DNA of 64,000 nucleotides from Methanoculleus chikugoensis (GCF_019669965.1 NZ_AP019781.1:1861092-1925091); one strand, 5' to 3'; shown: positions 1 to 64,000, counted from the first letter of the stretch. The notes: generated by a model not told the origin, from the letters alone. Program-made: numbers and translations.

Positions 1-873
1 TTCGACCTCGGTCGGCCGGAAGTACCGGGGATCGATCCTGACGTGCTCCTCCCAGTCGAGGCCTGCGTACGAGAAGGCAGTTTCAAGGTACTCCCGGACA
101 GAATGGCTCTCCCCGGTCCCGATGACGAAGTCCTCGGGCTCTTCCTGCTGGAGGATCCTCCACATGCACTCGACGTACTCCGGGGCAAATCCCCAGTCCC
201 GCCGGGCATCCAGGTTCCCCATGTAGAGATACTTCTCCTTGCCGGCAAGAATCCGGGCGATCCCCCGGGTGATCTTCCTCGTCACGAACGTCTCGCCCCG
301 CCGGGGGGATTCGTGGTTGAAGAGAATCCCGTTTGCGGCAAACATCCCGTAACCGTCACGGTAGTTCCGCGTCATCCAGTAGGCATAGAGTTTGGCGCAG
401 GCATAGGGGCTCCGCGGCCAGAATGTTGTTTCCTCGCTCTGCGGCGGCGGTGTCGCTCCGAACATCTCGCTGCTCGAAGCCTGGTAGAACTTCGTCCCGT
501 TCTCGCTCCTCCTGATCATCTCAAGAAGCCGGGTCGTCCCGAGCCCGGTGACGTTCCCGGTGTACTCGGGGATATCGAAACTGACCCGCACATGGCTCTG
601 GGCCCCGAGATGGTAGACCTCGTCGGGTTTTATATTATAGATGAGGTGGGAGATCTGCTCGTCGTCGGAGAGGTCGCCGTAGTGAAGATAAAGCCGTGCG
701 CCTGTATCGTGCGGATCGGTGTAGATATGATCGATCCGGGGAGTATTGAAGGTCGATGCCCGCCGGATGATCCCGTGTACCTCATACCCCTTATAGAGGA
801 GAAACTCAGCGAGGTAGGAACCGTCCTGTCCGGTGATGCCGGTTATTAAAGCTTTTTTAGATATATTGCTCAC
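1..873 (-). CDS. gmd: GDP-mannose 4,6-dehydratase, partial at window edge
   Basis: Converts GDP-mannose to GDP-4-keto-6-deoxymannose, the first step towards GDP-fucose or GDP-rhamnose for surface glycans. About 291 codons are visible; the C-terminus lies beyond base 1 (family length about 340-370). The translation shows the NAD(P)-binding turn [11 protein letters not shown] near residues 11-21, the catalytic serine region QASSSEMFG near 131-139 and the YxxxK pair (Y157, K161). I chose GTG at 873 because it precedes the conserved [13 protein letters not shown] start and no in-frame ATG fits; AAGG lies just upstream, so the exact start is uncertain. It is divergent from the HAD gene at 1277 and looks like the edge of a sugar-nucleotide cluster. 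The family call is secure. Confidence 0.93.
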
Positions 874-1276
874 CTTCCCGTCTTGACAATCAATAACTAG
901 TTTGTACGTCCGCAATATATGAATATTGTATTGTGAATAACTATGTAAAACGGTGGATTAGTAAGGCCGGGGCAAAAAAGGAACTATATTGGCATTTTGT
1001 TCCCTGAATGAGGCGAGACATTTTCACTAACTCTGCGATCGGATTCCGAACGAAGGTATATCGTAACCCGCTTGCCGGGATAACCTCCGCACCTTATTTA
1101 TGCTCACGCGGAAGGCAGGCGGTTCTTGGGACGTACATCCGGGCCGTGATGGGGCCGTTTTTCTGCGGACATACTAAAATCCTCTCCCAGCGGGATTACC
1201 AGGAGATAGAGGAGCACAACCGGGACATCGTCCTTCCGTCAGGTACTAGTAGCCGGCAATCGATGAGATAACTATC
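874..1276. other. AT-rich intergenic region, divergent promoters
   Basis: About 400 bases between gmd and the HAD gene, clearly richer in AT than the genes. It holds a small inverted repeat, CAATAT-ATGA-ATATTG at 913-928, in the region expected to control gmd, and TATA-like stretches around 955-1000 and 1095-1105. An open frame of 87 codons at 1008-1271 has no recognisable domain and no convincing ribosome binding site, so I do not call it a gene. Confidence 0.5.
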
Positions 1277-1954
1277 ATGCTCACCACCCTCATCCTCGAC
1301 TTCGACGGCGTCATCGTCGAATCCCTCCCCCTGAAGACCGCGGCGTTCAAAAAGATCTTCTCCTTCGCGCCCCCAAAACACCTCGACGAGATCATCGCCT
1401 TCCACCTCGAAAACGGCGGGATGTCCCGGTACGACAAGTTCCGCCACATCTACGCAAACATCCTCCACGAAGAACTCACCCCTGAGACAGAGGAGCGGCT
1501 CGCGAGCGAATACGTCGCTCTGATCTTTGAATCCATGCTCACCGTCCCGTACGTCGAGGGCGCAGAGGAACTCCTCAGGGACTGCTCGCAGAGAATCCCG
1601 CTCTATATCGTCTCCGCGACCCCGGAGGGCGAGATGCAGGAGATCGCCCAGCGCCGGAACCTCACAAAGTACTTCGTCCGGATCTACGGCTCGCCGAAGA
1701 TGAAAGCCGAGTGCATCAGGGAGATCCTTCTAGAGACCAGCGCGCTGCCGGATGAGGCCCTCTTCGTCGGCGACGCCCCGAACGATTGGGACGCAGCCCG
1801 CGCGACCGGCGTTCGGTTCGTTGCGAGGATCCCGCCCGGCGACCCGAACCGGTTTACCGACCGGCCGGGAGTGGAGGGGATCGTGGAGAACCTTCATGAA
1901 CTCCGGGAGTACCTACGGGAGAACATATGCTCATCCCGATCTCGTACCCCCTGA
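1277..1954 (+). CDS. HAD-superfamily hydrolase
   Basis: A 225-residue haloacid-dehalogenase-type phosphatase. Motif I is LDFDGVIVES (D8 nucleophile, D10 acid/base), motif II is the SAT in IVSATPEG near 118, and motif III/IV is the acidic FVGDAPNDWDAA near 165. An alpha-helical cap lies between motifs I and II, as in phosphoglycolate-phosphatase-like (subfamily I) enzymes. The substrate cannot be read from sequence; beside gmd, a sugar-phosphate or nucleotide-sugar intermediate is a reasonable guess. Its end overlaps the start of the cyclase-family gene by 28 bases, so the two are probably co-transcribed. Confidence 0.88.
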   Translation: MLTTLILDFDGVIVESLPLKTAAFKKIFSFAPPKHLDEIIAFHLENGGMSRYDKFRHIYANILHEELTPETEERLASEYVALIFESMLTVPYVEGAEELLRDCSQRIPLYIVSATPEGEMQEIAQRRNLTKYFVRIYGSPKMKAECIREILLETSALPDEALFVGDAPNDWDAARATGVRFVARIPPGDPNRFTDRPGVEGIVENLHELREYLRENICSSRSRTP

Positions 1955-2595
1955 ACCGGAGAGCGCCCCTCTATCCCGGAACGGAACCGCTCGCGATCTC
2001 CCGCACAAAGTCCTTTGAAAAGGGCGATGCGGAGGAGAAGAGCCTGATCGCGTTCTCCAGCCATGCCGGGACGCACATTGACCTCCCCCGGCACTTCTGC
2101 CCGGGCGGCGGCTCGGTCCAGGGTCTCCTTGCGCCGGAAGCGGTCTTTGAGCCCGCCCGGTGCATCGCGATCCCGAAGACCGGAACGGAACCGATCCGGA
2201 TCTACGACCTCCTCGAACACCTCGACGCAATCCGGACCTCGCGCGCGCTCTTTGTCCGGACCGGGAGCGGCCGGGTCCGGGGGAGCGACCCGGATGCCTA
2301 CGCAAACGCGCACCCCTGGGTGCACCACGAGGTTCCGGGCTTCCTCCGTATGGAGAACCCCGCCCTCAGGCTTTTTGGGATCGACGCCATCTCCATCGCC
2401 ATCCCGGCAGAACCGGAGGAGGGTACAGAGGCCCACCGCGCGTTCCTCTGCGGATCGCCGCACATCTTCCTGCTCGAGGATGTGGACCTCTCGTACGGCA
2501 GGCTGCTTGAAGAGTCCTGGACATTGCGGGTCTATCCGGTGGTCTTTGATGACCTGGAGGGGGTGCCGGTAGTGGCGCTCGCGGAGTTCGGGTGA
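1927..2595 (+). CDS. cyclase/kynurenine-formamidase family metal hydrolase
   Basis: A 222-residue member of the cyclase (KynB-like) family. The signature HxGTHxDxPxH appears as SHAGTHIDLPRHF near residues 46-58; its histidines and aspartate bind the metal in this family. A second conserved block, GIDAISIA, lies around 150. GGGAG sits about seven bases before the ATG, inside the end of the HAD gene. Members hydrolyse N-formylkynurenine or similar amides and lactones. No tryptophan catabolism genes lie nearby, so the substrate is unknown and kynurenine formamidase should not be assumed. Confidence 0.85.
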   Translation: MLIPISYPLNRRAPLYPGTEPLAISRTKSFEKGDAEEKSLIAFSSHAGTHIDLPRHFCPGGGSVQGLLAPEAVFEPARCIAIPKTGTEPIRIYDLLEHLDAIRTSRALFVRTGSGRVRGSDPDAYANAHPWVHHEVPGFLRMENPALRLFGIDAISIAIPAEPEEGTEAHRAFLCGSPHIFLLEDVDLSYGRLLEESWTLRVYPVVFDDLEGVPVVALAEFG

Positions 2596-2603
2596 GGAGG
2601 GTG

Positions 2604-3050
2604 CTAGGGCTCTGAAAAAGATCCATCCTGTTCGGCAGAATCGCTCTCTGAAATGTGCTCCTTCATGATAACGGAGAATGTCCGGAGGACAGCAAGATCG
2701 TGCTGCAGGATCGCGTACACCTGCTTGAGGTCCAGGTTCCAGTAGATATGGACGAGCACATTTCGGAATCCTGCCAGGTTTGAGAGATCCCTTGCAAGAG
2801 GTTCGGGGATGACCCCCTCACCCGCGAGAACCTCGAATGTCTCCCGGTACGTGAAAGGCTTTCTCAATCTCTCCTCTGCAATCACATCGGTCGCTATGTC
2901 GATTGCCGACTGAATGGATAGCAGCATGGCATGGTGGATCATATTCTGCGTATCCCGGTCCTGCAGGAACTGCTCTTCAGGGATGCGCCGGTATCGCTCC
3001 CAGTCCCTCAGAGCCTCCTCCAGTTCCCGCATATGATGGAAAAGCCTCAT
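2604..3050 (-). CDS. hepT: HepT-like HEPN-domain toxin (DUF86)
   Basis: A 148-residue HEPN-fold protein of the HepT/DUF86 family. The diagnostic RX4HXY motif is present as RNVLVHIYW near residues 94-102; in characterised members this is the RNase or adenylylation-target site. The rest is helical, with the usual AIDIATDVIAEE helix. The ATG overlaps the stop of the upstream nucleotidyltransferase as ATGA, the usual arrangement for this two-gene toxin-antitoxin module. It acts in the cytoplasm, and the partner is expected to neutralise it by modifying the Tyr. The C-terminal tail of about 15 acidic/polar residues is not part of the fold. Confidence 0.85.
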   Translation of the reverse strand: MRLFHHMRELEEALRDWERYRRIPEEQFLQDRDTQNMIHHAMLLSIQSAIDIATDVIAEERLRKPFTYRETFEVLAGEGVIPEPLARDLSNLAGFRNVLVHIYWNLDLKQVYAILQHDLAVLRTFSVIMKEHISESDSAEQDGSFSEP

Positions 3051-3487
3051 TCTCCCACCCTGGCGAGGAGAGCTCTGTCAATCGTATCGTAGAGATATTT
3101 CAGATCGAGGAACTGCGCTATCACGTCGGCCTCAAAAGCGATGCGCGTCTCCTCATCCCGGGAGACAAGGAGACGGCCGGTCTTCACTACTTCATACTGG
3201 AACTCGACGGGCGCATCATTCAGGAGACGGAGATCGATCTCATACCTCGGCGTGATACACCGCTCAAGGTCGGATGCGATACCCATGGTATATTTGTAGA
3301 GTTCATAGGGATCTCTCTCCCCGGAGACAAACAACGCTATATCAATGTCATGGAACTCGCCGTGGCGGAGAAAAGAGCCGTAGAGGTATCCAAGCAGTAT
3401 ATCCTCCCTGCCATCAAGGCATCGGCGGAGCTGATCGACGATCCGCTCTCGGTCAACTTCATCCACTTCTCCTTTCACCTCCCGCAT
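3047..3487 (-). CDS. mntA: MNT-domain nucleotidyltransferase antitoxin (MntA-like)
   Basis: Minimal nucleotidyltransferase paired with HepT. It shows the polymerase-beta-type signature as LYGSFLRHGEFHDIDIALF. The spacing between GS and DxD is eight residues rather than the usual ten, so the loop is shorter than the canonical GSX10DXD. A third acidic strand (RYEIDLRLL) follows. The open frame reaches 3625, but the first 46 codons are low-quality sequence. I use ATG at 3487; an in-frame GTG at 3466 preceded by GGAGGTG is an equally good start. In this family the enzyme AMPylates the HEPN partner to silence it. Confidence 0.82.
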   Translation of the reverse strand: MREVKGEVDEVDRERIVDQLRRCLDGREDILLGYLYGSFLRHGEFHDIDIALFVSGERDPYELYKYTMGIASDLERCITPRYEIDLRLLNDAPVEFQYEVVKTGRLLVSRDEETRIAFEADVIAQFLDLKYLYDTIDRALLARVGE

Positions 3488-3696
3488 CACCCGGCCCCCC
3501 GCAGCGGGTCGATTCCACGTATAATCAGACCTGTCAGCAAAGAGGGTTGCGTCATCCCTGCTCATTAACCCTTCCCTGCGGCAGAACCGGATATCCTGTA
3601 GCGGTCGCCTCCTGTCAAAGGACATATGGGAAAACCGTGTGCTGGCCCTGTAGGATGTCTAATACCCAGAGATTGCCCGCGCATGAGGACTGCCGT

Positions 3697-3951
3697 TCAC
3701 GCTCCCGGCCCGCACGCGGCCCCCGTCCCCGAAAGAATATCCCGGAGCCGCTCCATCCCAACAGGCTCCGGAATTCTCCTGCCCTCTTCGATGGCGGCCT
3801 CAAGCCGAAGGGAGACGGCAACCTTCACCTCGCGGAGCGCTTCCTCCTCGGTCTCGCCGAATGCGGAGCACCCCGGAAGTTCCGGGACCACGGCGATGAA
3901 CCCTTCGTCCTCATCGCTGTAGATTATCTCGATCGCGTATCTATATGGCAT
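3697..3951 (-). CDS. HicB-family antitoxin without an adjacent HicA
   Basis: An 84-residue HicB-type (DUF1902/RNase-H-like) protein. The conserved stretch from IEIIYSDEDEGFIAVVPELP through GCSAFGETEEEALREV, then EEGRRIPEP, is the classic HicB core. The ATG at 3951 lies six bases after GGAGG (the ATG at 3957 abuts it). No C-terminal ribbon-helix-helix or HTH domain is present, so this is the short form. HicA would normally be immediately next to it, but neither flank encodes an HicA-like double-stranded-RNA-binding fold: downstream is about 70 bases and then the MNT gene, upstream is repeat DNA. It is therefore an orphan antitoxin or a remnant. Confidence 0.8.
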   Translation of the reverse strand: MPYRYAIEIIYSDEDEGFIAVVPELPGCSAFGETEEEALREVKVAVSLRLEAAIEEGRRIPEPVGMERLRDILSGTGAACGPGA

Positions 3952-4019
3952 CCTCATCCTCCAGGAGACTGTAACTCTCGATCGTTTTAGATACTTCTCA
4001 GAGCGGGTTGGGCTTTGTC

Positions 4020-4330
4020 TTCCCACCCACGTTCCAGCCCCAGACAGCAAAACTCGGAGTTGTCCCAGAACACCGTTACCGGGAGGGGGCACCCGCTCGC
4101 ACCTCCCCGGACCCTCGAAGAACTTCGTTCTTCTCATGCTCCTGACCCGAAACCCTTCGGTTTTCTCCAGCTCCGGCCCTTCGGCCCATCGCACCCTTCG
4201 GCCAGTCGCACTCCCCGAGTGGCGATATGCGATGGTTCGTAGAACCGGAGCAGGAGCACCGGAGGTGCGGCATCCAATGGGAAGCCGTTTCACCCTCAAT
4301 GTCCGGGATGAGGGTCAGATGGCAGATTCA
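4020..4330. repeat. interspersed hairpin-repeat block R1
   Basis: A gene-free stretch between hicB and hcp made of short inverted repeats centred on TTC. The clearest is GAAGAACTTCGTTCTTC at 4117-4133 (7-base arms). Others are AAACCCTTCGGTTTT near 4160 and GGCCCTTCGGCC near 4186. Between hairpins are the linker words TCATGCTCC and GTCGCAC that recur in the blocks near 25, 27.7, 33 and 49 kb. GATATGCGATGGTTCG near 4225 matches the end of the 25 kb block. Apparent reading frames through it are by-products of its composition. Confidence 0.7.
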
Positions 4331-4458
4331 TAGGGAGTAAGCGCTCCGATTAGGGTATGCCGAAGGTTCGGAGATCTTTTTGGGACGACCTCCTCCATAG
4401 CCCGAAACGCTCCCACCTGAGCCCACAAAATCCAATTGTTTAAGAAAAGGAAGTGGAT

Positions 4459-6075
4459 TCAGTTCCCCGGCACCATCCGTTCGAGGTCCTCCTCGACCGT
4501 CGCGATCCCCCTGATCCCGAAGTTCTCGACGAGCACTTTCAGGATTCCGGGCGAGACGAAGCCCGGGAGGCGGGGGCCGAGGGTGATATCCTTGACGCCG
4601 AGCGAGAGGAGGGCAAGAAGGACGAGCACCGCCTTCTGCTCGTACCAGGCGATGTTGTAGGAGATCGGGAGGTCGTTGATCCCGACGGCGAAGGCTTCGG
4701 CGAGGGCCTGGGCGATGACCACCAGGGAGTAGCAGTCGTTGCACTGGCCGGCGTCGAGGACGCGGGGGATGCCGCCGATATCGCCGAGCCCGAGGCTGTT
4801 GTAGCGGTACTTCGCGCATCCGGCGGTAAGGATGATCGTGTCCGCCGGGAGGGCCTTGGCGAACCGGGTGTAGTAATCCCGCCCGCTGTACCGCCCGTCA
4901 CAGCCGGCCATCACGAGGAACCGCTTGATGGCGCCGGACTTCACCGCACCGACGACCGCATCGGCGATGGCGAGGACCGGGGCGTGGGCGCATCCCGTGA
5001 CCAGGTCGCCGCGGGAGAGATCCGCCGGGGGCTTGCAGCGCTTCGCGTGCTCGATCAGGGCCGAGAAGTCCTTCTTCCCGTCCGGCGACGCGCCGATGTG
5101 TTTCAGCCCCGCATACCCGACGAGCCCGGTGGTGTAGACCCGGTCGCGGTAGGAGTCCTTCGGGGGGACGAGGCAGTTCGTCGTGACCAGGACCGGGCCG
5201 TTGAACCGCTCGAACTCCTCCCGCTGGAACGGCCAGGAACCGCCGTAGTTGCCGACCAGGTGAGAGTGCTTTTTGAGGCCCGGGTAGCCGTGCGCCGGGA
5301 GCATCTCACCGTGGGTGTAGACGTCGACGCCTGTCCCCGCGGTCTGTTCGAGGAGGTCGGCGAGGTCCTTGAGGTCGTGGCCGGTGACCAGGATGCCCGG
5401 TCGCGCACCTGCGGCGGTGCCGACCGTCGTGATCGCCGGCGTCCCGTAGGAGCCGGTGTTCGCCGTATCGAGGAGGGCGAGGACCTTCACGCCGACTTCG
5501 CCGCACTTCAAGACGTAGCCGACCATCTCGTCGACGGAGAGGTCCTGCAGCGTGGCGGCGAGGCCCTCCTGCATGAAGGACATGACCTCCTCGTCCTCGT
5601 AGCCGAGGACGGCGGCGTGATGCGAGTAGGCGCCTATCCCTTTGAGCCCGTAGACAAGGAGGTCGCGGAGCGACTGGAGATCCGGATCAGCGTTCTCCCG
5701 TGCGGCGACGATCTCCTGCGCCTTCGCCGCGATGGCCTCAGGGCTTGCCGGGGCCCAGGTGCAGGCCGCAGGCTCCGCATTCCCGGCGGGGGGGAGAGCG
5801 TCGCGGATGCAGGCGGCCTCCTGGATCGCTTCCTCAAACCGCGCGGGGTCGAAGTTCACGTTGGTCAGGGTCGCAAAGAGGCTCTCCGCAACGAACCTCC
5901 CTGCCCCCGGGTTCCCGCCGCCCTTCTTCATCGCCGCGAGGTTCCGTACCGAGAGCCCCTTGAGGGTGTAGATCAGGACGTCCTGGAGCCCGGCGGTCTC
6001 GCCCTCCTTGCCGCAGACACCGCGTACGGTGCAGCCAAGGCCTTTTGCCGTCTCTTCACACTGGTTGCAGAACAT
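4459..6075 (-). CDS. hcp: hybrid-cluster protein (hydroxylamine reductase)
   Basis: A 538-residue hybrid-cluster protein. It reduces hydroxylamine to ammonia in vitro and is linked in other organisms to nitric-oxide detoxification and S-nitrosylation. N-terminal cysteines C3, C6, C15 and C21 (C-x2-C-x8-C-x5-C) fit the 4Fe-4S class of anaerobes rather than the enterobacterial 2Fe-2S form. Hybrid-cluster ligands lie in the C-terminal half ([27 protein letters not shown]). The ATG at 6075 follows GGAGTGA. It is divergent from an HxlR regulator across 85 bases rich in GATAC/GTATC half-sites, so NO or redox control is likely (inference). Cytoplasmic. Confidence 0.95.
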
Positions 6076-6100
6076 TCATGTCACTCCATGATATCTTTTT

Positions 6101-6131
6101 GATACAAGGTATCTGTTAGATACTAAGGTAT
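6101..6131. promoter_or_regulatory. candidate HxlR operator, alternating GATAC/GTATC half-sites
   Basis: Four half-sites alternate in 31 bases: GATAC (6101-6105), GTATC (6109-6113), GATAC (6119-6123) and GTAT (6128-6131). The central GTATCT-GTT-AGATAC (6109-6123) is a perfect 6-base inverted repeat. The array fills the middle of the hcp/hxlR divergent promoter, where a winged-helix dimer would block or guide both transcripts. This is a sequence observation; binding is inferred. Confidence 0.6.
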
Positions 6132-6160
6132 AAGGAGGAGAAGGTTTCTCTAATTATACC

Positions 6161-6520
6161 ATGCAGAGCGTCTGCACGGTCAATCGGACCGTCAAGTATC
6201 TCGGAAAGAAGTGGATGTTCCTGATCATCCTCGAACTCTACAAAGGAGACGGTTACACCCGGCGGTTCACCGAGGTGAAGGAGCGGCTCCCGGGGATCAC
6301 GGCGAAGGTCCTCTCGGCCCGCTTAAAGGAACTGGAGGAGGAAGGCCTCGTCGAGAAGCACGTGGAGGCCGGAACCGTCCCCGTCAGAAGCGAGTACACC
6401 CTCACCGCAAGCGGGCTTGGACTCGTCGAGGTGATCAAGGATATCAAGCGGTGGGCGCTCCGGTGGAAGATCGAGAACCGGGCATGCGGGGCGCAGGACT
6501 GCCACGACTGCGTGTTGTGA
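6161..6520 (+). CDS. HxlR-family winged-helix regulator with cysteine tail
   Basis: A 119-residue HxlR-type DNA-binding protein. The pattern VKYLGKKWMFLIILEL near 11-26, followed by RRFTEVKERLPGI and LSARLKELEEEGLV, is the HxlR wHTH. Cys5 occupies the position of the redox-sensing cysteine seen in several HxlR proteins. The C-terminus adds C109, C114 and C117 (CGAQDCHDCVL), a CX4CX2C group that is not part of the usual family core. Four cysteines could hold a metal or FeS cluster or form disulphides (inference). Divergent from hcp, it is the obvious candidate for its regulator. Confidence 0.9.
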   Translation: MQSVCTVNRTVKYLGKKWMFLIILELYKGDGYTRRFTEVKERLPGITAKVLSARLKELEEEGLVEKHVEAGTVPVRSEYTLTASGLGLVEVIKDIKRWALRWKIENRACGAQDCHDCVL

Positions 6521-6588
6521 CGGCCGCGGGCCGGGAACCGGCCCTTCGTCCGTCCGGGTAAGGAGCTGGGGAGAAGTCCCCATAACGC

Positions 6589-7677
6589 TCAGATGATCCC
6601 CATCTCCGAGAGCCTTTTTGGGAGGTACTCCTTCGTCACGAAGTCGAGCCCCCGGCTCGCGAACGCCTGCTGTTCCGACTTCAGTTTCATATCGAGCTGC
6701 AGGTTGATCTGGGTGCGCCAGTAGTCGGTTGCAAACCTGGGGTCTGTCAACTCTGCTTTCAGTGCGTTGATGTCCTGCTCCGTGAGGTGGTCGGCGGGGA
6801 GGTTGTAGTCGGAGATGTCGGAGGGCTGCACCCCGATGAACTGCGCCTGGGGGGTCGCCAGGATATCCGACATGTGGGCGCTCTTGATAGAGCCGTAGGC
6901 GACGCTCGCGTAGATCCGGTAGGACCAGGGGTCGCCGTCGGTGAAGACGACCACGGGAAGGTTGAGCGAGTCGTTGAGACGCCGTAAGACCCGGCGCGTG
7001 GAGCGTGCCGGCTGCCCCTTGAGGTGGACCAGGATCGCCCCGTACTCCTCGTCGAACCCGTTCTCCATCAGACGGGCGTACATACCGCCAGTCTCGATGG
7101 CGATGACGAACTTCGCGTCGTGGTCGACGAAGTCGAGGTTATCGACGTTGTTCGGGATGGGGTAGCCCGCCTCCCCGACGTCCTCCTGGCAGTGCATCTC
7201 CTTGACGCCCCGGCGGGTGGTCTCCCGGATCCGCAGCGGCCCGAAGAGCGAGGCGCCGTCCTCCTCCGGCCGGAGGTGGAACGCCTCCCGCTGGACGTCG
7301 GTGATGATCTCGAGATCCTCGATCAGGAGGTTGCTCTCGTCCTGGGCGGTGAACTTCGCCTTCTTCCACCCTTCGGAGATATAGTAGAGTTCTCTCAAGG
7401 TCGACGACCGGTTCTCCACGAGCTGCTGCTTCAAGAACCCGATGAGATAGGCCATCTTCAGGATATGGACTGCTCCTTTCTCGTTCGTCGCCGCCCGGGT
7501 GCTCTCCTTCTCGCCGTACTTCCAGACCTCGCCTTCGTCGTCGTAGGCGAGATTTCGTTTCGTCCGCGTCGGCAGCCGGATATAGGGCACGACACCGTCC
7601 CGCATCTGGTCGTACCATCCACGGGCGATACCAACGAGCCGCTCCTTTGCCAGCGCATCCATCTCTTCCCTAGACAT
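6589..7677 (-). CDS. top6A: DNA topoisomerase VI subunit A
   Basis: Catalytic DNA-cleaving subunit of the archaeal type IIB topoisomerase, related to Spo11; it decatenates and relaxes DNA with Top6B. 362 residues, the normal length. A winged-helix 5Y-CAP domain carries the active-site region [13 protein letters not shown] with tandem Tyr98-Tyr99. The Toprim domain shows [14 protein letters not shown] (metal-binding Glu) and [10 protein letters not shown] (DxD). Its ATG lies within the end of top6B (8-base overlap), so the two subunits are translationally coupled. It is last in the order membrane protein-hisS-top6B-top6A. Confidence 0.96.
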
Positions 7678-9472
7678 CGAGATCCACCACCACTTTCACG
7701 TTATCCTCCACGCCGCGCAGATCGACCGAACCGTCGCCCGATCCCGTGTAGACGATCTGCCAGGCCTCGCCGGCGCCAAGGGTGCGCCGCCAGACCTTGT
7801 TGTACTCCCCGTCCATATTGTCGACGAAGTCCGGCCGGGGCACCGCGTCCGCGGCCTCATCGCGGGAGAGGTTGTAGAGGACAAGGGGGACTTCCTTCGC
7901 GGTGTAGTTGTTGACGTCGATACAGACCTTCCCGTCGACCGTCCGCTTCTTCGCGACGACCTTGCGCATGATCTTGCCCTCGATCGGGGAGGTGTCGACG
8001 AGGGGGAGTTCCACGATCTCGCTCACCTTTGCGGCGATATCGGGGATGATCGAGCATATCGCCCGGGCGCGGTTGTCCTGCTGCTTCGTTTTGTCCCGGC
8101 GGTAAAGGTAGGTCTTGAGTTCCCGGCCGAGTTCCTGGAGGACGAGGACGATCTCGCGCTCGATCTCCGGGATGGACGCGACCGCGTCCTTGCTCTCGCT
8201 CGTGAAGGGGACGTTCGTGGACGCCACGTGGACCATGATGAGCATCGGCCCCATGGGAAGGCCCTGCTGCGAGAGACCGTAACCCTTCCAGTTCACCTGC
8301 GAGACACAGTTCGTGATCGCGCAGGCGCCCTGCTGGTAGAGGAGGGGGACGCGGTTTGCGAACCGGAAGAGCTGGGCGGTACCTTCGGGGGGAACCTTGC
8401 CGCCGTAACCGATCGCCGCCTCGATGATGAACGAGTGCCCGCCGTAGACCGCGCTCGGCCGGGTGCGGGCCTTGACGAAGTCGAGCTGGATCTCCTTCTC
8501 AAGCCCCCGGCAGATCAGGTCCTCCCCGATGGGGGAGAGGCACTGCTGCGCCGGCGGGGCCGGAACCTTCACGGCCTGCATCGCTTCGAGGAGCCTCTTC
8601 AACTCGTCGGCATCGAGTTTGTTCACCTTCCGTGAGGGTTTGAGTTTGGCGAGCGCGATCATCTCGTCTGCGGTCTTCTTCCCGACCCGGGAGAAACTGC
8701 CGACGAGGAACTCCTCGACGGTCCCGGTGCTCGCCGCCGCGATCCGTTTCAGCGCCCCGAACTCGATCCCGTGCGGGTGGGGGAGAATGGGTTTCGGGCA
8801 GGGCGGGACCTCGCCCGATACCCGTTCGAACGTCGTCACCTCGCCGTCGATATCGGCCGTTATCCGGGCATGCGGGTTGACGATCGCCGTCAGGCGGAGG
8901 TAGTCCGCCAGCCGCTTCTTCGCGGCGAGGGTGCTCTTGAACTGGATCTCGATCCGTGTCCCGTGCGTCCGGTCCCAGTCGATCTCCTCGTGGCTGACGA
9001 TCTCCGGCTCGTTCGTCTCGGTCTTTATCATCAGTTCGAACCGGTGCGCTCTCGCCTTCGCCCCCGTCCGGGAGACGACCAGCGTCGGGATGCCGGTGGT
9101 GAGCTGCGCGTACAGCACCGCCGCCGATATCCCGATACCCTGCTGCCCGCGGCTCTGCCGGATCTGGTGGAACCTGGACCCGTAGAGGAGTTTTCCGAAG
9201 ACCAGGGGGACGTTCTCCGGCACGATGCCGGGGCCGTTGTCCTCGACGGTTATCCGGTAGACCTCGGCGTCGACCCTCTTGATGCCGACGAAGATGTCGG
9301 GGAGCACCTCCGACTCCTCACAGGCGTCGAGGGCGTTGTCCACCGCTTCCTTGATGGTGGTGATGATCCCGCGCGTCGGGGAGTCGAAGCCGAGCAGGTG
9401 CTTGTTCTTCTCGAAGAACTCCGCGATGCTGATGCTCCGCTGCTGCTTCGCCAGGTCTTCAGCAAGCACCAT
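7670..9472 (-). CDS. top6B: DNA topoisomerase VI subunit B
   Basis: ATPase subunit of topoisomerase VI, 600 residues. The GHKL nucleotide-binding motifs are visible: N-box [15 protein letters not shown] (E42, N46), G1 VEDNGPGIV (D78-G82) and G2 [11 protein letters not shown] (109-117). The H2TH insert with [11 protein letters not shown] and the transducer domain with QVNWKGYG and the SESKDAVA switch lysine loop follow. ATP binding closes the dimer and drives strand passage through Top6A cuts. It overlaps hisS by 14 bases upstream and top6A by 8 downstream. Confidence 0.96.
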
Positions 9473-10691
9473 GCCGCGCTACCTCAGCGATGGCGTCCTC
9501 GAGGCTCCTCTCCTGCTGCTCGCCGGAGTGGAGGTCCTTGAGGGTCACCGTCCCCGCCTCGACCTCGCGCTTCCCGAGGACCGCGGCGAAGTCTGCGGTC
9601 TTTGCGGCGTGAGCGAGCTGGGCGCCCATCCCCCGCCCCATCAGGTCGGCCTCGGCCCGGATCCCCGCCTCCCGGAAGGCCCGGGCGACCTCGAGCGCCC
9701 GCGCCCGTCCCTCCGGCGTGCAGACGACGCCGACGACGGGTTCGTGCGCGAGCGTAAAGTCCCCGATCGAGACCATGACACGGTCGAAACCGATAGCAAA
9801 CCCGCAGGACGCGACGTCGTCGCCGCCGAAGAGGTGGGCGAGCCGGTAGGTGCCGCCGCCGAGGATCTGGTTCTCCGCGCCGAGGTTCTTCGCGAACCCC
9901 TCAAAGACCATCCCGGTGTAATAGTCGAGCCCCCGGGCAATCCCGAAGTCGGGCCGGTAGTCGATGTTCTGGGAGTCGAGGAGCGAGAACGTCTCTTCGA
10001 TCCGCGCGCGCTCCGGGACGTCGCCGGCGACCTCGAAGACCTCGGAGACGGTGCGGCACTCTCCGAGCGCCGCGAGGGGCTCGGCAAGGTGGGTAAGGTT
10101 CTTCTCGACCAGCGCCGCCTCGAGCCCTTGCGGGTCGTGCTTGTCGAGGTAGGCCATGATCGCCCGCTGGTCGCCGGGGTCGAGCCCGGAGAGGAGATGC
10201 TTCATCGGCGCGAGGTGGCCGACATGGAGGTCGAAGGTGACGCCGGTCGACCGGAGGGTGTCGTCGGCGAGCATGATCACCTCGGCGTCGGCGGATGGAG
10301 TGTCCGCCCCGATCAGCTCGACGCCGAACTGCCAGAACTGCCGGTAACGGCCTTTCTGGGGGCGCTCGTAGCGGAAACAGTCGGCGAAGTAGCACCAGCG
10401 GATCGGTTTCGGGAGCACTTTGCCCTCGTTGACGTACATCCGGAGCACCGCCGCGGTCACCTCGGGCCGGAGCGTCAACTGCCTGCCGCCCTTGTCCTCG
10501 AAGACGTACATCTCCTGGATGATCCCTTCGCCGGACTTCATTGTGAAGAGTTCAAGGTTCTCGAAGTCGGGTGTGCAGACCTCCCGGTATCCCCACCGGC
10601 GGGCCGCTTCCCGCATCCGCCGCTCGATCAGCCGCCGCCGTTCCATCTCGTCGGGTAAAAAGTCCCGTGTTCCCCGTGGTTTTTGAAGCAT
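9459..10691 (-). CDS. hisS: histidine--tRNA ligase
   Basis: Class II aminoacyl-tRNA synthetase charging tRNA-His; 410 residues. Motif 1 starts near RGTRDFLPDEMERR, motif 2 is CYFADCFRYERPQKGRYRQF, the histidine-A signature is IARGLDYYTGMVFE and motif 3 is GFAIGFDRVM. A C-terminal anticodon-binding domain (VGVVCTPEGRARALE onward) completes it. I use ATG at 10691, eight bases after GGAG, rather than the earlier in-frame codon at 10736, because MLQKPRGTRDF is the family start. It is transcribed with top6B and top6A. Confidence 0.96.
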   Translation of the reverse strand: MLQKPRGTRDFLPDEMERRRLIERRMREAARRWGYREVCTPDFENLELFTMKSGEGIIQEMYVFEDKGGRQLTLRPEVTAAVLRMYVNEGKVLPKPIRWCYFADCFRYERPQKGRYRQFWQFGVELIGADTPSADAEVIMLADDTLRSTGVTFDLHVGHLAPMKHLLSGLDPGDQRAIMAYLDKHDPQGLEAALVEKNLTHLAEPLAALGECRTVSEVFEVAGDVPERARIEETFSLLDSQNIDYRPDFGIARGLDYYTGMVFEGFAKNLGAENQILGGGTYRLAHLFGGDDVASCGFAIGFDRVMVSIGDFTLAHEPVVGVVCTPEGRARALEVARAFREAGIRAEADLMGRGMGAQLAHAAKTADFAAVLGKREVEAGTVTLKDLHSGEQQERSLEDAIAEVARHGAC

Positions 10692-10707
10692 TCGGTATTC
10701 TCCTGAA

Positions 10708-11043
10708 TTAAAGTCTCTTGCGCGAACCCTTATCATTTATGCGCTCCGCACTGCCGAAAAATCGCTTGCGGGCACCCTCGCCGTGCAGCCAGACGTTCTC
10801 CCTCTCGACCCGGCCCTGGAGATAGAGGGCTAAGAGAACCAGCCCGAGGCCGAGGTACTCCCACGCTTCGGCGTATGCGGTCACGAAGAAGCCCAGCAGG
10901 GCAAGCGCCGTGAAGGGAACCCCGAGGTACGCCGCCTTCCGGTATCCGGCAAGGCCTGTACGGGAGAATATCCGCAGGTCGCGGAGCCACAGGAAAGCGG
11001 TGACGGCAACGCCGAACCCTGCGACGTAGGCAAGATAGGACAT
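10708..11043 (-). CDS. small membrane protein, function unknown
   Basis: A 111-residue protein with about three transmembrane helices: LAYVAGFGVAVTAFLWL (4-20), YLGVPFTALALLGFFVTAY (39-57) and WEYLGLGLVLLALYL (62-76). A basic, polar C-terminus of about 30 residues follows. I recognise no family. It ends 17 bases before hisS on the same strand and is probably first in that transcript, though the link to translation or DNA topology is unexplained. Confidence 0.75.
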   Translation of the reverse strand: MSYLAYVAGFGVAVTAFLWLRDLRIFSRTGLAGYRKAAYLGVPFTALALLGFFVTAYAEAWEYLGLGLVLLALYLQGRVERENVWLHGEGARKRFFGSAERINDKGSRKRL

Positions 11044-11090
11044 GAGATGAAGTAATATTATACTTCCACCCCTATTTTTGTTATCGAACT

Positions 11091-12367
<1,277 letters not shown>

Positions 12368-12411
12368 TGGGCGGAACCCTGATGAGTAAGCCCGTCCTAA
12401 TCGGATGAATC

Positions 12412-13695
12412 ATGTTCAAGCAACTGCGAGACCTCTTCCGGCGAACCGAACCGGAGGAAGGGAGCCTGAAACTCTCGTTCGACGGCCTTCCCGCGTGGCT
12501 CGACGCCCGCGAGGAGGAGATCGGGCGCGAACTCTCCGGTGCGACGAATCCGTCGCGCGAGGCGATCCGCGGCATCCTCGATCACCTCAGGGAAGCGGTC
12601 GCCGGGATGGAGACGGCCGAAGGCGACGGGGAGGTTCACCCCCGGCTCCGCGACATCTCCAGGAAGGCGCTACCGGGGTTCACGAAGTCCATGACGCAGA
12701 TCCTCTCCCGCGATCCTTCCGGCGACCCCGAGACGTTCTACGCGACCGCCGCCGAGATCCTGAAGGGCTCGCTCAAGGCGCTGAAGGGGCAGGGGAAGTA
12801 CCTCTCCTCCGTCTACCCGGACGAGATGAAGGAGGTGCGCGCAGCCGTCAAAGACCTGGGGCGGGAGGTCAACACGATGACCGAGGCAATCGGTCGGGCG
12901 CGCGCCGACCGGCAGCGGGTGGAGGACGTGCGGGAGTCGCATGCGTCCATCGTCCGGATCCGCGAGGAGTACGCCGCCGCCGACGGCCAGATGCGGGATT
13001 ACGGGGCGGCGCTCGCGGAGGCGGAGAGCGCGATCCACAAGGCGGAAGAGGAACTTGCCGCCCTCAAACAGCGCCCGGACTATGTCCGCAAGCAGGAGAT
13101 CGAGGAGAAGATCCGGGCACTCGACGCCACGGACAGGGAGGCCGGACGGGAGATGGCGACTCTCCTGACCACCGCCACCCACGTCTTCCGGAAGGGCGGG
13201 AAGGTAGCAGAAAAGACGGGGGACAGCACGGCTGCCGCGGCAATCGACCGGACGCTCGACGCATATGCGGACGATGGAAAAGACCCGGTCGGCCCGACCG
13301 AAGAGGCGATGCCGGTCGTTCTCGCCATGATCGGGCAGGGGGATCTCCCCCTCAAGAACCAGGACGAACTCCGCCTCTTCTCCGACGCCGAAACCCTGCC
13401 CGCCGCGATGAAGCGGGCGCTGGAGCAGCAGCAGGACGTCCGGGTGAAGCGGGCGGCAGAGCAGGAAGCCCGGGCCGCGCTCCTGGTGGTGGTCGAGGAG
13501 CAGTGCCTCGAGACCGCGCTCCCGGGACTGCGCCGGGAGGCCGAGGCAAAGGCCGCCGCGAAGGGGCGCGCGGAGAGCCAGCGGGAGACGCTGCAGGCTT
13601 CGTATGCTGCCGAGGGCGAGAATCTCCGGTCACGCACGGCTGCACTCGCCGGCCGGGATACGGAGGTCGAGGTACCCGAACTTCCGTCCCCCTGA
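12412..13695 (+). CDS. coiled-coil protein, function unknown
   Basis: A 427-residue hydrophilic, charged protein that I cannot place in a family. Long alpha-helical, heptad-like stretches run from about 125 to 250 (EIGRARADRQRVEDVRE, AEAESAIHKAEEELAALKQR) and from 340 to 415 (EQEARAALLVVVEEQCLE, AKAAAKGRAESQRETL). There is no signal peptide or membrane helix, so it is probably cytoplasmic and rod-like. A weak GGATGA lies four bases before the ATG. It follows NMNAT after 44 bases and precedes a membrane protein on the same strand, perhaps its partner. Confidence 0.78.
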   Translation: MFKQLRDLFRRTEPEEGSLKLSFDGLPAWLDAREEEIGRELSGATNPSREAIRGILDHLREAVAGMETAEGDGEVHPRLRDISRKALPGFTKSMTQILSRDPSGDPETFYATAAEILKGSLKALKGQGKYLSSVYPDEMKEVRAAVKDLGREVNTMTEAIGRARADRQRVEDVRESHASIVRIREEYAAADGQMRDYGAALAEAESAIHKAEEELAALKQRPDYVRKQEIEEKIRALDATDREAGREMATLLTTATHVFRKGGKVAEKTGDSTAAAAIDRTLDAYADDGKDPVGPTEEAMPVVLAMIGQGDLPLKNQDELRLFSDAETLPAAMKRALEQQQDVRVKRAAEQEARAALLVVVEEQCLETALPGLRREAEAKAAAKGRAESQRETLQASYAAEGENLRSRTAALAGRDTEVEVPELPSP

Positions 13696-13768
13696 TCAGC
13701 GAGACGCCGCTCCCACCGGGCGAAACCCTGTTTACCCTCTGCGCATAATTATGGTACAAGGACGGTCG

Positions 13769-14605
13769 ATGACGAACAACGCCACAACACCCGGAACAGA
13801 GCCACGCCTCTGGTTAGCAGTCCCTGCAGTCTCGTTTCTGGGAATCGGGATCGAACTGCTGCTCGCATCCGTCGCCTTTCCCTATGCCGTCTGGGCAGGT
13901 GTCGCAGGATGCGTGATCGCTTCGTGCATCCTCTGCTACCAGGCCTACCACAAACCCCGGCGGGATCTCGTCTCGCTCTTCACGCCGCTCTTCGCACTTC
14001 TCATTCTGGTCATACCCAATGAGATCAGTTCGGGCGGCGTAATCGTGCAGGCGGTCTTCGCGGCAACGATCACCTTCCTTGCAGTTCGGGTAGAGAAAGT
14101 GTTTAACGCGCCGAAACTACAGGAGAAGACAATGAAGCAGATGTTAAACGAATATATCGACCGGGTCGGCCCGCTCCTCGCCCGGATAGACGAGGAGACC
14201 GGCCATCTGGTCGCACAGTCCCTGCTGACGTATAAGTTCGGGCTTTATCCGAACGCGATGGAGAAGAGCACGGAGGCGCTTGCCCGGCTCGACGCGATCA
14301 CCCCGCGCCCCGCTCTGCTGGAGCGTGCACTCCTGATCCTCAGGGAGCGTGCAGGCGGTTTCGCCGACTCAAGGGTGACGACGAATCCTGAGCATGTCTT
14401 CACGGAGGAGGACTACGACGATCTCGCCGTCCGTCTCTCGAAGGACCAGGTCGATGACCCGACCGTTCTCGACCTCGACAACGCGCTGATCCTGCTCTAC
14501 GTCGTCGGGATCGAGACCTCCCCCGACGACGAGCAGGCGCTGGAGGAGCACCAGCGCTTCATCATCCAGATCCTGGAAGGGTATAAAGAGAAACTGACCC
14601 GATGA
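13769..14605 (+). CDS. membrane-anchored protein with C-terminal helical domain, unknown
   Basis: A 278-residue protein. Four hydrophobic segments lie in the first third (WLAVPAVSFLGIGIELLLAS; YAVWAGVAGCVIASCILCY; LVSLFTPLFALLILVIP; VIVQAVFAATITFLAV). A soluble, helical C-terminal domain of about 165 residues follows, with a TPR-like look (GLYPNAMEKSTEALARLDA). I use ATG at 13769 with AAGGACGG upstream; ATG at 13751 is possible. The open frame extends 147 bases further upstream but without plausible protein sequence. No family is recognised. Same strand as the coiled-coil gene, 73 bases downstream. Confidence 0.75.
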   Translation: MTNNATTPGTEPRLWLAVPAVSFLGIGIELLLASVAFPYAVWAGVAGCVIASCILCYQAYHKPRRDLVSLFTPLFALLILVIPNEISSGGVIVQAVFAATITFLAVRVEKVFNAPKLQEKTMKQMLNEYIDRVGPLLARIDEETGHLVAQSLLTYKFGLYPNAMEKSTEALARLDAITPRPALLERALLILRERAGGFADSRVTTNPEHVFTEEDYDDLAVRLSKDQVDDPTVLDLDNALILLYVVGIETSPDDEQALEEHQRFIIQILEGYKEKLTR

Positions 14606-15582
14606 GCGGGCTGACCGAGGGGATCTCCTCCGCGGTCTCAGTACGATAGCGGTGCCTACTGTTGCCGGGGCGGCATATGCCACGGTCATATCCTGGAGCG
14701 AACCGGGACGCCGCTCCTTTTTGGGTTTCTATTCTGTAAGGGTCTTCTTGTAATTCCCGCCCAATCCTCCGGAGCGAGCCAGAACTCCACTTTTTCTCCA
14801 GCATCTTTCCATACAGTGGACCATGGGGATATCGCTATTGGGGGAGGGGCTGTCTCTACCTCATACAGATCTTCTCGTAGCCCCCACCCCGCCCGCGCCT
14901 CCGGCGCTCCTCCCCCGCCCACGAGGGGCGGGGGCAGTGTATGGCGATAGCCGGTGGAAAGCCGTGCACGGTTCTTCTCCCGAGTCTCCTCGGGCAGTGG
15001 ACCGTGGGGATATCGCCATTTGGGGAGGGGCTGTCTCTACCTGATTCGAGGATACTGTCAGCCCCCACCGCCCGCGCTTCGCGCTCCTCCCGCCCCCAAG
15101 GGGGCGGGCAGTGCGTGGCGATTGCTGGTGGAAAGCCGTGTACGGTTCTTCTCCCGAGTCTCCTCGGGCAGTGGACCGTGGGAGTATCGCCATTGGGGGA
15201 GGGGCCGACGGGGAGGGGCCCCCCCCCCCCCCTGTCTCTACCTTGTAAGACCTTCCGGTAGCCCCCACCCCACCCGCGCCTCCGGCGCTCCTCCCCCGCC
15301 CCCGGGGGCGGGGGCAGTGCATGGCGATACCCCCACGAAAGCCGTAACCCCCACGCAAGCCGGGACACCGCACTTTCTCCAACATCTCCCCGGACGGTGA
15401 ACCTCGGGAGTATCGGCGTTTTCTCTCCGTCCTCCCGATAGAGCAAAATGTGGCCTTCGCTGCTTCGCGCGAGACACTGAATGAGATTGCCGCTAAGGGC
15501 GGGATGGCCGGGGACCGCTAAAAGGAGGAGCCTGCATCGAGATACCCCCAGGTAGCCGAATGGCCGTCTCCGGGAAAAAATA
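14606..15582. repeat. gene-free region R2 with tandem 175-bp GC-rich repeats
   Basis: Nearly 1 kb with no credible gene. Three imperfect tandem units start at GTGGAC/GTGGACC: 14816, 14997 and 15171, with a fourth, degenerate start (GTGAACC) at 15397. Each unit runs: GTGGACCGTGGGGATATCGC, then GGGGGAGGGGCTGTCTCTACC, a variable stretch, CCCACC..CCCGCGC, a G/C-rich hairpin and GGCAGTGCGTGGCGAT. Units 1 and 2 also share GGTGGAAAGCCGTG. Unit 3 contains a run of 14 C at 15219-15232. Pieces of the unit recur near 24.9-25.15 kb and 49.2-49.45 kb. All reading frames here are composition artefacts. Confidence 0.8.
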
Positions 15583-15903
15583 TCAGAGTGAGTCCAGGCT
15601 GATCCCGCTGAACTCGTCGGCGACCGCATTGATGTCTTTCACGCCGAACGCGGTCTGGACGGTGGCGAGTTCGAGGTCGCGCGCCACGTCGCACATATAA
15701 TCGATGATATCGACCGAGAGTTCCCGCTTCTGCCTAGACTTGCGGAGCTGGTCCACGAGGAACGTCATCCTCTCGGGGGACTCCATCCGGAGCTTGGCGA
15801 GGCTCATCACGCACATGTAGATCCGGGTCAGGTTCCTGTCCGTTCCGGTGATGGTGTCGAAGAAGTTCCGGAGGACCTGCGCCTGGTAGACCTCGCCGCT
15901 CAT
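15583..15903 (-). CDS. small helical protein, function unknown
   Basis: A 106-residue, largely helical soluble protein without a recognised domain. It carries a conserved-looking core (LRNFFDTITGTDRNLTRIY, MCVMSLAKLRMESPERMTFL, DIIDYMCDVARDLELATVQT) and an acidic C-terminus. I use ATG at 15903, where the protein-like composition begins; GAGG lies 15 bases upstream. The frame continues to 16026 but that part is Pro/Gly/Arg-rich junk overlapping the next gene's end. It follows the YchF-type GTPase on the same strand, 119 bases downstream, and may share its transcript. Confidence 0.72.
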   Translation of the reverse strand: MSGEVYQAQVLRNFFDTITGTDRNLTRIYMCVMSLAKLRMESPERMTFLVDQLRKSRQKRELSVDIIDYMCDVARDLELATVQTAFGVKDINAVADEFSGISLDSL

Positions 15904-16022
15904 GATGATCGAATATTCCTCAAATCCATATAAAAGTCTTCCGATTTGTACCGGTGCTCCGGAGATGCCGGTTCGCTCCCCGGGGCACGGGGAAGGGGCG
16001 GTCTCTCCCCGTGCACAGGAAC

Positions 16023-17192
16023 TCACTTCCGGACGCTGACGATCTTGATGATGTCGCCGTTCTTCAGTTCCTGAGTATCCTTGATCCGCATCCCGGTCTT
16101 TGCGTCGATGGCGTACAGGAACCCCTCGCCGATATCGGTGTGAACCTGGTAGGCGAGGTCGCGGGAGGTCGACCCGCGCTTCATGAGGAACGCGTCGGGG
16201 AGAACCCTGCCCTTGCCGTCGGTGAGTTTATGCTCGTCCTCGACCGGGAAGACGACGATCCGGTCGAGGAGGGTGAAGACCGCGGCGTCCAGCGCCTTCT
16301 GAACGCCGGTGCCGTCGAACTTCTGCATGAACTCCGCGACCTTCGCGAGCCCGGCACGCTGCGCGGCGCTGAGGTTCGCCCCGGGGTTCTCGATGAAGTT
16401 CCGGTCGCCGGGGAGGTAGCGGACGAACTTCCCCTCCGCGGCCATCCGGAGCGCAAGCTCGCCTGCCGCGCTCGCAAAAATGACGTCGTGCTTCGCAAGC
16501 CGCTCAAGGCACCCCTCCGGCGCCAGGTCGGCCTTGTTCCCGACGATCAGCATCGGTTTGCTGATCGCCATCAACTCACGGCAGAACCGGATCAGGTCTT
16601 CTTCCCCCGCCGTCCGGAGTTCGATCCCGACCGCCCCGGTAGCGTCGCGGACGTGCTCGTAGGTGATCCCGAGACCAGCAAAGACCTCGGCAATCGCCGC
16701 CGCGAGGGAGAAGTCCCTCGCCTGAGCCTGCCGCAGGAGTTTCGCCCAGTTACGCGAGAGGATGCCGTACATCCACATCGACATCTCGTACTGGAGAAAC
16801 TCGATATCCTTTATGGGGTCGCGCGAACCGATATCGATCGGGTTCCCTTCGGCATCCGTCGACCCGCTGGCATCGACGACCTGGATGACGGCGTCCGCCT
16901 GCCGGAGGTTGTCGAGGAACTGGTTGCCGAGCCCCCGCCCGAGGTGCGCCTCGGGGACGAGGCCCGCCACGTCGATCAGCCCGACCGGGATGAACCTGAC
17001 CCCGTCCCGGCAGTTCTCGCATGGAACCTGCATCTCCCGGCACGGGCAGGCTGTCCGGACGTACGCGACGCCGTGGTTTGCGTCGATGGTCGTGAACGGA
17101 TAATTGGCGATCTCCGCCTGGGCAAGGGTCGCTGCCCTGAAAAACGTCGATTTCCCACAGTTTGGTTTTCCTGCAATGGCCAGTGTGATCAT
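16023..17192 (-). CDS. YchF/Ygr210-type Obg-family GTPase (ATPase) with TGS domain
   Basis: A 389-residue P-loop NTPase of the Obg-like YchF branch, archaeal Ygr210 subtype; these proteins bind ribosomes. The P-loop is GKPNCGKST at 8-16, switch II is GLIDVAGLVPEAHLGRG, and the specificity loop is IVGNKADLAPEG. A cysteine insert, ACPCREMQVPCENCRDG near 46-62, is typical of this subtype and could bind zinc. A C-terminal TGS domain ends the protein. ATG at 17192 follows GGAG; the upstream 15 codons of the open frame are not conserved in style. Confidence 0.9.
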   Translation of the reverse strand: MITLAIAGKPNCGKSTFFRAATLAQAEIANYPFTTIDANHGVAYVRTACPCREMQVPCENCRDGVRFIPVGLIDVAGLVPEAHLGRGLGNQFLDNLRQADAVIQVVDASGSTDAEGNPIDIGSRDPIKDIEFLQYEMSMWMYGILSRNWAKLLRQAQARDFSLAAAIAEVFAGLGITYEHVRDATGAVGIELRTAGEEDLIRFCRELMAISKPMLIVGNKADLAPEGCLERLAKHDVIFASAAGELALRMAAEGKFVRYLPGDRNFIENPGANLSAAQRAGLAKVAEFMQKFDGTGVQKALDAAVFTLLDRIVVFPVEDEHKLTDGKGRVLPDAFLMKRGSTSRDLAYQVHTDIGEGFLYAIDAKTGMRIKDTQELKNGDIIKIVSVRK

Positions 17193-17344
17193 GAGAACTC
17201 CTACCGCACCGTTCGGCTGAGAGTAGTGTTGGGCCATCCACCATTTATCACCTTCTTTCCCCGCCGTAGCGACCCCGGCCGTTCCGTTGCAGCCCCAATC
17301 ATCGGTACGGGAGATTCAATTAGGAGCAACGACAACATGACTGC

Positions 17345-17935
17345 ATGGGCTTCGTAACCCGGAATACCTACTACTTCGATGCGCCGGGTGGAGAGAACAC
17401 TCGCGACGCCGCCCGGTTCGCCGTCGAGCGGGCGCGGGAACTCGGCGTCAAAAAGATCGTTGTCGCGAGCAGCAGCGGCCGGACGGCGCTTGCCTTCCGG
17501 GATGCAATGGCGGGAACGGACCTCGAACTGATCGTCGTCACCCACGCGGTCGGGTTCTCAAAGCCCGGCGAGTGGGAGTTCTCGCCGGAGGCAGCCGGGA
17601 CTCTCCGGGCGGAGGGCGCGAAGATCGTCACCGGCACGCACGCGCTCTCCGGGCTCGAGCGCGCGATATCCCGCTCGCCGAAACTCGGCGGGAGTTCCCG
17701 CACGGAAGCAATCGCCGAGGCATTGCGGCGGACTGTCGCGGTCGGCCTGAAGGTCGCGGTGGAGTGCGTCCTCATCGCGGCGGATCAGGGAGCGGTCGGC
17801 GTCGATGAAGAGGTGGTCGCGGTCGGAGGCACTGCGACCGGCGCCGATACCGTCTGCGTCATCCGTCCCGCGCATACCGCAACGTTCTTCGACCTGCAGG
17901 TGCGCGAGATCGTCGCCATGCCGAGGAACCGGTGA
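17345..17935 (+). CDS. pyruvate-kinase C-terminal-domain-like protein
   Basis: A 196-residue protein matching the stand-alone pyruvate kinase alpha/beta (C-terminal) domain family of archaea. Motifs are KKIVVASSSGRTALAF near 36-51, THAVGFSKPGE and CVLIAADQGAVGVDEEVVAV. It lacks the catalytic TIM barrel, so it is not pyruvate kinase; an allosteric or ligand-sensing role is guesswork. GGAG lies about 20 bases upstream of the ATG, and an out-of-frame ATG at 17338 opens only six codons. It overlaps the next gene by four bases (GTGA). Confidence 0.85.
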   Translation: MGFVTRNTYYFDAPGGENTRDAARFAVERARELGVKKIVVASSSGRTALAFRDAMAGTDLELIVVTHAVGFSKPGEWEFSPEAAGTLRAEGAKIVTGTHALSGLERAISRSPKLGGSSRTEAIAEALRRTVAVGLKVAVECVLIAADQGAVGVDEEVVAVGGTATGADTVCVIRPAHTATFFDLQVREIVAMPRNR

Positions 17936-18765
17936 ACATGACGCTCGAATCGGTCACCGGTGCCGCCGGACTCCTCCGGCAGCACCCCGTCCTCTGGTCG
18001 GTCGGCCTCGTCATGGGCGCTCTCGCGGTTCTCAACCTCGTCATCCCTATCTACGGCGGGGCGTTCTACACGGAGCCTCTGGCGCTCCTGCAGGTTCTCG
18101 TGACGCCGTTTTTAGCCGGCGGCGTCTACGGCACGATCCGTGCGGAGAACTTCTCCGTCGGCGAGTTCGTGCAGTCGGGGAAGACCTACTACTTCCGGAT
18201 ACTCCTCCCGGCGCTGGTCATCTTCTTCGCGGTCATCCTGACCATCATTCTGCTCGCGATACCGCTCGCGCTCATCGGTGCCGGAGCCGCCGCAACCATG
18301 GCTCCGCTCCTCCTCGGGGTCATCCTCTCGATCGCCTTCTTCACGTTCTTCTACGACACCGTGGCGGTCTTTGAAGAGACGGGCGTCTTTGAGTCGATCC
18401 GGCGGAGCATCGAGTTCGTCATGAACAACCTCGGCAGCGTTCTCGTCTTCTACCTGACAAACATCGTCGTCTTCGCGGTGCTCGGCTTTTTGGCCCTCTT
18501 TGCCTGGACGGCTCTCCTCCTGGAGAAACTCGAACCGCTCACCACCATGAGCCCCGACGAACTCCAGGCTGTGATGCCGGAGGATCTCCTCGCGCTCATC
18601 GGGACGGAGGGGATATGGATCACCGCGATCGTCTATGCCGTCGTGATCGTGCTCTTCTCGGTCTTCCTCTACGCCTACAAGGCGAGTTTCTTCAGAAACC
18701 ACGCGGGCGTCTCCCAGATGCAGCAGGGAGAGTACGACGAGAAGGGGCGCTGGTATAAATACTGA
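17932..18765 (+). CDS. polytopic membrane protein, DUF4013-like
   Basis: A 277-residue integral membrane protein with about six hydrophobic segments, including VGLVMGALAVLNLVIPIYGG, LLPALVIFFAVILTIILLA, MAPLLLGVILSIAFFTFFY, IVVFAVLGFLALFAWTALL and WITAIVYAVVIVLFSVFLYA. The EETGVFESIRRSIEFVMNN loop between helices resembles archaeal DUF4013-type permease-like proteins. Start is GTG at 17932 overlapping the upstream stop, or ATG at 17938. The function is unknown. A T-rich terminator-like stretch follows. Confidence 0.8.
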   Translation: MNMTLESVTGAAGLLRQHPVLWSVGLVMGALAVLNLVIPIYGGAFYTEPLALLQVLVTPFLAGGVYGTIRAENFSVGEFVQSGKTYYFRILLPALVIFFAVILTIILLAIPLALIGAGAAATMAPLLLGVILSIAFFTFFYDTVAVFEETGVFESIRRSIEFVMNNLGSVLVFYLTNIVVFAVLGFLALFAWTALLLEKLEPLTTMSPDELQAVMPEDLLALIGTEGIWITAIVYAVVIVLFSVFLYAYKASFFRNHAGVSQMQQGEYDEKGRWYKY

Positions 18766-18781
18766 CGTGGCCGGAGAGGCG

Positions 18782-18796
18782 TTTTATTCTTTTTTT
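18782..18796 (+). terminator. oligo-T transcription terminator
   Basis: TTTTATTCTTTTTTT starts 16 bases after the stop of the membrane-protein gene. Runs of T on the coding strand are the usual archaeal termination signal. Confidence 0.5.
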
Positions 18797-18814
18797 CCTC
18801 GTGCCCGATTGATA

Positions 18815-18905
18815 GAGTGAACCGTGGAGACGGGGACAACTCGCACCTGACGGTGCTCATGCTCCGGTTCTACGAACCCTCGCACCCCCACCACCGATCA
18901 CTACC
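18815..18905. repeat. short repeat fragment R3
   Basis: A 90-base fragment of the interspersed family between the membrane-protein gene and PPAT: GTGAACCGTGGAGACGGGG (like the tandem unit near 15 kb), then GCACCTGACGGTGCTCATGC and GGTTCTACGAACC, the hairpin words with altered centres. Confidence 0.55.
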
Positions 18906-18935
18906 CATAAAACCCCTCGCGGCTAACGCCTCTGG

Positions 18936-19394
18936 ATGAAAGTGATGGTCGGGGGGACGTTCGATCCCCTGCATGCCGGGCACCGGAAACTCCTCTCCCG
19001 CTCCTTCGAGCTTGCCGGGCCCGATGGAGAGGTGATCATCGGGTTGACGACCGACGAGTTTGCCGGTGCAAAGGTGCACCCCGTCCACACCTACGAAAAA
19101 CGGCTTGAGAACATCACGTTGTTTATCCGCGAACACGGCTACACCGCAACGTGGACGGTCGAACCGCTTGCCGACCGCTACGGCAGCGCCATCGTTGCGG
19201 ACTTCGATATCCTCGTCGTCTCCGAGGAGACCTTCCCGGTCGCCGTGGAGATCAACGAAATCCGGCGCGAGCGCGGGAAAAGAAAGGTGGACCTTCACGA
19301 GATCTCGTGCGTCCTCGCCGAGGACGGCCGGCGGATCTCGAGCACCCGTATCTGCCGGGGCGAGATCGACCGGCACGGACGCCTGATCAGATGA
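18936..19394 (+). CDS. coaD: phosphopantetheine adenylyltransferase, archaeal type
   Basis: Transfers AMP from ATP to 4'-phosphopantetheine, the penultimate step of coenzyme A synthesis. 152 residues, matching the archaeal/eukaryotic PPAT domain. MVGGTFDPLHAGHRKLL holds the HxGH motif (13-16), and EDGRRISSTRICRGEID near 128-144 carries the ISSTR phosphate-binding loop. AEDGRR and EINEIRRERG are typical of archaeal members. It is convergent with pyrI, overlapping it by eight bases. Confidence 0.94.
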   Translation: MKVMVGGTFDPLHAGHRKLLSRSFELAGPDGEVIIGLTTDEFAGAKVHPVHTYEKRLENITLFIREHGYTATWTVEPLADRYGSAIVADFDILVVSEETFPVAVEINEIRRERGKRKVDLHEISCVLAEDGRRISSTRICRGEIDRHGRLIR

Positions 19395-19854
19395 TGTGGT
19401 TTGCGATATCGTCCTTGATCAGCCAGTCGCAGTAGAGGCAGTGCAACCCCTTGTCGAGCACCTCGAACGTGCTCGCGACAGGCTCGTTCGTGTTCGTGAT
19501 GCAGCCGGGGTTCGGGCACCTGACCACGCCCCGGAGGATCTCCGGGATCTCCACACCCTTCTTCTCCACGACCTTGTAGTCGCGGATGATGTTGATCTTC
19601 GCATGCGGCGCAAGCAGGGCGATCCGGTCGACCTCCTCCGTCCGGAGCTCGCGGTTCTCGATCTTGACGATATCCTTCTTCCCCATCCGCTTGCTCTCGA
19701 CGTTCGTCGCGATGCTCAGGCATTCCCGGGTCGACCCGGTGATACCGAGGATCCGGAGCACGTTCAGCGCCTCGCCGGCCGTGATATGGTCGATGACGGT
19801 GCCGTTCTTGATGGGGCTGACGAGCAGCCCTCTTGAGGGATCTTTCCGGCTCAT
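19387..19854 (-). CDS. pyrI: aspartate carbamoyltransferase regulatory chain
   Basis: Regulatory subunit of ATCase: binds CTP/ATP and tunes PyrB. 155 residues. The N-terminal allosteric domain (LLVSPIKNGTVIDHITAGEA) is followed by a zinc domain with CPNPGCITN and CLYCDWLI supplying four cysteines. ATG overlaps the stop of pyrB as ATGA, so both chains are made from one message, giving the expected c6r6 holoenzyme. Confidence 0.96.
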   Translation of the reverse strand: MSRKDPSRGLLVSPIKNGTVIDHITAGEALNVLRILGITGSTRECLSIATNVESKRMGKKDIVKIENRELRTEEVDRIALLAPHAKINIIRDYKVVEKKGVEIPEILRGVVRCPNPGCITNTNEPVASTFEVLDKGLHCLYCDWLIKDDIANHII

Positions 19855-20747
19855 CTCATCACCTCGTGGAGGAGCGCCATCCTGACGGGGACGCCGTTCC
19901 TCGCCTGCTCGAAGTAGCGTGCGTACGGCGTGCGGTCCACCGCCGGGTCGATCTCTCCCGCGCGCGGGAGCGGGTGGAGGATCATCAGCCGCTCTTTCAC
20001 GCCGTCGAGCAGGTCGGTCGTGATCCGGTAACTGGACGCGACGTTGTAGTAGGATGCCGAGTCCGGGAACCGTTCGCGCTGGATCCTCGTCACGTAGAGG
20101 ACGTCGAGTTCCCGGATCGCCTCCTCGACGTTCGGGTGCTCGACGACCTCCATGCCGCGCTCCCGGAGTTCAAGGGCGATGTTTGCCGGCATCTCGAGCC
20201 CCCCCGGTGCAATCGTGTGCAGCGTGACGCCGTAGAGGGAGAGGGCAAGTGCGAGCGAGTGCGCCGTCCTGCCGTAGCGGAGATCCCCTAAAAGCCCGAC
20301 GTCGATCCCGTCGACCGGCATCGACTGCCTGATGGTGTAGAGGTCGAGCAGCGTCTGGCTCGGGTGCTGCCCCGCGCCGTCGCCGGCGTTGATGATCGGC
20401 ACCGAGGCGAACTCGCTTGCGAGCCTGGCCGCCCCCTCTTTCGGGTGCCGGAGCACGATGGCGTCCACGTAGCTGCTTATCACCCGGATGGTGTCTGCGA
20501 GCGTCTCTCCCTTGACGATGGAACTCGCCTCCACGGAGTCGACGCTGATCGACTTTCCGCCGAGCCGGGCCATCGCCGTCGCGAACGACATCCTTGTCCT
20601 GGTGCTGGGCTCGAAGAAGAGAAGCGCAACGAGTTTTTCGTCAAGCATTCCGGGCCGATAATTGCCGGTATCGAACTCCTGCGCCCGGTCGAGCAGGTAA
20701 TCGAGATCGCTCCTTTCAAAATCGCGGATCGAGATAATGTGATACAT
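19851..20747 (-). CDS. pyrB: aspartate carbamoyltransferase catalytic chain
   Basis: Catalyses carbamoyl phosphate plus aspartate to carbamoyl aspartate, the committed step of pyrimidine synthesis. 298 residues. Signature [11 protein letters not shown] near 47-57 (carbamoyl-phosphate site), then [23 protein letters not shown] and [11 protein letters not shown] use ATG at 20747 ([10 protein letters not shown]), ten bases after GGAAGGT; the upstream part of the open frame is not protein-like. First gene of pyrB-pyrI. Confidence 0.96.
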
Positions 20748-20932
20748 CGTGCGGCTACCTTCCGGGGCATTTGATCCGGCACGGGAGCCCGGATTATTCC
20801 GCCCCTCTTCTCTCCTGCATAATGGTTCGCCGCGCACCCACTAAATACCTTTTTTTCGGGTGCGTGGGTCTACCCCCATGACAACCTTTCTCATCTCCGC
20901 CCGCCTCATACTACCATCTGGAGCTGGAGCAC

Positions 20933-21118
20933 ATGTCTGAGGAGAATGTAGAGTACGCGCCTGAGGTCTGCTGCCACTGCGAGGGGGCCGGGTGCATGTA
21001 CTGCAACAAAAAAGGCACGGTGATGGTGCCGCAGCCATCGCAGAGGTGCAGGCACTGCGATGGGGACTGCTGCATCTATTGCGGCTATACCGGGTGGGAA
21101 CACCCGCTGAAGGAATGA
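20933..21118 (+). CDS. cysteine-rich zinc-binding small protein
   Basis: A 61-residue protein with nine cysteines arranged as two similar halves: CCHCEGAGCMYCNKKG near 13-28 and CRHCDGDCCIYCGYTG near 39-54. Each is CxxC-x-G/D-x-x-C-x-x-C-x-x-x-G, reminiscent of the CxxCxGxG repeats of DnaJ zinc domains. Two zinc sites are expected. GGAG lies a few bases before the ATG. No family is recognised; it could be a zinc-dependent chaperone-like or regulatory factor. It is divergent from pyrB. Confidence 0.75.
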   Translation: MSEENVEYAPEVCCHCEGAGCMYCNKKGTVMVPQPSQRCRHCDGDCCIYCGYTGWEHPLKE

Positions 21119-21419
21119 AACCCCCTATCTGGCAGAGTTCGTTGGCGGCATGATAATGGGGCCTCCTCCGCATGGGGGTGGATATGGCGCCCCTTCGTCA
21201 GGATCACGTTCATCCCCCGCAATGTACCCTGCTGGAGGTGGGTTAACATGACCACGTCGTACGCTGCAGGGACTGGGCGCTCGCCCTCCCGTAACCCTGC
21301 AACAGTCGATCAACCACCTTTCTCGTCTGTTCACGAACTGCTTCAAGGGTCTTGGCCGGATCCCATGGTGGGTAATGGTATTATAAAGCACGATAGTGTT
21401 CTGGGCTGTGGTGAGGACC
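21119..21419. other. intergenic region with possible gene remnant and promoter
   Basis: About 300 bases without a convincing gene. A 34-codon Gly/Pro-rich frame (MIMGPPPHGGGYGAP, from about 21150) runs into an ATG at 21248 preceded by a good GGAGGTGG, which opens 68 codons of unconvincing sequence. Together they look like a decayed gene. TTATAAAG at 21381-21388 is a TATA box for the gene at 21420, putting its transcript start about ten bases before the ATG. Confidence 0.45.
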
Positions 21420-21713
21420 ATGATGTTTGTGGCTACTCTCGTACATACGCCTGAACTCTGTCTTGCAAGGAAGGAATTCATTCCTGAAACCAGGCTCTGG
21501 ATCGATGGAATGGAGGATTCAGCGAAAAAACTCGGTGTAAAGGTTCACGGAGCGTATTCCTGTCCAACTGAGCATACGCTCTACTTTGTACTCGAATCGG
21601 ACGACTTCAAATCTATTACCGCATTCTTCTCAGGCATAATGCTTACCAATAATAACGGGCGAATATCCCCTGTAAATCCTATCAAAGTATCCGCTGAAAT
21701 TCTTATCAAGTGA
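21420..21713 (+). CDS. small alpha/beta protein, function unknown
   Basis: About 97 residues (starts at the tandem ATGs 21420/21423, after GGTGAGG). Alternating strands and helices (MFVATLVHTPELCLARKEF, WIDGMEDSAKKLGVKVHGAY, LYFVLESDDFKSITAFFSG) look like a ferredoxin-like dimeric alpha/beta-barrel fold, similar to DUF3303-type proteins. That assignment is weak. Codon use is more AT-rich than in neighbours (AAAAAACTCGG, ACCAATAATAACGGG), which hints at later acquisition. A TATA box lies upstream and a T-rich terminator follows. Confidence 0.72.
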   Translation: MMFVATLVHTPELCLARKEFIPETRLWIDGMEDSAKKLGVKVHGAYSCPTEHTLYFVLESDDFKSITAFFSGIMLTNNNGRISPVNPIKVSAEILIK

Positions 21714-21744
21714 AGCGGGTGCTCCTTTTCGGAAAAAGAACGAA

Positions 21745-21754
21745 TTTTATTTTT
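21745..21754 (+). terminator. oligo-T terminator
   Basis: TTTTATTTTT lies 32 bases downstream of the small gene's stop and before the convergent methyltransferase gene. Confidence 0.45.
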
Positions 21755-21822
21755 CACCCGCTCTCGCCCTGTCCACGCCATGTCCTGATCGCATCACACC
21801 CCTGACTCCAGTCAGGGGCAGT

Positions 21823-22548
21823 TCACTTTCTTGCGACCGTGATGTAGCCGCTGTGGCCGACCCGGGTCGACGGCCGGGTTCCCCGGGCGGAGCGCGTCAG
21901 TTCCCGTTCCATGCACTCGTAGCAGTGGACGTCGCGGAAGAGCGGCGCTGCGGCGTCGAGCGCGACGAACGTGTGTTCGAGGAACGGCGTGTAGCAGGAG
22001 AGATAGCCGCCGGGCGAGAGGAGCGAGAAGGCGTGCTCCACGTGTGCCGGCGTTATCGTGAGGTCGAGGTGCACGACGTCGAACTCGCCGGTCGCTTCGA
22101 GCATATCGGCAGCGACCACCTCGACGTTATCGAGGCGGGCGTTTCGGATGTTCTTCTCCGCGAGCCGGGCAAACTCCGGCCGCACCTCGTAGGTCTTCAC
22201 GCTACGGGCAATGCTCCCGAAGTAGATTGCGGCGACGCCGCTCCCGGTTCCGGCGTCGAGGACATGGTCGTCGCGGTTCATCCCCGTGTAGGCGATCACC
22301 ATGCCGATGTCCTTCGGGAGCATAGGCGCGCCGCTCCGTTTTGCGTGGACGAAGAAGTCGGTTGGCCGGGGGCGCAGCACGGTGAACGGGATCTCGAGGT
22401 GAGTCCGGATCTCTTCTCCCGGGTTCATGCCCACGAGCGCCGATAGATCGATCATCCCCCGGTCGGTGGAGAACTTTCCTTCGCCCGCCGTCACGAAGTA
22501 CTCGCGGTCATTGCCGACGAGCAGAAGACGTTCGCCGGTCTCGATCAT
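21823..22548 (-). CDS. trmI: tRNA (adenine-N1)-methyltransferase, TrmI type
   Basis: SAM-dependent enzyme making 1-methyladenosine in tRNA (positions 57/58 in archaea). 241 residues. A small N-terminal beta domain precedes the Rossmann methyltransferase: motif I VLDAGTGSGVAAIYFG near 96-111, motif II TYEVRPEFARLAEKN, and DVVHLDLTITPAHVEHA near motif IV. PMLPKDIGMVIAYTGM is typical of the family. ATG overlaps the NAC stop as ATGA. Confidence 0.92.
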   Translation of the reverse strand: MIETGERLLLVGNDREYFVTAGEGKFSTDRGMIDLSALVGMNPGEEIRTHLEIPFTVLRPRPTDFFVHAKRSGAPMLPKDIGMVIAYTGMNRDDHVLDAGTGSGVAAIYFGSIARSVKTYEVRPEFARLAEKNIRNARLDNVEVVAADMLEATGEFDVVHLDLTITPAHVEHAFSLLSPGGYLSCYTPFLEHTFVALDAAAPLFRDVHCYECMERELTRSARGTRPSTRVGHSGYITVARK

Positions 22549-22886
22549 TGCTGCGCGAGTTTCAGGATCGCTTCGGCGATGTCGCCGCGGGTCTCGACGA
22601 GCGCCGCCCGTGCGGCCTCCTCGGTTGCCCCGGCCTGCGATGCGACGAGGGCAACGTCGTCGTCGGGGATCTCCGGGACGGCCTCCTCGAACCGGGCCTC
22701 CCCCGTGAGCTGGTAGGTGGTGGTCCCCTGCATGGTGGTCGCAACGACCTGGGCATCGTCAAAGACGTAGTTTCCCGCGGGAGTGTAGATGACGACCTTC
22801 TCGACGCCCTCGATCTCCTCCATCTCCATGCCCATCTGCTTCATCATCTGCTTCATCTTTTTCGGGTTTATCTTTCCTGGAAACAT
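22545..22886 (-). CDS. nac: nascent polypeptide-associated complex protein (archaeal alpha-NAC)
   Basis: Ribosome-associated factor that contacts nascent chains; archaea form a homodimer. 113 residues. The N-terminus (KINPKKMKQMMKQMGMEMEE) and NAC beta-barrel (VVIYTPAGNYVFDDAQVV, MQGTTTYQLTGEA) are followed by a C-terminal UBA domain (DVALVASQAGATEEAARAAL). GAGGT lies six bases upstream of the ATG. It overlaps the PUA gene by 19 bases and trmI by four. Confidence 0.95.
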   Translation of the reverse strand: MFPGKINPKKMKQMMKQMGMEMEEIEGVEKVVIYTPAGNYVFDDAQVVATTMQGTTTYQLTGEARFEEAVPEIPDDDVALVASQAGATEEAARAALVETRGDIAEAILKLAQQ

Positions 22887-23368
22887 TCGGAACCTCTCCC
22901 CTGCCGTACTTTTACCGCTACACCGTAATTAAATGCCAGCATCTCCCGCCCGGAGAGCAGGGCCGCTCCGGTGGCGAGGAGGACGTCGTCGCCGGTCACC
23001 ACCAGCACCTCGTCTCCTGCACGGATGCCCTCGTCGGCAGCGACGACGTGTTTCGCCATCGCGTTCTTCCCGTCAGCGACGAACGGCGCCACGTCCTCCT
23101 GCACCGCCACCCGGTAGGCCGGGGAGGCGAGATGGGCGGCAAGGCGCTCCGCTGCGGCTATCCCGAGGGTCAGGCGGCCGTCCTGCGCGCGAACGGTCGC
23201 AAGCCTCTCCTTTCCGAGGCGCACCTGGCGGATGCGCCCGGTCGTCGAGAACTGGAAGGCGCACTCGTCGGGGAAGATCGCGGCACCGGCTCCTGCGCCG
23301 AACTGGAAGTCAGCTATCGTCCGGATCCGCCGAAGCGAACTGTCGTTTGAGTATTCGGTTGACACCAT
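22868..23368 (-). CDS. PUA-domain RNA-binding protein
   Basis: A 166-residue protein with a C-terminal PUA domain (APFVADGKNAMAKHVVAAD, IRAGDEVLVVTGDDVLLATG) and an N-terminal pre-PUA region (IRTIADFQFGAGAGAAIFPD). PUA domains bind structured RNA, and this pre-PUA/PUA pairing resembles archaeal proteins related to archaeosine transglycosylase. No catalytic residues are visible. I use ATG at 23368, seven bases after GAGGAG; TTG at 23374 is the alternative. Overlaps the DHH gene by 59 bases and nac by 19. Confidence 0.85.
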   Translation of the reverse strand: MVSTEYSNDSSLRRIRTIADFQFGAGAGAAIFPDECAFQFSTTGRIRQVRLGKERLATVRAQDGRLTLGIAAAERLAAHLASPAYRVAVQEDVAPFVADGKNAMAKHVVAADEGIRAGDEVLVVTGDDVLLATGAALLSGREMLAFNYGVAVKVRQGRGSECFQER

Positions 23369-24713
23369 CAACAAACTCCTCTTCTGTATCGTGGGGGATG
23401 AATGCTCCGGCGGCGATCCGGTGCCCGCCGCCTGCGCCGCCGACCTCTGCCGACGCCTCGATGAGCGCCTCGCAGAGATCGACCCCGCGGCCGAGCACCC
23501 ACTCGTTCGTCCGCATCGAGACCTTCGTCACCTCCGGCTCGTCCACCATCGCGGCGAGCACCATCATGGGCTTCTTCCAGTTCAGTTTGGAGAGCGCCAT
23601 GCCTGCCCCGATCCCGACGATGGTGTCGGGAAAGCGGTTGCCGGTGTGGACGTACTGGAGGTGGGACAACTCGGTCACGCCGGTATCGAGGATGTACTGG
23701 AGCAGGTCGCGGATGACCGTCCGGTGGTGGGCGAGCATCTGCTCAGCGTCGCGATAGGCCTCCCCGCGCTCCCCGTGGCAGATGCTGCTCCCTATCCGGG
23801 GTTTTGCCCACCGGCCGCAGGCGTTCAGGAGGGTGGCGTACTCGGAGGCGTTCCGGAGCGGCGTCCGCTCCGGTTCGTCGGGGAAGATGTAGGTCTCGGC
23901 GAGCAGGCGGTCGGTCTCCCTCCCGTGGGCGATGAGTTGCTGGGCAAGGGCGCTGATGATCGTGCGCCGGTCCTCGAACGGGAGTTCTTCCCAGACGAGC
24001 CACCCGCCCCGCGGGTTCTTCAGTTCGACGCCGAGCCGCTCGAGGAACCGGAGTGCTGCGTTCGTGTTGTTCGAGATCCCGTCGATATAGGGGTCGTCGC
24101 AGTAGCCGAGGCAGACGTGGAGCGGGCGGGTGGACGTCCCGTAACAGTTCAGGTCGCGGCCCCGCACGAGGATGTTGCCGTACTCCACGCCGTCCTGGAC
24201 GATCTCGCGTGCCGGACCGACCAGCCCGCAGTTCTCGCGGGCCATCATGTCCCCGACGTTCCCGATGACGGCGAGTTTCGCGAGGTCGATGTTCGTGGAA
24301 TCGAGCGCCTTCGCGACCAGATACGCGATCCCGGCGGCGCTCATCCGGGTGATGCCGTAGTCAAGGCTGTTCACCTGGGGGTAGGCCGTGCCGGAGGGCT
24401 GGCCGACATGGTGGTCGAGGATCAGGACTTCGTCCGCGCAGAGACCGTGTTCCTCAAGAAGGCTCTGCTGCCCGGCCCCGAGGTCGGCGAAGAGTTTCAG
24501 GGAGCTGTCCTTCGGGACGTGGCGCATCGCCATCGGTTCGAGCTGGCGGACGAAGACCGATTCGACCGGCTTCTGCTCGCGGGCAAGCGCCTGCGCAAGG
24601 ATCGCCTCCGTGCTGATGCCGTCGGCGTCGATGTGGGAGACGATCGTCACCGACTCCGCATCACCGATGATATCCGCCGCTCTCCGCAGATCGTTCTCGA
24701 AGCCCATCTCCAT
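23310..24713 (-). CDS. DHH-family phosphoesterase, archaeal RecJ-like
   Basis: A 467-residue DHH/DHHA1 phosphoesterase related to archaeal RecJ/GAN exonucleases. Motif I TIVSHIDADGISTEAIL near 21-37, a motif with FADLGAG, motif III LILDHHVGQ and motif IV-type GNVGDM supply metal ligands. GGAGGGHRIAAGAF near 435-448 is the DHHA1 glycine motif. I use ATG at 24713 since the frame upstream is repeat DNA. TTTATTG about 25 bases upstream and no ribosome site suggest a leaderless message. It leads the operon DHH-PUA-nac-trmI. Confidence 0.9.
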   Translation of the reverse strand: MEMGFENDLRRAADIIGDAESVTIVSHIDADGISTEAILAQALAREQKPVESVFVRQLEPMAMRHVPKDSSLKLFADLGAGQQSLLEEHGLCADEVLILDHHVGQPSGTAYPQVNSLDYGITRMSAAGIAYLVAKALDSTNIDLAKLAVIGNVGDMMARENCGLVGPAREIVQDGVEYGNILVRGRDLNCYGTSTRPLHVCLGYCDDPYIDGISNNTNAALRFLERLGVELKNPRGGWLVWEELPFEDRRTIISALAQQLIAHGRETDRLLAETYIFPDEPERTPLRNASEYATLLNACGRWAKPRIGSSICHGERGEAYRDAEQMLAHHRTVIRDLLQYILDTGVTELSHLQYVHTGNRFPDTIVGIGAGMALSKLNWKKPMMVLAAMVDEPEVTKVSMRTNEWVLGRGVDLCEALIEASAEVGGAGGGHRIAAGAFIPHDTEEEFVDGVNRILKRQFASADPDDS

Positions 24714-24732
24714 AGTAGTGCGTCGTGAAGTG

Positions 24733-24740
24733 TCAATAAA
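24733..24740 (-). promoter_or_regulatory. TATA box of the DHH-PUA-nac-trmI operon
   Basis: On the minus strand TTTATTGA is centred about 24 bases before the ATG at 24713, which would start the transcript at or within a few bases of the start codon (leaderless). Confidence 0.5.
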
Positions 24741-25365
24741 GCATGGGGGTGCGGAGAGGGCGAAGGTTTGGGGAGGTCGGCGAAATGGAGAACTGGAGCA
24801 TGAGTGGCTTGAGTCTTCAAACGACGGACCATGTAACCCGCACCCACTGGTGCTTACATTCCTCCCGGTTGCACATGCCCTTACACGGATTCCCACCGGA
24901 TATCGCCACTGGGGGAGGCGGCTCGCGGGGAGGGGGGAGCATCCCCCCTCCCCTGTCTCTACCCGGTAAGGCTCTTCCTGTGACCCCCACTCGAAGACCT
25001 TCGGTCTTCTCAAACTCCGGACGTCCCGTCCGTCGCACCCCGCCCGGCCTTCGGCCTCCTCACCCGCACCTTCGGTGCTCATGCTCCGGCCCTGCGGCCC
25101 ATCGCACCCCTCCCCAGGGTGCGGGGGCAGTGCGTGGCGATAGGCGATGGTTCGTTACGCAACTGATCGGAGGCCGGGAGCGTGGGCACCGTGAGGCGCG
25201 AAGAATCGGAGCCGGAGAAAACCTGAGATCCTGGACTGGCAGCTGGCCGAAGGTACGACGTTCTAACGGAATGCGACTGTCCTACGGGCAGGAGCTCGAA
25301 TACCAAAGGTGCGACTTCCACGGAAAATCCGCGTGAGGCACGTGCGGTCGAGAACAATCCTGGCA
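24741..25365. repeat. interspersed repeat block R4
   Basis: About 620 bases between two promoters without a gene. The part at 24890-24965 carries the 15-kb-type unit (ATATCGCCACTGGGGGAGG, CCCCTGTCTCTACC), and 25110-25150 its tail (GGGGGCAGTGCGTGGCGATA). Between are hairpin words GAAGACCTTCGGTCTTC (24993-25009), GGCCTTCGGCC near 25048, GCACCTTCGGTGC (25066-25078) and GGCCCTGCGGCCC. The stretch 25150-25340 has further degenerate pieces. Reading frames crossing it extend falsely into the DHH and NAD(P)HX genes. Confidence 0.72.
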
Positions 25366-25495
25366 CCCGTGGGTGTTGCCTGTCAACGCTGCTTTAAACC
25401 AACAGCCCTCCCGGCGTTTCTCCAGTCAGAAACTAAAACTATCTAAGAAAGAAAAGCCAAGCACCGATCAGACAATGCTCCTGGAGGGACGGGAC

Positions 25496-26899
25496 ATGAC
25501 GACAAGCGATATGCGGGAGTTTCTGGAGACCGGCGTTATCGACGCCGGGCGGATGAGAGCGGTCGAGGGGAACGCCGTTGCGCTCGGCTACCCGTCGCTT
25601 CTGATGATGGAGAGCGCCGGGAGGGCGGTCGCGAACGCCGTCCTCGCCCAAGGTCCTTCCCGGGTCCTCGTCCTCTGCGGGAGGGGAAACAACGGCGGCG
25701 ACGGGATGGTGGCGGCCCGCTACCTCCAGCACCTCGATGCGGTCGACGTCGTCTATCCCGACTGCGGCTCGACGACTGCCTCGGCCGCCGCCCAGCTCGC
25801 TCTCCTCCGGCACTGTTCCGTTGCCCTCCACCCCGTCCGGTGTGCCGCAGACGTCGAGGCGCTCTCCCGCCTCTTTGACGGCGCCGACGTCATCGTCGAT
25901 GCGATGCTCGGCACCGGAGCGTCGGGCGCAGTGCGGGAACCGCTCGCGTCCCTCGTCGCCCGGGCGAACGGAAGCGGCGCCCCGGTCCTCGCCGTCGACA
26001 CCCCCACCCCCGGCATCCGTGCGAGCCGGATCCTCTCGTTCCACCGCCCGAAGGTTGAGGGCGCGGACGTCGCGGATATCGGCATCCCGCTCGAGGCGGA
26101 GGTATTCACCGGCCCGGGAGACCTCACGCTTGTCCCGTCACGGAGATCGGAGGCCCACAAGGGCGCCGGCGGCGAGGTGCTCGTCGTCGGGGGCGGGCCC
26201 TACCAGGGGGCGCCCTACATCGCGGCGATGGGAGCGCTCCGCGCCGGGGCCGACATCGTGCGGGTGGCTTCGCCTGCGTACATCCCCATGCCCGACCTGA
26301 TCTACGAGCGGCTGGAGGGGAAGGCGATCACCGTCGACCACCTGGAGACGATCCTCTCCCTCGTCGACCGGGCGGATGTCGTCGTCTGCGGCATGGGCCT
26401 CGGGAAGGAGAGCCACGACGTCGTGCTCGCCGTCGCGGAGGCGGCGGAGAAGGCGGTCTTTGATGCCGATGCGCTCGCCCGCCCCCTACCGGCGGCGAAA
26501 GAGACGGTCTACACCCCGCACGCAGGCGAGTTCGCCCGGATGACCGGGGCGGAGCCCCCGGCGGGTCCTGTCGCGCGCGGCCGGTGCGTGAAGGCCGCCG
26601 CAACGACCGGGACCATCCTGCTCAAGGGCCCGGTCGACGTCGTATCCGACGGTTCGCGGGTCAGGTTCAACCGGACCGGCACCCCCGCCATGACCGCCGG
26701 CGGGACGGGCGACCTCTTAGCCGGCATCGCCGGCGCGCTCCTCTGCCATCTTCCCGCGTTCGAGGCCGCCTGCCTCGCCGCGTACGTGAACGGCAGGGCC
26801 GGCATGCTTGCCGCGGAGGGGCGGGGAAGCGGCCTGCTCGCGACCGATATGCCTGACTACATTCCAGAGATCCTCTTCCGGCCCCCCGCACCGGAATGA
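25496..26899 (+). CDS. nnr: bifunctional NAD(P)H-hydrate epimerase / ADP-dependent dehydratase
   Basis: Repairs hydrated NAD(P)H: the N-terminal YjeF domain epimerises R/S-NADPHX and the C-terminal ribokinase-like domain dehydrates the S form using ADP. 467 residues. The N-domain shows LVLCGRGNNGGDGMVAARYL near 58-77; the C-domain shows VVGGGPYQGAPYIAAMGAL and the catalytic GGTGDLLAGIAGALL near 401-415. ATG at 25496 is nine bases after GGAGG; the frame upstream is not protein-like. The moaC gene follows after 58 bases on the same strand. Confidence 0.95.
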   Translation: MTTSDMREFLETGVIDAGRMRAVEGNAVALGYPSLLMMESAGRAVANAVLAQGPSRVLVLCGRGNNGGDGMVAARYLQHLDAVDVVYPDCGSTTASAAAQLALLRHCSVALHPVRCAADVEALSRLFDGADVIVDAMLGTGASGAVREPLASLVARANGSGAPVLAVDTPTPGIRASRILSFHRPKVEGADVADIGIPLEAEVFTGPGDLTLVPSRRSEAHKGAGGEVLVVGGGPYQGAPYIAAMGALRAGADIVRVASPAYIPMPDLIYERLEGKAITVDHLETILSLVDRADVVVCGMGLGKESHDVVLAVAEAAEKAVFDADALARPLPAAKETVYTPHAGEFARMTGAEPPAGPVARGRCVKAAATTGTILLKGPVDVVSDGSRVRFNRTGTPAMTAGGTGDLLAGIAGALLCHLPAFEAACLAAYVNGRAGMLAAEGRGSGLLATDMPDYIPEILFRPPAPE

Positions 26900-26957
26900 C
26901 CTCCCGATAGCCGCCTTCTTTTATCCCCTGAAAAAGAGAAGATCTCCTGCGATACAC

Positions 26958-27452
26958 ATGAGCGAGTCCGGCGAACACGGTAAGACCCCGGTCTTCACCC
27001 ACATCGAGAACGACCGCGCACAGATGGTGGACATCTCGGGAAAGACCGAGGTCGTCCGGGAAGCGGTTGCGAGCGGCAGGATCTACCTCCGGAGCGAGAC
27101 GCTCCGCGCCATCCGGGAAGGGACTACAGTCAAAGGCAACGTTTTAGCGACCGCACGGGTGGCGGCAACCCTCGCGGTGAAGGATACGCCGCGCCTCATC
27201 CCCATGTGCCACCCCATACCGCTTGCAGGCATCACCATCGACTTCGAGGAGGGCGACGGCTACATCGAGGCGACCGCCCGCGTGAAGTCCTACGGGAGGA
27301 CGGGTGTCGAGATGGAAGCGCTCACCGGCGTCTCCGTCGCCCTCCTCACCGTCTGGGACATGGTGAAGTCGGCGGAGAAAGACGAGAACGGGCAGTATCC
27401 CGTCACCCGGATGGATGCCATCCGCGTCGTGGAGAAGCGCAAGGGAGTGTAA
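26958..27452 (+). CDS. moaC: cyclic pyranopterin monophosphate synthase accessory protein MoaC
   Basis: Forms cyclic pyranopterin monophosphate in molybdenum/tungsten cofactor synthesis, needed for formylmethanofuran and formate dehydrogenases. 164 residues. MVDISGKTEVVREAVASG near 20-37, the active-site block TPRLIPMCHPIPLAGI near 75-90, and EMEALTGVSVALLTVWDM near 116-133 are diagnostic. ATG at 26958 has no clear ribosome site; TTTTAT lies about 37 bases upstream. Confidence 0.96.
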   Translation: MSESGEHGKTPVFTHIENDRAQMVDISGKTEVVREAVASGRIYLRSETLRAIREGTTVKGNVLATARVAATLAVKDTPRLIPMCHPIPLAGITIDFEEGDGYIEATARVKSYGRTGVEMEALTGVSVALLTVWDMVKSAEKDENGQYPVTRMDAIRVVEKRKGV

Positions 27453-27504
27453 TGCACTGCGGAATCGATCTTCCCACATGCCCCTTTGTGTGAAGGATCC
27501 GGTA

Positions 27505-27577
27505 TCACGCGAAGCCGCGAAGAACGGTAGATGGGTTACCGGAAACTCTCCTTCGCGGCTTCGCGCTCTTCGCGTGA
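27505..27577. repeat. 73-bp element with terminal inverted repeat TCACGCGAAG
   Basis: Left end TCACGCGAAG at 27505-27514 and right end CTTCGCGTGA at 27568-27577 are perfect 10-base inverted repeats. Inside each, further CCGCGAAG/CTTCGCGG words extend the pairing, leaving a loop of about 20 bases. No coding capacity. Confidence 0.8.
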
Positions 27578-27606
27578 GGCCGTATCATCGCTTATAGGCC
27601 ATTAAC

Positions 27607-27868
27607 TCACGCGAAGTGCGAGCGCAGCGAGCTTGAGCACCGTAGGTGCGAGCCGCGAAGGACGCGAAGTTCGGTAGAGGAGTGCTGCAACTTTCCTTCG
27701 CGGCTTCGCGTCCTTCGCACCTCGCACCTTCGGTGCTCATGCTCCGTTCTTGCGGAACGTCGCACCTCGCACCTTCGGTGCTCATACTCCGTTCTTGCGG
27801 AACGTCGCACTTCGAAGACCTTCGGTCTTCTCAAACTCCGGATGTCCCATCCGTCGCTCTTCGCGTGA
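27607..27868. repeat. 262-bp element with the same terminal inverted repeat, hairpin modules inside
   Basis: Ends TCACGCGAAG (27607-27616) and CTTCGCGTGA (27859-27868). Inside is a second, nested pair (GCCGCGAAGGACGCGAAG and CTTCGCGGCTTCGCGTCC). Then a 45-base module repeated head to tail (27724-27768 and 27769-27813) begins GCACCTTCGGTGC and ends GTCGCAC, followed by GAAGACCTTCGGTCTTC (27814-27830). It looks like a composite built by insertion of one repeat kind into another. Confidence 0.8.
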
Positions 27869-27929
27869 GGCAAAATCTCAGAATAAGGCGAGTCAATATG
27901 CCGGAGCCCCCGGTGGGCGCGGGACCCCG

Positions 27930-28030
27930 GGGGAATCCTTTATTTGTGCTCCCGTCAACCTGTTAGGAACCACGGGATACGTCCCGGAAAGGAATGTGGC
28001 GGAAACGCTGAACCTGAGGTGATTCTAAAC
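27930..28030 (+). promoter_or_regulatory. promoter and leader of the L15e superoperon
   Basis: CTTTATTTG at about 27936-27944 is TATA-like and would start transcription near 27965, leaving a leader of about 65 bases, long for an archaeal gene. The leader contains the inverted repeat CGGGATACGTCCCG and ends with GAGGTGA nine bases before the L15e ATG. Autogenous control by a ribosomal protein is possible but not shown. Confidence 0.45.
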
Positions 28031-28621
28031 ATGGCAAAATCGATGTATGCCTACGTACGTGAGGCATGGAAGCGGCCCGACCGGTCGGAAGTGAAAGCCC
28101 TCCTCTGGGAGCGGCTCCAGACCTGGCGGCGCGAAGGGAGTATCGTGCGCGTGGAGCACCCGACCCGGATAGACCGGGCCCGGTCGCTCGGCTACAAGGC
28201 CAAGCAGGGGATCGTCGTCGTGCGGGTCAAGGTCCGCCGCGGCGGCCGGAGGAAGCCCCGGTACATCCGCGGGCGCAGGACCGCACGCATGGGCATGCGC
28301 CGGATGACCCCGGCAAAGAGCCTGCAGCGCATGGCCGAGGAGCGCGCATCCCGCAAGTTCCCGAACATGGAAGCCCTGAACTCCTACTGGGTCGGTGAGG
28401 ACGGACGCTCCAAGTGGTTCGAGGTCATCATGGTCGACGGGCACCACCCGTCGATCAAGAGCGACCGCAACCTCGCATGGCTGGCGAACCCGGCTCACCG
28501 GGGCCGGGCAGAGCGCGGCAAGACCTCCGCCGGCATTAAGGGGCGCGGGATGCGGACGCGCGGGCGTGGAACCGAGAAGACGCGCCCGAGCATCCGTTCT
28601 CACGCGAACCGCGGCAAATAA
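28031..28621 (+). CDS. rpl15e: 50S ribosomal protein L15e
   Basis: Large-subunit protein unique to archaea and eukaryotes; 196 residues, very basic. Recognisable blocks are [19 protein letters not shown] at the start, [20 protein letters not shown] near 58-77, and [33 protein letters not shown] towards the end. ATG at 28031 follows GAGGTGA. First gene of a run of conserved translation, RNase P and proteasome genes, with a T-run just downstream. Confidence 0.97.
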
Positions 28622-28625
28622 CTAC

Positions 28626-28633
28626 TTTTTTTT
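28626..28633 (+). terminator. T8 run after L15e, possible partial terminator
   Basis: Eight T in a row begin five bases after the L15e stop, inside the 29-base gap before rnp3. This could terminate part of the transcripts, giving more L15e than RNase P protein. Confidence 0.45.
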
Positions 28634-28650
28634 CATACGGCCTACCCACG

Positions 28651-29295
28651 ATGAAGATCACAGATGCCGGTATACATCCCTATCCTGCCGGTGACTCGAC
28701 GGTTGCGCGCATGGCGCTCGAAGCGGCAGGACTCGGGTTCGATAGCGTCGTCGTTATCGGAGATGCCGCGCATCGGCCTCCCGGCATCGAGGTTCTCCGG
28801 GGAGCCGTGATCGGTGCCTCGTCCGTAAAAGAGGTTCTCAAACGGGTGCGCGATCCCGCCGTCCGGCGGGCCGACATCGTCTACGTCGACGCCGGGGATA
28901 TCTCCTTCAACCGGGCGGTCGTCTCCGTCAAAGAGGTCAATGTCGTCAGGAGCATCCATGCCACCCGGAGAAACGCCTTCGACCACGTCGCCGCACGGAC
29001 GGCGGCGGAGCAGGGCGTGGCGGTGGACATCTCGATGGCTCCCATCATCCACCTCCGCGGGACGAAGCGCCAGAGGGCGCTGCAGCGGTATGCGGACATC
29101 CTCTCGTTGCAGCGCCGATACGGCTTCCCGCTGACGATATCGTCGGACGCCCGGTCGATACTCGGACAGCGATCGGTTCGCGAGATCCGCGGTCTCTGCG
29201 CACTCTTCGGCATGACCGGGGCGGAAGTGACCGAAGCGTTCTCGTCCGTCGGCCGGATCGTCGAGCCGCACCGCCCCGTGAGAGTGGTCGAATGA
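28651..29295 (+). CDS. rnp3: ribonuclease P protein component 3 (Rpp30)
   Basis: TIM-barrel-like protein subunit of archaeal RNase P, working with Pop5 to help the RNA mature tRNA 5' ends. 214 residues. Family features: MKITDAGIHPYP, ADIVYVDAGDISFNRA, HATRRNAFDHVAARTA near 104-119, and the terminal helix with PLTISSDARSILGQRSVRE. It overlaps rnp2 by four bases (ATGA). Confidence 0.92.
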   Translation: MKITDAGIHPYPAGDSTVARMALEAAGLGFDSVVVIGDAAHRPPGIEVLRGAVIGASSVKEVLKRVRDPAVRRADIVYVDAGDISFNRAVVSVKEVNVVRSIHATRRNAFDHVAARTAAEQGVAVDISMAPIIHLRGTKRQRALQRYADILSLQRRYGFPLTISSDARSILGQRSVREIRGLCALFGMTGAEVTEAFSSVGRIVEPHRPVRVVE

Positions 29296-29774
29296 GGCCG
29301 AGACCGCCGGCGATGCGGACGAAACGGCGCTACATCCTGGCGCGGATCCTCCCCTACGGAGTGCAGGTAGACCAGAAACAGGTCTACCTCGCGGTCATCG
29401 AGGCCGCGACCTCGCTCCTTGGCGATGCGGCCTCCGGCCTTGCGCAGCCCGCGGTGGTCTTCTGCGAAGGGGGATACGTCGTCGTCCGGTGCCGGCGGGG
29501 AACCGAGAAGGATATCGCCGTCGCGCTTGCAACGGTCACCACGGTCGCCGACGAGCGGATCGCGCTCCGGACGGTCGCCACCTCGGGGACGATCCATGCA
29601 CTGCGGCGCCGGATGAGACCGATCCAGCATCTCTCCGGGGACGGGGAAGTGAAGATCGGGGAAACTTATTTCGCGGTCTATCGCTATCCGCGTCAAAAGG
29701 TTGATTTGGTTGAAAAAGGTATTAAGCATCAGAAGTCATTGTTTTTCACCGAAGGCGATTTGGAGGAACGATAA
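29292..29774 (+). CDS. rnp2: ribonuclease P protein component 2 (Pop5/Rpp14)
   Basis: Partner of Rpp30 in the RNase P holoenzyme. 160 residues, RRM-like fold: [20 protein letters not shown] near 12-31, [20 protein letters not shown] near 55-74, and [15 protein letters not shown]. The tail [20 protein letters not shown] is a longer C-terminal extension than in minimal Pop5. Start ATG 29292 overlaps the rnp3 stop; ATG 29313 is an alternative. The TAA shares a base with the ATG of psmA. Confidence 0.92.
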
Positions 29775-30496
29775 TGCAACCACAATATCAGATGGGATAT
29801 GACCGGGCGATCACGGTGTTCAGCCCGGACGGAAGGCTTTACCAGGTCGAGTACGCCAGAGAAGCGGTGAAACGAGGCACGACGGCCGTCGGAATCAAAT
29901 GCAGCGAAGGCGTCGTGCTGATCGTCGATAAGAGGGTGACGTCCCGTCTCCTTGAACCAGTCTCCATCGAGAAGATCTTCAAGATTGACTCGCATATCGG
30001 CGTTGCGTCCTCCGGCCTCGTCGGCGATGCGCGGTCTCTCGTGGACCGGGCCCGGGTCGAGGCACAGATCAATCGTGTCTCCTACAACGAGCCGATCAAC
30101 GTCGAGACCCTCGCGAAAAAGCTCTGCGACCATATGCAGACCTACACCCAGTTCGGCGGTGCACGCCCCTACGGGACCGCTCTCCTGATCGCAGGAGTCA
30201 GCGACGGGGAGGCCCGTCTCTTCGAGACCGATCCGAGCGGCACGCTGCTCGAGTACAAGGCGACCGGCATCGGCACGGGCAGACCTGCCGTCATGAAGGT
30301 ATTCGAGGACGAGTACCGGGAGGATGCGGACTTCGCCGGCGCCATCGGGCTCGGGATCAAGGCCCTGCACGCCGCGACGGAGGGCAAGCTCGACGTGGGC
30401 GCCATCGAGATCGGCATCGTCTCCATCGAGACCCGGGAGTTCCGGAAACTGGAGAAGGACGAGGTAAAGGCATACGTCGACCAGTTCGAAGAGTGA
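29774..30496 (+). CDS. psmA: proteasome subunit alpha
   Basis: Structural alpha ring of the 20S proteasome; its N-terminal gate helix controls entry to the beta chamber. 240 residues. The alpha signature [20 protein letters not shown] is at 9-28, followed by [19 protein letters not shown] and [14 protein letters not shown]. There is no catalytic threonine, as expected. GGAGG precedes the ATG by eight bases. The C-terminal penultimate residues (QFEE) lack an HbYX motif, which is normal for alpha. Confidence 0.97.
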
Positions 30497-31209
30497 GCGT
30501 CATCCGTATGATTCCTCTCGACCAGGCAGTAGTAGCGCGGCTTGAGAGCCACGGAGAACGGTTCGAGGTCCTCGTCGACCCCAACCAGGCCATGCGCATC
30601 CGGCAGGGCGAAGAGATCGACCTGGAGAATGTCGTCGCCGCCGACTCCATCTTTTCGAACGCCGCCCATGCCGAACGGGCCTCCGAAGAGGCTCTCCTGA
30701 AGGTCTTCAAGACGACCGAGTTCGAGCAGGCAGCGCTCCGGATCATCCAGAAGGGCGAGATCCACCTTACGGCGGAGCAGCGCCGTCACCTCATCGCGGA
30801 GAAGCGGAACCGGGTCGTCACGTTCATATCGAGGAACGCCGTCAACCCGCAGTCAGGGTTCCCTCACCCGCCGCAGCGCATCGAACTTGCGATGGAAGAG
30901 GCGAGGGTGAACATCGACCCCTTCAAGTCCGTCGAGGAGCAGGTCAAAGACGTGGTCAAGGCGCTCCGCCCGCTCCTCCCCATCCGGTTCGAGGAGATCC
31001 GGATCGCCGTGAAGATCCCGGCGGATTATACCGCAAGGGCGTACGAGATCACGACCGCGGGGACACTCGAACGGGATGAGTGGCAGAAGGACGGATCCTG
31101 GATCGCGGTCGTCAGAATTCCAGCGGGTATCCAGGAGGAGTTCTACGACCTGGTGAACAAGGTTTCCAAGGGGAATGCGGAGACCCGGATCGTCGAACGG
31201 GTGTCGTGA
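30493..31209 (+). CDS. sdo1: SBDS-family ribosome maturation protein
   Basis: Archaeal homologue of Shwachman-Bodian-Diamond protein, which promotes release of the anti-association factor aIF6 from the 50S subunit. 238 residues in three domains: an N-terminal FYSH domain ([34 protein letters not shown]), a helical middle and a C-terminal ferredoxin-like domain ([19 protein letters not shown]). GTG 30493 overlaps the psmA stop; ATG 30508 is the alternative. In many euryarchaea exosome genes follow here; in this window L37Ae follows directly. Confidence 0.93.
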
Positions 31210-31264
31210 GTAACTATATTAATCGACAGCACAAAAATTAGAGGACATACAAGAGGTACGCGAA

Positions 31265-31555
31265 ATGGCAAGTCGCAAACAGAGTGCAAAGGGCAGGGTA
31301 GTCGGAAGTTCCGGGCGTTTCGGCCCGAGGTATGGCCGGTTTATCCGGAAGAGAGTCAACCAGATCGAGGCGGTCTCCCGCGCGAGCCATGCGTGCCCCC
31401 GCTGCGATCAGGTAGCGGTCAAGCGTGAGGGAACGGGCATCTGGACGTGCCGCAAGTGCGGATTCAAGTTTGCAGGCGGCAGCTATGTCCCGGAGACGCC
31501 GGCGATGCGCATCGCCGCGCGGAGCATCGAGCGGTCGCTGCAGAAGGAGGGGTAA
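31265..31555 (+). CDS. rpl37ae: 50S ribosomal protein L37Ae
   Basis: Zinc-ribbon protein of the large subunit, 96 residues. SSGRFGPRYGRFIRKRVNQIE is followed by the ribbon CPRCDQVAVKREGTGIWTC with CRKCGFKFAGG (four cysteines). GAGGTACGCGAA precedes the ATG. ACTATATTAA at about 31214-31223 in the 55-base gap can act as an internal promoter after sdo1. Confidence 0.96.
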   Translation: MASRKQSAKGRVVGSSGRFGPRYGRFIRKRVNQIEAVSRASHACPRCDQVAVKREGTGIWTCRKCGFKFAGGSYVPETPAMRIAARSIERSLQKEG

Positions 31556-31561
31556 CCGGTC

Positions 31562-31693
31562 GTGGCTGCCTATAAGTGCGCTCGCTGTAAACAAAAAGTG
31601 GAGATTGACGTCAATATACGCTGCCCCTACTGTGGGCACCGCATCCTCTTCAAGGAACGCGGAGCCGGAATAAAAGATCTGAAGGCTCGATGA
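31562..31693 (+). CDS. rpoP: DNA-directed RNA polymerase subunit P (Rpb12-like)
   Basis: A 43-residue subunit of archaeal RNA polymerase, homologous to eukaryotic Rpb12. The zinc ribbon is [18 protein letters not shown] with [14 protein letters not shown], four cysteines in CxxC pairs. Start is GTG at 31562, six bases after the L37Ae stop; the TGA overlaps the next ATG. This very short gene is easily missed. Confidence 0.95.
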
Positions 31694-32094
31694 CGGTCGT
31701 CACGACGTCGCGTAAACCGGCTCCCGAGGTGCGCACCCTTGCGCGGGACATGGCGTTCTCGATCGGCGCCGAATACGTCACCCGCGGCAAAGCGGGCATG
31801 GGCGACCTCTTTTCCCATGACGGGCCGGTTCTGATCGTCTCGAAATCCGGCCCTTTTTTTCTGATTCAGGTGTATGACGGCGGAGAACCGGCGGCGGAGA
31901 TCCGGGTCCGGTCGTTTACCGTCGAGGAGCGGGCCGGAACGATCGCCCGCGGACTCTTCGTCTCGGATCGCTTCGTGTACGAGGCGCTCAAGGATCACGC
32001 CGACGTCGTGTTTGCCGGGGAGTCCCTTACGGGACACCGGATCGTCTTTGACGGGACGCAACGAAGGCGCTACACCCTGGAGGTGGCTCCATGA
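31690..32094 (+). CDS. Brix-domain ribosomal biogenesis protein
   Basis: A 134-residue archaeal Brix/Imp4-like protein, proposed to bind pre-rRNA during ribosome assembly. [20 protein letters not shown] near 3-22 and [16 protein letters not shown] are the family's N-terminal signatures, with [20 protein letters not shown] in the middle. ATGA overlaps with both rpoP upstream and pcc1 downstream show tight translational coupling. Confidence 0.88.
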
Positions 32095-32345
32095 CGCATA
32101 CGGCAGTCTTCCGGTTCGCGACCCCCGATGCCCGCGCCCTCTACCTCTCCGTCTGCCAGGAGATGGGCGACGTGGGCGACCGGTCGTCCGTCCGGGTCGG
32201 GCTCGCGGACGACGATACGCTCGTCCTCGAGGTGAGCGCCACCGATATACCCGCGCTCAGGGCGGCCTTAAACACCTGGCTTCGGCTGATCACGATAGCA
32301 GTCGAGATGCGGGAGATTGCCGTCCCGTCCGGTGCGTCCCCGTAA
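32091..32345 (+). CDS. pcc1: KEOPS complex subunit Pcc1
   Basis: Small dimerising subunit of the KEOPS complex, which with Kae1, Bud32 and Cgi121 makes the t6A modification at A37 of ANN-decoding tRNAs. 84 residues. Family features are the strand with VLEVSATDIPALRAALNTWL and the final helix LRLITIAVEMREIA. It overlaps the Brix gene by four bases. The other KEOPS genes are not in the window. Confidence 0.85.
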   Translation: MTHTAVFRFATPDARALYLSVCQEMGDVGDRSSVRVGLADDDTLVLEVSATDIPALRAALNTWLRLITIAVEMREIAVPSGASP

Positions 32346-32510
32346 AGGGGCAGACGCCGGGCGCAGGCCGAAGATCCCCCCGTTGAACCCTCATATTTTA
32401 AAGGCTTCACGCCCCTATCATGTAGAGAAAGGGCAGAGGGCCGGGAAGGCCGCTGTCCGCCACCCGAGATACTGTCACCGATCTTCATCCCATTTGAGGA
32501 GTAGATGAAT

Positions 32511-32876
32511 ATGGAAAACATCCCGCCAAAAGTGCAGAACCAGCTGGCGATGCTTCAGCAGATGCAGCAGCAGCTCCAGACCGTGGTATCGCAGAAAGCG
32601 CAGTATGAAATGACGATCCGCGAAGCAAGGCGCGCGGTCGAAGACCTGGCCGACGTCCCCGAGGATGCGGCGGTCTTCATGAACGTCGGCAGCGTCATGA
32701 TGCAGAAGAGCAAGGAGCAGGTGCTCGCGTCCCTGAACGAACGCATCGAGACGCTCGATCTCCGCATCAAGTCGCTTGAGAAGCAGGAGAAGGCGCTGCA
32801 GGGCAGGTTCGAGCAGTTATCCTCGCAGATCAGGGGAGCGCTGGAAGGAAAACAGCAGCCTCCCGGCTCCCTCTGA
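32511..32876 (+). CDS. pfdB: prefoldin subunit beta
   Basis: Beta subunit of the jellyfish-shaped prefoldin chaperone that hands unfolded proteins to the thermosome. About 121 residues: two long coiled-coil arms (QNQLAMLQQMQQQLQTVVSQ and LDLRIKSLEKQEKALQGRF) joined by a beta hairpin with VFMNVGSVMMQKSKEQVL. GAGGAG lies before tandem ATGs at 32505 and 32511; the second has better spacing and gives MENIPPKVQNQ. The 165-base gap after pcc1 holds TATTTTAAAGG near 32393, a likely own promoter. Confidence 0.95.
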   Translation: MENIPPKVQNQLAMLQQMQQQLQTVVSQKAQYEMTIREARRAVEDLADVPEDAAVFMNVGSVMMQKSKEQVLASLNERIETLDLRIKSLEKQEKALQGRFEQLSSQIRGALEGKQQPPGSL

Positions 32877-32884
32877 TCCGTCAA

Positions 32885-32892
32885 TTTTTTTT
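32885..32892 (+). terminator. T8 terminator after pfdB
   Basis: Eight T begin eight bases after the prefoldin stop, just before repeat block R6; a typical archaeal end signal for the superoperon. Confidence 0.55.
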
Positions 32893-32923
32893 GAAAAGGG
32901 CTTTGTTGAAATTCTCTCTCGAT

Positions 32924-33271
32924 TCACGCGAAGAGCGACGCTCCTCGCACCTAACGCTGCTTACGTTCGTTATCGCTCACGCCTCGAAGACCTGCAGTCC
33001 TCTCGAACTCTGTTCTTTCAGAACATCGTTCTCCGGAGCGGCGTTGGAGCACCGTAGGTGTGAGGTGCGATGTTCCGATAGAAACAGAGCAGGAGAAGCC
33101 ATCAGGCTCCGAGGCGCGAAGAAAGCGAAGTGTTACTTCCCTGTAGTGGAAGGAGCATGAGCGCCGGTAGGAACGACGTTCCTAGAGGAACGGAGTTCGA
33201 GCACCGAAGGTGCGAGGTGTGGGAGGTTGTCGATGCCCATCCAGACTTCGCGTCTTCGCGCCTTCGCGCGA
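32924..33271. repeat. 348-bp element with terminal inverted repeat TCACGCGAAG (R6)
   Basis: Left end TCACGCGAAG at 32924-32933 and right end CTTCGCGCGA at 33262-33271 match in nine of ten bases. The inside carries degenerate hairpin modules in both orientations: CTCGAAGACCTGCAGTCCTC near 32982, GAGCACCGTAGGTG near 33046, GGAACGACGTTCC near 33170, GAGCACCGAAGGTGCGAGG near 33200. No protein is encoded. Confidence 0.75.
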
Positions 33272-33376
33272 GGCCACATCACCGATGATTCGTCTTTGGC
33301 GATGTATGGATAATCCAAAGACCTCTGTTGGTAACCGGGCTTATCCGGAGATAGACCAGAACAAGGAGTGAGTCGT

Positions 33377-34921
33377 TCACTCCTCCTGTTCGCGGTCGTG
33401 CTTGTGCGTCCGGCAGACGAGGTTGATCGCGTTGATCACCGCCTCGACCGATGCGAGGATGATGTCGTCGCTCGATGCGCTGGCATCGAAGACCCGGCCC
33501 CGCTCGTCCTCGACGGCGATGGTAACGTGCCCGAGAGCATCGGTGCCGCCGGAGATCGCCTCGATGCTGAACTCCTTCAGGTGAACCGGGGCCGGGATGA
33601 TCCCGAGGATCGCCCGCACGGCCGCGTCCACCGGGCCGTTGCCGACGCTCGAGAAGATGTGCTCGACCCCATCGACGGTCGCCCTGACGCTTGCCGTCGG
33701 GATGGCGTGGTTGCCGGTCATGATGGCGACGTCCCGGAGCTCCAGGGTCTTCTCGTCGGGCGCGATCTGCATGACGCTCTCCGCGATCTCGTAGAGGTCC
33801 GCGTCCGTCACCCGCTTGCCCTTGCCGGCAATCGCCTTCACCCGGAGGACGATCTCGTCGAGCTGTTCGTCGGCGGGCTCCATGTGCACCTCGGCGAGCA
33901 TCTGCTTGACCGCATGCCTCCCGGCGTGTTTGCCGAGTTTCAGCCTGCGCCGGTGCCCGACCATCTCCGGCGTCATGATCCCCGGCTCGAACGTGTCCGA
34001 ACGGGTGATGACGCCGTGGGAGTGGATCCCGCTCTCGTGGGCAAAAGCGTTCTCGCCGACGATCGGGTACGTTGCCGGGATGCTCAGCCCCGCGTAGCGG
34101 GCGACGAGCCGCGAGGTCTCGACGAGGCCGGTCGTCCGGATACCGGTATCGATACCGTAGATGGACGAGAGCGCCATCACCGTCTGCGCGAGGTCGGCGT
34201 TGCCCGCCCGCTCGCCGATGCCGTTCACCGTCACCTGCACCTGGGAGGCGCCGGCCTCGACCGCCGCGATGGTGTTCGCCACCGCAAGCCCGAAGTCGTT
34301 GTGGCAGTGGACGTCGATCGGACAGTTCACCTCGCGGTCGATCCGCTCAATGAGGCGTTTCATGGCCGTCGGGGTGATCACGCCGACCGTGTCGGGCACG
34401 TTGATGATCGTCGCTCCGGCGTCCACCGCAACACGGTATACCTCTATCAGGTAATCCCAGTCGGTCCTCGTGGCATCCATCGCGGAGAACATGCACCGGT
34501 CGACGTGGTCGCGCGCATACGCGATGATGTCGCCGGTGGACTCGAGGACCTGCTCGCGGGTCTTTTTGATCGTGTACTCGCGCTGGACGTCGGAGGTCGG
34601 GATGAAGACGTGGACCATGTCGACGCCGCAGTCGATGCACGCATCCACATCGGCCCGGAGCGACCGCGCAAGGCCGCAGACCTGTGCGGAGAGCCCGAGG
34701 TTCGTGATGGCCCGGACTATCTCGCGTTCGGCATCCGAGGATGCGGGAAAGCCCGCTTCGATGGCGTGGACTCCTATTCCGGAGAGCTGTTCAGCAATAC
34801 CGAGTTTCTCTTCGAGCGTGAACGAGATGCCCGGTGTTTGTTCACCGTCGCGCAGTGTGGTGTCGAAAACAGTGACGTTCTTGTTCGCACGGCTATCGGT
34901 GAAGAAGACAGTACGCTTCAG
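33377..34921 (-). CDS. leuA: 2-isopropylmalate synthase/homocitrate synthase family (LeuA-like), no standard start codon
   Basis: Condenses acetyl-CoA with a 2-oxoacid; 2-isopropylmalate synthase (leucine) is most likely, with the paralogues CimA and AksA as alternatives. From [16 protein letters not shown] the TIM barrel runs to [15 protein letters not shown] and [11 protein letters not shown]; a C-terminal regulatory LeuA domain (VSIATG-type fold; [18 protein letters not shown]) ends it. The frame upstream of FDTTLRD has no ATG, GTG or TTG before an in-frame stop at 34952-34954. I place the start at CTG 34921 ([10 protein letters not shown]), after AGGA, giving 514 residues. An ATG at 34955 is out of frame by one base. 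The family is secure, the start is not. Confidence 0.88.
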
Positions 34922-34977
34922 CGTTCCTGCGTGCTTCAGCGTTTGTAGGGTTCATACTTACTCGTTATTCGAGGTTG

Positions 34978-34985
34978 TATATAAA
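34978..34985 (-). promoter_or_regulatory. strong TATA box upstream of the LeuA-family gene
   Basis: TTTATATA on the minus strand is a textbook archaeal TATA box. Twenty-five bases downstream falls at about 34955, on the out-of-frame ATG, so the message would be leaderless relative to that ATG and carry a 34-base leader relative to the proposed CTG start. Confidence 0.65.
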
Positions 34986-35068
34986 GAATAACGTCCGCGT
35001 TCTAGCGTCCCCCGTGGATTCTGCGAAATCTTTAATAACCACTCGATCTAACATTATTAGAGCAGAGA

Positions 35069-35175
35069 CCCGCCTTAACTCAGACTGGTAGAGTGCGCGG
35101 CTGTAGTATGGTCTTCGCTCTCGGGCGAACTGCGCGGCTACCGCGATGTCCCCGGTTCGAATCCGGGAGGCGGGA
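35069..35175 (+). tRNA. tRNA-Tyr(GTA) with intron
   Basis: Acceptor arms CCCGCCT (35069-35075) and AGGCGGG (35168-35174) pair fully, with discriminator A at 35175. The anticodon GTA lies at 35103-35105 between stem halves CGCGG (35096-35100) and CCGCG (35141-35145). A 33-base intron at about 35107-35139 sits between positions 37 and 38, the canonical archaeal site. The T arm is CCCGG-TTCGAAT-CCGGG. Divergent from the LeuA-family gene. Confidence 0.95.
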
Positions 35176-35193
35176 TCACCTCGAACATTGAGT

Positions 35194-35266
35194 GCCCAGG
35201 TAGTGTAGTGGCCTATCATGACGGCCTGTCACGCCGTCGACACGGATTCGAATTCCGTCCTGGGCG
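35194..35266 (+). tRNA. tRNA-Asp(GTC)
   Basis: Acceptor arms GCCCAGG (35194-35200) and CCTGGGC (35259-35265), discriminator G at 35266. Anticodon loop CTGTCAC with GTC at 35228-35230, closed by ACGGC/GCCGT. The T loop is TTCGAAT. It follows tRNA-Tyr after 18 bases, probably one transcript, and T-rich sequence (CTTTCTTTCACTTTT) follows. Confidence 0.96.
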
Positions 35267-35450
35267 TCACTTTCTTTCACTTTTCCCGGTTTCAACAGAG
35301 CGATCCGTCTCCCGTAGAAGGCGGGCGGCATCCTCCCGGGACGCACCGGGAACCCTCTCTTAACCCGCAATAATCCTCGAACTCGTAGTCCGGCAGGTAT
35401 CGTTATTGAGAATGGTTATATAGTAGGATTTATTTTTATTCTCCAGGTAA

Positions 35451-35460
35451 AATATATATA
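35451..35460 (+). promoter_or_regulatory. TATA box of the 41-residue peptide gene
   Basis: AATATATATA lies in a strongly AT-rich stretch; its centre is about 27 bases before the ATG at 35483, placing the transcript start at the start codon (leaderless). Confidence 0.6.
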
Positions 35461-35482
35461 CCTTGATGCAGTATCCGGTGTC

Positions 35483-35608
35483 ATGCACGTTCAAGGAAAA
35501 TGGATCGCGAGCGATCCCTTATTCAACGCTCTGGGGACGCTCATCCTCGGGACGGGTCTCTTTGTTCTGGCAAGTCTGGCTATATATGCTTCCAGATTTC
35601 TGACCTGA
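35483..35608 (+). CDS. 41-residue single-pass membrane peptide
   Basis: ATG 35483 to TGA 35608 encodes 41 residues: a polar N-terminus (MHVQGKWIASDPLFNA) followed by one transmembrane helix (LGTLILGTGLFVLASLAIYA) and a short SRFLT tail. A strong TATA box at the leaderless distance supports it as a real gene. I recognise no family. It could be a small subunit of a membrane complex or a stress peptide. It lies between tRNA-Asp and a HEAT-repeat gene, on the same strand. Confidence 0.62.
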   Translation: MHVQGKWIASDPLFNALGTLILGTGLFVLASLAIYASRFLT

Positions 35609-35730
35609 CGGTAGAAGGGGGCCGCAGGGATACGGTGCCTGCAGCGGACCCGGCGGCCCTAAGCACTTATTACAAATCCGTCTCAACGTGTGATGTACGT
35701 CCCGGCTCACGCTGCGGAAGTGATGGAACC

Positions 35731-36249
35731 ATGACACATAGCATATCCCCTGAACCTGGAGACGACCGTTTGGACCTGCAGACCCTGATCTCCCGGCTCT
35801 CCGACCGGGACAAGACCGTCCGGGCGGAAGCGATGCACGGGCTCGTGGCGACGGGAAAACCCGCCGTGCCCGCCTGCATTGCCCTGCTATCGGACGGCGA
35901 CTGGAAGGTGCGGTATCGCGCGGCGGAGGCCCTCGGGCTGCTCGGCGATGGCGAGGCGTATGCGCCCCTCGTTGCCGCCCTCGACGACGAAAAAGATCAC
36001 GTCCGCTACATGGCGGCGAAGGGGCTCGGGCTGCTCGGCGACTCCCGGGCGGTCGGGCTGCTCGGGCGGATGCGAGACGACGAGAACGAGTTCGTTCGAC
36101 GGAGCGCAGCCCGCTCGCTCGGCACCATCGGCGGCGAGGATGCGGTTTTAGCGCTTCGTAAGGCGCTCGAAGGCGAGACGACGGATGGCGTCCGGGCGGC
36201 AATCATCGAGGCGCTCCGCGATGCCGGTGTGGATACAGCGCTTCACTGA
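35731..36249 (+). CDS. HEAT-repeat protein
   Basis: A 172-residue protein made of about five PBS-lyase-type HEAT repeats. Repeats are visible as DKTVRAEAMHGLVATGKPAV, WKVRYRAAEALGLLGDGEAY, DHVRYMAAKGLGLLGDSRAV, EFVRRSAARSLGTIGGEDAV and DGVRAAIIEALRDAG. Such solenoids bind proteins or help cofactor attachment; no partner can be named. ATG 35731 is the first at which protein-like sequence begins (MTHSISPEPGDD); the upstream open frame overlaps the membrane peptide and is not real. Confidence 0.85.
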   Translation: MTHSISPEPGDDRLDLQTLISRLSDRDKTVRAEAMHGLVATGKPAVPACIALLSDGDWKVRYRAAEALGLLGDGEAYAPLVAALDDEKDHVRYMAAKGLGLLGDSRAVGLLGRMRDDENEFVRRSAARSLGTIGGEDAVLALRKALEGETTDGVRAAIIEALRDAGVDTALH

Positions 36250-36258
36250 TCCGTCATT

Positions 36259-36414
36259 CTTCGCGTGAGTTACTTGCAGGGGGGATAATAATACAGTCTC
36301 ACGCGAAGAACGCGAAGCCGCGAAGAGCGCGAAGATCGGTTATCCGAGAGCGACTCCCCTTCGCGGCTTCGCGTGAGCAAACAGGTACAGATAACGATAC
36401 AGCCTCACGCGAAG
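36259..36414. repeat. repeat block R7 with a 78-bp inverted-repeat element and two lone ends
   Basis: A complete element runs from TCACGCGAAG (36299-36308) to CTTCGCGTGA (36367-36376), with internal GCCGCGAAG/CTTCGCGGC. A lone right end CTTCGCGTGA lies at 36259-36268 and a lone left end TCACGCGAAG at 36405-36414. The spacers GGATAATAATACAG and GATAACGATACAG before each left end resemble each other. From 36430 to 36555 I see nothing further. Confidence 0.75.
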
Positions 36415-36558
36415 AGCGCGAAGTCAAGACAAGTTCCGGGCGCTCCGTCCGTCGCGACCGGTATGCGACCGTCCCGCTCCATACCCGGTGTCAGGGTTGG
36501 CAAAGCACCGGATCCCGGCAAGGCCCCGCAGGTGTCCGCTGCAAAAGAGTAAGATGTA

Positions 36559-36978
36559 TCAGGACCGGGCGACCTCGCCCGGTGCGCTCTTCTTCCGGCA
36601 GACGGCATCGATCACGCCGTGCTGCACGTTGTAGAAACTGTGCAGTATGTCGATCTCGCAGTCGAGATCGATGACCGTCTCCTCGTCACCGCCGGTGCAG
36701 AGGGTCACGGAGTCTTCCTGGAACGTAACGTATGGGGCACCGTCCGCCCGGGCATCCGCCACCGCGGTGATGTAGATGCAGTCGTCCCCTTCGACCACCT
36801 CGACGTCGGACTCGCCCTCCCCGTCTCCGGCGAAATCGGGGTAGGAAGCTCCATCGGGCATTCCGCCGATGATGGTGAACCCGATGATCTTCGGGTCGCA
36901 GGGCGGCATCTCGCTCAAGATCTTCTCCATCAGCCGCGCGATGTCTCGAAACATTTCGTCGTATGGGTTATTCGCCAT
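36559..36978 (-). CDS. Hsp20/alpha-crystallin-like protein
   Basis: A 139-residue protein with a divergent small-heat-shock core: SDVEVVEGDDCIYITAVADA near 60-79, EDSVTLCTGGDEETVIDL, and HSFYNVQHGVIDAVCRKK, which matches the final strand of alpha-crystallin domains. The N-terminus (NPYDEMFRDIARLMEKILSE) is a helix like those of archaeal Hsp20-related proteins. It is acidic overall. It overlaps the end of an ArsR-type regulator by 11 bases, so the two form an operon. Chaperone function is inferred. Confidence 0.7.
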   Translation of the reverse strand: MANNPYDEMFRDIARLMEKILSEMPPCDPKIIGFTIIGGMPDGASYPDFAGDGEGESDVEVVEGDDCIYITAVADARADGAPYVTFQEDSVTLCTGGDEETVIDLDCEIDILHSFYNVQHGVIDAVCRKKSAPGEVARS

Positions 36979-37591
36979 GTGTACCACGTATCCGGTATCG
37001 GTCGTTGATCTGCTCGACAACCTCCTTGCGTACGAGGTTGCCCAATCTCTGTTTCAGCTCATCCGTGGACAGGCTGCTCACTTCCTTGAGTTCCACGAGG
37101 CGCAGGTCGGCATGGGAGAGGGCGAGGATGATCTCCATATCCCCGTCGTCGGTGACGAAGTTCCCCCGCATGCGCATGACCTCGGCGAACCTCGATTCGA
37201 TCTCCCGCTCCAGTTGTTCGAGGTTATCCAGAAGTTCGTCGTGGGCCCGAACCATCCTCCTGAATGCCCCGAGGTTTCTTGCAAATCGTGTTCTCTGGTT
37301 CTCTTCAACGGAGGGGAGCGTAACCCCGTCCTGCTTCTGCAGGTTTACGATGACATTGATGTCATGTGAGAGGTAGTAATACTTTCGCCTGCGTTCATCC
37401 TGGCAGGATACGAGGATCTGCTCGCGCTCCATCAACTGCAGGTGTTCTATCACCGCTTTCGGACTGAGCACCAACCGCTCGGAGATCTCGGTCACAAAAC
37501 ACGGTTTCTGTCTCAGCAGTTCTATTATTCGCCGCCTGTTCCGGTTTCCCAGGATATCGAGGAGACGGGAAACCTCACTGCCCTCGAGCAT
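36968..37591 (-). CDS. ArsR-like winged-helix transcriptional regulator
   Basis: A 207-residue regulator. The N-terminal wHTH (LLDILGNRNRRRIIELLRQK, ISERLVLSPKAVIEHLQLME, RRRKYYYLSHDINVIV) is of the ArsR type without obvious metal-binding cysteines. A coiled-coil segment near 100-140 (MVRAHDELLDNLEQLEREIE) and a second small domain follow. It probably controls its own operon with the Hsp20-like gene, in response to protein stress (inference). ATG 37591 begins the sole plausible frame. Confidence 0.88.
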   Translation of the reverse strand: MLEGSEVSRLLDILGNRNRRRIIELLRQKPCFVTEISERLVLSPKAVIEHLQLMEREQILVSCQDERRRKYYYLSHDINVIVNLQKQDGVTLPSVEENQRTRFARNLGAFRRMVRAHDELLDNLEQLEREIESRFAEVMRMRGNFVTDDGDMEIILALSHADLRLVELKEVSSLSTDELKQRLGNLVRKEVVEQINDRYRIRGTHGE

Positions 37592-37628
37592 ATTTACTAA
37601 ATGTTAGTGATTCAACCATAAAAAAAGA

Positions 37629-39095
37629 TCATTCGAAGAGGCGGTAGTTCGGTGCCTCGTCGGTGATCATGATGTTGTGCGGGTGGCTCTCGCCGTACCC
37701 CGCAGACGTGATCCTGAGGAATCTGCCATTTTTCTTCAGATCCGCCACCGTCTTCGAACCCGTGTAGCCCATGGCGGACTTCAGGCCGCCGACGAGCTGG
37801 TAGATGACGTCCGCGACCCGGCCGACGTAGGGCGTGACCCCCTCGACGCCCTCGGGGACGAACTTGGTTCTCCCAATCTCCTTCTTCTGGAAGTAGCGGT
37901 CGCTCGACTCGCCGCTGCTCATGACGCCGAGCGATCCCATCCCGCGGTACTGCTTGTAGCGCCGGCCCTTGATCGTCGTGACCCTCCCCGGCGCCTCGTC
38001 GGTGCCGGCAAAGAGGCTGCCCGCCATGATGCAGTCCGCACCTGCGGCGATCGCCTTCGCGATGTCCCCGGAGTAGCGGATGCCGCCGTCGGCGATCACT
38101 GGAACGTCGGCCTCGTGCGCCACCTCCGCGACGTTTGCTATCGCGGAGACCTGCGGCACGCCCACGCCCGCGACGATCCGGGTCGTGCAGATGGAGCCCG
38201 GCCCGATACCGACCTTCAGCCCGTCCACCATCCCGGCAAGGGTCGAGGCCGCCCGCTTCGTCGCGATGTTCCCGGCCACCACGTCGACGGCGACGCTCGC
38301 CTTGATCTCGCCGACCGCTTTGACGACGTTCATGTTGTGGCCGTGAGCGCAGTCCACCACCAGGGCGTCGACCCCCGCCTCGACGAGCATCATCGCCCGG
38401 TTGAAGTCGAAGGGGCCGACCGCGGCGGCGACCCGGAGTTTCCCGTTGGCATCGCGGTTCGCGCGGGGATACTGCCTCTTTTCGAGGATATCCCGCATCG
38501 TGATGATGCCGACCAGGCACCCTTCCGCGTCCACGACCGGGAGACGCTCGACCTTGTTCGCATACATCGTCTCGAGCGCGTTCTCCGCCGTGATGTCCTC
38601 GGAAGCCGTGATCAGTTTCTTCGTCATGTAGCCGGTGATCTTCGCCTCGCCGCGTTTCGGGAGGATCGCCCTGATGTCCCTGCGGCTGACGATACCGATC
38701 ACCTTGTCGTTCTCGATGACGGGCACGCCCCCGATACCGTACTGCCGCATGATCCGCTCCACGTCGGTGACCGTGGCCTCGGGATCGACCGCCACGACCT
38801 CGCGCTCGATCAGGTCTTCGGCCTGCTTGACGATCCTGACCTCGGCGGCCTCGCGATCCGCAGGCATATTCCGGTGGATGACACCGATGCCGCCTTCGCG
38901 GGCCATGGTTATCGCCATCACCGACTCGGTCACGGTATCCATGGCGGCGCTCACGAGAGGGATATTCAGGGGGATATTGCGCGAGAACCGCGACCTGACA
39001 TCGGCCTCGTCGGGCTCGACCCATGATTCGGCGGGCTCAAGAAGCACGTCGTCGAACGTAAATGTTGTTTCCATCTCCATCTTCTCGCTGTACAT
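37629..39095 (-). CDS. guaB: inosine-5'-monophosphate dehydrogenase
   Basis: Oxidises IMP to XMP with NAD, the rate-limiting step of GMP synthesis. 488 residues. TIM-barrel segments include FTFDDVLLEPAES, PLVSAAMDTVTESVMAI, the catalytic loop GPGSICTTRIVAGVGVPQ (Cys) and the flap RYFQKKEIGRTKFVPEG. Two CBS domains lie at about 95-210. AGGTGA, overlapping the mfnB stop, precedes the ATG. A T7 run on the minus strand at 37620-37626 is a likely terminator. Confidence 0.97.
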   Translation of the reverse strand: MYSEKMEMETTFTFDDVLLEPAESWVEPDEADVRSRFSRNIPLNIPLVSAAMDTVTESVMAITMAREGGIGVIHRNMPADREAAEVRIVKQAEDLIEREVVAVDPEATVTDVERIMRQYGIGGVPVIENDKVIGIVSRRDIRAILPKRGEAKITGYMTKKLITASEDITAENALETMYANKVERLPVVDAEGCLVGIITMRDILEKRQYPRANRDANGKLRVAAAVGPFDFNRAMMLVEAGVDALVVDCAHGHNMNVVKAVGEIKASVAVDVVAGNIATKRAASTLAGMVDGLKVGIGPGSICTTRIVAGVGVPQVSAIANVAEVAHEADVPVIADGGIRYSGDIAKAIAAGADCIMAGSLFAGTDEAPGRVTTIKGRRYKQYRGMGSLGVMSSGESSDRYFQKKEIGRTKFVPEGVEGVTPYVGRVADVIYQLVGGLKSAMGYTGSKTVADLKKNGRFLRITSAGYGESHPHNIMITDEAPNYRLFE

Positions 39096-39098
39096 ACG

Positions 39099-39788
39099 TC
39101 ACCTGAGCATCATCATTGCTTTCTCCACCAGTTCCGCCCTGACCGCCGTTGAGCGATCGCCTCCGCAGACCATCCCCCGGACACCGATGATCTCGGGGTC
39201 GATCCGCTTTAAGGCATCGAGGTCCTCGAACTTCAGCGAGCCGGCAAGAGCCGTCTGCAACCCGAGTTCCCGGTTCCGCGCGGTGAACTGGTCCAGTGTC
39301 TCCTTGTCCATGAACTCAAAGAGACTCTTCCCATCCTTAATACCGGTGTCGATCATGGCGATGTCGGCCCCGGCGTCAGCGACCAGAGAACTGATCGCGA
39401 ACGGCGGGATCGTGCCCATCCTCGCAAAATCGGCATAGGCCGCGATGACGACGTATTTCTCGGGAAACTCGCGCTTCACCGCCGTGGTCACCGCCTCGAT
39501 GACTTCGCGGGCACGGTCGTCCCCGTCGAACATCAGGCCGACTTTGATGTAATCGGCACCGGCGTGCGCTGCGCCGTATGCAGAAAGAGCTGCGGTTCCC
39601 GGTTTATACTCATTGTCCCCGATTGCAGCGCTGACAGGCTTCTTGCCGGCGATCTCCTTGATTCCCCGGATGATCCAGGGAAAATTCGCGCCCAGCGACC
39701 CTTCCGAGGGTTTCTTTACGTCGATGATGTCAGCGGAAAGCGAGCTTCTTGCCTCCTCAATGCTGCTTGGACTGACGAGTAATTGCAT
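39099..39788 (-). CDS. mfnB: (5-formylfuran-3-yl)methyl phosphate synthase MfnB
   Basis: Makes the furan precursor of methanofuran from two glyceraldehyde-3-phosphate molecules; a methanogen marker. 229 residues, the whole (DUF556) family length. QLLVSPSSIEEARSSL, DIIDVKKPSEGSLGANFPW, ADYIKVGLMFDGDD, ADIAMIDTGIKDGKSLFEFM and LAGSLKFEDLDAL mark the barrel strands with catalytic lysines. It is upstream of guaB (three-base gap) and divergent from a HisA-like gene. Confidence 0.95.
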   Translation of the reverse strand: MQLLVSPSSIEEARSSLSADIIDVKKPSEGSLGANFPWIIRGIKEIAGKKPVSAAIGDNEYKPGTAALSAYGAAHAGADYIKVGLMFDGDDRAREVIEAVTTAVKREFPEKYVVIAAYADFARMGTIPPFAISSLVADAGADIAMIDTGIKDGKSLFEFMDKETLDQFTARNRELGLQTALAGSLKFEDLDALKRIDPEIIGVRGMVCGGDRSTAVRAELVEKAMMMLR

Positions 39789-39832
39789 AGAAATTAATGA
39801 TCCTTCTCCCTAATAGTGATTACGTTGAGGAC

Positions 39833-40513
39833 ATGGAACTGATTCTTGCAGTCGATCTGGCAGGCGGTCTCGTGGTGCACGGAAAGTCCGGAGATCGCGC
39901 CGGCTACCGGCCGCTGACCTGGGGGCTTGCCCCTTCGGCCGAACCGGAAGCCTACCTATCCGCGCTCGCGCCCCGGTATCTCTACATCGCCGACCTCGAG
40001 CGTCTCCAGGGCAGGGCGCCGCAGGACGACCTCGTCCGGCGCTGTGCCGCCATGGTCGAGCGGTGCTACCTCGACCGGGGCTTCCGGTCGCCCGCCGAAT
40101 GCGCGGCAGTACCCGGCGTGACACCGGTCGTCGGCACCGAGACGGCCGCAACGGCAATCGAAGACCTCGCGGCCTACCCGGGCGGATACCTCAGCATCGA
40201 CGTCAAAGGCGGCCGGGTGCTCCCCTGGGGCATCTCCCCGACGGAGATGCTGGCCCGGGCATCGGCGTTCTCGTTTGAGGGGTGCATCCTCCTCAACATC
40301 GGCGCCGTGGGGACGGAACGGGGCCTCGACCGGGAGGAACTCGAAGAACTGCGGGCGTGCTACTCCGGCCGCCTCCTCTACGGGGGCGGGGTCGCCGGAA
40401 CCGACGACATCCGTCTCCTCGCCGACGCCGGGTTCGACGGGGCGATCATAGCGACGGCCGTTCACCGCGGCACGGTGCCGATCGAGTGGCTCCGGAGGGG
40501 ACACCCATGCTGA
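39833..40513 (+). CDS. HisA/HisF-like TIM-barrel protein (COG1411 type)
   Basis: A 226-residue protein related to HisA but of the uncharacterised methanogen group. MELILAVDLAGGLVVHGKSG resembles the first strand of HisA, YLYIADLERLQGR strand 2, GYLSIDVKGGRVLPWG strand 5 and LLYGGGVAGTDDI the phosphate-binding strand 7. ATG 39833 follows GAGG. Its head-to-head position with mfnB suggests a role near methanofuran or purine/histidine metabolism, but no reaction is established from sequence. It overlaps tmk by seven bases. Confidence 0.82.
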   Translation: MELILAVDLAGGLVVHGKSGDRAGYRPLTWGLAPSAEPEAYLSALAPRYLYIADLERLQGRAPQDDLVRRCAAMVERCYLDRGFRSPAECAAVPGVTPVVGTETAATAIEDLAAYPGGYLSIDVKGGRVLPWGISPTEMLARASAFSFEGCILLNIGAVGTERGLDREELEELRACYSGRLLYGGGVAGTDDIRLLADAGFDGAIIATAVHRGTVPIEWLRRGHPC

Positions 40514-41124
40514 TCACCATCGAGGGGATCGACGGGAGCGGCAAGAGCACGCTTCTTGCCCGTCTCCATGAACTGCTCGCCGACCTCGACCCCCTCTTCA
40601 CCCGGGAGCCCGGCGCCACCTGGGTCGGCGAGTCGGTGCGGCGGGCGATCGCCGAGCGGATGGATCCGATCACCGAGGCCCTGCTCTTCTGCGCCGACCA
40701 CGCCGCGCATATCGATACCCTGATCCGGCCCGCGCTCGATGAGGGAAGGCTCGTCGTCTCCGACCGTTACGCCGACTCGCGGTTCGCCTACCAGCCGGTC
40801 GTCCTCGACGGCGTCCTCCCCGACCCGCTCTCCTGGCTCTTCCGGATTCACGAGGGGTGGTCGATCCGGCCCGATAGAACGTTCCTCCTGGTTCTGCCGA
40901 TAGAAGATGCCGTCTCACGGCTTGGCCCTGAGAAAAAGAGAGAGTATTTCGAGAACGCCGCAATCTTATCGCGGGTGCAGGAGAACTACCTGGGCCTTGC
41001 GGCGGCCGACCCTTCAAGGTTCGTCATCGTCGATGCGCTCCTTCCAAAAGAAGAAGTCGCCCGGTTCATCGCCGACGAGATCAGGGCTGGTGCCCGATCG
41101 TCACGACGACGTCCCCGAGCGTGA
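40507..41124 (+). CDS. tmk: thymidylate kinase
   Basis: Phosphorylates dTMP to dTDP. 205 residues. P-loop [16 protein letters not shown] near 5-20, the DR(Y/H) motif [15 protein letters not shown] near 82-96, and the LID region [14 protein letters not shown]. Contrary to the longer open frame starting at 40282, the true start is ATG 40507 ([10 protein letters not shown]), inside the end of the HisA-like gene. Its 3' end overlaps valS on the other strand by 44 bases. Confidence 0.94.
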
Positions 41125-43672
41125 GGACGTCCACCTCTTCTCCCGCCACCCGGTAGGCGACCTTCGGCGTGAAGGAATTGGCCGGCACCGGGATCTCCTC
41201 GCCGTCGACCGTGACGGTTGCAGGCGGGTTCTTGAGCAGTTCCGCCGGGAGCGCCTCCACGGCCTGCATGAACCCCCGCGCCTGCTTCCTGAGCGTCGGT
41301 CCGATCACCGCCATGTTGAAGTCCACGCCGCTCATGACCTCCTCGAGCCGGGGCGTGCCGGTGCTCCAGGAGGCATCGGCATTGAGGGCGCGCCCGGTGT
41401 CTCCGGCATCGTCGACCGGCTCCGGCGCGTAGATCATGACGTGGCCGAGCGGGGCGTTCAGCGCCATGCCCTTATCGTGCTTGTAGCGCCGGAGTTCGGC
41501 GACCGTCTTCACCAGGAGATCGCCGTGGCGCCGCGCTTCGTCGTCGGCGTATGAAAAGTCCGGCCAGGCTTCTTTGTGCACGCTCTCGCCGGTGAGGTTG
41601 TGGTAGCACTCCTCCGCGAAGTGCGGGATGATCGGGGCAAGCAGGCGGCAGAGGACGTCCATCGTCGTCCGGAGCGCGCTGCAGGCGCTTGCCCTGCCGC
41701 CCTCGTCCGTATAGAGGCGCCCTTTCGCGATCTCGATGTAGTCGTCGGCGAGCGTGTTCCAGGCGAACTCCCGGATCGCCCTGAGCGCCCGGTCGAACTG
41801 GTAGCCCTCCATCGCGGCGGTGACCTCGGCAACCGTCTCGGAGAGCCGGACGAAGAGCCACCGGTCGGTGAGTTCCGTCACCGGGGCCGGACTCTCCGTT
41901 CCGGAGTCCAGGTGCCCCATGACGAACCGGAAGATGTTCCAGAGTTTGGTCTGGAACCGGGACGCGGCGACGACATCGTTCCAGTTGAACATGATGTCCG
42001 AACCGGTCGCGGCACCCCCGGCGCCCCACTGCCGGAGCGCATCCGCACCATACTTTCCGACGATCTCCTCAGGGGCGATGATGTTGCTCCGACTCTTGCT
42101 CATCTTGAACCCGTCTTCCCCGAGCACCATGCCGTTCACCAGGATCTCGTCCCAGGGGTGGCCGCCGACCAGCGCCTTCGCCCGGAGGATCGTGTAGAAC
42201 GCCCACGTCCGTATGATATCGTGGCCCTGGGGGCGGAGCTGTGCCGGGAAGTATGGCGGTTTACCGGTCCCGTCCCACCCGGTGACATGGAGCGCCGATA
42301 TCGAGGAGTCCATCCAGGTGTCGAGGACATCCTTCTCGCCGGTGAACTCCGATCCGCCGCACTTCGGGCAGGGGACCTTCGGCTTATCGACCGTCGGGTC
42401 GATCGGGAGGTCTTCCTCGGCCGGAAGAACCATCTCGCCGCAGGCGGTGCAGAACCAGACCGGGATCGGGGTCGCGAAGATCCGCTGCCGGGAGACGCAC
42501 CAGTCCCACTCCATCGAGTCCGCCCAGTTCTCCATCCGGGTAAACATGTGCTCCGGCGTCCAGGAGATCCTCCGCGCCGCATCCATGATATCGTCCCGGT
42601 GGACCCGGACGAACCACTGCCGCTCCGAGAGGATCTCGATCGGGGTCTTGCACCGCCAGCAGGTTCCCACCCGCTGTTCGAGTTCCTCCTGCCGCTTCAG
42701 GATCCCGGCCTTCTCCATATCCGCGAGGATCGCTTCCCTGCAGGTCTCCGACGTCATCCCTTCGTATGGGGCCGCGGTCGCGGTCATGACGCCCTGCCGG
42801 TCGATAGCTTTCCGGAGATCCAGGCCGTGCTGCTTCCACCAGTAGACGTCCGTCTTGTCGCCGAACGTACAGATCATCACCGCACCGCTGCCGAACTCCG
42901 GATCGACCGCGACGTCCTCGATGATCGGGACATCGTGACCGAAGATCGGGACGGTGAGTTTCTTCCCCTTCATCCCGCGGTAGCGCTCGTCTTCAGGATG
43001 GACGGCCACCGCAACGCAGGCCGCGAGCAGTTCCGGCCGGGTGGTGGCGATCTCGACGCCGTCGAAGTCGAAGTAGTTGAGTTTGGTGGTGCGGGGCGCG
43101 TAGTTGACCTCGGCGAACGCGATGGCCGTCTCGCACCGGGTACAGAAGTTCACCGGATGCTCGCTCTGGTAGATGTCGCCGGCCTTGAGCATCTGCAGGA
43201 ACGACGCCTGGGTCTTTCTGTAGTAGTCCGGGAGCATGGTGATGTATTCGCGGCTCCAGTCGGTCGAGAACCCGAGCCGCCGCATGGTCGCCCGCATCTT
43301 CTCGATGTTTGAGAGCGTGAGGTCGCGGCACATCTCCCGGAACTTCTCCCGCGGCACATCGTTCTTGGTGATCCCGTAGGTCTCCTCGACCTTCACCTCG
43401 GTGGGGAGGCCGTGGCAGTCCCACCCCTGCGGGAACATGACGTTGTAACCGCGCATGCGTTTGTACCGCGCGATGAAGTCGATATAACACCAGTTTAATG
43501 CGTTCCCGATATGGAAGTTGCCGGTGGGATAGGGAGGCGGCGTGTCGATGATGAACCGCGGTTTTGAAGAGACGGGGTCGAAATAGTTGTCTTCATCCCG
43601 CCAGGTACTCTGCCAGCGCGTCTCCACTTCTTCGATATCGTAGTTTTTGGGTAGTTTATGTGACGGCGACAT
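41081..43672 (-). CDS. valS: valine--tRNA ligase
   Basis: Class Ia synthetase charging tRNA-Val. 863 residues. The HIGH-type motif is [16 protein letters not shown] near 45-60; the editing domain follows ([19 protein letters not shown]); zinc-like cysteines appear in CWRCKTPIE and [19 protein letters not shown] is [15 protein letters not shown] 43672 begins [16 protein letters not shown]. The frame stays open for another 650 codons upstream but that is the antisense of DUF92 and carbonic anhydrase genes. CAATATATTTG near 43707 is the TATA box, giving a leader of about ten bases. Confidence 0.96.
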
Positions 43673-43858
43673 TTTCAGCGTATAATCTCTCTCTTCCCAG
43701 TCAAATATATTGTTGGGCTTTCCCCGGCCGGGTCTCCCGCGCAGCGCACGGGTTCGCCGCCCCGGCCCGGAATTCCCGCAACGTGCACCGATAAAAACCG
43801 CGAGACGGCAGGTGTTCGACCCTAAAGGCTTTGTTCCTGCACTTCCAATCGTATACGA

Positions 43859-45055
43859 ATGACAAAGCCGCTGGGGTTGGTTCTGGCATCGGTGCTCACC
43901 CTCGTCTTCATAGGCCTTGCCCCCCTGCTCCAGCCGGCGTGGCTGCTCACGCTCTTCCTCGTTCCGTTCTCGCTCGTCCTCTTCCTCATCAAGGATACCC
44001 GGTATATATCGCTCTCGATCATCGCGCTCGCCGTGCTCTACGGGCTCGGCTGGCTCTCGACGTTCGTCTTCACCTGCACCCTCGGTATCGTCGTGACCGG
44101 GGAGGTGGCGTTCCGCGTTACCGGAGGGAAGCACGCGTCGTATCTCCACCACCTGGTTGCCGCAATCGTCGTATCGATCGCGGTGATGCTCTACCTGCAG
44201 TACGCCGCGCCGCTCGTCGCCGTGATGGGGGTGGTCGTCGCGGTGCTCCTCCGGGCGGCTCTCCGGGGCCGGGACGATGCCCTGATGATCGAGGCGCTCG
44301 GCGTCGCGATGACGATGTTCCTCTTCGAGGAACTCAACTTCGAGGTCGAACTGACCCTTCTCATCGCCGCGGCGCTCATCGGGTTCGGGTTCGGCTACAC
44401 CGCCTACCGGTTCCGGGTGGCCGACATCAGCGGCCTCTTCTCGGGTGCCATGATCGGGATCATCCTGATCGTCTTCGCGGACGTCCGGTGGTTCCTGATC
44501 ATGCTCACCTTCTTCATCATCGGTGCCGGGGCTACCCGGTACCGCTACCGCGATAAGGAGCAGCTCGGCGTCGCCCAGGAGCACGGGGGCGTACGCGGCT
44601 ACTTCAACGTCTTCGCAAACGGCCTGGTGGCGACGGCCGCCGCCATCCTCTTTGGGTTGACGGGGCACCCGGCATTCGTGGCGCTCTTCATGGGCAGTGT
44701 CGCATCCGCCGCCGCCGATACCGCCGCAAGCGAGATCGGGGTCACGGGAAAGATGCCGTACCTGATCACGACGCTCAAGCCGGTGCCGCGGGGGACGAAC
44801 GGCGGGGTGACCGTGCGGGGCGAGGCGGCGGCCGTCATCGCATCCGCCGTCGTCGCCGTCGTCGCATGGGCGATGGGTGTCGCCGACCCCGGGATGGTCG
44901 TCGTCACGATCATCGCCGGCTTTGTCGGTACCAATGTCGACAGCCTGGTGGGCGCGACGCTTGAGAACAGCGGCAGGATCGGGAACTCGGGCACGAACCT
45001 GATCGCCACGTTCTCGGGCGGGATCTCGGCGATGCTGATCTATATTCTGGTGTGA
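43859..45055 (+). CDS. DUF92 (TMEM19-like) integral membrane protein
   Basis: A 398-residue membrane protein with about eleven hydrophobic segments. The C-terminal half is the DUF92 domain: [39 protein letters not shown] near 280-298, [37 protein letters not shown] and [10 protein letters not shown]. Family relatives include phytyl-phosphate kinase VTE6, so a lipid-phosphate role is possible but unproven for archaeal members. Its N-terminal half is a second hydrophobic domain of about 200 residues. Confidence 0.9.
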
Positions 45056-45149
45056 AGCGGTGCAGGCTCCCTCCCCGGCCCCCGCTTCGCACCGTTCGTG
45101 GCACCTATGGAGAACATTTTGTATCGCTGCAACCAATAGTAGACACACT

Positions 45150-45641
45150 ATGGAGAGCGGAACGGTTGTGGGGAAACGCGTCTTTGTCGCAGAGAACGCA
45201 ACGGTCATCGGAGACGTGAGGCTTGCCGACGACGTGAGCGTCTGGTTCGGCGCCGTGGTCAGGGGCGACCGGGATACGATCACGGTGGGGTCGGGCTCAA
45301 ACATCCAGGACAACGCCGTCGTCCACACCACGCCCGGGTTTCCGGTCACTATCGGTGCGGAGGTCTCGGTCGGCCACGGCGCCATCCTGCACGGCTGCAC
45401 CATTCGCGACCGGGTGCTCGTGGGGATGGGCGCCATCATCCTGAACGGCGCGGTGGTGGGGGAGGGCTCCATCATCGGCGCCGGCGCGGTGGTGACGGAG
45501 AAGAAAGAGATCCCGCAAAACTCGCTCGTCCTCGGGGTGCCCGGCAAAGTGATCAGGGAGACGACGCCCGAGCAGCAGGAGAGTATCCTCCACAACGCGC
45601 GTGAATACGTCAACCTCGCAGGGAGGTACCGCCATGGCTGA
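45150..45641 (+). CDS. gamma-carbonic-anhydrase-family hexapeptide protein
   Basis: A 163-residue left-handed beta-helix protein of the gamma-CA family. Hexapeptide turns run throughout. The three zinc-binding histidines are visible as VVHTTPGF and [11 protein letters not shown]. It lacks the acidic loop of the archetypal Methanosarcina Cam (it is closer to the short CamH/YrdA form), so carbonic anhydrase activity is likely but not certain. Start ATG 45150; the frame upstream is not protein-like. It overlaps the HdrA-like gene by eight bases and opens that operon. Confidence 0.88.
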
Positions 45642-46908
45642 GGTCGTCGTCATCGGCGCCGGGGTCGCGGGCATCCAGGCGGCGCTCGACCTTGCCGACC
45701 ACAACATCCACGTCCACCTCATCGAGCGCGAACCGACCATCGGCGGGCACATGGCCCAGCTCGACAAGACGTTCCCCACGAACGACTGCTCGATGTGCAT
45801 CCTCTCTCCGAAGATGGTCGAGGTGGCCCGGCACCCTAACGTCACCATCCATACCTGCTCCGAGGTCGAGGGGATCGAGGGCGAGGTGGGGAACTTCCGC
45901 GTCCGAGTCAGGAAACATCCCCGTTACATCCTCGAGGACGAGTGCAACGGCTGCGGGGACTGCGTCGCGATCTGCCCGGTGGAGGTCTACAACCGGTTCG
46001 ACGCGGGCATCGGCGTCCGGAAGGCGGTCTACAAGCCGCACGCCCAGGCGGTCCCGGACATCGTCGTCAAAGACCGGGAGCACTGCATCGAGTGCGGGCT
46101 CTGCTACGACGCCTGCGGGAAAGAGGCAATCCTGCACGAGGACGAGGAGCGCCACCTCGAGATCGAGGCGGCAAGCATCGTCGTCGCGACCGGCTATGCG
46201 ACGTTCGATGCCAGAAACAAGGCGCAGCTCCGCTACCTCATCATCCCCGACGTCATCACGAGCCTGGAGTTCGAGCGGATGATCAACGCAAGCGGGCCGA
46301 CGGGCGGGAAACTCAAGAGGCTCTCGAACGGCAGACCGCCCCGGAGCGTGGCGTTCGTCCAGTGCGTCGGCTCCCGCGACCTCTCCGCCGGCCGCCCCTA
46401 CTGCTCCGGGGTCTGCTGCATGTACGCGATGAAGAACGCCACGCTCATCCGGGAGAAGAACCCCGATATCGAGGTCACCGTCTTCTACAACGACATCCGG
46501 GCATACGGCAAGGGCTACGAGGAGTACTACGAGCGGGCGAGGAGTCTCGGGGTCAGGTTCGTCCGCGGGTTCCCCGGCGAGGTGCTCGAGGAGAACGACC
46601 GCCTGATGATGGTCGCGGAGAACACCGAGACCAGCGAGGTGGAGACATTCCACCCGGATCTTGTGGTGCTCTCCGTCGGGCTCGAACCGGCCGCGGGAGC
46701 GGATGTGGTTGCCCGGATGCTCGGCATCCCGCGGGACGAGTCCGGGTTCTTCGGGGTCGCCGACCAGAAACTCGGCCCCGTGCTCACGGTGAAGCCCGGG
46801 ATCTACGTGGCAGGAACCGCCACCGCGCCGAGGGACATCCCCGACTCCGTCGCGATGGGCGAGGCGGCGGCCATGCGGGCGTTCCTCGATACGATCAGGG
46901 TGGGATGA
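45634..46908 (+). CDS. short HdrA-like flavin/iron-sulfur protein
   Basis: A 424-residue relative of heterodisulfide reductase subunit A. The FAD Rossmann turn [19 protein letters not shown] starts at residue 4; the HdrA-type cysteine pair is [12 protein letters not shown] near 50-61; an inserted ferredoxin has [12 protein letters not shown] and [13 protein letters not shown] second flavin part follows ([19 protein letters not shown]) and the [13 protein letters not shown] end. It lacks the N-terminal domain of about 130 residues and the C-terminal ferredoxin of full HdrA (about 650). ATG follows GGGAGG. Electron bifurcation cannot be assumed. Confidence 0.88.
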
Positions 46909-47972
46909 ACATGACGGAAGGGGAAGATCCTTACACCATCGCGTGGGATGCAGAGGACGAGTGCATCCTCTACATCGACCAGACCCTGCTCCCCGAACGC
47001 TACGAGCAGATGCGGTGCGTGACCGTCGACGACCTCGCCCGGGCGATCCGGAGGCTCGAGATCCGGGGAGCGCCGGCGCTCGGGATTGCCGGCGCGATGG
47101 GCGTGGCGCTCGCCGCCGTCCGGAGCAGGGAGACAGACCTTCAGCGGTTCTCGGGCGAGGTCGGGCGGGCGGGAGACCTTCTACGAGGCACCCGTCCGAC
47201 CGCGGTCAACCTCGCGTGGGGAATCGACCGCGTGCTGCGGAAGATGGCGCTGGCGGCATCGGTCGCGGAGGCGAAGGCCGTAGCGGTCGCGGAGGCGAAC
47301 GCCGTCGCCGAGGAGGACGAACTGACCTGCCGGAGGCTCGGCGGGTTCGGCGAAGAACTCTTCCCGGAGAGGTGCACGGTGCTCACCCACTGCAACGCGG
47401 GAGCGCTCGCCTGCCGCTGCTGGGGAACGGCGCTCGGGACGATCCGGTCGGCGGTTGAGGCCGGAAAGAATGTGCGGGTGATCGCCTGCGAGACCCGGCC
47501 GCTCAACCAGGGTTCGAGGCTCACCTGCTGGGAACTTGCCCGGGACGGGGTCGACGTGACCCTCATCCCCGACTCGTCGGCGGCGTACCTGATGCGGAAG
47601 GGGATGATCGACCTCGTCGTCGTCGGCGCCGACCGGATCACGAAGGATGCGGTCTTCAACAAGATCGGGACGTATATGCATGCCGTCGCCGCCCGCCACC
47701 ACGGCATACCGTTCTACGTCGCGGCGCCCGTCTCAACGTTCGATCTCTCCCGCAGGGAGACGGATATCACCGTCGAGGAGCGGGACCGCTCCGAACTCAC
47801 CTCCTGCGGCGATAAAAAACTCGCGCCCGACAACGTGAACGTGCTCAACTACGCCTTCGACGCCACCCCGCTCGACCTCGTCGATGCGATCGTCACCGAG
47901 ATCGGGGTGCTGCGGCCGCCGTATATGGAGTCGTTCCGGCTGGTCGGGAGAGACAGGGAGGTCCGGCCATGA
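46905..47972 (+). CDS. mtnA: S-methyl-5-thioribose-1-phosphate isomerase family (MtnA)
   Basis: Member of the aIF2B/MtnA family; MtnA isomerises methylthioribose-1-phosphate (or related pentose phosphates) in salvage of SAM by-products. 355 residues. Features: RRLEIRGAPALGIAGAMGV near 46-64, RPTAVNLAWGIDR, LTHCNAGALACRCWGTA with the catalytic cysteine, ACETRPLNQGSRLT, and VVGADRITKDAVFNKIGTY with the catalytic aspartate. Archaea also use this enzyme for 5'-deoxyribose/ribose-1-phosphate routes. Start ATG 46905 or 46911; overlaps the HdrA-like stop. Confidence 0.92.
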   Translation: MNMTEGEDPYTIAWDAEDECILYIDQTLLPERYEQMRCVTVDDLARAIRRLEIRGAPALGIAGAMGVALAAVRSRETDLQRFSGEVGRAGDLLRGTRPTAVNLAWGIDRVLRKMALAASVAEAKAVAVAEANAVAEEDELTCRRLGGFGEELFPERCTVLTHCNAGALACRCWGTALGTIRSAVEAGKNVRVIACETRPLNQGSRLTCWELARDGVDVTLIPDSSAAYLMRKGMIDLVVVGADRITKDAVFNKIGTYMHAVAARHHGIPFYVAAPVSTFDLSRRETDITVEERDRSELTSCGDKKLAPDNVNVLNYAFDATPLDLVDAIVTEIGVLRPPYMESFRLVGRDREVRP

Positions 47973-48673
47973 GTTTCCTCGATTCCGAGATCTGGATCCA
48001 GTTGATGACCCTCATCGGGGAGGTCACGTTCTTCCTCATCCTCGGGATGCTCCTTGCCGCAGTAGCCCTCGCGATCATCGCCGCCGCCTCGATCACCCGG
48101 GGGAAGTTCTACTTACCGCAGATCCTGATACCCGGCATGGTCCTTCTCGAAGGGCTCGTGAAGGCGTTCTGCAAACTCCTCGGGCTGGACGACAAGGATC
48201 TCATCACGTTCTTCATAACGCTCAGGAACACCATGAACACGAAGGCCTTCTCCGAGACCCCCGTCGAGCAGCGGGCGGTCTTCCTGCCCCAATGCCTGCG
48301 CTCGGCGCAGTGTCCGGCAAACCTGACGCCGGAAGGCCTCAAATGCCGCAACTGCGGCCGCTGTTCGGTCGGGGAGAACACGGCGTGGCTCGAGAGACGC
48401 GGCTACCGGGTCTTCATCGTCCCGGGCTCGACGTTCATCAAACGGATGGTCAAGAAGTATCACCCGCGGGCGATCATCGGCGTCGGCTGCCTCATGGAGG
48501 TGAAAGACGGGATCGATATGTCCGACCGGATAGGAATCGTCGCTATCGGTGTCGTGAACCTAAAAGACGGGTGCGTGGAGACGGTAGCGGACTGGGGCGC
48601 GGTGAGAGATGCCGCCCTGCTCGGCATCAAACCCCCCTCAGGTTCCGTAGACTTTCACGGCCCTGCCGAATAG
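47969..48673 (+). CDS. DUF116 membrane-anchored cysteine protein
   Basis: A 234-residue DUF116 protein. A hydrophobic N-terminus (two helices: LIGEVTFFLILGMLLAAVAL and ALAIIAAASI with nearby QILIPGMVLLEGLV) is followed by a cytoplasmic domain. The cysteine blocks FLPQCLRSAQCPANL and CRNCGRCSVGEN near 100-133 and IIGVGCLMEV near 171-180 suggest an FeS cluster. DUF116 is widespread in methanogens but unassigned. Last of the CA-HdrA-like-mtnA operon (ATGA overlap with mtnA). Its 3' end overlaps the bactofilin-like gene by 36 bases on the opposite strand. Confidence 0.85.
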   Translation: MSFLDSEIWIQLMTLIGEVTFFLILGMLLAAVALAIIAAASITRGKFYLPQILIPGMVLLEGLVKAFCKLLGLDDKDLITFFITLRNTMNTKAFSETPVEQRAVFLPQCLRSAQCPANLTPEGLKCRNCGRCSVGENTAWLERRGYRVFIVPGSTFIKRMVKKYHPRAIIGVGCLMEVKDGIDMSDRIGIVAIGVVNLKDGCVETVADWGAVRDAALLGIKPPSGSVDFHGPAE

Positions 48674-49048
48674 GCGCTCGCTGGTGACCTTGCCGTAGAC
48701 GAAGATCGTCTCGTCGCTGTTCACGGCACCGACCCTGACCCCCGGCCGGAGGGTGATGTTGCCCCCCGCCTTGATCGAATGGAGACACGCGTTGTCGCAG
48801 ATGGTGGCGGTCTCCAGAACCCTGAGCGGCCCTTTTATCCTGGCGTCATGGCCGACGACGATGCTATCGGCCTCGACGAACCCGCCGACCGTCGAACCCG
48901 GCCCGAGTTCGAGGCGACCGGCAACGACCATATTGCCCCAGATGTGCGTCTCGGGAGGGGTGATGAAATTCCCGTCTATCTTCACGTTTCCGTCAAAAAA
49001 GGAACCTTTCGGTGCTATGTACGTGTCCCCGTGCCGGTAAACTTTCAT
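48638..49048 (-). CDS. bactofilin-like polymer-forming protein
   Basis: A 136-residue right-handed beta-helix protein resembling bactofilin/polymer-forming cytoskeletal proteins. Short repeating turns run throughout (GSFFDGNVKIDGNFITPPET, IWGNMVVAGRLELGPGSTVG, SIVVGHDARIKGPLRVLETA). No membrane helix is visible. Bactofilins assemble into filaments that scaffold envelope enzymes; archaeal members are little studied. It has no obvious partner: the next gene upstream on its strand is beyond repeat block R8. Confidence 0.78.
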   Translation of the reverse strand: MKVYRHGDTYIAPKGSFFDGNVKIDGNFITPPETHIWGNMVVAGRLELGPGSTVGGFVEADSIVVGHDARIKGPLRVLETATICDNACLHSIKAGGNITLRPGVRVGAVNSDETIFVYGKVTSERLFGRAVKVYGT

Positions 49049-49194
49049 GAAGATCTCCTGGATAACAGCTCGGCCCGTAACCTGATAAAATTATCAGTGA
49101 GACTATTTGAAGATTGCAGGGTCGCATCTGTTTTTGCCGGCCCATGTTCGCCGGATATTTACATCACCGGCGGAGTCTGTCGTTTCCCGTAGCC

Positions 49195-49540
49195 CGCTCT
49201 CCGGCCTCTATCGCGTAAGGCTCTATCTGTAGCCCTTTCCTCTGTCTCCGCCACACGTGCTGTTATCTGTAGCCCCCACCCCGCCCGCGCTTCGCGCTCC
49301 TCCTCCGCACCTTCGGTGCTCAAACTCCCGCCGTCCGCTACGCTCCCGGCAGTCGTTCCCCGCCCACGAGGGGCGGGGGCAGTTATGGCGATATCCACAG
49401 AAAGCCGTGTACGGTTCTCCCCATCCTGTGGATCGTGGTGAGTATCGCTATTGGGTGAACGACGTCCTGAAAGGACGGAGATCGAGCACTGAAGGTGCGA
49501 AGAGGGGCCGGGCGGGAGTGCGATGAGTGGGACGGCCGGA
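49195..49540. repeat. interspersed repeat block R8
   Basis: A gap of about 520 bases (49049-49570) without a gene. 49200-49300 holds TAAGGCTCTATCTGTAGCCC and TATCTGTAGCCCCCACCCCG, then GCGCTTCGCGC and GCACCTTCGGTGC (49307-49319). 49358-49440 carries the tail of the 15-kb unit (GAGGGGCGGGGGCAG, ATGGCGATATCC, AAAGCCGTGTACGGTTCT). 49480-49505 has GAGCACTGAAGGTGCGAAG. The first 140 bases are AT-rich and hold the bactofilin promoter. Confidence 0.7.
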
Positions 49541-49570
49541 TGAAGGTATTGAACACCGGGGTTCCCGCGC

Positions 49571-50410
49571 TCAGATCACCGCGGCGATCGCAAAGACAGC
49601 GAGCGCGGCAAACATCCCCATTCGCAGGATTGATGTCGCGCTGGACTCACGGACACAGCCCGGCGTCGTGCATTGAAGACCCCGGAAGGCCCCGAAGAGG
49701 ATGACGAGATCCACGACCGCGATGCCGGCGAGGTAAAAGAGGCCCCACCAGTCGCCGGAGGGGAGGAGGCTCACCACCACGGCGCCGCAGGCGCAGGCGA
49801 ACGCGAATATCCCCGTCCTCCGGACACCGACGATCATGGGAAGGGTGCGGGCGCCTCCCGCCGCGTCCCCGTCGACGTCTTCCGCATCTTTCAGGAGCTC
49901 CCGCGCGATGGTCGCAAGGAACGTGATCGCCGCGAGCGAGAGGTTCCGGACGAGCCCCTCGATGCCCGCAAACGCTCCGCCGAAGAGGAAGACGCTCGCC
50001 GTCAGGTAGGCGACGGCCGCGTTGCCGAGGACGGGGGTGCGCTTCAGCCGGACGGCGTAGGCGACAAGGATGGTAGAGTTTATGATGGCGATAGCAAGGC
50101 AGAGCGGCGGTGTCAGGGTGGCAATCGCGATTCCGGCGATAAAGAGCGCCGCTGCATACGCCCTTGCACCGCCAAGGCTGATCTCCCCTGCCGGTATGGG
50201 GCGGTCGGGGCGGTTGATCCGGTCGATCTCAACGTCGCAGACGTCGTTGATCACGTTCCCGCCGGCGGTGATGAGCGCGACGATCACGGCGAGCAGGAGT
50301 GACGGCGGCGTGAGCGTCCCGGTGGCGATGAGGTAGCCGATGAGCGCGGTAAGGCCGGCAACGACGGCGTTGTGCGGGCGGGTGATCCGGATGTATGCGG
50401 AGGCGCTCAT
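49571..50410 (-). CDS. digeranylgeranylglyceryl phosphate synthase (UbiA family)
   Basis: Adds the second geranylgeranyl chain to geranylgeranylglyceryl phosphate, forming the archaeal diether lipid core. 279 residues, eight to nine membrane helices. The first aspartate-rich motif is NVINDVCDVEIDRINRPDRP near 52-71 and the second AREELLK-type region is IARELLKDAEDVDGDAAGG near 167-185. Typical UbiA start YIRITRPHNAV. TTATTTAT at about 50440-50447 on the minus strand is the TATA box, so the leader is under ten bases. Confidence 0.93.
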   Translation of the reverse strand: MSASAYIRITRPHNAVVAGLTALIGYLIATGTLTPPSLLLAVIVALITAGGNVINDVCDVEIDRINRPDRPIPAGEISLGGARAYAAALFIAGIAIATLTPPLCLAIAIINSTILVAYAVRLKRTPVLGNAAVAYLTASVFLFGGAFAGIEGLVRNLSLAAITFLATIARELLKDAEDVDGDAAGGARTLPMIVGVRRTGIFAFACACGAVVVSLLPSGDWWGLFYLAGIAVVDLVILFGAFRGLQCTTPGCVRESSATSILRMGMFAALAVFAIAAVI

Positions 50411-50483
50411 TATCGAAGAGTAAGGTTTTATGGCGGACGATAAATAACCCGATGGTCTATCGGGGTTGAATCTGGGAAAAGAA

Positions 50484-50558
50484 CGGGCTTGGGGGGATTT
50501 GAACCCCCGACATTCAGCTTAGGAGGCTGACGCCATGTCCGGACTAGGCCACAAGCCC
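50484..50558 (-). tRNA. tRNA-Arg(CCT)
   Basis: Acceptor arms GGGCTTG and CAAGCCC pair fully (50552-50558 with 50485-50491), discriminator G. The anticodon loop CTCCTAA has CCT at 50521-50523, closed by TCAGC/GCTGA. The T arm is CGGGGG-TTCAAAT-CCCCC in form. No intron. It lies between the lipid synthase and trm1 genes. Confidence 0.95.
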
Positions 50559-50627
50559 ATACCCCGGAGTAGAAGTATTGCTCATGAGAAGGTATAAGCG
50601 TATCGAGCATCCACCTTTTCGGGAAGC

Positions 50628-51743
50628 ATGGACGTTGTCGAGGTCACCGAAGGAAGAACCCGTTTTCTCGTACCCAGACAGGATCCTCGCCTCCAGTTCC
50701 CGCCGGGAAGCGGCCCGGTCTTTTATAACTCGCGCATGGAGATGAACCGGGACGCTACCATCCTCCTGCTCTCTGTCCTGCGGCCCGAGAGTTACCTCGA
50801 CGCCATGGGGGCATCCGGCGTCCGGGGGCTCCGGGTGGCGCACGAGGTCGGGATACCGGTGACGATCAACGACCGGAGCGAGACGGCGGTCGATCTCGCC
50901 CGGCGGAACGCCGATGCGCTGGGTCTCGCCGTCGAGGTGACCCGGAAGGATGCGAACGCACTGATGAGCGAGAGACGATTTGATACGGTCGACCTCGACC
51001 CCTTCGGGACGCCGGCGCCGTTCGTCGACGCCGCGGCCCGGAGCGCCGCACGGCACCTCTTCGTCACTGCCACCGACACCGCGCCGCTCTGCGGGGCGCA
51101 CCTGAAGGCCGGGATGCGCCGTTACTTCTCCCGCCCGAGAAACACCGAGTATCACGCCGAGGTCGGTCTCCGGACGCTGCTCGGGTTCGTGGCACGCGAG
51201 GTGATCAAGTACGACCGGGGCTTTGAACCCCTCTTCTGCTACGCGCACGAGCACTTCCACCGCCTGCACCTCCGTATCCGCTACGGGGCGGCGGCGGCCG
51301 ACAGGACGCTTGCGCGGATCGGCTACGTGATGCAGTGCGGAGACTGTCTCTACCGCTCGGAGAGGACCGGGATCCTCCCCGAGCCCGCGGAGTGTCCGAT
51401 CTGCGGCGCGGACCTGGTGCCGGTCGGCCCGCTCTGGACGGGGAGGATCAACGACGATGCGACGCTTGCCGCGATGCAGGAGGCGCTCCCCGGCATCACG
51501 GCCGGGACCGGGACGCGGATCGGGCGGCTGCTCGCGACCTGCCGCCAGGAACTCGATACGTCGAGCCACTACGACTACCACGTCGTCGCAAAACGCCTGC
51601 GGCTCTCTCCTGCCGGGATCGAGACGGTCATCGGGCGGTTGCAGGCTCTCGGCTACCGGGCGAGCCGTGCGCACTACTCCGGCACCGCCCTCAAGACCGA
51701 CGCGCCGCTCCCGGCCCTCGAAGAAGTGATCAGCGGCGGGTGA
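50628..51743 (+). CDS. trm1: tRNA (guanine26-N2)-dimethyltransferase
   Basis: Makes N2,N2-dimethylguanosine at position 26 of tRNA. 371 residues, archaeal length. VFYNSRMEMNRDATILLLSV near 31-50, SAM motif I YLDAMGASGVRGLRVAHE near 55-72, DTVDLDPFGTPAPFVDAA (motif IV) and a C-terminal zinc site QCGDCLYRSE with CPICGADL. TTGAAAGT-like promoters are not clear; GGTATAAG near 50590 is a possible TATA box. It overlaps the DRG gene by 14 bases, convergently. Confidence 0.95.
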   Translation: MDVVEVTEGRTRFLVPRQDPRLQFPPGSGPVFYNSRMEMNRDATILLLSVLRPESYLDAMGASGVRGLRVAHEVGIPVTINDRSETAVDLARRNADALGLAVEVTRKDANALMSERRFDTVDLDPFGTPAPFVDAAARSAARHLFVTATDTAPLCGAHLKAGMRRYFSRPRNTEYHAEVGLRTLLGFVAREVIKYDRGFEPLFCYAHEHFHRLHLRIRYGAAAADRTLARIGYVMQCGDCLYRSERTGILPEPAECPICGADLVPVGPLWTGRINDDATLAAMQEALPGITAGTGTRIGRLLATCRQELDTSSHYDYHVVAKRLRLSPAGIETVIGRLQALGYRASRAHYSGTALKTDAPLPALEEVISGG

Positions 51744-52845
51744 CGACGGTGAGGACGTCCCCGTCCGCGAGCTGGTGAGTGATGCCGACGCGTTGCGCGT
51801 CGTGTTTGGCCGAATCGCCCCAGACTTTTGCGTAGCGGAATTTGTCGGCGAAGTCGCGGTGGAGGCGGTTGCAGACGTCCTCGACCGTTGCCGGGCTCCG
51901 GATGATCAACGGTTCGTCCATATCTGCGGGGCCGCCGACCGGCTTTAAGTAGACCCGCATGAACTCCAGGTTCTCGAATATGGCGTCTTTGAGGTCTTCG
52001 ATGTGGTAACCGCTGTGCGCGGATATCATGATCGGCGTTTCGCCGAACCGCTCGGTCAACTCGCTCTCGATCTTCGCCCGGGTCTTCTCTTCCACCAGGT
52101 CGACCTTATTGACCGCGATGAACGCGGGGACGTAGACGCGGTTCCCGATCATTGCGTCGATGAAGTCGTCCTGCGTGACATCGCTACGAATCAGGACGTC
52201 GGCGTTGACGATCTTGCTCTCTGCCAGGATTGCACGGATCTCCTCGAGATCGAGGTCGACGGCGCCGACGGTGTTCAGCCGGATACCGCCGGATCCGGCC
52301 TTCTTGATGGTGATATCGGGTTTTGGCCGGTTGATCCTGATGCCGGCATCGTGAAGTTCCCGGAGAAGGACGTCCACGTGCTTCTCGTTGAAGACGTCGA
52401 CCAGGACCAGGATCAGGTCTGCGGAACGGACGACGGCGATCACCTCTTTCCCGCGGCCCTTGCCCATGGCCGCACCGGCGATCAGGCCGGGGATATCAAG
52501 GATCTGGATCTTTGCGCCCCGGTGCTCCATCGAGCCCGGGATGACCGAGACGGTCGTGAAGGCGTAGGCCGCCGTCTCGCTGAGTTCCGAACCGGTGAGC
52601 CTGTTGAGCAGCGTACTTTTACCGACCGACGGGAAGCCGACCAGGACGACGGTGGCGTCTCCCGACTTCTTTACGGAGTAGCCCTCACCCCCGCCGGAGG
52701 AGGCCATGGCCCGGGCTACTGCATCGTCACGGATCTTTGCGAGTTTCGCCTTGACGCGACCGATATGCTTCGAGGTCGCCTTGTTGTACGGGGTATTCTT
52801 GAGCTCGTCCTCAAGTTCACGTATCTGCTCTTCGACACTGCTCAT
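51730..52845 (-). CDS. DRG-family GTP-binding protein
   Basis: A 371-residue Obg-type GTPase of the developmentally-regulated-GTP-binding (DRG/Rbg) group, ribosome-associated. Helical N-terminus (NKATSKHIGRVKAKLAKIRD), P-loop VVLVGFPSVGKSTLLNRL near 66-83, switch YAFTTVSVIPG, DIPGLIAGAAMGKGRG, NKVDL, and a C-terminal TGS domain (LIIRSPATVEDVCNRLHRDF; DGDVLTVV). No strong ribosome site precedes the ATG, so the message may be nearly leaderless. Confidence 0.95.
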   Translation of the reverse strand: MSSVEEQIRELEDELKNTPYNKATSKHIGRVKAKLAKIRDDAVARAMASSGGGEGYSVKKSGDATVVLVGFPSVGKSTLLNRLTGSELSETAAYAFTTVSVIPGSMEHRGAKIQILDIPGLIAGAAMGKGRGKEVIAVVRSADLILVLVDVFNEKHVDVLLRELHDAGIRINRPKPDITIKKAGSGGIRLNTVGAVDLDLEEIRAILAESKIVNADVLIRSDVTQDDFIDAMIGNRVYVPAFIAVNKVDLVEEKTRAKIESELTERFGETPIMISAHSGYHIEDLKDAIFENLEFMRVYLKPVGGPADMDEPLIIRSPATVEDVCNRLHRDFADKFRYAKVWGDSAKHDAQRVGITHQLADGDVLTVVTRR

Positions 52846-53033
52846 TGCTGCCGATACAGATATGCGGGGAAGCTACTTATTGATGTCTGTGATGAAAATC
52901 ACGAAGCGAAGGGAAAATTCCGGCCCGTATAGGGTTCAGATTGTCCGACTACCGGGATGGCCGGAGAAGGCGGAGCACGGGACAGGTTTAAGTATGATAA
53001 AGTCTAATAATTTAGAGCACGTTGGTGCAATGC

Positions 53034-53108
53034 GCTGCTATAGTGTAGACCGGCCAATCATGCAGGACTCTCACTCCTGCGACTGGGGTTCGAATCCCCA
53101 TAGCAGCA
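53034..53108 (+). tRNA. tRNA-Glu(CTC)
   Basis: Acceptor arms GCTGCTA (53034-53040) and TAGCAGC (53101-53107), discriminator A. Anticodon loop CTCTCAC with CTC at 53070-53072, closed by GCAGGA/TCCTGC. The T arm is CTGGGG-TTCGAAT-CCCCA in form. TTTAAGTATGAT near 52987 is a TATA-like box upstream. Confidence 0.95.
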
Positions 53109-53165
53109 TTCTGTTCTGAGGGCAAGCGCCCATTTCTGCACCGCTCCCGGGATAAAGACGATACC

Positions 53166-54374
53166 ATGCACCGCACCCCCGACAGTGTCCTGAAACCTCA
53201 GAAGTATCTCGGGGGACGCGGCCTTGTCGTCCTTATTGCGCTGCTCTCCGCCTTCGTCCCGCTCTCGACCGATCTCTACCTCCCTGCCCTTCCCGGGATG
53301 GGGGATTACTTCGGCGTCTCCGCGAGCCAGACAAACCTCACCCTGATCCTCTTCTTCATCTTCTTCAGCCTCGGGCTGCTCTTCTGGGGGCCGCTCTCCG
53401 ACAAGTACGGCCGCCGGCCCGTCCTGCTTACGGGGCTTGCCCTGTATATCGCCGCAAGCGTCGGATGCGCTTTATCCTGGGATGTATGGCACCTGATCGC
53501 CTTCCGCATTCTCCAGGCGGTCGGGGGCAGCGCCGCCTCCGCGGTCGCGACCGCGATGGTCAAAGACGCCTACGACGGGAGAAAACGGGAGTCGGTGCTC
53601 GCGCTCGTCCAGTCGATGGTCGTCATCTCGCCCGCCGTCGCCCCGGTCCTCGGGGCGTTCATGCTCCCTTACACCTCATGGCGGGGCCTCTTTGTGGCAC
53701 TCGCCCTCATCGGCGTCGTCTCGTTCGTCGGCGGCCTCCTCCTCGAAGAGACCATACCCGCGCGGTATAACGGCACCGTGGGGCAGTCCGTCCGCCGGCT
53801 CGGGGCGGTGCTCAAGAACCCCGGTTTCGCCTCGCTCCTCATCGTCTTCTCGCTCGTGAGCACCGCATCGCTCGCGTTCGTCTCCGCTTCGTCGTATATC
53901 TACCAGGAGGGGTTCGGGCTCTCGGAACAGTCGTACAGTTTCTACTTCGCCCTCAACGCCGCAGGCCTGATAGCCGGCCCGTTCCTCTACCTCTGGCTCT
54001 CCCGGCACTTCGGCCGCCGGCCAATCGTCGCCTCCGGATTTGCGGTCATGCTCGCCGGTGGCGCACTCGTCTGCCTCTTCGGGAGCCTGGGGCCGCTCTT
54101 CTTTGCCCTCGCCCTCTTCCCGGCCTCCATGATGGGCAGTTGCGTGCGTTCCCCGGGAGCATTCCTCATGCTCGAGCAGCAGAAGGAGGATGCCGGCTCC
54201 GCGTCAGCCCTGATCAACTGCTCGGGCCTCGTCTTCGGCAGTGCCGGGATGGTCCTCGTCTTCCTTGCCGGGGAGAATCTCGTCCTCAGCCTCGGGGCGA
54301 TCAACATGGCGGTCGGGATGGTGTGTCTCGCGGGGTGGGCGGCGATCGGGAGACGGGGGCTGGTGAGGTTCTGA
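53166..54374 (+). CDS. MFS drug/metabolite exporter, Bcr/CflA type
   Basis: A 402-residue major facilitator with twelve predicted helices, closest to the Bcr/CflA multidrug proton antiporters. STDLYLPALPGMGDYFGVSA near 37-56 is the typical first loop; the MFS motif A is GPLSDKYGRRPVLLTGL near 78-94; motif C-like AVAPVLGAFMLPYTSWRGLF follows. The second half has the weaker repeat LSRHFGRRPIVASGF. The substrate is unknown. The VapB-like gene begins two bases after its stop and uses an SD inside its end. Confidence 0.9.
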   Translation: MHRTPDSVLKPQKYLGGRGLVVLIALLSAFVPLSTDLYLPALPGMGDYFGVSASQTNLTLILFFIFFSLGLLFWGPLSDKYGRRPVLLTGLALYIAASVGCALSWDVWHLIAFRILQAVGGSAASAVATAMVKDAYDGRKRESVLALVQSMVVISPAVAPVLGAFMLPYTSWRGLFVALALIGVVSFVGGLLLEETIPARYNGTVGQSVRRLGAVLKNPGFASLLIVFSLVSTASLAFVSASSYIYQEGFGLSEQSYSFYFALNAAGLIAGPFLYLWLSRHFGRRPIVASGFAVMLAGGALVCLFGSLGPLFFALALFPASMMGSCVRSPGAFLMLEQQKEDAGSASALINCSGLVFGSAGMVLVFLAGENLVLSLGAINMAVGMVCLAGWAAIGRRGLVRF

Positions 54375-54375
54375 A

Positions 54376-54528
54376 ATGATCCTGAAGTACACCCCGCCGA
54401 AGAAGAAACTCTCGGAGATCCTCAAAGAATTCGGGCCGAACCCTGCGCTGGCCGATTCGGTCGCGGAAGCCTCGCGCGAGATGCGAAACGCTTCGATGCG
54501 AGAGGTCGACTTCGATGCCGACGCTTGA
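54376..54528 (+). CDS. small antitoxin-like protein upstream of VapC
   Basis: A 50-residue acidic/basic mixed protein (MILKYTPPKKKLSEILKEFG through MREVDFDADA). The ATG follows GGTGAGG by seven bases, and it overlaps the PIN-domain gene by 14 bases, the usual antitoxin position. Its N-terminus does not show a standard AbrB or RHH DNA-binding fold; the C-terminal acidic stretch could thread into the PIN groove as in VapB proteins. Called by context and size. Confidence 0.7.
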   Translation: MILKYTPPKKKLSEILKEFGPNPALADSVAEASREMRNASMREVDFDADA

Positions 54529-54907
54529 TACGTCCCTGCTCATCGACCTGATCCGGCACGATCCGGAGGCGATGAGAACACTCGATGCGATGGAGCGGGA
54601 AGGGCTGCCGCTTGCAACCACGGCGATCAACGCCCTCGAACTCTACCGCGGCGCGTTCCTCTCGGCATCGGTGCAGGAGAACCTCCGGGAAGTCGAAGCG
54701 ATCACGCGGGCGCTGATCGAACTCCCGATCACCGACGAGACCTACCGGATCTTCGGCACCCTCGCTGCCGAACTCCGGGGAAGAGGCAGCCGGATCGGTA
54801 ATTCCGATGAGGTGGTCGCTGCAATCACGCTCGGGGGCGACGGCGAGATCGTCACCCGGGACAGTCACTTCACCCGCGTTCCGGGGCTGAAGGTCAGGGC
54901 GTATTAG
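54515..54907 (+). CDS. vapC: PIN-domain ribonuclease toxin (VapC-like)
   Basis: A 130-residue PIN nuclease. The acidic active-site residues are D5 (PTLDTSLLIDL), E42 (TAINALELYRG), D98 (RIGNSDEVVAAI) and D116 (EIVTRDSHFTRV), all in the expected order. VapC toxins cut tRNA or rRNA when freed from VapB. It overlaps the upstream small gene and ends 10 bases from the convergent MFS gene. The cognate status of the 50-residue partner is inferred. Confidence 0.9.
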   Translation: MPTLDTSLLIDLIRHDPEAMRTLDAMEREGLPLATTAINALELYRGAFLSASVQENLREVEAITRALIELPITDETYRIFGTLAAELRGRGSRIGNSDEVVAAITLGGDGEIVTRDSHFTRVPGLKVRAY

Positions 54908-54917
54908 AGGCCGCCGA

Positions 54918-56123
54918 TTATACGCTCCCCTGTGGTGCCGGTTCCCGGACCGAGAGGGCGAAGAACCCGCAGACAGCCACCGCGAGGAGGAAACTCACGA
55001 AGAATCCGGGGCCGAAGCCGCTGGCGGCAACAATGATCCCGGTGACCAGGGGGCCTGCCGAATGCCCGATATCCATGATGGACGACAACGCCCCCATCGA
55101 AGCCCCCATCTGCTCTTCTTCTGCAACGTCCGCGACGTACGCACTGGTCGCAACCGTGGAGAGCGACATACCCAGGGCGAGGAAAGAACTTATGAGAAGG
55201 AACGCGGGAAATCCCGGTGCAAACGGGATGGCGGCGACTGAAACCCCCAGGATGAGGAGCCCTATGACGATCTGGACCCTCTTGTCGACCCGGTCGGCGA
55301 TCCTGCCGAAGGATGGCTTCGAGACCGCGATGATCAGCGTCTGGGCGGCGAACAGGATCCCCGTCTGGTAGGCACCCATCCCTCTGGAGAGGACGACAAG
55401 CGGCAGGAACGTCTCAAACGCTCCGAAGGCAAAGTAAGTCCCCATATCCACGAGTGCCGTTGCCCGCAGCCTCCGGTTCGTGAAGAACGTCACAAAACTT
55501 TCCCGAAACGCTGAGAACGGGAGGACCTTCAGGGGGCCCGGGGTCTCCTCACGGTAGAGGAGGATCAGGACGACCACCGGCACTGCGGCGATGGCTGCAG
55601 TGAGGTAGACCATCCGATACGGGATGAGCCCGGGGTAAAAGACGAAGAACGACAGGATAGCCCCGCCGACGAGCGGAGCAAGGGTCCTCCCGATCAGGGT
55701 CGCGGAAGAGTACTGCCCGAGCACCTCCCCCTTCTTCCCGGGAAACCGCACGGCAATCATCGCAGCGATCACCGGCCCGAGGATCGCGGTCGCCATCCCG
55801 TGGAAGAACCGGACCGGGATCAGCCAGAACGGGTCGGTGATGAAGAGATAGAGCAGAGGCGCCGAGAGGAATATCGTTCCGGATGCGATGAGCAGCCTCC
55901 TCTTTCCCAGGTGATCCGAGAGGACCCCCACCGGGAAGGAGAGAAGGATCCCGGCAAGCGGGGAGACCGCTGCAATGAGACCGATGACCGCATCGCCGGC
56001 ACCCAGAGCCTGCGAGAAGAGGGGCAGCACCGGGTTCTTCGAGATCGTCGTCGAGAAGATGGCAAAGAACCCGATCAGAAAGAGGCCATACATCGCGTCC
56101 TGTGCGGAATGGTGCCTGACCAT
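54918..56123 (-). CDS. MFS transporter
   Basis: A 401-residue major facilitator with twelve helices. Motif A is GVLSDHLGKRRLLIASG near 63-79, with a second-half version RIADRVDKRVQIVIGL. It resembles the drug/sugar-efflux MFS group; the substrate is unknown. I use ATG 56123 (MVRHHSAQDAMYGLF), since the open frame to 56264 has no membrane helix. A truncated, frameshifted copy of its N-terminal half plus about 90 bases of upstream DNA lies in the same orientation at 60930-61414. Confidence 0.9.
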   Translation of the reverse strand: MVRHHSAQDAMYGLFLIGFFAIFSTTISKNPVLPLFSQALGAGDAVIGLIAAVSPLAGILLSFPVGVLSDHLGKRRLLIASGTIFLSAPLLYLFITDPFWLIPVRFFHGMATAILGPVIAAMIAVRFPGKKGEVLGQYSSATLIGRTLAPLVGGAILSFFVFYPGLIPYRMVYLTAAIAAVPVVVLILLYREETPGPLKVLPFSAFRESFVTFFTNRRLRATALVDMGTYFAFGAFETFLPLVVLSRGMGAYQTGILFAAQTLIIAVSKPSFGRIADRVDKRVQIVIGLLILGVSVAAIPFAPGFPAFLLISSFLALGMSLSTVATSAYVADVAEEEQMGASMGALSSIMDIGHSAGPLVTGIIVAASGFGPGFFVSFLLAVAVCGFFALSVREPAPQGSV

Positions 56124-56311
56124 GGTTCTGATCGTTTGAGATTTTCCGCGGGCGGGCTTATATGTTCTGATCAAGACCGGGAAGGGTCCCTGTACGGCCT
56201 CCCGGACACACACCCCAGACGAATCGGGCACGAGAAGAGCTCCTTTGTTTCTCCTCTCAGGCAACTGACAGAAGCCAGGAACAAAAAAGAAGAACCGACC
56301 TCCCTGATGGG

Positions 56312-57352
56312 CTACCCTGAATCAGCCGGCTCATAGACGTAGAGAATAGTATCGTGGACAAAGAAGTAGGTCTTCTCGTCACCGTCATAGATGACGCGCT
56401 GGTTCATATCAACAGCCGCGCTGATGATATCCTCGAGCGAACCGAGTTCAATCCTGTGCGCTGTGATACTATGGTCAAACCTGCCCCGGCTCATCCAGTC
56501 GCGATACCGGGCGTGTACCGCTTCCTGCTCCAGTGCCTGAAGCATATCGGCGGAGGGTTTGAAGCGCGGAGATCTTGACAGTATGACCCAGAAGAGCATA
56601 CCCAACGAGGCCAGCAGGAGGAGTACTGCGGCATACTGCTGGTGCAGGGGAGGATAGACCTCGATCGTCCGTGCCTCGCGGGCTGTGACCGCCTCGGCGA
56701 AACTCAGGTTATCGGATATACTGTAGTGACCTGCCCCCAGGGTGATGGGCATCAGGTACTCCCGGCGTTCATTGACCGCTTTTCCGTCAACCGTTCCGGT
56801 GAATACAGCCGTGGTGACGACATCGACAACAGGAGTCCCTCGCTGAAAGTCCAGATACTCCTTGATCTCATTCAGTCGCCATTGCATATCCTCCATGTCC
56901 AGGGTGAACGAGTTCTGGTATACCCCCGACTGCAGCGGCCCTGCGTTCTCGGCAATCACCACCTCTTTGCTCCAGTAGGTCGTGTCCGACTCCTTCATCG
57001 ACAGAACCGCCACCGTATGCGACACGACATCCAGATCCACAGCCTCTCCTTCAACAAGGAAGGTGAATGTCGTCTGCAGTTCCGGGGTTGCCGCAAAGAA
57101 ATAGACCGGGTTGTCCGTCAGTGTTGTACCGACCGGCCAGAGCGGGTTTCCTTCCGAGACGACCGCCCGGTACTCGTACCGGCCATCTATGGAATACCAG
57201 GGGACGTCGACGGTCACATCCCTGGACTCCGGCATGTACCAGCTCGTGTATACAAACAGCCCTGACACAATGATGCACACAACAACAACCGGCAGTACCA
57301 GTGTGAACTTTTCAGCAGTCAGTGATTGAAATCTCTTAATTCTCCAGTACAC
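56312..57352 (-). CDS. DUF5305 membrane protein
   Basis: A 346-residue protein matching the archaeal DUF5305 family. One N-terminal helix (FTLVLPVVVVCIIVSGLFVY, 16-35), a large extracytoplasmic domain (about 40-235, beta-rich, with VPWYSIDGRYEYRAVVSEGN), a second helix (YAAVLLLLASLGMLFWVIL) and a cytoplasmic tail. DUF5305 genes commonly sit beside signal peptidase I and SipW-type proteins, as here. It overlaps the signal peptidase gene by 17 bases. Possibly a partner or scaffold for processing; no enzyme motif is seen. Confidence 0.85.
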   Translation of the reverse strand: MYWRIKRFQSLTAEKFTLVLPVVVVCIIVSGLFVYTSWYMPESRDVTVDVPWYSIDGRYEYRAVVSEGNPLWPVGTTLTDNPVYFFAATPELQTTFTFLVEGEAVDLDVVSHTVAVLSMKESDTTYWSKEVVIAENAGPLQSGVYQNSFTLDMEDMQWRLNEIKEYLDFQRGTPVVDVVTTAVFTGTVDGKAVNERREYLMPITLGAGHYSISDNLSFAEAVTAREARTIEVYPPLHQQYAAVLLLLASLGMLFWVILSRSPRFKPSADMLQALEQEAVHARYRDWMSRGRFDHSITAHRIELGSLEDIISAAVDMNQRVIYDGDEKTYFFVHDTILYVYEPADSG

Positions 57353-58340
57353 GATCTACAAGCCTCCTTTTACGGCGTAATTTCACAAACTTTTTCTCGG
57401 CCCAGAGCGGGTGCAGGACGAGTGTCAGAAAGGCTCCCGGCAGGATTGCCAGAGCGAGGACAGGGAGATACGGGTTCAATCCGGCAAGCCCCACAAACCA
57501 GAATACAGGAAGGACATACGGCAATCTGGCTACGGTGCATTCCGGCTCAGTCCCGGATATCGGAATGGAGACAGTTTCTCCGGGCTGCACAATCCCGTAT
57601 ACAGGAACTCCACCCACACCGGGCGTGCATATCAGGTACGCCTCAGGAACCAGGCCTCGCCCCTCTACCGTTATGCAACCGTTTTGAGGAACGCTGGAGC
57701 CTGAAAAAGAGCCGTATGTCTGTATCCCAGAAAGAGAGGGCACGGTCAGTAGAAGGAAGAGGGCCAGAACGACCGAGGAGAGAAAGAAGAGCCGGGAGTA
57801 CCTGATCGAGAAGATTTGCCCTTTCGGCACCGGACTCTCCCGGGAGAGCCGGCGGGCGGCATGGGGGCCGTGCGTGAGTTTTCGCGTCTCCAGAAGGGCC
57901 AGCATCAGCGAGGGAAGGATAACCATCAGGAGGATAACCTGCTTCTTCATCTCTGATGCAAACCCGATGAACGGGATGAGAAATATCGGCCTGCCGATGA
58001 TATCGCCCTTTGAGACGGAGAAACGGTCGGGAGCGCTATTTGCGTCTCCTTTTGTCGAATACAGACCGGTGTCCGCATCGATACCGGTTACCCGATGGGT
58101 GATGACCATGCGGTCGTCCTGTCCGGGATGCTGGAAGACGATCACGTCCCCGACCCTGACCTGATCCGGATCCGTGGGGGCGACGATGATGACGTCGCCG
58201 GGGAGCATGAGGGGTGTCATGCTCCCGCTCAGGACGATCATGATCAGCATGTCACACCGGACGAAGAGGAGGATTCCCGCCAGGATCACAACACCGATGA
58301 TGACTGAAATCGTTCCCTGGATTGGGCTGACCCGGATCAT
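57336..58340 (-). CDS. signal peptidase I, archaeal Sec11 type
   Basis: A 334-residue membrane peptidase, longer than the minimal 150-200 residues. After helix 1 (TISVIIGVVILAGILLFV) come the S26B catalytic residues: Ser40 in VLSGSMTPLMLPGD, His82 in MVITHRVTGI (histidine rather than bacterial lysine) and Asp99 in YSTKGDANSAPD. The C-terminal 150 residues add three more helices and an exposed domain (LVPEAYLICTPGVGGVPVYG). ATG 58340 gives MIRVSPIQG; GGAGGT lies 12 bases upstream. It overlaps the SipW-type substrate gene by four bases, so it is probably dedicated to it. Confidence 0.93.
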   Translation of the reverse strand: MIRVSPIQGTISVIIGVVILAGILLFVRCDMLIMIVLSGSMTPLMLPGDVIIVAPTDPDQVRVGDVIVFQHPGQDDRMVITHRVTGIDADTGLYSTKGDANSAPDRFSVSKGDIIGRPIFLIPFIGFASEMKKQVILLMVILPSLMLALLETRKLTHGPHAARRLSRESPVPKGQIFSIRYSRLFFLSSVVLALFLLLTVPSLSGIQTYGSFSGSSVPQNGCITVEGRGLVPEAYLICTPGVGGVPVYGIVQPGETVSIPISGTEPECTVARLPYVLPVFWFVGLAGLNPYLPVLALAILPGAFLTLVLHPLWAEKKFVKLRRKRRLVDRVLEN

Positions 58341-58933
58341 ACCTGCAGCCTGACCTCCTTCTCGTTCCCGTCGTCCAGGATGATAGTGCACACGAGGCTC
58401 TTCCCTTCCATGTTCGAGCCAAATGTGAGCAGGATTCCCCGTGCGGGATCGTCCCGGGTTGCCGGCCCGAGCTGAGCCTGCCCCTCGAGTAAGTGGCCGG
58501 ATACTGCTTCTCCGGACCAGAAGACGGTGAACCCTTCATCTCCGGCAGGTTCTGGATTGGAACCTGCCCCTTTCGGCCCCGCACGCGGGGCTTCGCCGCC
58601 CTTTCCGCGGGTAAACGCCGCCTCACGGATCATCTCGCCGTCATCGGGGTCCCATGAGACACGGATGCCCGTAACCTCCAGCGGAGCAGATCCGGTGTTG
58701 TTCACGGTGATGCCGGAGAGGACGGTCTTTGCATGGTTGCCTGCCGGCGGCTTGAGCAGAGGCTGATCGGCAGTTACCATCAGGCTGCCGGCGTCGCCCC
58801 ACGAGCCGGTGGTGATGGAGATCCCTTCGATCACCTCGGTATCGGTGAACCATGCTCCGGCCGGGATGATGTCTGTAACCAGAAACACACCGGCGCAACA
58901 GATAATTACCAGAAGTACGTATGCCTTATTCAT
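58337..58933 (-). CDS. SipW-dependent-type secreted protein
   Basis: A 198-residue exported protein. The signal peptide (AYVLLVIICCAGVFLVTDII) is followed by GAWFTDTEVIEG, the AxFTDxE signature of TasA/camelysin-like proteins that need a dedicated ER-type signal peptidase. The mature part is a beta-sandwich-like domain (ISITTGSWGDAGSLMVTADQ; TVNNTGSAPLEVTGIRVSW). It overlaps the signal peptidase by four bases downstream and a broken gene by eight upstream. Probably a surface or matrix subunit. Confidence 0.82.
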   Translation of the reverse strand: MNKAYVLLVIICCAGVFLVTDIIPAGAWFTDTEVIEGISITTGSWGDAGSLMVTADQPLLKPPAGNHAKTVLSGITVNNTGSAPLEVTGIRVSWDPDDGEMIREAAFTRGKGGEAPRAGPKGAGSNPEPAGDEGFTVFWSGEAVSGHLLEGQAQLGPATRDDPARGILLTFGSNMEGKSLVCTIILDDGNEKEVRLQV

Positions 58934-59340
58934 CGCTCACATCTCCCTGTATCATGGCGTTCGTGGGCGAAGGGCAGCAGGTCACAGGATACGTCGCGTT
59001 GCCTGCAGCTGAATGAACGACACGCACTGCTGCTCCCGCACGGGAAGAGGTCAGATGGAGTTCTGCCCGGGTTCCGGATCGCTCCATCATCCCTGAAGAG
59101 CGCTGTCCGGAACGTTCCGGGCAGGTTCTCATCCCACCGCGGTCTGAGCGCGATGGTGTCGCCGGCATCCGCCGGAGGGGGCATCGAGAGTTCGACGCTG
59201 CCGATGCCCCCCGTGCCGGTGGTTGCGGTCGGTTTCCAGGAAGAGGCGAAGGAGGAGGGGGAAGCGTAGCGTTGGCTTCAGAGGCTCCGCATCCACCCCT
59301 TCTCACTTGCTTCTTGTTCATGATTGCCGGTGTAGAGATC
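58926..59340 (-). pseudogene. frameshifted SipW-cluster gene
   Basis: A stretch that should hold a gene of the cluster, but protein-like sequence jumps between frames. One frame has VDAEPLKPTLR near 59285. A second has SSFASSWKPTATTGTGGIGS then VELSMPPPADAGDTIALRPR and GTFRTALFRDDGAI (about 59090-59260). A third has ERSGTRAELHLTSSRAGAAV and NATYPVTCCPSP before a stop whose TAA overlaps the next ATG (58926-58933). The single open frame of 131 codons starting at 59321 is Arg/Pro/Ser-rich in its first half, as wrong-frame GC-rich DNA is. At least two indels would be needed to restore it. Confidence 0.5.
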
Positions 59341-59349
59341 TTTCAGGGA

Positions 59350-60015
59350 TCACACGGCGGGAGAGGTCTGCGCCCAGCCGGGGTTGTCGGTCTGCGTCGC
59401 GTCGAAGATTACCTTGAACTCTGCCCCCTTATTGGCATAGACATTCCCTGCGTTCTCATCCAGCTTCACCTCGACCTTGAGAATCCGGGTAAACAGCGGA
59501 TTGTCGATGCTGCCCATCGTACCCCCGAAATTGTCTGAGGTCAGGAGAGTGGTGTCGGCATTGGAGAGCTGAGCCCACGTATAGACACCGGAAGGGAACA
59601 GGGACTCAGTCCCGGCATCAGAGATTTCTACATCGGCGGCAACGTCAGATTCCGACATGCTATTAAGGAGCGAAACCTTCGAAATCCGGAACTGGAGCTT
59701 GCCATCCGTCACAAGGTCTCCCCCGGTCTTGACAAAGTATCCCTTCCACTTCAGGGGAACAGTTCCCTCGTTCAGGAGGTGGATATAACCCATAGTTGTC
59801 CAGGTGTTCGTACTGGGAACCAGGTTGGTGACCTTCAGGGTTGATTCGTGCACGCCAAAATAATCCTTGGCAATCTTCACGGACAGATCGGCATTGCCGG
59901 TCTGAATGGCATTCGCTTCTACGATCTCCTGGTCTGTAAACCAGGCAAACGTTCCCAGTCCCATCCCGCCGAGAGCAAGCCCGACGAGCAGGACGCTGAG
60001 AAGATATGCTTTCAT
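59350..60015 (-). CDS. SipW-dependent-type secreted protein, TasA/camelysin-like
   Basis: A 221-residue exported protein. Signal peptide MKAYLLSVLLVGLALGGMGL ends at TFAWFTDQEIVEANAIQTGN, the camelysin/TasA signature. The mature domain is beta-rich (TMGYIHLLNEGTVPLKWKGY; FTRILKVEVKLDENAG; GAEFKVIFDATQTDN). ATG 60015 lies eight bases after GGGG; ATG 60030 is possible. First of the cluster SipW-(broken gene)-SipW-Sec11-DUF5305. ATTTAAATACA near 60112-60122 on the minus strand looks like its TATA box, leaving a leader of about 75 bases. Confidence 0.85.
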   Translation of the reverse strand: MKAYLLSVLLVGLALGGMGLGTFAWFTDQEIVEANAIQTGNADLSVKIAKDYFGVHESTLKVTNLVPSTNTWTTMGYIHLLNEGTVPLKWKGYFVKTGGDLVTDGKLQFRISKVSLLNSMSESDVAADVEISDAGTESLFPSGVYTWAQLSNADTTLLTSDNFGGTMGSIDNPLFTRILKVEVKLDENAGNVYANKGAEFKVIFDATQTDNPGWAQTSPAV

Positions 60016-60929
60016 TTTTATTTCCCCCATTATCGTCGCGAGGCCTTCTTTGAGCTTGTCAATCCCAGGATGGGCCCGATTCCGACCCCGCATCCCTCCG
60101 GGGGATACACCTGTATTTAAATGTATCTATCGAACGATTTTTCGTCCGGAGCGGCTGCAAAGCGCAGCTCACATAACGCTCTGATTATATACCAAAAACA
60201 GGATCTAAGCCGGGGCTTGAACAGAGATATAATCTTTGCCAGAAGGCATCCGCAGATATTGGAACGTTTCGGAGATTATACCGTTCATTCTTCAGAGTAG
60301 CCGTTCGACCAGGCGATCTCGGATAGCGGATTCCTGCGTTCCGGGAGAAGAACGAGATAGATTCGAAATATATTTATATGAAATAGCCAAGAGGGTGCGG
60401 CACCCCCTTTCATGAAAAAGGATCGTACCGGCACTCGAAAGAAATAATGACCTTTTTATAATATCGGTTGGTGTATTCACCCCGATGTCCCCGGTTCATG
60501 GAGTGCCTGAGACGCCCGATCGCGACTCCCCGCAAAGCCTCCCGGGCATCGGCTCTCCGGCGGCCTCCAGGTGGAAAAGCCGTTCATACCGGCGAAAACT
60601 CCTGTCCCGCACCCACCGTGCCGCTTTCCGCATGCAAACGTAAATGATCTTTTTGCATTGTGGTTATGACAATTGAGGGGTGAATCCATGGAATTCTGAG
60701 GGGCACTGGAACTCCGGGGCCGGGTACTACTGCAACGATTCTTAACCCGAGGGGTGGCATGGGAAACAGGATTCTCGAATGAACGAATCGAGAAGAGCAG
60801 ATCCCCCGGCAATAGTTACCCGGATCATTCGTCCCGCTGTAAGCACCGTCGATGCCCGGATTTCCCATCACCACGATCGGCGGTGCGTTCCGGGCTTTCC
60901 CATGTACCGGCCTTTATCGCCGGATCGCT
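60016..60929. other. gene-free region between SipW cluster and transporter pseudogene
   Basis: About 900 bases with no credible gene. It is a mosaic of AT-rich (60100-60490) and GC-rich (60500-60600) DNA. A perfect hairpin GGGTGC-G-GCACCC at 60393-60405 is followed by CCCTTT, and a TATA-like AATATATTTATATG lies just before it (60367-60380). GATCTTTTTGCATTGTGG near 60647 and a GAATGAACGA repeat near 60777 were noted. A short frame at 60292-60480 on the minus strand has no supporting signal. It could contain a small RNA, but nothing here proves it. Confidence 0.4.
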
Positions 60930-61414
60930 TTTGATACGGCATGAGCCCGGGGTAAAAGACGAAGTCCGACAGGACAGCCCCGCCGACGAGCGGGGCAAGG
61001 GTCCTCCCGATCAGGGTCGCGGAAGAATACTGCCCGGGCGCTTCCCCCGTCTTCCCGGCAAATCGCACCGCAGTCATCGCAGCAATCACCGGTCCAGGGA
61101 TTGCGGTCGCTGTCCCGTGGAAGAACCGGACCGGGATCAGCCGGAGCGGGCCGTTGATGAAGAGGCAGAGCAGAGGCGCCGAGAGGAATACTGCTCCGGA
61201 TGCGATCAGCAGCTCCCTCTTTCCCAGGTGATCCAGGAGGCCCCGCAAGCTGGGAGACCGCCGCAACAAGACCGATGACCGCGTCGCCGGCACCCGTGGC
61301 CCGAGAGAAGAGGGGTAGCACCGGGTTCTTCGAGATGGTCGTCAAGAAGATCGCAAAGAACCCGATCAGAAAGAGACCGTACATCGCGTCCGGTGCGGAA
61401 TGATGCCCGATCAT
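60930..61414 (-). pseudogene. truncated, frameshifted copy of the MFS transporter at 54918-56123
   Basis: The minus strand begins MIGHHSAPDAMYGLF at 61414 and follows the intact transporter (MVRHHSAQDAMYGLF) through FFAIFLTTISKNPVLPLFSR and GDAVIGLVAAVSQLAG. A deletion of about 26 bases near 61241 then breaks the frame, and homology resumes in another frame as DHLGKRELLIASGAVFLSAP, FFHGTATAIPGPVIAAMTAV and SATLIGRTLAPLVGG, ending near 60930 at YPGLMPY. Only the N-terminal 175 or so residues are represented, so it cannot make a transporter. Confidence 0.88.
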
Positions 61415-61811
61415 GGTTTTTATCGCTTGAGGTTCTCCGCGAGCGGACTTATACGTTGCAATCTGACGGGGAAGGGCCACTGTACGGCCTTCCGGACAGC
61501 ACACCCCTGAAAAAAACCACCGCCGCACGGGATCCGGCATCCGGGGGATAGGCCTCGTACACGACACCATAATAACAGCAAATTTTCGACGGCCGCAAAA
61601 ACCAGGCTTGCATTAGCGATATTCGCCACTCCGCGACGAGATTTGTCATGTAGAATCATTACAAAACCTATAAAGCCGATCTGGTAACACGCTTTAAGGT
61701 TCATACCGATTATCGGTTTGGCTTTCCGGGAGACGGTTCATATGCCGGGGAACCTGAACTGCAGAATCATAAAGATGCTCGAATAGACAGTCACAACATG
61801 AGGCGACAACC
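61415..61811. other. duplicated upstream DNA and acd promoter region
   Basis: The part at 61415-61510 resembles the DNA upstream of the intact MFS gene (TTGAGGTTCTCCGCGAGCGG against TTGAGATTTTCCGCGGGCGG), so the duplication extended past the coding start. From 61560 to 61800 the region is AT-rich; AATCATAAAGATG near 61765-61777 is a possible TATA box for the acyl-CoA synthetase, whose ATG follows GAGGCGAC by about seven bases. Confidence 0.55.
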
Positions 61812-63854
61812 ATGGCAAAAAGAATGCTGAGCGAGTTCGAATCATACGATCTCCTGAAACAATACGGGGTACCGGTGCCCGAACATGCGATCGTCAAGAC
61901 TCCTGCAGAAGCAGGCAAAGCGGCGGAGAAGATCGGGTTTCCGGTCGTCATGAAGATCCACTCGCCCCAGATCGTCCACAAGAGCGATGCCGGCGGCGTT
62001 ATCGTCAGTATATCCTCGAAGCAGGCTGCAGAAGAGGCATTCAACAAGATCGTCGCAAACGCCAAGGCGTACAACCCCGATGCCGAGATCAAGGGCGTCA
62101 TCGTCGAGCAGCAGGCGGCACCGGGGCTTGAACTGATCATCGGCGGGAAGACCGATCCGGCGTTCGGGAAGGTGCTCACTTTCGGTATGGGGGGCACCCT
62201 CGTCGAGTTGATGAAGGACGTCACCCTGCGGATCCTGCCGATCACCGAGGAGACCATCCGACAGATGATCAGGGAGATCCACGGGTACCCGATGATCCAG
62301 GGCTACCGGGGGTCGAAACCGCGGGACGAGGAGACGCTCGTCAAGATCATGTGGGCGATCAACTGTTTCTTCGCCGAGAACACCAACGTCGTGGAGTTCG
62401 ACATCAACCCGGTCAGGCTCTACGAGTCGGGAGCCTGCATCGTCGATGCCCGTATCTTCGTCGACGACGAGGCGGTCGATAAGGTGGCGAAAGAGCGGCC
62501 TTTCGTGCCGGTCGAATACTTCACCCCCCGGTCGATCGCGGTCATCGGGGCCTCGTCCGAACCTAAGAAGATGGGCTACGCCGTGATGCACAACCTCCTC
62601 CACTTCCCCGGACAGCTCTACCCGGTGAACAACAAACGTCCGGAGGTCCAGGGGCTCAAAGCGTATGCCTCCATCCTCGATATCCCGAACCCCGTCGATA
62701 TGGCGGTCATCACCGTCCCGGCAAAACACGTCCCGAGCGTCGTCGAGGAGTGCGGGCAGAAAGGCGTCGTCATGGCGGTCATCATCACCGCCGGGTTCAA
62801 GGAGATGGGCGAGGGAGGAAAAGCGCTCGAGGACCGGGTCATGGAGATCGCAAAGCGTTACGGCACGCGGATCATCGGCCCGAACTGCCTCGGCCTGATC
62901 ATCCCCCCAAAGGGCATCGACACCACCTACGTCCACGAATCCCCGAAACCCGGCAACATTGCCTTCATCTCCCAGAGCGGGGCCATCGTCAACACGGTGG
63001 TCGACTGGAGCATCAAGCAGGACATAGGGTTCTCCGCGGTCGTCTCGGTGGGCAACCAGGCGGACCTCAACTTCATCGACTACCTCAGGTTCGTGGAGCG
63101 CGATCCGAAGACCAAGGGCATCATCCTCTACGTCGAGGAGATCCAGGACGGCAAGACCTTCATGAAGGTGGTCAGCGAAGTCTCGAAGACCAAACCCGTC
63201 GTGGCGATCAAGGCCGGTTCATCCGTAAAGGGACAGGCGGCGGCCTCGTCCCACACGGGTTCGCTCTCGGGGTCGTACGAGGTCTACATGGAAGCCTTCC
63301 GCGAGTCCGGCGTGATCCCCGTCCACACCCTGTCCGGCACCTTCCAGGTCGCAGAGATGCTGTCGAGCCCGAAGGGCTACCCCCGCGGCAAGCGGGCGGT
63401 CGTGATCACGAACGCCGGTGGGTTCGCCGTTCTCTCCTCCGACTACGCCGAGCGCTACGGCATCGACCTGATCACCCTCCCGCCGAAGGTCTTGAAAGAA
63501 CTCAACGAACTCCTGCCCGAATTCTGGAACAAGAACAACCCGATCGACCTCCTCGGCGATGCCAACGAGAAGAGGTTCGAGCAGACGTTCAACACGCTTG
63601 TTAAGTACCAGGACTGCTGGGACATCGCCTTCGTTGTCGGGTTCCCGAATCTCGTCATCGGGTCGGAACAGCTCGCAAACCAGATCATCCGGTTCTCCGA
63701 GAAGACCGAGAACATGATCGTCGGGACGCTGCTCGGCGGCGACTCGATGGAACGGGGCCGCAAGATCCTCAAGGAGAACGGCATCCCGCTCTTCGACGAA
63801 CTCGACTTCACCTTCCGGGTGATGGGGAGAATCCTCTGGCAGAGGTTCCGGTAA
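61812..63854 (+). CDS. acd: ADP-forming acetyl/acyl-CoA synthetase, fused beta-alpha chain
   Basis: Interconverts acyl-CoA, ADP and phosphate with acid, ATP and CoA. 680 residues. The N-terminal ATP-grasp (beta) domain spans about 1-225 (FPVVMKIHSPQIVHKSDAGG; VEQQAAPGLELIIGGKTDP; VVEFDINPVRLYESG) with His56 a candidate phospho-relay histidine. The CoA-binding domain follows (SIAVIGASSEPKKMGYAVM), then succinyl-CoA-ligase-like domains with IGPNCLGLI, FISQSGAIVNTVVDW and His481 in ASSHTGSLSGS, the phosphorylated histidine of alpha. The order beta-alpha is the reverse of the common alpha-beta fusion. Confidence 0.93.
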   Translation: MAKRMLSEFESYDLLKQYGVPVPEHAIVKTPAEAGKAAEKIGFPVVMKIHSPQIVHKSDAGGVIVSISSKQAAEEAFNKIVANAKAYNPDAEIKGVIVEQQAAPGLELIIGGKTDPAFGKVLTFGMGGTLVELMKDVTLRILPITEETIRQMIREIHGYPMIQGYRGSKPRDEETLVKIMWAINCFFAENTNVVEFDINPVRLYESGACIVDARIFVDDEAVDKVAKERPFVPVEYFTPRSIAVIGASSEPKKMGYAVMHNLLHFPGQLYPVNNKRPEVQGLKAYASILDIPNPVDMAVITVPAKHVPSVVEECGQKGVVMAVIITAGFKEMGEGGKALEDRVMEIAKRYGTRIIGPNCLGLIIPPKGIDTTYVHESPKPGNIAFISQSGAIVNTVVDWSIKQDIGFSAVVSVGNQADLNFIDYLRFVERDPKTKGIILYVEEIQDGKTFMKVVSEVSKTKPVVAIKAGSSVKGQAAASSHTGSLSGSYEVYMEAFRESGVIPVHTLSGTFQVAEMLSSPKGYPRGKRAVVITNAGGFAVLSSDYAERYGIDLITLPPKVLKELNELLPEFWNKNNPIDLLGDANEKRFEQTFNTLVKYQDCWDIAFVVGFPNLVIGSEQLANQIIRFSEKTENMIVGTLLGGDSMERGRKILKENGIPLFDELDFTFRVMGRILWQRFR

Positions 63855-63909
63855 GAACCTCTCCCGAAACAATTCTTTTCTGTCTGCTCCGGCACTTGTT
63901 CCGGAATGT

Positions 63910-64000
63910 TCACTCGGCAATCTTTCTTGCCACCCGCCTCCCGTCCCTTCGCCAGACCACCAGAAACGACGAGAGGACGGCGAGCGTGTAGCAGGCCCAG
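63910..64000 (-). CDS. C-terminal end of a membrane protein, partial
   Basis: The last 29 codons of a gene entering from beyond the right edge: a hydrophobic helix (WACYTLAVLSSFLVVW) followed by a basic tail (RRDGRRVARKIAE) and TGA. Family unknown; convergent with the acyl-CoA synthetase. Confidence 0.6.
   Translation of the reverse strand, partial: WACYTLAVLSSFLVVWRRDGRRVARKIAE

Follow-up and report, generated by a model that had tools for sequence, protein, structure and literature searches.

Among the closest described systems is the tapA-sipW-tasA operon of Bacillus subtilis, which encodes the fiber subunit TasA, a minor secreted protein and the dedicated signal peptidase SipW, and in which aromatic residues follow the signal peptide cut. 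In TasA fibers, the N-terminal strand of one subunit is given to the next subunit. The aromatic residue in the P2′ position, which distinguishes the substrates of SipW, makes TasA one of them and unfit for LepB of E. coli (PMC10269814), and the most conserved residues of camelysin are placed in the protomer interface (PMC10151520). TasA homologues are also known from archaea (PMC10151520, citing Wang et al., 2022). A fiber system of this type in a methanogen had been considered worth describing in a preliminary description of the present locus; TasA-type fibers are, however, not new to archaea, as Pyrobaculum calidifontis is already reported to have them in its archaeal bundling pili, AbpA (Wang et al., 2022, cited in PMC9674648 and PMC10151520). 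Another archaeal system that is already known are the Tat-fimbriae (tafi), whose core component is reported to be TafA (Galeva et al., 2025, iScience 28:111793, cited in PMC12687288).

The window, i.e., the whole stretch of 64,000 nt that was analyzed (positions 1861092–1925091 of the single-contig, 2.62-Mb genome of Methanoculleus chikugoensis), contains a gene string comparable to the B. subtilis operon, which reads from 5′ to 3′ on the minus strand as TasA1, a broken ORF, TasB, Sec11L and DUF5305 (Table 1). The four intact genes were found where the preliminary description had placed them. Its picture of one overlapping string applies to TasB, Sec11L and DUF5305, as the TasB stop and the Sec11L start share the sequence ATGA and the genes of Sec11L and DUF5305 have 17 nt in common, but not to TasA1, which is set apart from TasB by a gap of 416 nt. 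A G-rich stretch right upstream of the ATG of TasA1 reads as a candidate ribosome-binding site. The module occupies a slot between the genes of a DRG-type GTPase and an acyl-CoA ligase; these flanks are 9.0 kb apart with the module, compared with 2.6 and 2.3 kb in two genomes without it (G007 and G002). The synteny of the gene string is kept in 8 Methanoculleus genomes, and among 40 genomes of Methanomicrobiaceae, TasA1, the extension of Sec11L and DUF5305 were all found in one identical set of eight, which would have a chance of 1 in 7.7e7 if the three were independent and phylogeny is ignored. A further genome of this family (G010) yielded only a DUF5305 hit below the cut-off, located inside a frame of 1275 aa. 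With its family matches, the conserved synteny and this exact co-occurrence, the gene string is far beyond chance.

Table 1. Features of the gene cluster, with positions counted from the first nucleotide of the window.
Feature	Position	Strand	Basis
TasA1, 221 aa, TasA/camelysin-like secreted protein with SipW-type signal peptide	59350..60015	-	TIGR04088, Pfam M73, TasA profile match
Frame-shifted ORF, probable short Sec11 relic	58934..59321	-	Slot and co-linear alignment with the Methanocalculus copy
TasB, 198 aa, secreted, AGA-WFTD at the signal end; diverged TasA1 relative	58337..58933	-	TIGR04088, hhalign
Sec11L, 334 aa, archaeal type I signal peptidase	57336..58340	-	TIGR02228, alignment, PDB, hydropathy
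DUF5305, 346 aa, two transmembrane helices and outer Ig-like beta sandwich	56312..57352	-	PF17231, AlphaFold, structural comparison
Candidate archaeal TATA box ATTTAAATA, ~100 nt upstream of TasA1	60112..60126	-	Sequence reading
T-rich stretch adjoining the stop of DUF5305, possible end of transcription	56280..56300	-	Sequence reading

At the level of sequence profiles, TasA1 is homologous to TasA. A profile built from 17 relatives matched the B. subtilis TasA structures 5of1 and 8aur with an E-value of 1e-7 over profile positions 34–208, which cover the whole mature domain; among solved structures, the PDB profile search thus gave TasA, a filament protein, in monomeric and in fiber form as the closest homologue. 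TasA-type filament subunits would be common to the locus and the archaeal bundling pili, whose AbpX (9sj2) was matched only weakly by the TasA1 profile (E = 0.06). TasA1 scored above the cut-off of TIGR04088, the model of the SipW-cognate signal peptide (28.9 bits, E = 9e-7; cut-off 19 bits). AWFTD-type ends, which had been claimed for two of the proteins, are seen in both, with GLGTFA-WFTD in TasA1 (predicted cut after Ala24, mature protein starting with WFTDQE) and IPAGA-WFTD in TasB, and neither the start of TasA1 (MKAYLLS) nor that of TasB (MNKAYVLL) exhibits a twin-arginine signal. Phe26 of TasA1, the P2′ residue, is invariant in all 17 aligned relatives, and of the eight columns that are invariant or nearly so, four lie at residues 22–35, i.e., at the cut and the new N-terminal strand. 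As the score of TasA1 against the camelysin family (Pfam Peptidase_M73; 22.1 bits) is just below the gathering threshold of 22.5 and none of the window proteins matched the TasA equivalog NF046066, TasA1 is filed only as TasA-like and not as a camelysin of family M73.

TasB reached 14 bits against TIGR04088, which is below the cut-off of 19. Its mature part aligned with the mature TasA1-like sequences in hhalign (92%, 66 columns), but no PDB match was obtained with the TasB profile, and TasB is therefore termed a divergent relative of TasA1. Phe29 in its P2′ position is invariant among the aligned TasB relatives, whose conservation reaches Methanosarcina. The preliminary description had compared the secreted proteins with TasA; of the two contrary outcomes it named, structures unrelated to TasA/camelysin folds and a lack of conserved linkage between DUF5305 and signal peptidase, neither was found, with TasA1 being a sequence homologue of TasA and TasB a divergent, partial homologue of TasA1. 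Compared with the B. subtilis operon, TasB is not a TapA equivalog, and the fiber of Methanoculleus is a putative one.

The peptidase of the cluster scored well above the cut-off of TIGR02228, the model of archaeal signal peptidase I (99.3 versus 51.85 bits, E = 2e-28), and clearly below that of the Bacillus SipW equivalog NF046067 (72.2 versus 190 bits). Judged from its sequence, Sec11L would work like SipW, yet it is not filed as SipW. The catalytic residues noticed in the preliminary description, Ser40 (SGSM), His82 (THR) and Asp99 (TKGDAN), are, together with Asp105, invariant in all 25 aligned Sec11 proteins. Its SipW-like nature was supported, the protein being SipW/Sec11-like and one of only two Sec11s in the genome; the other one is a 230-aa frame located far from the cluster. 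In PDB and Foldseek searches, the core of Sec11L matched human Sec11A/C and SipA of Streptococcus pyogenes (PDB 4n31, rank 2 in Foldseek for the Sec11L model). SipA has the fold of a signal peptidase and belongs to a pilus system; this peptidase homologue is required for the polymerization of a sortase pilus, whereas Sec11L keeps the catalytic residues. Unlike the peptidase of the B. subtilis operon, Sec11L has a C-terminal extension of 180 aa, for which a transmembrane helix, a small beta domain and further transmembrane helices are predicted. The AlphaFold model of Sec11L is poor (pLDDT 65) and too weak for the fold of this extension, and an Ig-like hint from Pfam appeared in two of 25 members. 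In a quick FastTree of the core domain (midpoint root, topology taken without support values), the long Sec11s of TasA-type clusters fall together and apart from the short and housekeeping copies, with the haloarchaeal long Sec11s being a separate group.

The identity of the fifth gene product as DUF5305, as given in the preliminary description, is well supported by its match to PF17231 (150.3 bits, gathering threshold 29, E = 7e-44). Of 392 genomes of the phylum, 113 were found to encode DUF5305. It was not detected in any of 14 control genomes, among them that of B. subtilis, which is a further difference from the tapA-sipW-tasA operon. A total of 60 neighborhoods were taken from chosen hits, which were selected to be widely spread rather than randomly, with eight being from one genus. 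A long Sec11 (265–554 aa) is located near DUF5305 in all 58 full-length loci including the window, in 53 of them within 2 kb; both genes are on the same strand in 49 loci and not in the other nine. In one locus (L052) the nearest complete Sec11 is 6.9 kb away and a C-terminal Sec11 fragment adjoins DUF5305, and in two others (L073 and L078) the C-terminal extension of Sec11 was not recognized. The sole locus without Sec11 (L049) carries only a fragment of DUF5305, and neither DUF5305 nor Sec11 was found in two loci stemming from hits below the cut-off (L047 and L050). The survey of DUF5305 neighborhoods, which the preliminary description had suggested across archaea, revealed a conserved linkage with a signal peptidase throughout this branch of archaea. 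This near-universal linkage of DUF5305 and long Sec11 is new as far as could be checked. DUF5305 is named in none of the papers found; the paper on tafi may already name it.

In its AlphaFold model (mean pLDDT 81, 13 sequences), DUF5305 is predicted to consist of a membrane helix (residues 16–39), a beta sandwich (approximately 42–232), a second helix (236–260) and a small C-terminal domain. The strands of the sandwich are long and its modeled fold is Ig-like. Its best structural matches are the Ig-like domains of factor XIII/transglutaminase (Z 9.6, 113 residues, rmsd 3.0), most of the others being tied near Z 7. This is a common arrangement, and the function of DUF5305 is not identified by it. 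TasA was absent among the structural matches listed for the outer domain, and the PDB profile search yielded unrelated marginal matches only. DUF5305 is not detectably related to TasA in profiles, with comparisons against TasA1, TasB and the Sec11 extension all being negative. No DUF5305 was found in phages.

A comparison with haloarchaea extends the linkage to a second type of cluster. In 19 of 25 haloarchaeal DUF5305/Sec11 loci, proteins with twin-arginine starts and G-x-G-A-F ends are encoded, several of which score to DUF1102 or Taf models. In one of these loci (L129), TafF, TafE, TafA and TafC are all above the NCBIfam equivalog cut-offs and are flanked by DUF5305 (PF17231, E = 3e-44) and a Sec11 of 381 aa. 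TafA is located 2–3 kb from DUF5305 in five genomes of one genus. In Haloferax mediterranei, pHME505 carries DUF5305, a TafF-like protein, TafE and TafA, with a signal peptidase I belonging to the same set across the origin of the record. The Tat-fimbriae clusters thus contain DUF5305 and a long Sec11 as in Methanoculleus, whereas their subunits possess twin-arginine signals. The TafA equivalog had no match in the genome of the window. Taf pilins were tried as homologues of TasA1, with negative sequence comparisons. As TasA1 and the Taf pilins lack detectable sequence homology, the common element of both systems is the pair of peptidase and DUF5305. Its presence in both TasA-type and Tat-type clusters is new as far as could be checked and points to a shared fiber-building machine.

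It appears probable, though by no means certain, that the locus encodes a Sec-exported, TasA-type surface filament, for which a conserved membrane pair of Sec11L and DUF5305 provides maturation and probably also assembly. This reading builds on the homology to TasA, the motif at the cut, the catalytic residues of Sec11L, the linkage and co-occurrence of the genes, and the finding of the pair in Tat-fimbria clusters. TasA1 as main subunit and TasB, a probable minor, initiating or tip subunit, would leave the cell through Sec via their SipW-type signal peptides. A cut of both by Sec11L at A-x-A|W-F would release the conserved N-terminal strand, and TasA1 would then assemble by strand exchange with TasB as minor subunit. 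Sec11L and DUF5305, presumably in physical contact, may hold the maturing subunits and pass them into the growing filament, with Sec11L supplying the active site and an extra outer beta domain and DUF5305 a cytosolic domain and, framed by its two membrane helices, an outer domain of Ig-like fold. That only one other Sec11 exists in the genome and that the slot is shorter where the module is absent count for a filament module. The camelysin score of TasA1 below the cut-off and its lack of a TasA equivalog match, the missing PDB match of TasB, the lack of detectable TasA homology in DUF5305 and the nine of 58 loci that are not on one strand count against it. If true, a TasA-type surface fiber would be placed in Methanoculleus, a common biogas methanogen, and DUF5305, a family of unknown function, would gain a role to test.

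As the Taf subunits have no detectable homology to TasA1, Sec11L and DUF5305 could also serve something more general than filaments. They might form an alternative signal peptidase complex of general use that has no part in filament assembly and processes pilins only among other substrates, with DUF5305 in a noncatalytic role comparable to that of Spc22/23 or TRAP-alpha. This idea fits with the unrelated families of subunits that accompany the pair (TasA-type and Taf/DUF1102-type), with the lack of a recognized pilin in several f9 and haloarchaeal loci that carry it, and with a resemblance of the outer domain of DUF5305 to TRAP-alpha among many others (Z 7.4, tied with unrelated folds). We nevertheless consider it rather unlikely, as a patchy occurrence as a unit with substrate genes does not suit a housekeeping role, for which a separate Sec11 exists in the genome. 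A broader form of the filament reading, put forward only tentatively, is that the pair is a general archaeal membrane platform which couples signal peptide removal to the assembly of two kinds of fimbriae in an usher-like manner. The subunits would arrive by different routes, via Sec in methanogens (TasA-type) and via Tat in haloarchaea (Taf-type). We know of no usher for TasA-type or Tat-type archaeal filaments, and the pair is a concrete candidate for nucleation, anchoring and assembly of both that is open to genetics in laboratory strains such as Haloferax mediterranei or Methanosarcina.

Even with a filament of TasA1 and TasB, DUF5305 might be a regulator or sensor of export or of the envelope state, with its cytosolic domain signaling inward or gating Sec11L. 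Indeed, conservation in DUF5305 is highest in this cytosolic C-terminal domain (SLEDLVDAAIDMNERVIYD...) rather than in the outer domain, as would not be expected of a protein that merely scaffolds assembly. However, domain searches recognized no known signaling domain in DUF5305 and its partner is a peptidase, not a regulator, which renders a regulatory role improbable. It is still less probable that TasA1 and TasB are not filament subunits but camelysin-type proteins, either soluble or bound to the cell (enzymes or proteins associated with the S-layer), in need of a private signal peptidase, as might be deduced from the weak match of TasA1 to the camelysin metallo-endopeptidase, since the closest solved homologues are structures of the filament protein TasA and the core of the system is common to fimbrial Taf clusters.

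The broken ORF between TasA1 and TasB is present, but it is not a third AWFTD protein as assumed before: it lacks the signal motif, shows no third-position bias and aligns to short Sec11. A gap of about 300–420 nt is kept at seven further Methanoculleus-type loci, with the start of the ORF being conserved and the frame being open in some genomes and shifted in the window, L040 and L042. In Methanocalculus (L048 = L107), which has the same gene order, the slot contains an intact short Sec11 of 157 aa. In a single-sequence search, the gap product of L044 matched this protein from its first residues (45.8 bits, E = 7e-12), and the copy of the window aligned co-linearly (28.9 bits), with none of 1000 shuffles scoring as high. 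In L044, the GTSMEP motif reads GTGMGP, i.e., the serine is replaced. When an HMM of all short copies was used, only the gap of L044 was clear of the shuffles (12.0 bits versus 3.4 for the best decoy), and the relic assignment therefore leans mainly on pairwise alignment with the closest copy that is intact. As the slot aligns to short Sec11 and the substitutions do not favor third codon positions of the ORF's own frame, it very probably is a decayed second, short signal peptidase. Such a decayed second peptidase in Methanoculleus would be new as far as could be checked. Short and long Sec11 also occur together in Methanosarcina-type and f9-family clusters, and the ancestral cluster may have had a second, short Sec11, which would have been lost by decay in Methanoculleus.

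In the small-genome family f9 (L060-L079), the pair of DUF5305 and long Sec11 peptidase (Sec11L) often has no recognised TasA-type gene in its vicinity, and the same genome (G069, G103) sometimes holds a second, TasA-linked pair besides the TasA-less one. Several haloarchaeal pairs are adjoined by Rhomboid/rhombosortase-like membrane proteins, which are themselves adjoined by CARDB and PGF-pre-PGF proteins and are perhaps a further processing partner at these loci. In Natrialba magadii, Sec11L and DUF5305 are immediately preceded by the gene for a protein whose N-terminal region resembles the Tat-fimbria component TafE, with a sub-cut-off match score.

The M. chikugoensis module is bracketed by two MFS transporter copies, for which DNA comparison within the window gave 83% identity across ~600 nt (60933-61510 versus 55616-56219). 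Judged by sequence, the nearby small ORF and PIN-domain gene look like a VapBC-type toxin-antitoxin pair.

Features near the module and at haloarchaeal loci
Feature	Position	Strand	Basis
MFS transporter gene	window 54918-56264		
Second MFS copy, truncated, frame-broken	window 60868-61570	-	DNA identity to 54918-56264 gene
Small ORF (50 aa) and PIN-domain protein, overlapping	window 54376-54907	+	Pfam PIN E=3e-12
Rhomboid/rhombosortase-like membrane proteins	L097:4265-5173; L099:8178-9053		
479-aa protein, TafE-like N-terminal region and NosL domain	L083:8650-10089 (N. magadii pNMAG02)
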